IMG/VR virus record: IMGVR_UViG_3300028536_000160
Span: 1-22,735 of that record
Source: a virus
DNA length: 22,735 bases
Reading direction: 5' to 3' (one strand)
Part shown: piece after piece, positions 1-22,735 of the stretch
Position numbering within the stretch: the stretch's first letter is position 1
How the letters are laid out: every line of letters starts with the position of its first letter
The notes under the pieces: model-generated
Seen by the model: only the letters and a program-made list of their open reading frames with translations
What the model was told of the DNA's origin: nothing
The model's database searches: none
Position numbers and translations under genes: made by a program

Positions 1-263
1 TTGAACGTTACAATCTCGCCTAACTGCGTTTGATCTGCAATGTCAACTATCTGATCTGCAAGGAGTTGCGCTTGATCTTGCCTAGCTCGCGCGTATCGGT
101 CCGAGAATTCCTGATGGCGAAACATCCATAGATAAACCGTAGAAGGTTCAGGCATTCCATCTTCCAAGCAAATTATTTTCAGGCCATCTGAAGATGTAGC
201 AATACGGGAGCAAATGCGCGATGCTAATTCTTCTGTATATGTTGAAGGCCTTCCCGCGGGCAT
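1..263 (-). CDS. Phage terminase small subunit, N-terminal part (cut by window edge)
   Basis: In tailed phages the small terminase subunit recognises phage DNA and hands it to the large subunit for packaging into proheads. The gene reads leftward from an ATG at 263 and stays open to the window edge (87 codons visible). The N-terminus begins MPAGRPSTYTEELASRIC, followed by a helix-turn-helix-like stretch containing EDGMPEPSTVYLW, then FRHQEFSDRYARARQDQA and an acidic ADQIVDIAD helix. This is the usual layout of phage DNA-packaging proteins of the GRPSxYTxELA type. The start directly abuts the stop of the upstream gene (TAAATG), suggesting translational coupling. The large subunit would be expected just beyond the left edge. 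Family assignment is from remembered motifs; the C-terminal oligomerisation part is not visible. Confidence 0.85.
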   Translation of the reverse strand, partial: MPAGRPSTYTEELASRICSRIATSSDGLKIICLEDGMPEPSTVYLWMFRHQEFSDRYARARQDQAQLLADQIVDIADQTQLGEIVTF

Positions 264-563
264 TTAAGCACCCATCGCAGCAAATTTACCAGCCTCATAA
301 GCTAGTAAGCTGGATTGCCTGTTTGAATTCAACGCATTTGCCGGAGGATCGAATTTGATTCCGGGAATCTCTGAAAGCGGCAATGGCTCTCTTTCCTTTG
401 ATTGCTTATTGCGTGCTTCGATTGATTCCTGAAGGCTTAGATCGCGAATAGAAACTCCATATTCAACCCAAGATGCTGCGCACTGTTCGATAGCATGCAA
501 TGCTTGCTTGAACTTCATCGAATAGCCGCGAGTGAGATTTATAATGCGTTTATTGTTCGACAT
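264..563 (-). CDS. Small hypothetical phage protein upstream of terminase
   Basis: A 99-residue protein of unknown function that ends one base before the terminase small-subunit start, so the two are probably co-translated. It is soluble-looking, with a helical middle containing FKQALHAIEQCAASWVEYGV and a polar, Pro-containing second half, and no membrane segment or metal motif. The ATG at 563 has no clear Shine-Dalgarno sequence; a second Met at residue 16 is an alternative start with no better signal. Its position next to the packaging gene suggests a packaging or virion-assembly role, but that is only positional inference. Confidence 0.7.
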   Translation of the reverse strand: MSNNKRIINLTRGYSMKFKQALHAIEQCAASWVEYGVSIRDLSLQESIEARNKQSKEREPLPLSEIPGIKFDPPANALNSNRQSSLLAYEAGKFAAMGA

Positions 564-633
564 TTATGTCTTGGTCGTACAGGAATTCGAGCGTATGGGC
601 GCTCGGAACCCTAACTCTTCGTGATCGTTTCAT
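550..633 (-). CDS. Possible 27-residue microprotein
   Basis: A very short basic-then-acidic reading frame starting MKRSRRVRVPSAHTLEF. Its ATG overlaps the TGA of the frame at 630-788 (ATGA) and its stop lies 14 bases inside the next gene (264-563). The tight coupling on both sides is the only argument for it; there is no recognisable family and it is short enough to occur by chance. Confidence 0.3.
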   Translation of the reverse strand: MKRSRRVRVPSAHTLEFLYDQDINVEQ

Positions 634-788
634 GCGAATTGATCTATGTCAAGAGAATTGATGAATTTGGGTTTGTCAACTGGTTTCTGCTTCAGGCAGC
701 GGATTGATTTGGATTTGACGTGTGGGTATATGCCGAGCGCGGCGTATCGACTAAGCAAGTGCGCTTGTCTCTCTCTGCGTTCGAGCAT
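630..788 (-). CDS. Possible 52-residue hypothetical protein
   Basis: An open frame of 52 codons starting MLERRERQAHLLSRYAALG and ending INSLDIDQFA. The composition looks protein-like: a charged helical start followed by a Lys-rich linker. The start has only a weak AGG just upstream (AGGTATATG), and the start codon lies within one arm of the inverted repeat at 725-793. It overlaps the next tiny frame by ATGA. Function unknown; coding status is uncertain because an otherwise unexplained gap would lie here. Confidence 0.42.
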   Translation of the reverse strand: MLERRERQAHLLSRYAALGIYPHVKSKSIRCLKQKPVDKPKFINSLDIDQFA

Positions 789-793
789 ATACC
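725..793. repeat. Inverted repeat with arms GGTATATGC / GCATATACC
   Basis: Perfect 9-base arms at 725-733 and 785-793 face each other across 51 bases. The similarity continues imperfectly inward: CGAGCGC on one strand against CGAACGC on the other. A smaller dyad (GCCG...CGGC, about 732-745) sits inside the left arm. The total length of 69 bases invited a tRNA reading, but no cloverleaf fits. A related sequence occurs near 1289. Possible regulator half-sites or RNA structure; function unknown. Confidence 0.5.
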
Positions 794-840
794 TGCGTGT
801 CAAGACACAAGATGTAGTGGTGTAGACGTTCTACATGCAC
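789..840. other. Short intergenic stretch with two small palindromes
   Basis: Between the minus-strand frames at 841 and 788 are two dyads: GTGTC-AA-GACAC (797-808) and TGTAGA-CGT-TCTACA (821-835). Neither is followed by a T-run on the minus strand, so they are not convincing terminators. They could be operator-like sites or RNA processing hairpins. Confidence 0.45.
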
Positions 841-1170
841 TTATTCATATTTTCTGGGACCGTGCGACAATCCAGCTTTAATGGCAAATTCTGCCAAACC
901 ACTTTTATATGCCTTTTCTACGAATTCAGTTAATTGCGCACCGCTAAATCCTTGTTCGCGTCCAAGCTTTGCGACAAAATAGCGATTTAAAGAGTTTTCT
1001 TCCCGCAATTCTGGATAAAGCGTTAACGCTGCATGTGCCAATCTTACAGACCATTTTTTGCATTTCCCATAATTTCTTTTGCGCCAATAAGCGAAGAATT
1101 TTCTAGATGCAAACCCAAATAACTCATTTGGATGCAAATCGAGCCACGATCTTTTATTTTCCGCATCCAA
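841..1170 (-). CDS. Hypothetical protein, about 109 residues
   Basis: The frame is open from a TTG at 1203, but the best ribosome-binding site is GGAGG placed seven bases before a TTG at 1170, so the shorter form is given. The protein is basic and helical: a Trp/Arg/Lys-rich stretch (FFAYWRKRNYGKCKKWSVRL) is followed by helices with an acidic end. No family recognised. The basic central segment could bind nucleic acid, but nothing in the sequence proves this. It lies in the same direction as the terminase genes and is flanked on both sides by GGTATA-containing inverted repeats (725-793 and 1224-1294). Confidence 0.6.
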   Translation of the reverse strand: MDAENKRSWLDLHPNELFGFASRKFFAYWRKRNYGKCKKWSVRLAHAALTLYPELREENSLNRYFVAKLGREQGFSGAQLTEFVEKAYKSGLAEFAIKAGLSHGPRKYE

Positions 1171-1186
1171 AACAGTTCCTCCGCAT

Positions 1187-1330
1187 TTAAGTACTAGATT
1201 CAAAGTCTTTAGAATCTATTTCATATACCGGGTTAGCATCTTTCGGACACAAAAAGATCAGGGTGAATGACCTTTTTGTACATACTCCGGTATAAGCAGA
1301 GCCCCCGGCGTACAAACATACTTTTCTCAC
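1187..1330 (-). CDS. Possible 47-residue hypothetical protein (GTG start)
   Basis: Reading leftward from GTG at 1330, this frame contains VCLYAGGSAYTG, FTLIFLCPKDANP and VYEIDSKDFESST, which looks much more like protein than random sequence. A GGGAG lies about 12 bases upstream of the GTG, which is far. The frame stays open further upstream (GDWLLWESCTKV just before), with no standard start until a TAG near 1389, so either the start is unusual or an upstream part has been lost to a frameshift. A competing 28-codon frame (1233-1319) has a better spaced AAGGTGAG. Function unknown. Confidence 0.42.
   Translation of the reverse strand: MRKVCLYAGGSAYTGVCTKRSFTLIFLCPKDANPVYEIDSKDFESST
1224..1294. 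repeat. Nested inverted repeats (TATACCGG / CCGGTATA around an AT-rich hairpin)
   Basis: Outer perfect 8-base arms lie at 1224-1231 and 1287-1294. Inside, ACAAAAAGaTCA (1249-1260) pairs with TGAcCTTTTTGT (1268-1279), 11 of 12 positions, around the loop GGGTGAA. The inner hairpin has A- and T-runs on both sides, so it could act as a weak bidirectional terminator or an RNA structure. It overlaps the possible gene at 1187-1330, so part of the pairing may be incidental. Confidence 0.45.
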
Positions 1331-1480
1331 CTTTGTGCATGACTCCCACAGAAGCCAATCCCCTGTAACGAGAAGTTTAGAAGGCGTATGCGCCTACAGT
1401 TGGACTCGTGTGCAAATTGCACTGCCAACAGTCCCGAGCGACCCTTTAAGTAGCAATTCTCATTGGCTCGCCAGCTTTGT
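1331..1480. other. Gap with two palindromes, possible control DNA
   Basis: No convincing gene on either strand. It holds AGGCG-TATG-CGCCT (1382-1395) and GTGCAA-A-TTGCAC (1410-1422), both operator-like. No good -35/-10 pair was seen on either strand. Since the plus-strand operon begins at 1776 and minus-strand genes lie to the left, control sites for one or both could be here. Confidence 0.35.
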
Positions 1481-1747
1481 CTAGTTTGGGAAATGAGTTT
1501 CAGGTGTTTGGAAGCTCGATTTCCGAAATTTGGCAAGCTCAGAATAGACGAAATCAGGAAATCGTGCAAGAATTATTTTGTGGGTGGTTTGCAATGAATC
1601 TATTCTAGAAACTCTTTCCGAAGCTTGGCAGCTTATGCCACCCACAAAAACTTCCCTCATCGCTTCAAATCCCTCCCCAAAGTCGATTACCATTGTGCAT
1701 CGAAAAGTTACTACTGTTCTATAGACATCCCTATCCCCGCCTGCCAT
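1481..1747 (-). CDS. Possible 88-residue hypothetical protein
   Basis: An open minus-strand frame with ordinary-looking composition: MVIDFGEGFEAMREVFVG in the first third, then THKIILARFPDFVYSELAKF near the end. A purine-rich GGGGAGGGA precedes the internal Met at residue 28 (AMREV), giving an alternative shorter start. If the start at 1747 is right, it is only 28 bases from the divergent start at 1776, leaving no room for two promoters. No family recognised. The 12-base inverted repeat at 1576-1649 falls inside. The region could equally be non-coding. Confidence 0.35.
   Translation of the reverse strand: MAGGDRDVYRTVVTFRCTMVIDFGEGFEAMREVFVGGISCQASERVSRIDSLQTTHKIILARFPDFVYSELAKFRKSSFQTPETHFPN
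1576..1649. repeat. Perfect 12-base inverted repeat, 50-base spacer
   Basis: TTTTGTGGGTGG at 1576-1587 is the exact reverse complement of CCACCCACAAAA at 1638-1649. A smaller hairpin, AAGCT-TGGC-AGCTT (1621-1634), sits in the spacer. There is no T-run to make it a terminator. It could fold in RNA from either strand. Confidence 0.55.
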
Positions 1748-1775
1748 GATGCCTGTGTTCGATAGGAGAAACAAT

Positions 1776-1931
1776 ATGAGCGATGCAGAATGCGTAGCCA
1801 AATATGGACAGACTTTTGAAGAAATGAAACTTCACAATAAAGCGCTTCGTGCTTTTCCTAGCTCACCTCGGCAAAATGAGCTAAAGAAGCAACTTGAGGC
1901 TTTAATATCAACGCGGCTGGATAAACAGTAA
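1776..1931 (+). CDS. Small hypothetical protein, first gene of the rightward operon
   Basis: A 51-residue, helical, charged protein starting MSDAECVAKYGQTFEEMK. The start at 1776 is chosen because AGGAG stands seven bases upstream (AGGAGAAACAATATG); an upstream in-frame ATG at 1746 has no such signal. No domain recognised. It opens a run of tightly spaced plus-strand genes reaching 5009. Early-gene expression is likely by analogy with other phages, but no strong promoter could be identified upstream. Confidence 0.65.
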   Translation: MSDAECVAKYGQTFEEMKLHNKALRAFPSSPRQNELKKQLEALISTRLDKQ

Positions 1932-1937
1932 CCACTC

Positions 1938-1950
1938 GCCCGCACCGGGC
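1938..1950. other. Intercistronic hairpin
   Basis: GCCCG-CAC-CGGGC forms a GC-rich 5-base-pair hairpin between the first two genes of the rightward operon. No T-run follows, so it is unlikely to end transcription. It could stabilise or help process the mRNA. Confidence 0.4.
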
Positions 1951-1969
1951 ACACATAGGAGGAAAGAAA

Positions 1970-2158
1970 ATGACACAAGTTCTCACAGCGATACAGATTG
2001 CACGCCTTATATCTGCCGCGCCTGATCTGCTTGAAGCCGTCAAAGCTGTATATGCGGGTTCCGTTGATTTTCATGGAGGATATGCCCATGTCAGCTTTAG
2101 GACCGAAAAGTTCAAATTATTAGAAGCTGCTATCGCCAAAGCAGAAGGGAAGCTATGA
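1970..2158 (+). CDS. Small conserved-looking phage protein
   Basis: 62 residues with a strong ribosome-binding site (AGGAGGAAAGAAAATG). The sequence contains ISAAPDLLEAVKAVYAG and ends LLEAAIAKAEGKL. This 'AAPDLLEAL...AIAKAEGK' pattern recurs in small uncharacterised phage proteins that I recall, although no function is known. The protein is a short helical hairpin type with no metal or membrane motif. It overlaps the next gene by ATGA. Confidence 0.75.
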   Translation: MTQVLTAIQIARLISAAPDLLEAVKAVYAGSVDFHGGYAHVSFRTEKFKLLEAAIAKAEGKL

Positions 2159-2325
2159 CAAAACGGCAAAAGATTTTAGATGAACGAAGGGATATCTGCT
2201 ATAGCTGCGGTTGTCCATATATCCGCAAGAATGGTCACTTTGAAGTAGGTGAACGCACTTATTGCTGCCGCAGATGCTATGAAAGCGATCCAAGGTTGAA
2301 GCGCTCGGAGAGAGAGGGAATATGA
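2155..2325 (+). CDS. Zinc-ribbon-like microprotein
   Basis: A 56-residue protein coupled to both neighbours by ATGA overlaps (start 2155 inside the previous stop; its TGA overlaps the next ATG at 2322). Cysteines C15, C18 and C20, then C37, C38 and C41 form a CxxC...CxxC arrangement about 20 residues apart, typical of a zinc ribbon. Basic residues at both ends suggest nucleic-acid or protein binding. No named family; metal binding is inferred from cysteine spacing only. Confidence 0.65.
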   Translation: MTKRQKILDERRDICYSCGCPYIRKNGHFEVGERTYCCRRCYESDPRLKRSEREGI

Positions 2326-2726
2326 GCCAAACGGCGACTTATCCTGAAATTACTGCTCCTCGATGGGGAATCGAGGAGAATGAGGTTCAGATAGTCTCTC
2401 CACGTAAGCCATATGTCTATGGAACCGGGAAAAATAATGCCCTCATTCATAAAGTAAATTATGTTCGTTTGAAATGGTGGACATGTGAGCCTCGCGGAGA
2501 ATATTTGATTAGGCTCCAATCTCCAAGAATGAGCGCAATTACGAATTGTGGCCAATGGATATCTATCGATAGTATGCGAGGCAAATTGTGTGGCATTCCA
2601 AGGCCTGATGCAGTAGTTTGCGCATGCTGCCATAGGCGCGGCAGGAATTTCCCCCTGAACAAGCAACATGCAATACCTCGTGAGCTGGCAAAAGTAAGGC
2701 TTGGCTGTGTAGAGATTCCGCTTTGA
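2322..2726 (+). CDS. Hypothetical Cys-containing phage protein
   Basis: 134 residues, starting MSQTATYPEITAPRWGIEEN. The middle is aromatic and basic (VNYVRLKWWTCEPRGEYLIR). The C-terminal third has clustered cysteines (C90, C100, C102, C103, C129) around CACCHRRGRNFPLNKQH, which could hold a metal. ATGA overlap with the preceding microprotein. No family recognised and no membrane segment. A long antisense frame here (2277-2804) is considered a shadow. Confidence 0.65.
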   Translation: MSQTATYPEITAPRWGIEENEVQIVSPRKPYVYGTGKNNALIHKVNYVRLKWWTCEPRGEYLIRLQSPRMSAITNCGQWISIDSMRGKLCGIPRPDAVVCACCHRRGRNFPLNKQHAIPRELAKVRLGCVEIPL

Positions 2727-2736
2727 TGATGTATTG

Positions 2737-2832
2737 CTGTAGCTGCTAATCGATGGATGCTGCCGACGAGGAGCGAATAAGGCAGGATTCTTTGCCGACT
2801 CCATGCTCAGAAATGACGACTAGCAGCTACAG
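2737..2832. repeat. Perfect 12-base inverted repeat spanning an intergenic gap
   Basis: CTGTAGCTGCTA at 2737-2748 is the exact reverse complement of TAGCAGCTACAG at 2821-2832. The spacer of 72 bases contains a smaller GGCA...TGCC dyad (2781-2796). The element fills most of the gap between 2726 and 2857, ending just before the ribosome-binding site of the alanine-repeat gene. It could be a folded RNA element (processing or translation control) or a remnant of a tiny mobile element; no flanking target duplication was seen. Confidence 0.55.
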
Positions 2833-2856
2833 GAGTACACCGGAAGTGAGGACAGG

Positions 2857-3552
2857 ATGAAAGCATTTCACGGCAAGCAGGAAGTCAAGGATTTCTACAT
2901 TGCTCGCATCAAAGCTCATCGCGCAGCGGATGAGATCGTTAAAGGCCAATACTGGGAAAAAGATGACGATGGCGTATTCAGAGGTTGCGCGATCGGCTGT
3001 TCGCTGCATACTGCAGACCACAATGCCATCGTGAAAGAGTGGGACTTTCCGCTTTCACTGGGATATCTGGAAGATTGCATCTTCGAGAATCTTCCTCAAG
3101 AGCTAGCTCTGGACTGGCCTTTGCGTTTCGTTTCCGCGCCTAAACCAGGAAGCGATTTATCGCATATAGTCGATCACTTCCTGATCTGGGTGCTCACCGA
3201 TGGCGTACATGGAGTAATCCGTTTTGCACAGAAAGACAATGAGCGTGCTGCCATTCAAGCAGTCTCCGATTTGTATGTAAGAAAAGCTGCAAATGATAAT
3301 CCCAGCCCGGAAGAGTGGGATGCTGCCGAGGATGCTGCCGGGGCTGCTGCCAGGGCTGCCGAGGATGCTGCCGGGGCTGCTGCCAGGGCTGCCGAGGATG
3401 CTGCCGGGGCTGCTGCCGAGGATGCTGCCAGGGCTGCCAGGGCTGCCGGGGATGCTGCCGGGGCTGCTGCCGGGGCTGCTGCCTGGGCTGTCAGGGATAC
3501 TGCCTACATTTCATTCGCCGACAAACTTATCGAACTTATGAAAGCAGCGTAG
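2857..3552 (+). CDS. Phage protein with conserved N-domain and alanine-rich repeat tail
   Basis: 231 residues. Residues 1-145 form a globular domain (MKAFHGKQEVKDFYIARIKA; GCAIGCSLHTADH; FENLPQELALDWPLRF) that I recall from other uncharacterised phage proteins. Residues 153-212 are an Ala-rich repeat with units like EDAAGAAARAA (11 residues), followed by a short amphipathic C-terminus (FADKLIELMKAA). In related proteins the tail often also consists of Ala/Arg/Trp repeats, so a long helix is likely. The function is unknown. The DNA coding for the tail is a 33-base tandem repeat, so tail length may vary by slippage. A GAGG stands about 8 bases before the start. Confidence 0.75.
   Translation: MKAFHGKQEVKDFYIARIKAHRAADEIVKGQYWEKDDDGVFRGCAIGCSLHTADHNAIVKEWDFPLSLGYLEDCIFENLPQELALDWPLRFVSAPKPGSDLSHIVDHFLIWVLTDGVHGVIRFAQKDNERAAIQAVSDLYVRKAANDNPSPEEWDAAEDAAGAAARAAEDAAGAAARAAEDAAGAAAEDAARAARAAGDAAGAAAGAAAWAVRDTAYISFADKLIELMKAA
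3328..3420 (+). repeat. 33-base tandem repeat coding for alanine-rich helix
   Basis: The unit starts GAGGATGCTGCCGGGGCTGC and runs 33 bases. Two complete copies (3328-3360, 3361-3393) and a partial third (3394-3417) are nearly identical; shorter variants of GCTGCC(A/G)GG continue to about 3494. Because each unit is a multiple of three, copy-number change would keep the frame. Confidence 0.85.
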
Positions 3553-3554
3553 CC

Positions 3555-3719
3555 ATGAAAATCACAAAAGAATATCTCAAAAGCATAGTCGAAGATATAA
3601 ACCGGAAAAATGTGTTCTTTCTTGACTCATATCAACGCGGGCGCATGAGCTTGGCGTTAGATTTGATCGAACTTCTAGTTCTGAGCGAGGAAAATCATGA
3701 GCAAGCAATCGAATACTGA
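3555..3719 (+). CDS. Small hypothetical protein
   Basis: 54 residues starting MKITKEYLKSIVEDINRKN, helical and charged, with the central DSYQRGRMSLALDLIELL. The start lies two bases after the stop of the alanine-repeat gene. The same frame is open upstream through the repeat tract, but that part (Gly/Cys/Arg-rich) is an artefact of the repeat. Its 3' end overlaps the next gene by 23 bases. Unknown function. Confidence 0.6.
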   Translation: MKITKEYLKSIVEDINRKNVFFLDSYQRGRMSLALDLIELLVLSEENHEQAIEY

Positions 3720-4257
3720 CGGCATCTCTCTACTGCATTGGTTAGAAGCAAGCATCATCATCTTGGCAATTCTCTTCTGCGGCCTCAAGGCAAGCGCGGA
3801 GGACCTTCCCGAGTCTCCGGTGCCCACTGCGGCAGTCAAATCGCTACAGCGGCCTGTTCCGGCCTTACGCAAAGGCTTCTACGCGAATAGCTTCAACCGC
3901 AAGCTGGCTATCGCTGACCTTGGAGTACGGCTGGGAGACGCCATCACCACTTCCGTGAATCTCCACGATTCCTGCCGCTGCATGCACGAAGAGCAGTTGC
4001 CCAAAGCGCTGGCAAGCTCTACCTGGGGAATGGTGGGATACAGTCTGGCGGTCAGCGCTGGAATTCAGGCCGGGAGCGCTTATCTCTGGAACCATCATCA
4101 TCGCAAGATGGCGCGCACAGCCATGATCCTCGACATCGCGCTGGACGGCGAAGCTGATGTTCACAATCTGGTTGTCTACGCGCGGCGGTCTGTGCCAACT
4201 CCGGCAACAACTCATCCGCCAACCATCGTCTTTCATCCAACTGGGAGCAGCAAATGA
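3697..4257 (+). CDS. Exported or membrane protein, unknown function
   Basis: 186 residues with an N-terminal hydrophobic segment (about 15-30, containing ASIIILAILFCGL) and a plausible signal-peptidase site after ASA at residue 34, so it is likely secreted or anchored. A second hydrophobic stretch lies around 110-131 (WGMVGYSLAVSAGIQAGSAY). The motif LGDAITTSVNLHDSCRC followed by a small hydrophobic region and HHHHRKMAR resembles uncharacterised membrane proteins I recall as frequent in Acidobacteriota, which hints at host origin. GAGGAAAATC precedes the ATG. It could modify the host envelope during infection, but this is a guess. Confidence 0.7.
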   Translation: MSKQSNTDGISLLHWLEASIIILAILFCGLKASAEDLPESPVPTAAVKSLQRPVPALRKGFYANSFNRKLAIADLGVRLGDAITTSVNLHDSCRCMHEEQLPKALASSTWGMVGYSLAVSAGIQAGSAYLWNHHHRKMARTAMILDIALDGEADVHNLVVYARRSVPTPATTHPPTIVFHPTGSSK

Positions 4258-4418
4258 ACTGGCGCACAAAATATGAGAACTGGTATGTGACAGGAAAAAC
4301 GATACCTGTTGAAGAAATCAAACCTGAACAAGCTGACATGGAACTTGCATTCTACTTATGGCTAAATGAAGACGACAAAGCATTATTGGCCAATTTGCGG
4401 ATTGGATGGAAGATATGA
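4254..4418 (+). CDS. Small hypothetical protein
   Basis: 54 residues starting MNWRTKYENWYVTGK, acidic in the middle (VEEIKPEQADMELAFYLWLN) and soluble-looking. It is linked by ATGA overlaps to both the exported protein before it and the LuxR-type regulator after it. No family recognised. Confidence 0.6.
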   Translation: MNWRTKYENWYVTGKTIPVEEIKPEQADMELAFYLWLNEDDKALLANLRIGWKI

Positions 4419-4618
4419 GCAGACGCCACAAGAAAACCCTGGAATTACTCGCAAAAGGCTGGAAAAACCGGGAAATAGCCGAACATCTCGGCACCACTGA
4501 GCAGACAGTCAAAAATTACTGCCGCTTGCTCTACAAAGTCACCCAATGCCGCAACCGCGTCGAGCTGGCGCTCTATGTGATCCAACATCCCAGCGCTATC
4601 GAGAGCTTGCCGCTATAA
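4415..4618 (+). CDS. Stand-alone LuxR/GerE-type helix-turn-helix protein
   Basis: 67 residues, nearly all of which form a LuxR-type DNA-binding domain: TLELLAKGWKNREIAEHLG, then TTEQTVKNYCRLLYK and CRNRVELALYVI. The pattern LAxGxxNxEIAxxLxxxxxTVKNY is diagnostic of the GerE/LuxR fold. The usual N-terminal receiver or ligand domain is absent, so regulation by ligand or phosphorylation is unlikely. It is probably a DNA-binding regulator of phage or host genes. The start at 4415 is chosen for its ATGA overlap; an in-frame ATG at 4406 is the alternative. Confidence 0.8.
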   Translation: MSRRHKKTLELLAKGWKNREIAEHLGTTEQTVKNYCRLLYKVTQCRNRVELALYVIQHPSAIESLPL

Positions 4619-4635
4619 CTGAATTGGAGAGTCCT

Positions 4636-4884
4636 ATGTTCGAAACGAATCCCGGTATTGTCCGCATCCACGCAGAGCCAATTTCCATGTGGAATGGCGG
4701 TCCAACCAGACGCTGGTCCGCAGTCAGATGTCCCGAGGCCACAATGCCCTTCGGGAATGGCGGCTACGTGGGAAATTACGTGTGCCAAGGATGTATGGAG
4801 CCAACCGTAGGCGTCTATCGCGTAAAACACAGTAGCCAAGTGGCAAGGATTTGGGTTTGCGCAGCATGTCGGACTGCCAAATGA
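4636..4884 (+). CDS. Zinc-ribbon-like hypothetical protein
   Basis: 82 residues. The C-terminal half holds two CxxC knuckles, C50-x2-C53 (NYVCQGCMEP) and C75-x2-C78 (IWVCAACRT), spaced as in zinc ribbons. The N-terminal half has no recognised motif. GGAGAG lies a few bases upstream of the ATG at 4636. Overlaps the following gene by ATGA. Metal binding is inferred; partner and role are unknown. Confidence 0.65.
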   Translation: MFETNPGIVRIHAEPISMWNGGPTRRWSAVRCPEATMPFGNGGYVGNYVCQGCMEPTVGVYRVKHSSQVARIWVCAACRTAK

Positions 4885-5009
4885 CCATGATTGTCTGGAA
4901 GTGCCTGAACTGCTCCACTCCGCAAGCCGCCAAAGATGGGGACAAGCCCGGCAAGTGCATGTGCTGCCGGATTGGCGGCGGCTGGCTCCGCATGGTGGGG
5001 AAGATTTAG
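4881..5009 (+). CDS. 42-residue zinc-ribbon-like microprotein
   Basis: Last gene of the rightward operon. MTMIVWKCLNCSTPQ and PGKCMCCRIGGGW provide C8, C11, C26 and C29, a rubredoxin-like pair of knuckles separated by a polar loop. Coupled by ATGA to the preceding zinc-ribbon gene, so the two may act together. Its stop overlaps by four bases the stop of the convergent gene at 5006-5188. The size is at the lower limit for confident calling. Confidence 0.55.
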   Translation: MTMIVWKCLNCSTPQAAKDGDKPGKCMCCRIGGGWLRMVGKI

Positions 5010-5188
5010 AACGGAGAATCGCATAGGCTGCAATTATTTTCATGCTCTCGAAGCCAATGGATGTTCTGGATATAAAGATTTTGATAAAGAGCATTCAGAT
5101 CATTATCGATTCCTCTGCTTTCAAGATATTTCACCCTGCTCTTGAACATATGCTGCAAAAATTCCCACTCCACAAATACTTGGCACAT
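5006..5188 (-). CDS. Small hypothetical protein, last gene of the replication operon
   Basis: 60 residues starting MCQVFVEWEFLQHMFKSRV and ending NNCSLCDSPF with a CxxC. It starts two bases after the primase-helicase stop with AGAGG six bases upstream, which is good evidence of translation. Otherwise unknown; a late CxxC alone is not enough to call a zinc site. Converges with the rightward operon. Confidence 0.6.
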   Translation of the reverse strand: MCQVFVEWEFLQHMFKSRVKYLESRGIDNDLNALYQNLYIQNIHWLREHENNCSLCDSPF

Positions 5189-5190
5189 AG

Positions 5191-6951
5191 TTAACCTCTT
5201 TCGATTAAGTTGATTCTTGAAATTGTCTGTTCCTGATTCTGGGTATACTTCATCGATCGCGGCATGATCTGCCCGGTCGATTTTGTCTTTACGAACAAAG
5301 TCTTGATGCTTTCATCGGAAGTATCGGCTTCAAGCCGGAACACATAGTCAGCCCATGCCTCGATGGAAGTGGAACCCTTTACCCCACCAGCCTTGTTCGT
5401 ATGGTGGATCACGCAAATCTGGGAGCCGGATTGCTGCGCCAGTTCATCGAACTTGCCCATGACCGGAGTCATATCCGTTGAAGAATTTTCTTCCCGAGAA
5501 TGAATCTTGTTTAAAACGTCGATCACTGTGAACTCTATAGAACTCATTTTTAGCCATTTAGCCATTTCATCAAGGTCCTTTTGGTTGTCGATGCGGAAGC
5601 GGCTCGACTGTTCGATGGTGTTGACGAAGATGTTGCGGTCGATGTCGCTCTCCTGCAATCCATGCCCTGCGGCCAGTTGATTAAGGCGGCGCTTTACCAT
5701 CACGGGCCCATCTTCGCGGCTGATAATGGCAACACGCACTGGAGATATTGGCCTGCCCATGCACAGAAAGCTTTGCCCGGTGCTGATGCAGAGCGCCAGC
5801 TCGAGGAATAACAGGCTTTTCCCCGTCTTTGGCGGAGCGACTACCAGACCCCTGGTATCGCGCTCTATGAATCCAGGCACAATCCAGTTTCCGCCGTTTT
5901 CCAGATGCCCCCGCAATTCCGAGGGGCGGACCAGCAATGTGCGCTCAGCCAACTCATTTCCGTTGACGATACTGAATTTTGGCTGCGGCAGAGTCCAGGG
6001 AATGCAGCCCGGCAGAAGCTTGATGAACTCTGAAAACTCGTGTCCGGCAAGATAATCGCTAATATCTTGTCCCTCGGCTACCGGGAGCGCTAGTTTGAAA
6101 AGCTTCAGGGCATAGGAAGCTATATCCGTACAAGCATCTTCGTCGTGCTGCCGTCCGGGACCATCATTGTCGCCCAGCTTTATGACGACTTTCCCCTGAA
6201 AGAACTTCCCATAGCCAAATTCCTTCTTCCAGGCCAGCGCACCGCCCGAATTCGTGGTAACTGCCACGCGGTCTAAAATCAACGCGCCAAACTTGAATCC
6301 GCCCGCATTTTTGATGTGCTGCGCCAGCGCTCGCGACAAATCGTCCGCATTGCGCTCTCCCTCGACCACGAAGACTAGGGATGACTGTATGACATCAGCC
6401 AGACGATACAAGACGCGCCTTACCCCCATAGCGCCCCAGCAGCGGCCATTCTGGCAGAGGTTCTCACAAGCATCTGAGCCTTTGCAGCGGCATGGGAAGT
6501 CTGGAGGGGTAACTTTACGGCCATCGTTGTACCGAAAACGCCATACGGAAAACTGCTCTTCGCCCAGCTCGTCCGCATAGAGATACCGGGCTTGAGCTTT
6601 CGAGCGGTCCCATCCGCCTTTGGCCTGAGCGGGGACTTCAGGGTGAATGCGTTCGAGCAGCGGAGTCCCAAGTATCGCGGAAATCGATTCTTTGACGATC
6701 CCGAACTCGGGGACGACGCCTCTTTCGCGCTTGAGCATCTCCTGCTCGAAGGCGAAAAGATTCTTTCCCCCAGCTCCGCATGCAAAGCACTTGAACTGGC
6801 CCGTTGAAGTATCGACTTTCAGGGAGTTGGGGTTGTCTCCGCCATGAATCGCGCATTGCGAACGCCAGTCAAATCCCTTTGAGTGGTGAATCTTGTGCCC
6901 ATCAAGCCGGGTGCGGTAGTAGTGCTCGATCAAATCCTGGGTGAGGTTCAA
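5191..6951 (-). CDS. Phage primase-helicase (zinc ribbon, TOPRIM, RecA-like ATPase)
   Basis: A 586-residue replication enzyme expected to lay primers and unwind DNA at the phage fork. Residues 33-58 have the CHC2-type zinc site (C33, H36, C55, C58 in QCAIHGGDNP and FKCFACGAGG). A TOPRIM domain shows VVEGERNADDL (E198) and KLGDNDGPGR (D261, D263). The C-terminal RecA/RepA-like ATPase (AAA_25 type) has Walker A APPKTGKS (372-379), Walker B FTVIDV (D478) and CVIHHTNK (516-517), the usual sensor. An unusual cluster of five cysteines (154-171) lies between zinc ribbon and TOPRIM. The start is TTG, overlapping the stop of the DUF1376 gene, with AGAGG seven bases before. Fusion of primase and helicase is common in phages. 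Confidence 0.92.
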   Translation of the reverse strand: MNLTQDLIEHYYRTRLDGHKIHHSKGFDWRSQCAIHGGDNPNSLKVDTSTGQFKCFACGAGGKNLFAFEQEMLKRERGVVPEFGIVKESISAILGTPLLERIHPEVPAQAKGGWDRSKAQARYLYADELGEEQFSVWRFRYNDGRKVTPPDFPCRCKGSDACENLCQNGRCWGAMGVRRVLYRLADVIQSSLVFVVEGERNADDLSRALAQHIKNAGGFKFGALILDRVAVTTNSGGALAWKKEFGYGKFFQGKVVIKLGDNDGPGRQHDEDACTDIASYALKLFKLALPVAEGQDISDYLAGHEFSEFIKLLPGCIPWTLPQPKFSIVNGNELAERTLLVRPSELRGHLENGGNWIVPGFIERDTRGLVVAPPKTGKSLLFLELALCISTGQSFLCMGRPISPVRVAIISREDGPVMVKRRLNQLAAGHGLQESDIDRNIFVNTIEQSSRFRIDNQKDLDEMAKWLKMSSIEFTVIDVLNKIHSREENSSTDMTPVMGKFDELAQQSGSQICVIHHTNKAGGVKGSTSIEAWADYVFRLEADTSDESIKTLFVKTKSTGQIMPRSMKYTQNQEQTISRINLIERG

Positions 6952-7742
6952 TGGGTTGCCTCTTTGTCGATGAATTGCATGACAGAAGGCACATCTGCCC
7001 AGTATTCCGCTCCGCTTACCTCATGCCAGACTACAGGAGGCTTTGGGATTAAGCCCTCGTCGTTATATCTTTCCTTATTGAACCAAGTCGCAGGATAGGG
7101 CACGTACTGCTCTTCCTTGTTTTCATCGAAGACTTGCTTCTTATATTTTTCAACTCTTGGAAGAAGCTCTCCAAAAGGAATTTTCTTGAGCGCTTTGACG
7201 ATTGCCCGCAATGCATCTGTCTTCCCCACATGCTTCGGGTAAGCTTCATAGACCGCGTTTGCCTGTTCGAGCAATTTAGAATTAGATATATGTTTTTCTT
7301 TAGAAGAAGAAGAAGCAAAAGAAGAGTTCGATTTTGGTTCAACCAAATCACCAAGGTTGGTTGAAGGTTGGTTGAAGGTTGGTTCAGATTTTATCTTGTT
7401 ATTTCTCCTAGACTTACCAGACCTCTTACCAGCTTCAGAGGATTTCTCCTTCCAAATACGCTGTTTTTCTCTTTCAATTTCTAAACGAGGATGTACCAAA
7501 CGTGAACCATCGTTCGAACATTGGTTGAAGCAATTGCGAACCACCGTTGAAGCTTGGTTCGAACAATTTTTAAGAAGTCTGGATAGCTTTTCGGGATCAG
7601 AGGGAATACTTCCTTCTCTCCAGCAATAAGCTAAGGCTCGAATATACGCACCCTCTTCTTCAAGAGTCATAAGCTGTACATTTTCATCGGCCAGATAATC
7701 GGCAGCATAAAATTGAAATGCAGGAGATTTAGAAGCTATCAT
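6948..7742 (-). CDS. DUF1376 (YdaU-like) replication initiator-like protein
   Basis: 264 residues. The N-terminal DUF1376 domain (about 6-95) is recognised by AFQFYAADYLADENVQLM and TLEEEGAYIRALAYCWREGS. This family is found upstream of phage replication genes and is thought to act in origin recognition. A long polar, Ser/Asn-rich linker (100-155) follows, then a C-terminal helical domain (VYEAYPKHVGKTDALRAIVK ... PATWFNKERYND) of a type seen in phage replication proteins. The start at 7742 is supported by GAGG and an ATGA overlap with the upstream gene. The linker-coding DNA contains iteron-like repeats, suggesting that the origin lies inside the gene, as in lambda O. The initiator role is inferred from context and family. 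Confidence 0.82.
   Translation of the reverse strand: MIASKSPAFQFYAADYLADENVQLMTLEEEGAYIRALAYCWREGSIPSDPEKLSRLLKNCSNQASTVVRNCFNQCSNDGSRLVHPRLEIEREKQRIWKEKSSEAGKRSGKSRRNNKIKSEPTFNQPSTNLGDLVEPKSNSSFASSSSKEKHISNSKLLEQANAVYEAYPKHVGKTDALRAIVKALKKIPFGELLPRVEKYKKQVFDENKEEQYVPYPATWFNKERYNDEGLIPKPPVVWHEVSGAEYWADVPSVMQFIDKEATH
7334..7564. repeat. Iteron-like repeats, candidate replication origin
   Basis: Within the linker region of the DUF1376 gene, the plus strand carries TTGGTTGAAG at 7357-7366, 7368-7377 and 7521-7530, with variants TTGGTTCA (7379-7386) and TTGGTTCGAAC (7554-7564), plus a perfect palindrome TTGGTT-C-AACCAA (7334-7346). Three copies recur every 11 bases, about one helical turn and not a multiple of three, so the repetition is not explained by protein repeats. 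AT-rich DNA follows (ATTTTATCTTGTTATTTCT, near 7388-7406). This matches the iteron-plus-AT-rich layout of phage origins inside initiator genes. Origin function is inferred. Confidence 0.6.
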
Positions 7743-7906
7743 TCGTCCTCGCAGGATATCTGGCAGGAAATCGTGTGCATCCTGAGGAGAAGCTCTATTT
7801 CTGCTGGCTGCAAAGCTCTTTCTTGAGCTACGTTGACTAGCGCCCACTTGATAAGGTCCGCGTCGCTAGGTGAAAACTTCTGATAAATCGGAAATACCTT
7901 CTCCAT
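7739..7906 (-). CDS. Small hypothetical protein upstream of the initiator
   Basis: 55 residues starting MEKVFPIYQKFSPSDADLIK. This start has GGAG six bases upstream; in-frame Mets at 7951 and 7915 lack that signal. Predicted helical, ending in an acidic tail with two cysteines (CQISCEDE). The stop overlaps the start of the DUF1376 gene (ATGA), so expression is coupled and a helper role in replication is conceivable, but no family was recognised. Confidence 0.6.
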   Translation of the reverse strand: MEKVFPIYQKFSPSDADLIKWALVNVAQERALQPAEIELLLRMHTISCQISCEDE

Positions 7907-8084
7907 GAAATTCTCCATTGCGGACGAATCCCGTCGCGTCAAAGAAAGCATTTGGCGTGTGAAATTGTCCTGAAAATCTTGCCTTGCACTGAAGGTGGAT
8001 GGGGCCAGCTTTTGGGAGCCGACCCCGAACCTTTTCAGGACGAGGCATCTTGGGGATCAGTCCAAGACTAAAACAGTATATCAT
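7866..8084 (-). CDS. Hypothetical protein, 72 residues
   Basis: Starts at 8084, its ATG overlapping the TGA of the preceding gene with GGAAG directly upstream. Basic N-terminal half (MPRPEKVRGRLPKAGPIHLQ after residue 12), Phe/Gly-rich second half. The last 41 bases overlap the next gene in another frame. No family recognised. The coupling to its neighbours is the main support. Confidence 0.5.
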   Translation of the reverse strand: MIYCFSLGLIPKMPRPEKVRGRLPKAGPIHLQCKARFSGQFHTPNAFFDATGFVRNGEFHGEGISDLSEVFT

Positions 8085-8254
8085 TCTTCCGGCACATCGC
8101 GCACTACCTGAACCCAGTGGCGCTCGATCGTGCCCAGGGTAGCCACGTGGTACCAGACGCCCTTATGCACTGCATACCAAGCCTGCGTGCGCTCGTTCCA
8201 GTAGCAGTTCTTGCGCTGACGTCCACTGGGCCAGATCAGGAGTGTGCGCGTCAT
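8081..8254 (-). CDS. Small Trp/Tyr-rich hypothetical protein
   Basis: 57 residues: MTRTLLIWPSGRQRKNCYWN, then WYAVHKGVWYHVATLG. The repeated aromatic-strand pattern suggests a small beta-sheet domain. The start at 8254 overlaps the previous stop (ATGA); an in-frame start ten codons upstream would sit inside that gene without an SD. No known family. Confidence 0.55.
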   Translation of the reverse strand: MTRTLLIWPSGRQRKNCYWNERTQAWYAVHKGVWYHVATLGTIERHWVQVVRDVPEE

Positions 8255-8505
8255 TTGATCTCGATTGCTCCGAACGCCTTGCACATACCTTCTAAGGCTT
8301 CATGGCTCGGCATCCGCCTGAACTTCGTCTTTTTCGGAACAACTTCCGCATTCAGCTCCAGGCAGATGCACTCGCATCCTCCGGCATTGCAATTGCTGAT
8401 CTTGCGCCCGGTAATAGCTTCTTTGATGTGGTGCATGCAGTTGTAGCAGTTCTCGCAGAGCATCCTGCCGTTGATAGGGTCGCGCTTCGGCCATTGCTGT
8501 TTCAT
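8251..8505 (-). CDS. Cys-rich, probably zinc-binding small protein
   Basis: 84 residues with two cysteine clusters: C17, C20, C23 with H25/H26 (MLCENCYNCMHHIKEA) and C39, C44, C46, C48 (NCNAGGCECICLE). Together they could hold one or two zinc ions. A basic, Pro/Lys-containing C-terminal half follows (VVPKKTKFRRMPSHEALEG). GAGG lies about five bases before the start, which overlaps the previous stop (ATGA). Not assignable to a family. Confidence 0.65.
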   Translation of the reverse strand: MKQQWPKRDPINGRMLCENCYNCMHHIKEAITGRKISNCNAGGCECICLELNAEVVPKKTKFRRMPSHEALEGMCKAFGAIEIK

Positions 8506-8645
8506 TTCGCCTCAACCTCTTTCGGTTTTCCGCAGCGGCATCGCAATAGAAGATGAGCGCCGGAACGGGTGAAGTACTTGCCATAGATCGAATCATAGCG
8601 GCATAGATGCCACGGGTTAACGAGCGCCAGCAGTTTAGCGATCAT
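8502..8645 (-). CDS. Small hypothetical protein with Cys/His residues
   Basis: 47 residues from an ATG at 8645 preceded by GGGGCGGAG. H13, C15, H31, C36 and C38 (PWHLCRYD; LLLRCRCGKP) might form a metal site. It overlaps the C2H2-like microprotein by 11 bases and the next gene by four. The frame is open further upstream to 8768, but that part overlaps the better-supported gene at 8635-8799. Confidence 0.5.
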   Translation of the reverse strand: MIAKLLALVNPWHLCRYDSIYGKYFTRSGAHLLLRCRCGKPKEVEAK

Positions 8646-8799
8646 CGCTCCGCCCCGGATGCACGCGTTCCTTATGCCCTTGTATGGCCGCAGGATGGTC
8701 CACAACGGGCGAGCAGCACTTTGGGCAGTAGATGACCGTCTGGCAACCTGTCTGGACGATCCAGGCAAACTCTGGCGTTTGGTATGGCTTTGGTGTCAT
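8635..8799 (-). CDS. C2H2-finger-like microprotein
   Basis: 54 residues. Its ATG overlaps the stop of the YqaJ exonuclease gene (ATGA), a sign of coupling. Residues C25, C28, H42 and H47 (YCPKCCSP ... IQGHKERVHPG) give C-x2-C-x13-H-x4-H, close to the classical C2H2 finger spacing, with an additional C19. Such fingers are rare in bacteria but occur in phage small proteins. DNA or protein binding is likely if zinc is bound, but this is inference. Confidence 0.6.
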   Translation of the reverse strand: MTPKPYQTPEFAWIVQTGCQTVIYCPKCCSPVVDHPAAIQGHKERVHPGRSDDR

Positions 8800-9515
8800 G
8801 GAATGATCTCCCCTGCAATTGAACTGGCAAGCTGATTGATATAGTCTTCACCGCTTGCCGGAATGAATTCTTCTTCGCGCTTCCAGTACTTCGGATCGAG
8901 ACCGAGAGCGGTCAAGGCGCATTCAACCTCAAAATTGAACTGAATTGCTCCTTCGGCAAGCTGACGAATGCGCTCTTCGTCCCGGTCGAGAGGCCTTACG
9001 AATAGCTGCAAGTCTTCTGGCATGCGGGGATCGAAGCTGACGAAATCGCAGTATGACCGCTCAGTACAAGCCATGACCCAATAACATTGATCGCGATGCT
9101 CTTCGGGAACCTCGCCTGCCAGCATCCACTCCAGGTGCGTGTTGGACCTGGGGCATTTGATTTCAATCGCTCCATCTGTGCCAATCAGTCCATCTGGACT
9201 GGCATGCGCGAATTCCAGTCCCGGGTGATAGATCAAGCCATAAAGGTCAACACTGTTCCCGGTCTTAAGCTCATATTCCGTGCGAGCCATTGCCTCAAAC
9301 TCATTGCCCCATTCCATTGCCTCGCTGACATAGTGGTCCGTCGATTTACCTGTCAGCCGCTCTGCGATGATCTCCATCCGGTAGTTGCGCCGTTTGGCAG
9401 ACTCGCCGCCCTTCTTGAGCACGTCGACTGCATCCTTGATCCTGGACGAGCCGATGCTGCCACACCGCGCACGCAACCAATCTGCAGAACCCTGGGGAGC
9501 ATTCAAAGTCTTCAT
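8796..9515 (-). CDS. YqaJ-type viral recombinase exonuclease
   Basis: 239 residues of the lambda-exonuclease/YqaJ family, which resects double-stranded DNA 5'-3' to give single strands for annealing. Motifs in order: QGSADWLRARCGSIGSSRI (8-26), MEWGNEFEAMAR (68-78), then the catalytic core ASPDGLIG (D108) and AIEIKCP (E118, K120), followed by RDQCYWVMAC. The metal-binding Asp and ExK motif are intact. It has GGAG five bases before the start and overlaps the ERF gene's stop by ATGA. The pairing with an annealing protein is a classic two-component phage recombination system, useful for replication, repair and genome circularisation. Confidence 0.92.
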   Translation of the reverse strand: MKTLNAPQGSADWLRARCGSIGSSRIKDAVDVLKKGGESAKRRNYRMEIIAERLTGKSTDHYVSEAMEWGNEFEAMARTEYELKTGNSVDLYGLIYHPGLEFAHASPDGLIGTDGAIEIKCPRSNTHLEWMLAGEVPEEHRDQCYWVMACTERSYCDFVSFDPRMPEDLQLFVRPLDRDEERIRQLAEGAIQFNFEVECALTALGLDPKYWKREEEFIPASGEDYINQLASSIAGEIIP

Positions 9516-10237
9516 TGCAGCTCCATTTTCCGCTTGTCCTTGACAGCTATAAATTGCTTCATCGCGCTTTGATCTTTAGCTGTTTGGGCTGCTTTATAGG
9601 CAACTGAAAAAATCTGCTGAAGTTCTTGAAGATTATGAGAATTATCGATTGCGTCGCGATAGCCGATGAACTGCTCGTCTCCCAACGATCCCAGATTGCC
9701 GTCATCGTCCGTTTCGCCAACGGCCACATTGAAGATCAGCTTGAGCAGATACCGCATGCCATAACTCATGGCCGCCCCGGTAGCATGCGTTTTTGTCATC
9801 ACATCGCCGCCTTTAGCGCCCTTCCCATCCGCAGGCATATCGATCTGATAGGTCTTACTGTAGCCGCTCTTGGCTACTTCGCAGAGTACCCGCACGCAAT
9901 CGGGCTGAGGAGAATCAACAGTGTTGAATGATAGCGAGAATCCTTCTTCGCCATAGATCGGCCTGAGCGCCGCATCAAGCTTTCCATAGCTCGCATACTT
10001 GCTCTTTGTCTGTGGATTGACTGCATCTACGCCGATACGCTTCATAGCTTTCTGGCAGCGCTGCATCGATTCATTCCATGCAACTTTGGCATCATACTCT
10101 ACCAGCTCGCGCTGTAGCTTTGCCAGCCGTTCAATCGTATCTATTCCAGCGCCCTGCATGATTGCCGATTGAATTAACTGCATCGGCGTTATGGAATGCT
10201 CTAATTCATTTGCTTTTGCTAGTGCCGTATTGCTCAT
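9512..10237 (-). CDS. erf: ERF-family single-strand annealing protein
   Basis: 241 residues. ERF proteins bind single-stranded DNA and anneal homologous strands during phage recombination. The sequence shows the family's core: IERLAKLQRELVEYDAKVAW, TKSKYASYGKLDAALRPIYG, GFSLSFN, then GGDVMTKTHATGAAMSYGMR and an acidic NVAVGETDDDG. A C-terminal helical part may contact partners. The start at 10237 is chosen because GGAG stands six bases before it; a Met four codons earlier overlaps the preceding gene's stop. It is followed directly by the exonuclease gene, its expected partner. Confidence 0.9.
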   Translation of the reverse strand: MSNTALAKANELEHSITPMQLIQSAIMQGAGIDTIERLAKLQRELVEYDAKVAWNESMQRCQKAMKRIGVDAVNPQTKSKYASYGKLDAALRPIYGEEGFSLSFNTVDSPQPDCVRVLCEVAKSGYSKTYQIDMPADGKGAKGGDVMTKTHATGAAMSYGMRYLLKLIFNVAVGETDDDGNLGSLGDEQFIGYRDAIDNSHNLQELQQIFSVAYKAAQTAKDQSAMKQFIAVKDKRKMELQ

Positions 10238-10239
10238 GA

Positions 10240-10548
10240 CTATCTCCATTCGTTAATGAAAGGCTTGATATCATCCAAGGACCGCACGATATAGTAGTCG
10301 TGCCCATAGTCCGCAGTCTTTGCTTGAAATGCGATCTGTGTTTTACGCTGCTCTCCTTTGAGTTCTTTTATTTCTAACCACACAGGCGTAGACATAGGAG
10401 GGAAAACAATTATATCTCCCGTACCTGGAGGGCAAAGCCTCAAATAGCCGCCGTGAACGCGAACTTCCCCGGAATTGAGGCGGATGTAGAAAATACCGCA
10501 TTGCTCTAGGGTTTCCATGATCTGCTTTTGGATGTCACTCTCTTTCAT
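10240..10548 (-). CDS. VRR-NUC domain nuclease
   Basis: 102 residues, consisting almost only of a VRR-NUC (PD-(D/E)XK-like) nuclease domain. Seen in order: ESDIQKQIMETLEQCGIFY, RLNSGEVRVHGGYLRLCPPG, GTGDIIVF (D45), VWLEIKELKG (E59, K61) and TQIAFQAK (Q71), ending YYIVRSLDD. The usual D...ExK...Q catalytic set is complete. Phage stand-alone VRR-NUC proteins are thought to cut branched DNA such as Holliday junctions. It precedes ERF and YqaJ, so a role in recombination intermediates is reasonable. The start overlaps the RHH-like gene's stop (ATGA). Confidence 0.88.
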   Translation of the reverse strand: MKESDIQKQIMETLEQCGIFYIRLNSGEVRVHGGYLRLCPPGTGDIIVFPPMSTPVWLEIKELKGEQRKTQIAFQAKTADYGHDYYIVRSLDDIKPFINEWR

Positions 10549-10721
10549 CGCTCAAGCTCTCTTTCCGCAAGAGCGTTCAGCCCCATGCGCACTAACTGGC
10601 TAAGGCTAAGATCGCCAAACCGTTTGTAGAACCCAGCCCTCAACGCCAATATCAAAGCCCTGTCGGAAGGCGTCAGAAAGATGCCCGCACGGAGCGGTTT
10701 CGCTGCAATTCGTTTCTTCAT
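10545..10721 (-). CDS. Small ribbon-helix-helix-like DNA-binding protein
   Basis: 58 residues: a basic start (MKKRIAAKPLRAGIFLTPSD), then a helix (RALILALRAGFYKRFG) and a second helix (LSLSQLVRMGLNALAERELE). A short strand followed by two helices, with the '(S)LSQLVRMGL' pattern, resembles CopG/Arc-type repressors, although the spacing is a little long. It is the first gene of the leftward operon. Its ATG lies exactly where transcription should begin from the promoter at 10728-10756, so the mRNA is probably leaderless; no SD is visible. A natural candidate to bind the palindrome at 10750-10770 and control both operons. Confidence 0.6.
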   Translation of the reverse strand: MKKRIAAKPLRAGIFLTPSDRALILALRAGFYKRFGDLSLSQLVRMGLNALAERELER

Positions 10722-10727
10722 GCAAGG

Positions 10728-10756
10728 AATATCGCACATGTGAAAATAAATGTCAA
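10728..10756 (-). promoter_or_regulatory. Leftward sigma70-type promoter of the replication operon
   Basis: On the minus strand TTGACA (10756-10751), a 17-base spacer and GATATT (10733-10728), with TG one base before the -10 (extended -10). The -35 is a perfect match. Transcription should start about 6-7 bases downstream, at or next to the ATG at 10721. Confidence 0.75.
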
Positions 10757-10770
10757 CAGACCATTGACAT
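10750..10770. promoter_or_regulatory. Palindromic operator formed by two divergent -35 boxes
   Basis: ATGTCAA-cagacca-TTGACAT: perfect 7-base arms around a 7-base centre. Each arm includes the -35 hexamer of one of the divergent promoters, so a dimeric protein bound here would block both. Confidence 0.65.
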
Positions 10771-10792
10771 ACTTTTTGCGACATGCCATGAT
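10764..10792 (+). promoter_or_regulatory. Rightward sigma70-type promoter of the accessory operon
   Basis: TTGACA (10764-10769), 17-base spacer, CATGAT (10787-10792), preceded by TG one base before the -10 (extended -10). The first gene starts at 10816 with GAGGAA at 10805-10810, giving a short normal leader. Confidence 0.7.
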
Positions 10793-10815
10793 TGTGCTGC
10801 AAGTGAGGAAATCCG

Positions 10816-11076
10816 ATGACAACGCATGTGATCAATATCGCAAACAGAGTCTATGACAGGCACTTTCCCGAAGCCGCAGTAGCGCATGTCGGCAGAACAT
10901 ATCCGGCAGGCAGCGTCTTCAATGAGCGTCCGGGATATGCGGACGTCTATGCGGCACAGATTGTACAACGCAGACCGTTTCCCTGGGCGCGTCTGATCGT
11001 GTGGGTGAGCATTCTCATCGGCACGGGAGCGGTGTGGACGTGGGGAGTCTTTGCGGTTTTGAGTTGGGTGAGGTAG
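10816..11076 (+). CDS. Small membrane protein, first gene of the second rightward operon
   Basis: 86 residues. A soluble N-terminal half (MTTHVINIANRVYDRHFPE) and a hydrophobic C-terminal half (RLIVWVSILIGTGAVWTWGV...), long enough for one membrane helix or a tight hairpin. GAGGAAATCCG precedes the start. Unknown function; it may sit in the inner membrane of the host during early infection. Confidence 0.65.
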   Translation: MTTHVINIANRVYDRHFPEAAVAHVGRTYPAGSVFNERPGYADVYAAQIVQRRPFPWARLIVWVSILIGTGAVWTWGVFAVLSWVR

Positions 11077-11080
11077 GGAG

Positions 11081-11257
11081 ATGCCGGAAACGATTCAGGA
11101 AGCTTACGAGTTCATGCGCAGCGTCAACGAGTACATCATTTTCAAGGTTAAGCCATTCGATCGTAATGCTGAATTGATCACGCAAAACTGCCGATTTGAC
11201 TTAATCGAGGCAGGTGCTACGGCATCTAAATATAGATTTTCATGGAAAAATTCATGA
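11081..11257 (+). CDS. Small hypothetical protein
   Basis: 58 residues starting MPETIQEAYEFMRSVNEYII, with the purine-rich leader AGGTAGGGAG just before the ATG. Mixed helix/strand character, no motif recognised. Overlaps the next frame by ATGA. Confidence 0.55.
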   Translation: MPETIQEAYEFMRSVNEYIIFKVKPFDRNAELITQNCRFDLIEAGATASKYRFSWKNS

Positions 11258-11397
11258 CACAAGATGAAAGACTTTTGGCTGAAGTAGCAAAACGTAGGCA
11301 GCAGGATGAATTAGATACTGATCCTGATTGGGCATGGCGTTGTTCGATTCCGAGCGATGAACCGGAAGATGAAAGCTGGCGTGGCGAGTATGAGTAG
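11254..11397 (+). CDS. Very acidic 47-residue microprotein
   Basis: MTQDERLLAEVAKRRQQDEL followed by an acidic tail rich in Asp/Glu/Trp (DTDPDWAWRC, PEDESWRGEYE). ATGA overlap with the preceding gene. Highly acidic small phage proteins sometimes mimic DNA to inhibit host proteins; this one has only a hint of that, and no family was recognised. Confidence 0.5.
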   Translation: MTQDERLLAEVAKRRQQDELDTDPDWAWRCSIPSDEPEDESWRGEYE

Positions 11398-11674
11398 AGC
11401 ATTCGAGCAGTTGCGGAAGCGGAATGGACAGACAGTAACTTGGAAGTTTGCTATTCCCGTTTTCCTTATTGTTGCAGTTATTCTCTGGGTCGTGCATAGC
11501 GAATACAAAGAATGCCAGCGCCAACTCCGCATAGCCACGGCTTACCGGGATATTCTACGCACCACTGGATATGAATGCACGGTATCGCCAGAGCCGGATC
11601 GCGTGGTCGACTGCATCGAGATGGAGCAAAAGGCTGTACATCCTATTCCGTTGGTTGAAGGGATTGAACAATGA
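11390..11674 (+). CDS. Single-pass membrane protein
   Basis: 94 residues from the ATG at 11390, whose start overlaps the previous stop; in-frame ATGs at 11357 and 11369 are alternatives. A basic N-terminus (EQLRKRNGQTVTWK) is followed by one membrane helix (19-36, FAIPVFLIVAVILWVV) and a charged domain with four cysteines outside. The positive-inside rule places the N-terminus in the cytoplasm and the C-terminal domain in the periplasm. The shape resembles inner-membrane spanins, but it is far from the endolysin and no partner lies next to it, so this is not claimed. Confidence 0.6.
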   Translation: MSRAFEQLRKRNGQTVTWKFAIPVFLIVAVILWVVHSEYKECQRQLRIATAYRDILRTTGYECTVSPEPDRVVDCIEMEQKAVHPIPLVEGIEQ

Positions 11675-12024
11675 GCATTAGCGAGGAAGAACTGCAAGAG
11701 TGCGAAATAATCAATGAAGAATCCCGATACCCATTGTCTCCATTGAAGATAGGGCGTCTCATTCAGGAAGTGAGAGAGTTGCGGGGAGCCATGTTTGCTC
11801 AGGATGAACGCGAGCGAAGGGCCGCAGAAAGATTGGGAATGGTCCATACCTGCGACTGGCCGGATGAAGTTGCAGATAGAGTTCAGGCAGCCGAGCACCG
11901 CGAAAAGGTGGCGATGAGGGCGCTGGGAAATGTGGTTTCATTCGTCAATGGCAATACGGGTGAGCATGCTGATGTAGATGAGGCGCTTGAACAGGCCGGG
12001 AAGGAGCTTGATAGTGAGCGATAA
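11671..12024 (+). CDS. Hypothetical phage protein, helical and charged
   Basis: 117 residues. MSISEEELQECEIINEESRY, then a long helix with RELRGAMFAQDERERRAAER and CDWPDEVADRVQAAEHREKV. The 'MxAQDERERxAAERxG...CDWPD' pattern occurs in other uncharacterised phage proteins that I recall. Probably a coiled-coil/helical bundle. ATGA overlap with the preceding membrane protein gene. Confidence 0.65.
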   Translation: MSISEEELQECEIINEESRYPLSPLKIGRLIQEVRELRGAMFAQDERERRAAERLGMVHTCDWPDEVADRVQAAEHREKVAMRALGNVVSFVNGNTGEHADVDEALEQAGKELDSER

Positions 12025-12214
12025 GTGGATCAGCGTCGTCGAAGGTCTACCCGAAGATAAGCAAATGTGCATCGTCTTCAATAGTCAGGTTGAGTATCCA
12101 TTTATCGCTCGCTATATCGGAGGTCGTGATTTCCACGATTTCTTTAAGAACTGGGTGCCAGTTGATTATTGGATGTTGATGCCAGACCCGCCAAAGGAAC
12201 CATCCGATGACTAA
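12014..12214 (+). CDS. DUF551-like protein
   Basis: 66 residues from a GTG at 12014 with AGGAG seven bases upstream, overlapping the end of the preceding gene. KWISVVEGLPEDKQMCIVFN at the start and VDYWMLMPDPPKEP at the end match the DUF551 signature (WISVxxxLPexxxxVLv ... VTHWMPLPePP). The family is common in phages and prophages, of unknown biochemical role. A previously possible longer frame starting at 11978 lacks an SD. Confidence 0.78.
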   Translation: MSDKWISVVEGLPEDKQMCIVFNSQVEYPFIARYIGGRDFHDFFKNWVPVDYWMLMPDPPKEPSDD

Positions 12215-12416
12215 CGAACTTAGCTTAGAGCAGAGAGCGGAACGGCGCGAGGATTGTACAGAGTCCTGGTTGTTGGCTCTCCAAGTAGAAGAATTGCGAG
12301 ATGCGCTATTGCAATCTCCGTGTAATTGCTTGTATAGGCCTGTATCCGGGAAGAGAGAACGTGAAATAGTTTCATGCAGGCGCTGTGAGGCCCTAGCCAA
12401 GACGGAGGTTCTATGA
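12207..12416 (+). CDS. Small Cys-containing hypothetical protein
   Basis: 69 residues: an N-terminal helix (LSLEQRAERREDCTESWLLA) and a C-terminal part with C39, C41, C57 and C60 (SPCNCLYRP; VSCRRCEAL), which could form a single zinc site. ATGA overlaps on both sides. No family known. Confidence 0.6.
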   Translation: MTNELSLEQRAERREDCTESWLLALQVEELRDALLQSPCNCLYRPVSGKREREIVSCRRCEALAKTEVL

Positions 12417-12676
12417 GTGAATTTCGGAATCAAGCAATTCTGGATGTAGCTGAGACTTTGGATTTGCAAAAATATCAGATTGAGGTGCTACTGAAGACTC
12501 CAGTAATTATATATGCCGTCGCCCAGCGCGAACGCGTTCTAGAGCTTGAGCGGGGGCTATGTGATTGCAGGATCACCCTTGAAAGGATATTTGAGGCTAA
12601 ATGGCGCAAATGGGAAGATGGTTTAAATACTCCCGAAGAGTTTATAGCGTGGGCAAAGAATAGAGCATTTGGATAA
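12413..12676 (+). CDS. Hypothetical helical protein
   Basis: 87 residues, starting MSEFRNQAILDVAETLDLQK, mostly helical (YAVAQRERVLELERGLCDCR) and ending in an aromatic-basic stretch (EEFIAWAKNRAFG). The start overlaps the previous stop (ATGA). No metal, membrane or catalytic motif beyond a CxC. Unknown function. Confidence 0.6.
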   Translation: MSEFRNQAILDVAETLDLQKYQIEVLLKTPVIIYAVAQRERVLELERGLCDCRITLERIFEAKWRKWEDGLNTPEEFIAWAKNRAFG

Positions 12677-12725
12677 TTGGGCAAGATAGATGCAATTCTG
12701 GCGCGAGAGGAGAAAGAGGAGAGTC

Positions 12726-13586
12726 ATGAGAAAGCATAAGGAAACACGCGAAGAAAAAGCAGACCGCTTTAAGCAGGAGAGCGGTAAGGAATTTCATACT
12801 TCCGATTGTTCTACTAGCATAGCTCCCGCAGAAGAACCGGGGCCATGTGATTGCGATGCAGATGATCCCGCTACCGGCTGGATAAATATGGTGATGGGTT
12901 GGGCACGTATAAATCATCTCGAATCTGACACCGTTATATCGGCATTGTGCCGTGCAAAAGATTTTTTGGCGGCCGATAAAGCGCGAGTGCGAGAGCTTGA
13001 AGCGGAACTAGAGACTGCAAAAGATTTCTTATCCAACATATCAGTAGAACGTGACAATGCTGAAGTGCATGCTTCCGAGCTTGAGCAACAGTTGAAAGAG
13101 CAAAATGTGGAGATAGGGAGATTGAATTCTTGCAAGACTACCTACGATACCAATCTTTCTACTCTTGCCAGCAATCATGCTATTCAAATCCGAGAGCTAA
13201 CTAATGAAGCGCGGCAGGCTCATGCAGATGGCCGCAAAGCTGGGCTTGAGGATGCTGCGTGCTACATCGAAAAAGCTAACGATGTGGAAGACCGAATTCG
13301 CATAGCAGAAGATATCCGCGCACTCGCCAATTCAGAGACTGGGATGTCTGCCTATTATGGCCAAGTGGATGTGATGATTGCCCGATGCCGATGGACCACT
13401 AAGCCTATGGAATCATGCGATTGTGGAGATTGCAAGACTAACAAGGTTAAGCCAGGAGAATGGATACAGCCTGTGCGCAAAGGTTATCGCATGGAATGCT
13501 GCGATTGCGGCCTCGTACATCGATTGAACTTCCGAATCCGCAAAGGTAAAACTCAGTTTCAGGCATTTAGAGAGGATCAACCATGA
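12726..13586 (+). CDS. Coiled-coil protein with C-terminal zinc-ribbon-like domain
   Basis: 286 residues. The start at 12726 has GAGGAG four bases upstream; an in-frame ATG at 12690 is weaker. After a Lys/Glu-rich start and a Cys-containing segment (PGPCDCDADDP), residues 78-135 form a coiled coil (KARVRELEAELETAKDFLSN). Residues 150-205 are helical, and the C-terminus has CDCGDC (231-236) and CCDCGLVHRLNFRIRKGK (258-275), together a likely zinc ribbon. The last domain recurs as a stand-alone or fused module in phage proteins that I recall. Oligomerisation through the coil and metal binding are inferred; function unknown. Confidence 0.68.
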   Translation: MRKHKETREEKADRFKQESGKEFHTSDCSTSIAPAEEPGPCDCDADDPATGWINMVMGWARINHLESDTVISALCRAKDFLAADKARVRELEAELETAKDFLSNISVERDNAEVHASELEQQLKEQNVEIGRLNSCKTTYDTNLSTLASNHAIQIRELTNEARQAHADGRKAGLEDAACYIEKANDVEDRIRIAEDIRALANSETGMSAYYGQVDVMIARCRWTTKPMESCDCGDCKTNKVKPGEWIQPVRKGYRMECCDCGLVHRLNFRIRKGKTQFQAFREDQP

Positions 13587-14032
13587 AACCAATCATCATC
13601 GCGTTGCTGCTGGCGGGCACGGCGTGGGGGCAGCAAGCCGCTCATCCTGACCCTGTCCCAAGGGGATGGGCATTGATGCAGCTACCTGCGCCGGGCATGA
13701 ACAATCATGTCCTTGCAGGCCCGGAGGCCGGACCGATTGGATTTGCACGCGCCGACTACTACGAAGCCCATGAAGCTATTGTCAACGTCCTCGACCATGC
13801 TCAACTAAACAACGCCGAATGGGAGAACCTGTACTCGCTCGCGCATGCAGTCAACAATGTTTATCTATTCCTCGGCACAAGCAAGGCTACCGGGACGGAT
13901 GCGGTAAAGGCTAAGCTGGAACTTGAAGCGCTCCACATAGGCGAGAAGCTGGACAAGTACCATATCCCTACGCACGAAGAGGACATGGACGAATTGCTGC
14001 GCAAGATGGATGGCTGGGGAAAGAAGCTGTGA
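13583..14032 (+). CDS. Secreted hypothetical protein
   Basis: 149 residues with a clear Sec signal peptide (MKPIIIALLLAGTAWGQQ; cleavage probably before the Gln pair, AWG|QQ). The mature part is helical (YEAHEAIVNVLDHAQLNNAE; LELEALHIGEKLDKYHIP), with no known catalytic motif. Overlaps the previous gene by ATGA; last gene before the terminator. A periplasmic role, for instance in superinfection exclusion, is possible but not shown by the sequence. Confidence 0.7.
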   Translation: MKPIIIALLLAGTAWGQQAAHPDPVPRGWALMQLPAPGMNNHVLAGPEAGPIGFARADYYEAHEAIVNVLDHAQLNNAEWENLYSLAHAVNNVYLFLGTSKATGTDAVKAKLELEALHIGEKLDKYHIPTHEEDMDELLRKMDGWGKKL

Positions 14033-14082
14033 TATAGTTCATTTAGAGTATGTTTCATGAGGTTTACTCCAATCCAATGGCT

Positions 14083-14113
14083 AAGGGCCGCTTATCAGGC
14101 GGCCCTTCTTTTT
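14083..14113 (+). terminator. Rho-independent terminator of the rightward accessory operon
   Basis: AAGGGCCGC (14083-14091) pairs perfectly with GCGGCCCTT (14099-14107) around TTATCAG, followed by CTTCTTTTT-type T-rich sequence. It lies 50 bases after the last rightward stop and just before the end of the convergent late operon. Confidence 0.9.
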
Positions 14114-14116
14114 GGT

Positions 14117-14578
14117 TTATGCAGGTGTTGAGAATGATATTTGAAGTCCTGCGGATCGATTTGTAGCAGGGGTCACGGTTAGAGTGTTCGCGGCCGTAAA
14201 GCTGGATACCGTTCCATCGGAATCGGTGACAGTTGCAGCTACGGTGACAGTTGCAGTTCCGGCGGCAAGCGCTTTGTAGGTCGCTGTGCCATCGGCATTG
14301 GCTGTCTGGCTGGCGATGGTTGGATCACTGATCGTGTAAACCTGGGCGGATACTGCCGCGCCAGGAGTAACGGTTACGCCATCGGCCTCAAGAGGCACGG
14401 TGGTCGCGATAGTGGACTGTCCGATTGCTTCGGTTACTGGTGTAGATGCCATATTATCTCCAAACTTGATAGCTATGAATTGAGTGTGGCTGTGGCTGTG
14501 GCTGAGATCATGTTCGATCTTGCGCAGAGTATGGAGTATTTTCTCCAAGAGTTCGATAGATTTGTGATTGTCAAACAT
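14117..14578 (-). CDS. Ig-like (BIG2-type) phage protein
   Basis: 153 residues. A short helical N-terminus (MFDNHKSIELLEKILHTLRK, IEHDLSHSHSH) is followed by an Ig-like beta-sandwich with PGAAVSAQVYTISDPTIASQ and TATYKALAAGTATVTVAATV, as in bacterial BIG2-like domains. Such domains decorate phage capsids or tails and can bind surface sugars. The start at 14578 has GGAG five bases upstream; an internal ATG at residue 43 also has GGAG and could give a 111-residue form containing only the Ig part; a TTG at 14629 is a third option. The SD of the chosen start lies in a small hairpin (14583-14595). Confidence 0.75.
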   Translation of the reverse strand: MFDNHKSIELLEKILHTLRKIEHDLSHSHSHTQFIAIKFGDNMASTPVTEAIGQSTIATTVPLEADGVTVTPGAAVSAQVYTISDPTIASQTANADGTATYKALAAGTATVTVAATVTDSDGTVSSFTAANTLTVTPATNRSAGLQISFSTPA

Positions 14579-14582
14579 GCGG

Positions 14583-14595
14583 ACTCCACTGGAGT
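14583..14595 (-). promoter_or_regulatory. Hairpin covering the ribosome-binding site of the Ig-like gene
   Basis: On the minus strand ACTCC-AGT-GGAGT forms a 5-base-pair stem with a triloop, and the 3' arm contains the GGAG used as SD for the start at 14578. It could reduce translation of the long form relative to the internal start. Confidence 0.4.
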
Positions 14596-14693
14596 AGACG
14601 CTTGTTGGAAACAGAAAGATGCACAGCAAAGAAAAACTCCATACCCTGTTGGATACGGAGTAATCTGCTCTGGCAGTACCGCGATATTCCTTT

Positions 14694-14954
14694 CTAGGTA
14701 ATAGGGTCCGGGGAAGTCAATGGCGTTTGATTCGGGAGAAGGTCAGCTACGGTGCTGGTATTGATGGGCATGCCGGAAGCCTCGGAATAGGCTGCCAGAG
14801 CTTTCGTTGCCAATGTGGAGAATAAGTCCACCAGTCCAGCCGCAGCGGTCGTTTCTAGTGCCACGCCAGGCGCAACAGCTCCGATTGTGGCGAGAATGGT
14901 ATCTGCAATGCCCTGAATCTCTGTGACGATGCTTGAAGCGGTATCTAGACTCAC
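14694..14954 (-). CDS. Hypothetical protein, 86 residues
   Basis: GTG start at 14954 with AAGGAGG six bases upstream, overlapping the stop of the lipoprotein gene. Sequence rich in Ala, Thr, Ile and Leu: TEIQGIADTILATIGAVAPG and GLVDLFSTLATKALAAYSEA. Moderately hydrophobic, it may be an amphipathic or membrane-associated helical hairpin. It follows the lysis genes but has no clear holin signature. Unknown function. Confidence 0.65.
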   Translation of the reverse strand: MSLDTASSIVTEIQGIADTILATIGAVAPGVALETTAAAGLVDLFSTLATKALAAYSEASGMPINTSTVADLLPNQTPLTSPDPIT

Positions 14955-15325
14955 TGGGTGCCTCCTTTGGCAGCATAAAGCGCCTTGATCTGCGCGATGA
15001 GTTGCGGTAATTTGACGAGAATTGCCGATACAACCTGCTGTTGCGCCGTAAGATCGCCGCTGGAGGCCTTCTGCGCCTTGTAATTCTCATAGACGATCAT
15101 GGCATTGACCGCATCAGTCTGAAGCTGTTTGGCCGCGTTAATTGCAGCATAGGACTGCGGCGTCTTTGGGATTGTGCCGGATTCATAATCGGCTTGAGCG
15201 GTATCGATTACGGCCTTCGATGCAGAGAGGGTTTGGAACGCCGACCTCTCCCAGGAGGTACATGCGGCCACGAAAAGGCATATCGCAATGAGTGAGATCG
15301 AGGTAAATCGATGTAGTGACCTCAT
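14951..15325 (-). CDS. Phage lipoprotein in the lysis region
   Basis: 124 residues with a lipoprotein signal peptide: MRSLHRFTSISLIAICLFVA then AC (lipobox FVAAC, lipidated C22; +2 Thr and so probably outer-membrane directed). The mature part is a long helix (AAINAAKQLQTDAVNAMIVY; LPQLIAQIKALYAAKGGTQ). The position right after endolysin and holin-like genes makes an outer-membrane spanin-type role conceivable, although the usual Pro-rich stretch and a paired inner-membrane spanin are not seen. The start overlaps the holin-like gene's stop (ATGA); the longer open frame upstream to 15391 lacks support. Confidence 0.7.
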   Translation of the reverse strand: MRSLHRFTSISLIAICLFVAACTSWERSAFQTLSASKAVIDTAQADYESGTIPKTPQSYAAINAAKQLQTDAVNAMIVYENYKAQKASSGDLTAQQQVVSAILVKLPQLIAQIKALYAAKGGTQ

Positions 15326-15504
15326 TTCGCGGTATCCTTGGCCAGCAGTCCAGTAAGTCCAGAGACGATGGCTGTTGCGGTGAGAATCCACTTCTCATTT
15401 GCGCTGCCCTGATTAAGCGCGGCCAGAATAACTCCGGCCACGCTCAGTATGCCGCCAACCGTGGTCTTCCAGTTGGCTCCGATACGATTGATGATTTCGT
15501 TCAT
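15322..15504 (-). CDS. Holin-like small membrane protein
   Basis: 60 residues with two membrane helices: TTVGGILSVAGVILAALNQ (14-32) and WILTATAIVSGLTGLLA (39-55), a short polar link and a Lys-rich end (KDTAK). This is the size and topology of class II-like phage holins, which make the inner-membrane hole that releases the endolysin. AAGGAG lies before the ATG, which overlaps the endolysin's stop. Similar small proteins of unknown function exist near phage lysozymes, so 'holin' is a functional inference. Confidence 0.65.
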   Translation of the reverse strand: MNEIINRIGANWKTTVGGILSVAGVILAALNQGSANEKWILTATAIVSGLTGLLAKDTAK

Positions 15505-15974
15505 ATTTGGCTCCTTAAGATTTCTACATTGTCAGCACAGCGAGTTTTCACCTGACCGCACCATCTGCTGTTCTCCAACTCTGCGGCAGCTTGATTGTAG
15601 TCTTTGGCCTCAAGTGCGGCGCGGAACTTAACAAATTGTGAAAACTTAGGCGATCCGAGATTAAAGCATAAGTCAACCACTACAGCCTGCACTCTATCGG
15701 GCAGGATATCGAAGTTCTTGACTAGCCCTTTTGAGGCGAAGATTGCAGCGTTTACCGTGTCGTCTAGCAGGCGGTCGATCTCTATATCAGCGAGGTATTC
15801 GCCATTGCGCACAGCATTGTAGTCAAGTCCAGCAAGGGCTACCGAAGAAGCGGCAAGAGCAGAATCGAGATTGAATCCAACCCCTACCGTCAGATGTCCT
15901 GTCGTATCCACATAGGCCGTATGGCGACGGCCTTCATGGTGTTCGATCAGGGCAGTGATGGCATCGCGGTCCAT
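15501..15974 (-). CDS. Endolysin, T4-type lysozyme (GH24)
   Basis: 157 residues; cleaves peptidoglycan glycan strands at lysis. The catalytic region HHEGRRHTAYVDTTGHLTVG shows the GH24 triad E14, D23 and T29 with the same spacing as in T4 lysozyme (9 and 6 residues), followed by VGVGFNLD. Further on DRVQAVVVDLCFNLG and KFRAALEAKDYNQAAAELEN are typical helices of the second lobe. No signal peptide or SAR-type membrane segment is seen, so export must depend on a holin. TAATG overlap with the Pro-rich gene upstream and ATGA with the holin-like gene downstream. Confidence 0.92.
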   Translation of the reverse strand: MDRDAITALIEHHEGRRHTAYVDTTGHLTVGVGFNLDSALAASSVALAGLDYNAVRNGEYLADIEIDRLLDDTVNAAIFASKGLVKNFDILPDRVQAVVVDLCFNLGSPKFSQFVKFRAALEAKDYNQAAAELENSRWCGQVKTRCADNVEILRSQI

Positions 15975-16132
15975 TAGGCGTTCGCTTCGTCTTCCAAACG
16001 GTGCGCAATGGCCATGAGACTGGCCGCCGCTTCACGCAGCTCAACTGCGAGAGGGACGACAACTAAGCGGTTGGCTGGTGTCTGGGGCGGTGGTTGCGGG
16101 GGCTGTGGGTGCGGAGGTCCTGGGTCGCTCAT
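15974..16132 (-). CDS. Proline-rich small protein upstream of the endolysin
   Basis: 52 residues starting MSDPGPPHPQPPQPPPQTPA, then a short helix (VELREAAASLMAIAHRLEDE). AAAGGAG lies six bases before the ATG at 16132, and the stop overlaps the endolysin start (TAATG). The Pro-rich arm could span the periplasm or bind a partner, but no signal peptide is present. Unknown function. Confidence 0.6.
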   Translation of the reverse strand: MSDPGPPHPQPPQPPPQTPANRLVVVPLAVELREAAASLMAIAHRLEDEANA

Positions 16133-16141
16133 ATTTCTCCT

Positions 16142-16525
16142 TTATTTTACGGTTGCATCAAATTGTTGCGCAGCGCGTTCGAGCTGGGACTGACTCATTA
16201 TATGTTCTAGCAACGTGTGGTGAGAAGTGTTTTCGTAAGTGATGACTCCCAGGATGGTAAGGACGACTGTGCAAATAACAGTGATCACGGCCATCCAAAG
16301 TATTTTCCGTTCCCGCATCTCCCTCACTTCAGTGAGGACTTGCTGCTGCTGATGTTCGATCCGGGCCTCGTATATCTTCTTCTCTTCATCGCGAGTCTTT
16401 GACCACGTGAAGTATTCGTCGAACTTGCGGATGATGCCGCCCTGGCCAAACTCCCCAAAAAGCGTGCGCTCCATATTGTCTACTCTTCTTTCTAATCGGA
16501 CGACTGGGGTCTCAGGTTCTGTCAT
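16142..16525 (-). CDS. XhlA-like coiled-coil membrane protein
   Basis: 127 residues. A coiled coil (RLERRVDNMERTLFGEFGQG; EARIEHQQQQVLTEVREMRE) is followed by one membrane helix (75-97, ILWMAVITVICTVVLTILGV) and a short tail. This organisation resembles XhlA/hemolysin-type phage proteins, which associate with the inner membrane next to holin and endolysin. The ATG at 16525 has AGAGGAAAC upstream at a somewhat long distance. It may help holin function or host membrane damage. Family assignment is moderate. Confidence 0.62.
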   Translation of the reverse strand: MTEPETPVVRLERRVDNMERTLFGEFGQGGIIRKFDEYFTWSKTRDEEKKIYEARIEHQQQQVLTEVREMRERKILWMAVITVICTVVLTILGVITYENTSHHTLLEHIMSQSQLERAAQQFDATVK

Positions 16526-16588
16526 CGATTTGGTTTCCTCTCTCCCTCAATTTGAGAACGCCTGGAGATAGTAGAGCAAGTGAATCAA

Positions 16589-19051
16589 TCAATTTCCTGT
16601 ACAAGTAAAACCTATCGGGTCAGTTGCAATGAGTGGTAACGCAATAATGATAAACTGACTTCCCGTCACTTTATTCAGATAAAGCGATGTAGCATTCGTC
16701 GTTCCGTTCGGAGTGTTATTGTGCGACGCAAATTGACACTCATATGTAGTGTCGGAAAACGCCGAAGCTGCCGAAAGAGTAACAGTGGTTTGATTGTAAG
16801 TAGGACTGGCAACTCCCGGAAGCGCAGCGGATACTCCAGTAACGATCTTGGCTCCAGTGCGCACCGTATTCGAGCATGTGCCTGTAATTCCACAATATAC
16901 AGAAGTGGGATGATTCGAAACTGTGAGATTCGCTACCGGAGTGGTCGAGGTTACTGCCAACGGCGCTGTGCCTGTGGCGATGTTCGAAGTAAATGCTGTG
17001 GCAGTCTCAGCGCCTCGCGTTATCTGATTGCCGCTCACATCCCAGTAAGCCGAAGCATGGCAGGATGTGTAGTTGGTGAACGTGGGGCAGTTAAGAACTG
17101 CCGCCGCTCCGGATGTTACTAAGGCGTCCACTATGACGGCATGATCATTGTCATATGCCGCCGCCGCCCCTTGAAAGCTGTTACTCCCGTTATTGTTGAA
17201 GAGAATGCCGGGAACGATGCTTGTAGCCGCTGGATTGCCGATTCCCACCCCATAAATCTGCCACCAGTTTGCGAATCCCGATGCCACGGGGTTGGCCACC
17301 ATAGGACTATTGATGATCGGTCCCGAGGGCTGAAGATTCTGATATTGCGCGGAACTCGCGCCCTTTCCTGCAAGATTTGGATAGAAAATGTTCCATCCGG
17401 CGGTTGACGCCGAGTTTTCTACAGTCTGAACTTCGTGCCAATATCCGCAATCGTTCGGATGCAGTGGCTGATTTCCTCCGGGGCATCCGGAATTTGCCGC
17501 TCCGTTGGCCATGTCGGTTGACGTGTTGACCCCAGGAGTCCCAGTGCGCATATCGGCAAAGATCACGTTTAGGTGATCTGCGATCGCCGTGTTCACCATA
17601 TTTACAGCAGCAGTGTTATATGCCGCAGTGGCAGCTGAAAGCGCATCGGCAAATTGCCGCAGCACGCCTTCCATGATGACGTAGGATGGTGGATTCACAA
17701 AGACAGCCGAAGGCGGGGCATCGATACCCTTGATCGCTACAATGTTCCCTGCGGCAGTTGTAGAGCTTACCGTGAACACAACCACGTGCGAAGTGGCGGG
17801 GCTCACGGTATATTCCTGTCTCATCACTTCGCCACGCGAGTCGGGAAGAGTTTGTCCGTTACATCCAAAATTGTTGAATGTTGTGCTGGCATTGCAGACA
17901 TCATTCACCGGCGTTCCGTCTACGGTTGCCGTAAACGTACCAGCGCTGGTATTGCCAGCCACGTAAACAATACCGATTTTGGTCTGCGCCGTAGTCGTCG
18001 CAATCGTGCATGTTAGTGTGCTTCCATTAGTGGTGTTTTGCAGAGTCGCATAATTCAATGCAGCCGCATTCATTGCCGGGCCGATAGTGGGATTAACCCA
18101 TGATCCGGCAGCCGTGCATGCGCTAGCCTGTATGCGGCTCGCCGGAGGTAAGCCAACATAGTAAAGTATGGCGTTCAGCGCATTGGTGTAGTTGTTGATC
18201 CCTCCAGTCGTATTGCCAACAAAATTGGCATCGTTGATGCCGCCTTTCATCACTATCTTTGGAATACGATTTGGAGATGCCGCGCCGGGAACGAAGTAGG
18301 TATAGAGATTGTCTCCCACGTTGGACATGTAAAAGCCCGACACGCCATAGTCGATTGCCTGCCCTAAGCTGTCAGCAGCCAAGAGGGAGAATTCGCAGTT
18401 AGCAGGGGTAGAAGGACCCGAGCCATTGGGACAGGCTATGGTGCTGTCGCCGAATCCGTAAAGAATCCCGTAGTTATAACCCTGTGAGAGGTTAAGAGCC
18501 GAATTCATCTGCGGAGTAGTGGCATTGGCAATCCCACCTGTGCCGCTTCCAGCAAGCACAGAAGTACCAGTAGTTTCATTCAGATTGCTATTGCCGATCG
18601 TGTTGCTTGTCACCCATTTCGTTACCGCGCCAACTGTAGGCGTGCCTGCCGCTGACAAGGTAGTGGAAGGGAGATCGGATGCCCCAAGCACGCGGAAGAA
18701 TGGCGCTGCATTTCCGCCGGAAGTTGGGCCAGCCAATATAGTGTTTGCGGGCACGGAATTGTAGGTAAATGTCGGAACCGTTGTGGGATTGGCGACGCTG
18801 AACAGGCCGGACCCATCGACTACGCTCGTTACAGTGCCACTTCCACCACCACCGCCTGCAATCTGGCCCCACGTACCGCTCTGGCAGCTATATAGCGTGC
18901 CGGATGGAGTCACTAATCGAATGGGCAGGTTAGCAGAGCACGCGCCGCTGGGAGCCGATGGAGAAGTAATTATCTGGGGCGGATAATAAACTTGCGCATG
19001 GCAATTCAGCAAGCCGACGATGAAAGCAAGAAAATAGATGATTTTTTTCAT
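16589..19051 (-). CDS. Tail fibre with SGNH/GDSL hydrolase domain and signal peptide
   Basis: 820 residues. Begins with a Sec signal peptide (MKKIIYFLAFIVGLLNCHAQ). Next a small Cys-containing module (LVTPSGTLYSCQSGTWGQI), a Gly linker and the phage-tail motif SGTVTSVVDGSGLF with ANTILAGPTSGGNAAPFFRV, widespread in phage tail fibres. The SGNH hydrolase follows: YGFGDSTIACPNGSG (S203 nucleophile), KGGINDANFVGN (N273), LHPNDCGYWHE (H531). Between blocks III and IV sits a beta-rich insertion (about 305-450). The Asp usually three residues before the His is Gln528. The C-terminal 250 residues are Thr/Ser/Ala-rich beta structure. Probably deacetylates or de-esterifies host surface polysaccharide. 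The start overlaps the tailspike gene's stop (ATGA). Confidence 0.83.
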   Translation of the reverse strand: MKKIIYFLAFIVGLLNCHAQVYYPPQIITSPSAPSGACSANLPIRLVTPSGTLYSCQSGTWGQIAGGGGGSGTVTSVVDGSGLFSVANPTTVPTFTYNSVPANTILAGPTSGGNAAPFFRVLGASDLPSTTLSAAGTPTVGAVTKWVTSNTIGNSNLNETTGTSVLAGSGTGGIANATTPQMNSALNLSQGYNYGILYGFGDSTIACPNGSGPSTPANCEFSLLAADSLGQAIDYGVSGFYMSNVGDNLYTYFVPGAASPNRIPKIVMKGGINDANFVGNTTGGINNYTNALNAILYYVGLPPASRIQASACTAAGSWVNPTIGPAMNAAALNYATLQNTTNGSTLTCTIATTTAQTKIGIVYVAGNTSAGTFTATVDGTPVNDVCNASTTFNNFGCNGQTLPDSRGEVMRQEYTVSPATSHVVVFTVSSTTAAGNIVAIKGIDAPPSAVFVNPPSYVIMEGVLRQFADALSAATAAYNTAAVNMVNTAIADHLNVIFADMRTGTPGVNTSTDMANGAANSGCPGGNQPLHPNDCGYWHEVQTVENSASTAGWNIFYPNLAGKGASSAQYQNLQPSGPIINSPMVANPVASGFANWWQIYGVGIGNPAATSIVPGILFNNNGSNSFQGAAAAYDNDHAVIVDALVTSGAAAVLNCPTFTNYTSCHASAYWDVSGNQITRGAETATAFTSNIATGTAPLAVTSTTPVANLTVSNHPTSVYCGITGTCSNTVRTGAKIVTGVSAALPGVASPTYNQTTVTLSAASAFSDTTYECQFASHNNTPNGTTNATSLYLNKVTGSQFIIIALPLIATDPIGFTCTGN

Positions 19052-22000
19052 TTACCTACCCAGGCAGAAGATTGACAAACATAAAGCGTATTAGGAGCAC
19101 CGCCAGTATTCGAATAAAGCGACCCGCTCACGCATGGCGGAGTTGGCGCAGAAGCTCCAAATGTCCAGCTTGGACCGGAAGTACCCAAAGTAATTCCGGC
19201 CAGGAAATAATGCGGGACATTCGAGATCACGGCATTAGGCTCCCAGGTCAGCTCACTCACCATGCCGCCACCGCCAGCTGCATTCTGCGCGCGTAGATTC
19301 CCAGCGACAGATACTTGGCCCCCAGAGGGAGTTGATATTTGCTGAGCCACGATATCTACGCCAGTGATGAAGCCATCGGCGTTCGTGAATCCTTGCCCGG
19401 CTGCATCGTAGACTTCAAAGGAGATCGGGCCGCAGAGCGAGCCGTTAGTAAGCCTGCCCGGAGTTCCCTGCGTGCCACTGGCGCAGCGGATACGGTATTT
19501 GGGAATCGCAGCATAGCCAGTGGACTGTTTGATGGTCATGTTCTGGTAATCGACTGAGGCCCCCATGATCCCGCCCGGATCGAGATAGTCAGTAATGCCA
19601 TTCTCGTAGATATTTCCTTGCTGTGTGAAGGGGAAATTCCCGGTCAAGGCCGATTCGTAGAGCACCGCCGAAGTGATGCTGGCATCGGTCGTCGAGAATT
19701 TGTTGTTGTGGATGTCTATCGACTGCAGAACTTGCGGGATGAATGAGAATGGATGCAAATCGATGGCAGAATGTATGCCCTGAATCGGGTTGATGTTTGT
19801 GAATTGCACGTTGTCCACAGTGACATGATCGCAGTTGCTGATAAGCATGCGCACGCCGACCATATGGCCATGGCTTACGCTGACATCCTTACAGGTAGCT
19901 GGCTGGCTGCTTGCGCCTACTTCTAATAGCTGATCGAAGCCAGAGATATCCTGCGGCGTCACTCCGGGAGCTACTGCCGTAGGATCGAACTCGAAGTTGC
20001 TCAGTTGGTTGTGCTGCGGCATAACCGTAGTAACGCCTACAATGTCGAAGCCGATGAAGCCGAACTGGGGGCCATTTGCGCCCTTGATAACGATCTGGTC
20101 CGCATCGCAGCTTATGCAGTCGGCCATATCGATGCCGCCTGCCGTAGCACGCGGTGTCTTACCCCAGTATGGACGTCCTAGCAATGTCATGCGCGACAAG
20201 TGGCAGTTCACGCATCTACCCGTCGCAAATGAGTCAGAGTAATCGGAAATCAGGCCATCTGAGACAAAGACATTCGTAGTCGGATTGAGGATTACCTGTT
20301 GTTGCGGTACGCCGCTTGCCCCTGAACCACCTGTTCCGCTCAGCGCGACAGTAGGAGCAGGATCGCCAGCCACGTAATATCCAGTGCCCTTGTTCGTCAT
20401 CGTGGTGCCAATCCACACGCCGTTTCCAATTCCAACCGAACAGGTAGCAGGCGGAATGGTAATCGAGCCGCCACCGCCCATTGTGCAAGTTGGCGCGGTA
20501 TAGCTAGACGTCACATTCGTGAATTGAATCTTCTGGACATAGAAAGTTACAACCAGGGTCAACTGCGGGGCAGTTACCTGCGTGCCGGAAGTCAGATTAA
20601 GCTGATAGGTAGTCTGCGATGCGAAATAGCCATCGCCGCCTACAAGAGTTCCCGTCTGGCATCCGGTAAGCGCGCCAGCGGCAAACTGCGCTGGGCAAGT
20701 AGCTCCTGTGCCGCCTAACTGTGTCAGAACAAGCGTGTCGGTATTGGCATAGTTCTCGCCAGCATTCCTCACACTGCATCCGGCCCCTACACCACCAGGG
20801 CCGACCGTGAGCACAACGAAAGCCCCTGTACCCGTTGCCGAAGTTGGCGTGCCTGTCACATAACCAGAGATGTATCCTGTACCACCAGTAAATGAGCATG
20901 AAGTAAGTCCGCCACCGCTATAAACCCCAATAAGTGTTGCGCCTGTGCCGGGCTGATTATTCCAAGTCAAAGTCCCAGCAGGAGAGCCTGTAAATGAACC
21001 GCCATTCTGAGTCGTAACCGAAGTACCCTGACCCGAAATGGTTGCTGATGCAGTTGTGTTCTTTCCAGTAGCGTCGGTAATCTTGATCCACGGCGGTCCA
21101 TTGAAATCGTGCGCTGTGGTCAGCAGGGTCAAATTGTTCGGCACGCCATTCGCGATAATAGGTGTTCCTGTGGCCTGTATGCCGCCTGCATGGGGTGCAG
21201 AATAAGTTAATACAGCAGTACCATTGGTCGGATATCCTGTGCCGCCATTGGCAATAGAGTTTCCTCCTATGCCGGGCGCAAAAACACCACCTTCATCAAT
21301 CGATCCCGCTTCGCATCCATAGTTAGGGTTTACTGTATCGCAGTCTTCTACCTTGAAGTTATGGACCCAAAGATTATTGACTGAGCGAAAGTCAAAAGGA
21401 CGGCTCATCCCATGCTCAAATACCACATTCCACATGCGGATATCGCCTGTGGATGCTCCGGTAGGATCGCTTTTTACTTCGGCATAGAAGCAGGTAAGCT
21501 CGGGGCAGGTCTGATGTGTTCGGTTTCCATCGAAATAAAGGTCATGCAGCGAGATATATTTCGAGGGCTGGCGTACATAGATGAGAGTTTGGATATTCGT
21601 TCCATCGCCACGCTTGAAGCTGCAAACATCGCCTTGCGTTCCCCCAAAAATCGAGCTGTTATCGCCTTGGATATCAATAACGCCTGCTGTCTGGCCCTGA
21701 TCTTGCCCAGTCATCGTAAAGGTGGACCCGGAGCAATCAAGGGCAGTCGTGGCCGGAAGGATAATCTGCGAAACGATGTTCCCATTCAGGCCGCGCGTGA
21801 CGACTAAACCACCAGCCCCAGCGGCGGTGATGGCATTGGCAATCTTCTGTCCGGCATCCGCGCCAGTTTCCGTTGCCGCATAGACTACCTTGGGAGCAGA
21901 ATTTCCCCCTGTGCCGGATTGGAGGATGTCATAAGGTCCAAAGGTTCCCCATGAGGCCTTAACAGTGTAAGTTATGTGCGTCTGAGTGGCGGCGTTATAC

Positions 22001-22320
22001 CAAAATCCAAATGTCCCCTGCAATCCAGTCGTCGAGATACATGCAGTGCTTCCAGGTGCCGTCAATGGCGCTGTAGATGGGCAAGGAGTGCTCAGAGAGG
22101 AGTCGGTATAGGTGATGATCTTATTGGTGCAAACGCCTGCGGTGATGGCGGCAGGGAAGCCGCAGACCGATACATTTGCATTGGTGACGGCAAGCACATT
22201 TGGGAGTGAGCCGGGCGGGACAGGGTTAGAAGTCGTTGTGACCGTAGGAAGGTCATACCGCGCTGGTATTTGGGCAGCCGCAAGCGGAGAAAGCAATAAA
22301 AGCAGGATGAGTTTTTTCAC
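19048..22320 (-). CDS. Beta-helix tailspike-like protein with signal peptide
   Basis: 1090 residues from a GTG at 22320 with AGGAG five bases before. The N-terminus is a textbook Sec signal peptide (MKKLILLLLLSPLAAAQIP). Residues 30-140 are a beta-rich attachment domain. From 145 a pectate-lyase-type right-handed beta-helix begins (DAGQKIANAITAAGAGGLVV; YISLHDLYFDGNRTHQ), pauses at about 345, and resumes at about 685-910 (VFVSDGLISDYSDSFATGRC; DNVQFTNINPIQG; IDIHNNKFS). The interruption (355-680) is Gly/Thr-rich with GGTGY repeats. The C-terminus carries a CQSxxW module (LYVCQSSAWVGK). Probably binds or degrades host surface polysaccharide. The catalytic residues are not identified. Confidence 0.82.
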   Translation of the reverse strand: MKKLILLLLLSPLAAAQIPARYDLPTVTTTSNPVPPGSLPNVLAVTNANVSVCGFPAAITAGVCTNKIITYTDSSLSTPCPSTAPLTAPGSTACISTTGLQGTFGFWYNAATQTHITYTVKASWGTFGPYDILQSGTGGNSAPKVVYAATETGADAGQKIANAITAAGAGGLVVTRGLNGNIVSQIILPATTALDCSGSTFTMTGQDQGQTAGVIDIQGDNSSIFGGTQGDVCSFKRGDGTNIQTLIYVRQPSKYISLHDLYFDGNRTHQTCPELTCFYAEVKSDPTGASTGDIRMWNVVFEHGMSRPFDFRSVNNLWVHNFKVEDCDTVNPNYGCEAGSIDEGGVFAPGIGGNSIANGGTGYPTNGTAVLTYSAPHAGGIQATGTPIIANGVPNNLTLLTTAHDFNGPPWIKITDATGKNTTASATISGQGTSVTTQNGGSFTGSPAGTLTWNNQPGTGATLIGVYSGGGLTSCSFTGGTGYISGYVTGTPTSATGTGAFVVLTVGPGGVGAGCSVRNAGENYANTDTLVLTQLGGTGATCPAQFAAGALTGCQTGTLVGGDGYFASQTTYQLNLTSGTQVTAPQLTLVVTFYVQKIQFTNVTSSYTAPTCTMGGGGSITIPPATCSVGIGNGVWIGTTMTNKGTGYYVAGDPAPTVALSGTGGSGASGVPQQQVILNPTTNVFVSDGLISDYSDSFATGRCVNCHLSRMTLLGRPYWGKTPRATAGGIDMADCISCDADQIVIKGANGPQFGFIGFDIVGVTTVMPQHNQLSNFEFDPTAVAPGVTPQDISGFDQLLEVGASSQPATCKDVSVSHGHMVGVRMLISNCDHVTVDNVQFTNINPIQGIHSAIDLHPFSFIPQVLQSIDIHNNKFSTTDASITSAVLYESALTGNFPFTQQGNIYENGITDYLDPGGIMGASVDYQNMTIKQSTGYAAIPKYRIRCASGTQGTPGRLTNGSLCGPISFEVYDAAGQGFTNADGFITGVDIVAQQISTPSGGQVSVAGNLRAQNAAGGGGMVSELTWEPNAVISNVPHYFLAGITLGTSGPSWTFGASAPTPPCVSGSLYSNTGGAPNTLYVCQSSAWVGK

Positions 22321-22327
22321 TTTTCTC

Positions 22328-22639
22328 CTAGGAAATTTGGCTGATTACGGTGTAAATGCTGTAGGTTGGCATTCCAGATGTTACCTTCGCCGAAATAGAA
22401 ATATCCATTGTCTGACGTGCTCGGATAAGCAATGCGGCTGACCACAAACCATTGTGCGATATAGATTGGGGGCCAAAATCATCCGTATAGCTCAACGTAG
22501 TTGCAATCCATCCACCATGATTTTCGATATAGGCTCTGATGAAAAATAGTCCATCTGCGGAAGGCGTATATAAGGCGGTATCTGGCAAATCTGCCGTCTG
22601 AGTGACGATGCTATTAGAGGCAACAATGGTTTCAGTCAT
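22328..22639 (-). CDS. Tail-associated hypothetical protein
   Basis: 103 residues starting MTETIVASNSIVTQTADLPD, with a beta-rich, jelly-roll-like pattern (LFFIRAYIENHGGWIATTLS; LIRARQTMDISISAKVTSGM). No signal peptide. Its ATG abuts the stop of the upstream partial gene (TAAATG), and the tailspike gene starts eight bases after it. Probably a minor tail or fibre-associated protein, by position only. Confidence 0.65.
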   Translation of the reverse strand: MTETIVASNSIVTQTADLPDTALYTPSADGLFFIRAYIENHGGWIATTLSYTDDFGPQSISHNGLWSAALLIRARQTMDISISAKVTSGMPTYSIYTVISQIS

Positions 22640-22735
22640 TTACCACCCCACCGCAATCCATCGTGCCCCATCGCCACTGCCATCGGACTGCAAGGTAAAT
22701 GAGCTTGTGCTTATGACCCTTACAGAGACAATTCT
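22640..22735 (-). CDS. C-terminal end of an upstream tail gene (cut by window edge)
   Basis: 31 codons plus TAA are visible: RIVSVRVISTSSFTLQSDGS, then GDGARWIAVGW. The short beta-strand-like end with Trp-Ile-Ala-Val resembles the C-termini of phage tail proteins. The gene continues beyond the window; no family can be named. Confidence 0.55.
   Translation of the reverse strand, partial: RIVSVRVISTSSFTLQSDGSGDGARWIAVGW

Follow-up and report, generated by a model that had tools for sequence, protein, structure and literature searches.

Short direct repeats arranged in two arrays (A and B) inside a phage gene for a DUF1376 protein were found to be an element of the DNA itself, beyond what chance would produce. 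The arrays occupy set positions in the gene, are constrained at the DNA level, differ in sequence from clade to clade and are linked in type to the N-terminal domain of the encoded protein. The most likely interpretation is that they form a lambda-O-like replication origin located within the gene of its own initiator. In that interpretation, binding by DUF1376, melting of an adjacent tract, recruitment of helicase and firing of the origin are inferred.

Pfam still lists DUF1376 as a domain of unknown function, and no link between DUF1376 and an origin was found in the literature searched, in passages bearing on DUF1376. If the interpretation is correct, the family can be assigned a function, every member carries a recognizable binding site, and many phage and prophage origins would become locatable from sequence alone. 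The relative YdaU of the Escherichia coli Rac prophage makes the origin reading testable in laboratory E. coli.

Repeat arrays in the DUF1376 gene

The window, meaning the whole stretch of DNA analysed, is a 22.7-kb virus record that is classed as linear and is probably a fragment. Its minus-strand early block comprises an endonuclease-like gene, ERF, a YqaJ exonuclease, DUF1376 and a primase/helicase. The features concerned are as follows.

6948..7742, minus strand: DUF1376 gene, putative initiator; 264 aa, ATG at 7742; Pfam and PHROG matches
7473..7718, minus strand: DUF1376 domain (Pfam, residues 9–90), proposed to bind the origin; iteron type goes with this domain rather than with the C-terminus
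7503..7566, minus strand: array B, iteron copies TTCGAACCAA, TTCAACCAA and TTCGAACGATGGTTCA, inside domain-coding DNA; conserved in contigs L013 and L014
7334..7388, minus strand: array A, 11-bp tandem iterons AACCAACCTTC with palindrome TTGGTTCAACCAA, in linker-coding DNA (TRF)
7302..7325, minus strand: short-period tract (TCT)n, Ser-rich linker; proposed unwinding/loading tract (TRF)
7250..7349, no strand: AT-rich stretch next to the iterons (AT 0.65; whole window 0.49)
7023..7265, minus strand: C-terminal module, exchangeable between relatives; phrog_270 match; unrelated to the C-terminus of L014
5191..6951, minus strand: primase/helicase gene directly downstream; AAA_25 (4e-30), DnaG-type zinc ribbon (9e-6), PHROG DNA primase/helicase (1.7e-33)

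Membership of the DUF1376 family (PF07120) was accepted. The Pfam match of the window protein (28.9 bits, E=1.6e-6) falls slightly under the cut-off of 30.1, and the relative L014, with an N-domain 75% identical to the window's, passes at 30.4 bits. The window gene also matched the PHROG families 'primosomal protein' (5e-28) and 'replication initiation protein' (1e-14), the phrog_270 (replication initiation protein) match covering residues 98–233, and the C-terminus of L014 matched the O-like phrog_678. No near DNA match to the window was found among named phages, and no relatives were found among viral contigs when sought via the primase/helicase.

Exact copies of TTGGTTGAAG are located at 7357, 7368 and 7521, with TTGGTTCAGA at 7379 and TTGGTTCGAA at 7554. 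An earlier note on the window had named these five positions and a palindrome at 7334, and all were confirmed, the palindrome occupying 7334–7346; the description of the 7379 and 7554 copies as close variants is true of their first 6–7 bases. TRF reported a perfect 11-bp array at 7353–7384 (2.9 copies, 100%) and a second, looser repeat at 7504–7568. The note had also placed the repeats in the linker-coding part of the gene, which is correct for array A; array B, approximately 175 bp away, lies inside the DUF1376 domain code. Along the minus-strand gene the order is array B (7566–7503), array A in the linker and then, directly following array A, the (TCT)n tract (7325–7302), which the note did not mention.

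The repetition is not a by-product of repeated amino acids, as the earlier note had argued from an 11-base spacing out of codon phase. The three 11-bp copies occupy three different codon phases, and the longest perfect run at out-of-frame lags, 21 nt at lag 11, was significant against synonymous-codon shuffles of the gene (p=0.0005). The window has eight matches to the pattern TTGGTTSRA where 0.62 would be expected, and 0 of 100 shuffles reached eight; six of the matches are in arrays A and B, one is elsewhere in the DUF1376 gene and one is at 11651. This last is an exact TTGGTTGAAG outside the gene (11651–11660, plus strand) and is probably there by chance. The highest-scoring tandem repeat of the window lies in a plus-strand ORF (2857–3552), where a GC-rich repeat of 33-bp period at 3322–3504 corresponds to an Ala/Gly/Asp-rich stretch, yet it is in codon phase.

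AT content is approximately 0.63 around the repeat site compared with 0.49 for the whole window, and the claim of AT-rich DNA beside the repeats was upheld. GC skew, which had been proposed as a check on the origin, did not support the site: the minimum for the window is at about 10.66 kb, at a divergent gene block, and window skew is confounded by gene orientation. Among four complete genomes, the skew minima were not at the site in two and were 2.5–3.7 kb away in the other two.

Conservation as DNA and layout across the family

The earlier note had also proposed checking whether the iterons are kept at the DNA level where the protein varies. They passed this check, on the evidence of a comparison of the window with L013 and L014, synonymous suppression in 20 genes, untranslated iterons in contigs L015–L017 and a bipartite layout across the family. 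A pattern scan returned one other contig, whose DUF1376 gene has both arrays, the tract, a 75% identical N-domain and an unrelated C-terminus. Between the window and its nearest relative with array A, codons at shared residues differed in 1 of 35 cases within the arrays and tract versus 41 of 71 elsewhere (p=8e-9). In array B, codons were identical at every residue shared with L013 and L014 (codons 61–75), and in array A none of the 17 codons shared with L014 had changed.

Among 20 close relatives, the observed to expected ratio of synonymous diversity was 0.37 in array B and 0.28 in array A plus the tract, compared with 1.15–1.58 elsewhere; the suppression was confined to these two regions (permutation p=0.0004). 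One of two control ORF groups also gave a synonymous valley (p=0.0006), and for this reason the permutation p-value was not taken alone. The strength of the case lies in both valleys coinciding with the arrays.

In L015–L017 a stop codon falls inside array A and the repeats run on untranslated; of the three, it is in L015 and L017 that the tract most clearly persists untranslated. Beyond these untranslated repeats and tract, the three contigs have in common a noncoding block similar to TTTTGGTGGCAAAACATCG.TTTTT (L015:3381-3560, L016:3366-3540, L017:3393-3570), which may be another element of the origin or a promoter. Across 16 related contigs AACCACCCTT occurred 51 times, all but one of these within a single cluster of <250 bp per contig.

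The homologue set comprised 80 viral and 8 genome loci. For 56 non-redundant DUF1376 genes, repeats were counted over the initial 480 nt, and a gene was considered significant if no more than 1 of 40 synonymous shuffles reached its repeat count. By this measure 25 of the 56 genes were significant, and 131 of their 134 copies were located at nt 130–260 or 320–450 (59 in B, 72 in A and 3 elsewhere), mostly at a spacing of 11–12 bp. An excess of at least two copies over the synonymous null was observed in 17/56 family members and in 2/175 neighbouring ORFs. The repeat word differs by clade (AACCACCCTTGC, TTCAACCAACC, AACCATCGTTG, GCTCAGCTATG, CAACGRCCGTT and others), and within one gene arrays B and A match each other beyond both the cross-gene (p=3e-8) and the synonymous-shuffle (p=4e-8) nulls. 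Repeat-count significance was not reached in about half of the 56 non-redundant members, and a clear array was not seen in TM3, Baldr, AzoCd, L031 and L068. The DUF1376 gene region of one IMG/VR contig, 2895832707_000002 (L024), is the same as that of the Hymenobacter rigui genome (L094), and this relative therefore has a cultured host; another DUF1376 gene is present in Granulicella aggregans (L095).

A tandem tract of period 3–9 (mostly 6, 3 or 7) was found at gene nt 360–500 in 59 of 70 family members, its sequence varying widely, with examples such as (ACAGAT)n and (AACCAG)n. Serine codons in the tract were TCT or TCA in 228/257 cases against 220/605, a bias not used as proof because it is compatible with slippage. 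Slippage in the coding linker could be the source of part of the tract. A role for the tract as DNA is favoured by the 7-bp and untranslated cases, and its function in unwinding or loading is inferred. A DnaA-trio reading of the triplet tract is not claimed, the match to that pattern being only partial.

Iteron type is linked to the N-domain and not to the C-terminal module. A repeated 8-mer was shared by 61% of gene pairs with N-domains ≥55% identical and unrelated C-termini, against 5%, equal to background, of pairs with N-domains <45% identical and related C-termini. Part of this co-inheritance reflects shared descent, given that the N-domain code contains array B and borders on array A. 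The linkage is consistent with recognition by DUF1376 and is no proof of it; in the absence of binding data, we infer that the domain recognizing the iterons is probably DUF1376. A PDB sequence search with the DUF1376 domain gave nothing significant among solved structures.

Comparison with lambda O and the proposed origin

In bacteriophage lambda, ori lies in gene O (Phage_rep_O, PF04492), and the iterons are within the initiator's own gene, as in the window. The four annotated lambda iterons are at nt 348–433 of O and array A is at approximately nt 345–410. In O an N-terminal domain of ~115 aa precedes the iterons, and AT-rich DNA and then a C-terminal module come after them; the DUF1376 gene has this layout too. 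The lambda O analogy drawn in the earlier note thus held in iteron position and modular C-terminus. As marks of a lambda-O-like system we took iterons in the initiator gene at the domain–linker boundary, an AT-rich tract beside them, and a helicase loader or helicase/primase as neighbour. All were met, although for the AT-rich tract (0.63–0.65 against 0.49) unwinding is not shown. The neighbour is the primase/helicase in the window, and in relatives the genes downstream of DUF1376 encode DnaC-like loaders, replication protein P, helicase or DnaA-like proteins. The DnaA-like annotation occurs in two Rhizobium phages (L112:2273-2848, L122:1971-2429), the former matching the DnaA DNA-binding domain (Bac_DnaA_C).

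The differences from lambda are that the N-domain of the window protein is DUF1376, that the gene has two arrays, one of them inside the domain code, that the repeats are spaced at 11–12 bp against lambda's four 18-bp iterons, and that DUF1376 genes add a tandem tract of mostly 3–7 bp period. Sequence kinship between DUF1376 and the lambda O N-domain was not detectable (hhalign probability 0.2%), and DUF1376 proteins had no match to PF04492, so that membership of Phage_rep_O was not met. The DUF1376 proteins YdaU, L014 and PfDIW6 have C-termini matching the O-like family phrog_678. Gifsy-2 O, the C-terminus of which is 47% identical to that of YdaU, has intragenic iterons too (7 copies), but its N-domain is Phage_rep_O and its iterons differ in sequence (ATCCCCGAAAA). 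In this known architecture DUF1376 thus stands where the origin-binding domain would be, with no homology to it detected.

YdaU is itself a DUF1376 protein (2.7e-26), and Rac has an active origin named oriJ (PMC3945230). The linker of ydaU carries TGTTCAAACA-type repeats, reached by 0 of 60 synonymous shuffles and weaker than those of the window. In five E. coli strains these repeats were not better conserved than their surroundings, the divergence being too small.

In the proposed mechanism, the DUF1376 domain would bind the 11-bp iterons in both arrays, within the gene that encodes it, and bring the two arrays together. The adjacent AT-rich short-tandem tract would open, and the exchangeable C-terminal module would recruit the helicase machinery, which in the window would be the product of the neighbouring primase/helicase gene. 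The origin-binding role suggested for DUF1376 in the earlier note is supported to this extent, with binding and origin firing both inferred. A bolder reading, against which we lean slightly on present evidence, is that lambda-O-like initiators have, in DUF1376, a second recognition domain unrelated to the first. The origin would be bipartite and in-gene: of two arrays ~175 bp apart, one would run through the very code of the binding domain, and after them would come a short-period tract acting as a separate unwinding/loading element in which repetition is kept while sequence is free.

Alternative explanations

The best-surviving alternative, although unlikely, is that the repeats are operator sites through which the DUF1376 protein or another phage regulator controls transcription of the replication genes, with replication starting elsewhere. 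The repeats do behave like clustered protein-binding sites, and regulators are often encoded just upstream of DUF1376 genes. However, the repeats sit 180–400 nt into the gene and not at a promoter, their position matches lambda ori rather than an operator, and 59 of 70 genes have a tandem tract after the repeats.

An RNA-level element of the early transcript, in the form of hairpins or of a pyrimidine-rich site for loading, acting in attenuation, Rho loading or antitermination, is considered very unlikely. Inverted copies could pair, synonymous suppression cannot separate DNA from RNA, and the coding strand of the tract is often rich in pyrimidines. Against this, an Rfam search gave no significant family match, the copies are direct 11–12 bp repeats, and in other members the (ACAGAT)n or (AACCAG)n tract is not pyrimidine-rich.

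It is also very improbable that the repeats are a by-product of protein repeats and microsatellite slippage in a disordered linker, without function as DNA. The tract periods, mostly 3 and 6, are those that slippage in a coding linker would give, but the iterons are out of codon phase, array B is within domain code, synonymous sites are suppressed, repeats persist untranslated in L015–L017 and 7-bp tracts exist. Lastly, a recombination hot spot for swapping phage C-terminal modules, suggested by the C-termini of the window and L014 differing from a point just beyond the iterons, is very unlikely, since it leaves array B, the clade-specific repeat sequences and the regular 11–12 bp spacing unexplained, and any conserved origin would be just as likely to have module swaps around it.

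Follow-up and report, generated by a model that had tools for sequence, protein, structure and literature searches.

In the usual view, tailed phages finish their virions in the cytoplasm. The tailspikes of phage P22 can be added late and in vitro. In phage SU10, the genes for the long tail fibers gp12 and gp13 sit between those for the adaptor gp11 and the nozzle gp17, and the fibers dock via their N-termini (PMC9509320). The N-terminal domain of the PBR31 tailspike is an apparent virion-binding domain according to its authors (PMC10975493), and the Q-rule, in which Gln follows the SPase I cut at +1 and is cyclized to pyroglutamate, has been described as specific to Bacteroidetes (PMC5837995). 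Sec leaders on tail spikes were not reported in the literature that we searched, which is not proof of their absence.

We analyzed a viral IMG/VR record of 22,735 bp, hereafter the window, which is classed as linear, is probably a fragment and contains no adaptor, nozzle or other structural genes. Two large proteins of 1090 and 820 aa are encoded near one of its ends (Table 1); the genes for the holin-like protein, the lysozyme and the lipoprotein lie downstream of both on the same strand. Elsewhere in the window, a 231-aa ORF (2857-3552) contains tandem alanine-rich repeats of the DAAGAAARAAE type near its C-terminus, and a 586-aa primase/helicase-like protein had no match in a scan of the viral contig collection.

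Table 1. Positions, strands and properties of the window features discussed in the text (^, predicted cleavage site)
Feature	Position	Strand	Remarks
Leader-bearing spike, 1090 aa	19048..22320	-	probable beta-helix; GTG start at 22320
Leader-bearing fiber, 820 aa, SGNH-type motifs	16589..19051	-	ATG start at 19051
Predicted Sec leader of the 1090-aa protein, MKKLILLLLLSPLAAA	22273..22320	-	predicted cleavage before Gln17
Predicted Sec leader of the 820-aa protein, MKKIIYFLAFIVGLLNCHA	18995..19051	-	predicted cleavage before Gln20
AGGAG ribosome-binding site of the 1090-aa gene	22322..22330 (extent approximate)	-	
103-aa protein without leader	22328..22639	-	same operon, directly upstream of the 1090-aa gene
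127-aa protein, one transmembrane segment	16142..16525	-	weakly holin-like
Phage lysozyme (endolysin)	15501..15974	-	Pfam E=4.9e-10; separate protein without leader
124-aa lipoprotein, LFVAA^C	14951..15325	-	adjoins lysozyme, lysis region
149-aa predicted exported protein, leader MKPIIIALLLAGTAWG^Q	13583..14032	+	leader also in G001
186-aa protein, long n-region	3697..4257	+	failed the leader rule

Leaders were called by a simple heuristic rule that combines n-, h- and c-regions with the residues at -3 and -1, and whose background rate is 0.12% for internal segments and 3.9% for shuffled leaders. By this heuristic, both large proteins have the basic n-region, short hydrophobic core and small residues at -3/-1 of Sec/SPase I substrates and an A^Q site, with the predicted mature chains beginning QIPARYDL (1090 aa) and QVYYPPQI (820 aa). 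The GTG at 22320 is preceded by AGGAG at a distance of 4 nt, and the ATG at 19051 overlaps the stop of the preceding ORF by 4 nt, so the starts of both genes are well supported. The sequence-only reading of this DNA, which had described two large tail-type proteins with Sec signals, was therefore right about both ORFs and their textbook leaders. Of the three further export signals that it listed, the one of the 149-aa protein is clear and the 124-aa protein proved to be a lipoprotein; the 186-aa protein did not pass the rule and could be a signal anchor. One lysis-region lipoprotein, one exported protein without an assigned role and one doubtful case lend only weak support to the broader phage program on the host envelope that had been proposed.

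Counterparts of the 149-aa protein occur in the relatives G001 and G004. The leader MKPIIIALLLAGTAWGQ is common to the window protein (13583-14032) and to its G001 counterpart (29575-30222), with apparently different mature sequences, and G004 carries a lipoprotein version, MKPIIIALLLAGTIGCA (24048-24500). This arrangement, a shared leader before apparently different mature parts, is the reverse of the pattern of the spikes described below.

Neither large window protein has a match in Pfam or PHROGs; PDB sequence searches, tblastn of both proteins against the phage collection and a peptide-pattern search of the viral contig collection for close relatives of the 1090-aa protein were also negative. 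For the SGNH label given earlier to the 820-aa protein, the GDS, GxND and DxxH-type blocks of that family were sought by eye, and the SGNH-type motifs GDS 201, GGIND 270 and HPND 531 are present; a G001 protein in the corresponding slot is a Pfam Lipase_GDSL (1.8e-8) with a weak C-terminal match to K1 lyase. A beta-helix had been proposed for the 1090-aa protein. It stays a putative fold, as the AlphaFold models on shallow alignments were poor (pLDDT 33). The spike in the same slot of locus L076 matches Pfam Beta_helix (1e-6) as well as a PHROG tail spike (3.6e-7).

Residues 97-680 of the 820-aa protein are 92% identical to a protein of G001 and G002. Over residues 145-1088, the body of the 1090-aa protein shares 77% identity with a protein of G001 whose N-terminal domain is different, and there is a further relative in G004. 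Although the N-terminal domain differs among these body relatives, an export leader still precedes it (MKKLLTLFLFVGSFAYGQ, MTKFAKVLLLLLFPCLALAQ, MKLFSRLLLIAAVVLGMAGNVHAQ). G001 is an SU10-like podovirus (SU10 portal, 1.3e-22; SU10 adaptor, 6.5e-7), and several small genes have a common order in G001 and the window, as judged by eye. Two of its leader-bearing spike genes lie between two adaptor-type genes (one strong and one weak Pfam match) and adjoin a nozzle-like gene; the L076 spike gene is likewise located between adaptor-type genes and next to a nozzle-like gene. Thus, the leader-bearing genes occupy the tail-fiber slot in both relatives. Near the G001 fiber gene, there is also a leader-bearing protein of ~260 aa that resembles a trypsin-type protease by eye (L002:5831-6613), and an ORF of G018 (14995-15780) has a similar N-terminus, also by eye.

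An alignment-based scan with the nozzle-like protein yielded 78 viral loci and three genome loci, two of the latter in Acidobacteriota MAGs and the third on a 4.5-kb contig whose record is labeled Geobacter. Once near-duplicates had been dropped, the set of spike- or fiber-like ORFs with leaders numbered 28, including the two window proteins. Gln is found at +1 in 18 of these 28 (counted without a bonus for Gln), compared with 7/22 and 1/16 among the own proteins of two acidobacteriote MAGs. In the ~40-kb genomes, large spike-like ORFs occur as a single main ORF or in a short cluster, with leaders, and no other large receptor-binding candidate was seen. Leader-bearing and leaderless fibers coexist in G006, and several leader-bearing spike-type proteins are encoded in each of L085, L081 and the cultured phage Tunturi_1. 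The architecture that the sequence-only reading had proposed to seek in relatives is thus recurrent, and it extends to Tunturi_1, Tunturi_2 and Tunturi_4 and to acidobacteriote prophages.

Two other features of these podoviruses were observed. ParA-like genes (ANQKGGCGKTTTTMNLAG) are present in several ~40-kb genomes (G014 34889, G015 38183, G020 2267 and G022 37233), which suggests a plasmid-like prophage state. Major head proteins of the phrog_1357 family (L035:5233-6495, L025:5241-6434, L125:2602-3840) have, from their predicted starts, an N-terminal extension of 60-80 aa that holds a transmembrane- or signal-like segment; the same extension is found in head-slot ORFs of L023, L026, L032, L034, L113 and L114 and is absent in L022 and Tunturi_3.

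The relation between leader and mature protein is clearest in G014, G020 and G021. Their leaders of 36, 19 and 30 aa are 37-68% identical and their bodies 39-46% identical, whereas identity rises to 88-96% over the first 75 residues of the predicted mature chain, with conservation beginning at the predicted cleavage point. At the sequence level, this is the pattern expected of a conserved domain that follows a cleaved signal. Other pairs follow the same trend more weakly, and L131/L135 and L129/L125 are too alike to tell. An hhalign comparison of the N-domains of leader-bearing and leaderless fibers of this phage group, the window N-domain included, detected nothing. The leader-bearing proteins are also rich in cysteine, with a median of 2.03% vs 0.57% in leaderless fiber-like ORFs (Mann-Whitney p=2e-12), the latter being a class set by composition that takes in nozzle proteins. 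The 1090-aa protein has 26 Cys, of which 22 are conserved in all aligned relatives, and the 820-aa protein has 17. At the level of sequence, export is well supported.

Cultured phages of Acidobacteriota include both designs. A tblastn search with the nozzle-like protein retrieved the Tunturiibacter phage Tunturi_3, whose fibers gp15 and gp18 have no leader and contain 0.2-0.85% Cys. The plaque-forming podovirus Tunturi_1 grows on strain X5P2, which is also the host of Tunturi_3, and its proteins gp12 (1190 aa), gp13, gp14 (annotated as a tail spike), gp16 and gp17 all carry leaders and have a Cys content of 1.3-2.7%; no large leaderless spike candidate was found in it. Tunturi_2 is nearly identical to Tunturi_1 in the spike region. 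A requirement for leaders throughout this host is ruled out by Tunturi_3, since leaderless fibers work there on the same strain and export is not required. In the siphovirus Tunturi_4, gp113 and gp114 carry leaders, and gp111 would gain one if it were read from an in-frame TTG further upstream; in the record of this phage (PP885687; gp111 at L196:32077-35172), this TTG gives MNRISKAIGLCALALSVGSSYGQTAAVK, comparable to MNRILKALSLCVLCLYVSASFGQTAAVK of gp113, and the annotated GTG start probably cuts the leader off. Among the annotated tail-fiber genes examined in part of the Tunturi_5 genome, none encodes a leader and the products are Cys-poor. A body segment is 50% identical between Tunturi_1 gp17 and Tunturi_4 gp114, in phages that are unrelated overall (PMC11924767). 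The text of the paper describing the Tunturi phages mentions neither signal peptides nor SDS-PAGE or mass spectrometry (PMC11924767).

Acidobacteriote genomes encode tailspike-type proteins in which a leader of 21 to 26 aa stands ahead of a domain whose equivalent starts almost at residue 1 in the leaderless tailspikes of other phages. The domain behind MLRSTALGLALLLFAGWPAACA^Q in L213, which lies on a 6.4-Mb acidobacteriote contig, shares 52% identity with the PBR31 domain (E=6e-25) and 58% with the ctNMl277 domain (E=9e-30). Among the genes of the L170 prophage is one for a head-closure protein, by a PHROG match at E=7e-89. Part of a protein from an acidobacteriote genome matches a stem segment of the window's 820-aa protein at 49% identity (E=1e-10), and its surroundings hold phage-type genes and leader-bearing spikes; we therefore take an acidobacteriote to be the most likely host of the window phage.

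The sequence-only reading had rightly seen a conflict between export and membership in the virion, and had offered two ways out: secreted surface enzymes, or another purpose of the leader such as periplasmic assembly or anchoring. Our best reading, held tentatively and as a little short of an even chance, is that the proteins are virion spikes that are exported, oxidized in the periplasm and docked on the tail at or after lysis; we favor exported virion spikes because of the conserved mature N-domain, the SU10-like fiber slot and the fusion of leaders to tailspike N-domains in prophages. The two proteins would be receptor-binding, probably glycan-active tail spikes or fibers of a phage whose most likely hosts are Acidobacteriota. 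Late in infection, the spike would be exported through its cleavable Sec leader, and removal of the leader would expose Gln at +1. The cysteine-rich body would then oxidize, and presumably trimerize, in the periplasm. At lysis, freed virions would meet the periplasmic spikes and the mature N-domain would dock on the tail, which would place the final step of assembly outside the cell; any spikes in surplus may serve as free depolymerase. The predicted leader, the conserved mature N-domain, the enrichment and conservation of cysteines and the tail-fiber slot of the relatives all speak for this reading. Virion membership, inferred like cleavage, oxidation and late docking, is supported by synteny, common N-terminal domains and the lack of alternatives. 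If the spikes are both exported and part of the virion, assembly has to finish outside the cytoplasm. The leaderless fibers of Tunturi_3 and the presence of both fiber types in G006 count against the reading, as does the fact that, to our knowledge, the addition of Sec-exported spikes is not known from any tailed phage.

A serious, if rather unlikely, rival holds that the proteins are free secreted glycan hydrolases or esterases made from captured spike bodies and not virion parts. Such enzymes would remove envelope material or slime from the host, both ahead of lysis and at lysis itself, and thereby ease release or block re-adsorption to debris and superinfection. Sec leaders, cysteine richness and SGNH-type or Lipase_GDSL bodies would all suit them, as would the several copies per phage in L085, L081 and Tunturi_1, the leaderless fibers alongside in G006 and the protease-like neighbor of the G001 fiber. 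However, conserved mature N-domains with swapped bodies and the leader-tailspike N-domain fusions of prophages point to docking on the virion, and free enzymes would leave the ~40-kb genomes and Tunturi_1 with no other large receptor-binding candidate.

The leader could also stay uncleaved, as a hydrophobic N-terminal peptide by which the spike is docked or anchored, either in the virion or in the inner membrane. The long hydrophobic stretches of a few leaders (G021, G013) and the N-terminal docking of SU10 fibers would agree with such a peptide, which we nevertheless find improbable: the leaders vary in sequence and length ahead of a conserved mature domain, A^Q sites recur, cysteines are enriched, and closely similar N-domains work leaderless in other phages. 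An artifact, with leaders that are hydrophobic by chance or come from ORFs extended too far, is very improbable and largely refuted. The simplicity of the rule speaks for it, as does a 4-base Shine-Dalgarno match at just 13 of the 28 starts of the wider set (a mixed result; background 16%), but the AGGAG and the stop/start overlap in the window, the 0.12% internal-segment rate, the recurrence across unrelated phages and the GenBank starts of Tunturi_1 gp12, gp13, gp16 and gp17, which take in the leader, all argue against it.

Exported virion spikes would have a wider corollary, which we advance with still more reserve: many tailed phages of Acidobacteriota may assemble in two compartments, with cytoplasmic heads and tails and periplasmic disulfide-bonded spikes joined at or after lysis. 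Recurrent leader-bearing, Cys-rich spikes in a dominant soil phylum would mean either such compartment-split assembly or a large class of phage-secreted enzymes, and either outcome bears on host range, lysis ecology and annotation, where automatic start calls can strip a leader, as seems likely for Tunturi_4 gp111. The question is directly testable, as each design is found among cultured phages, including two that share a host strain.

Among known systems, secreted and SAR endolysins such as Lys44 of phage fOg44 are likewise phage proteins with a Sec signal (PMC6116005); unlike spikes, they are muralytic lysis enzymes. The Gln predicted at +1 in both window proteins, and in 18 of the 28 ORFs in all, recalls the Q-rule, although the hosts linked here are Acidobacteriota and not Bacteroidetes. 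With the gp12/gp13 fibers of SU10-type phages (Kuravirus), the proteins have in common the adaptor-nozzle gene slot, in G001 and L076, and a presumed receptor-binding role; SU10 fibers, however, are leaderless with 0.25-0.41% Cys, whereas the window and G001 proteins combine a leader with ~2% Cys. The P22/PBR31-type tailspikes share an N-terminal beta domain and a glycan-active body, and in acidobacteriote prophages this N-domain follows a leader, in contrast to PBR31, ctNMl277, DSL-LC05 and Vibrio 41E34.2, which start directly with the domain; the likeness concerns the prophage proteins, the window proteins not being assigned that domain. Finally, the spikes of Tunturi_1, Tunturi_2 and Tunturi_4, though without a clear sequence match to the window proteins, resemble them in having a leader and a cysteine-rich body, and their genes lie in the tail regions of phages that form plaques.
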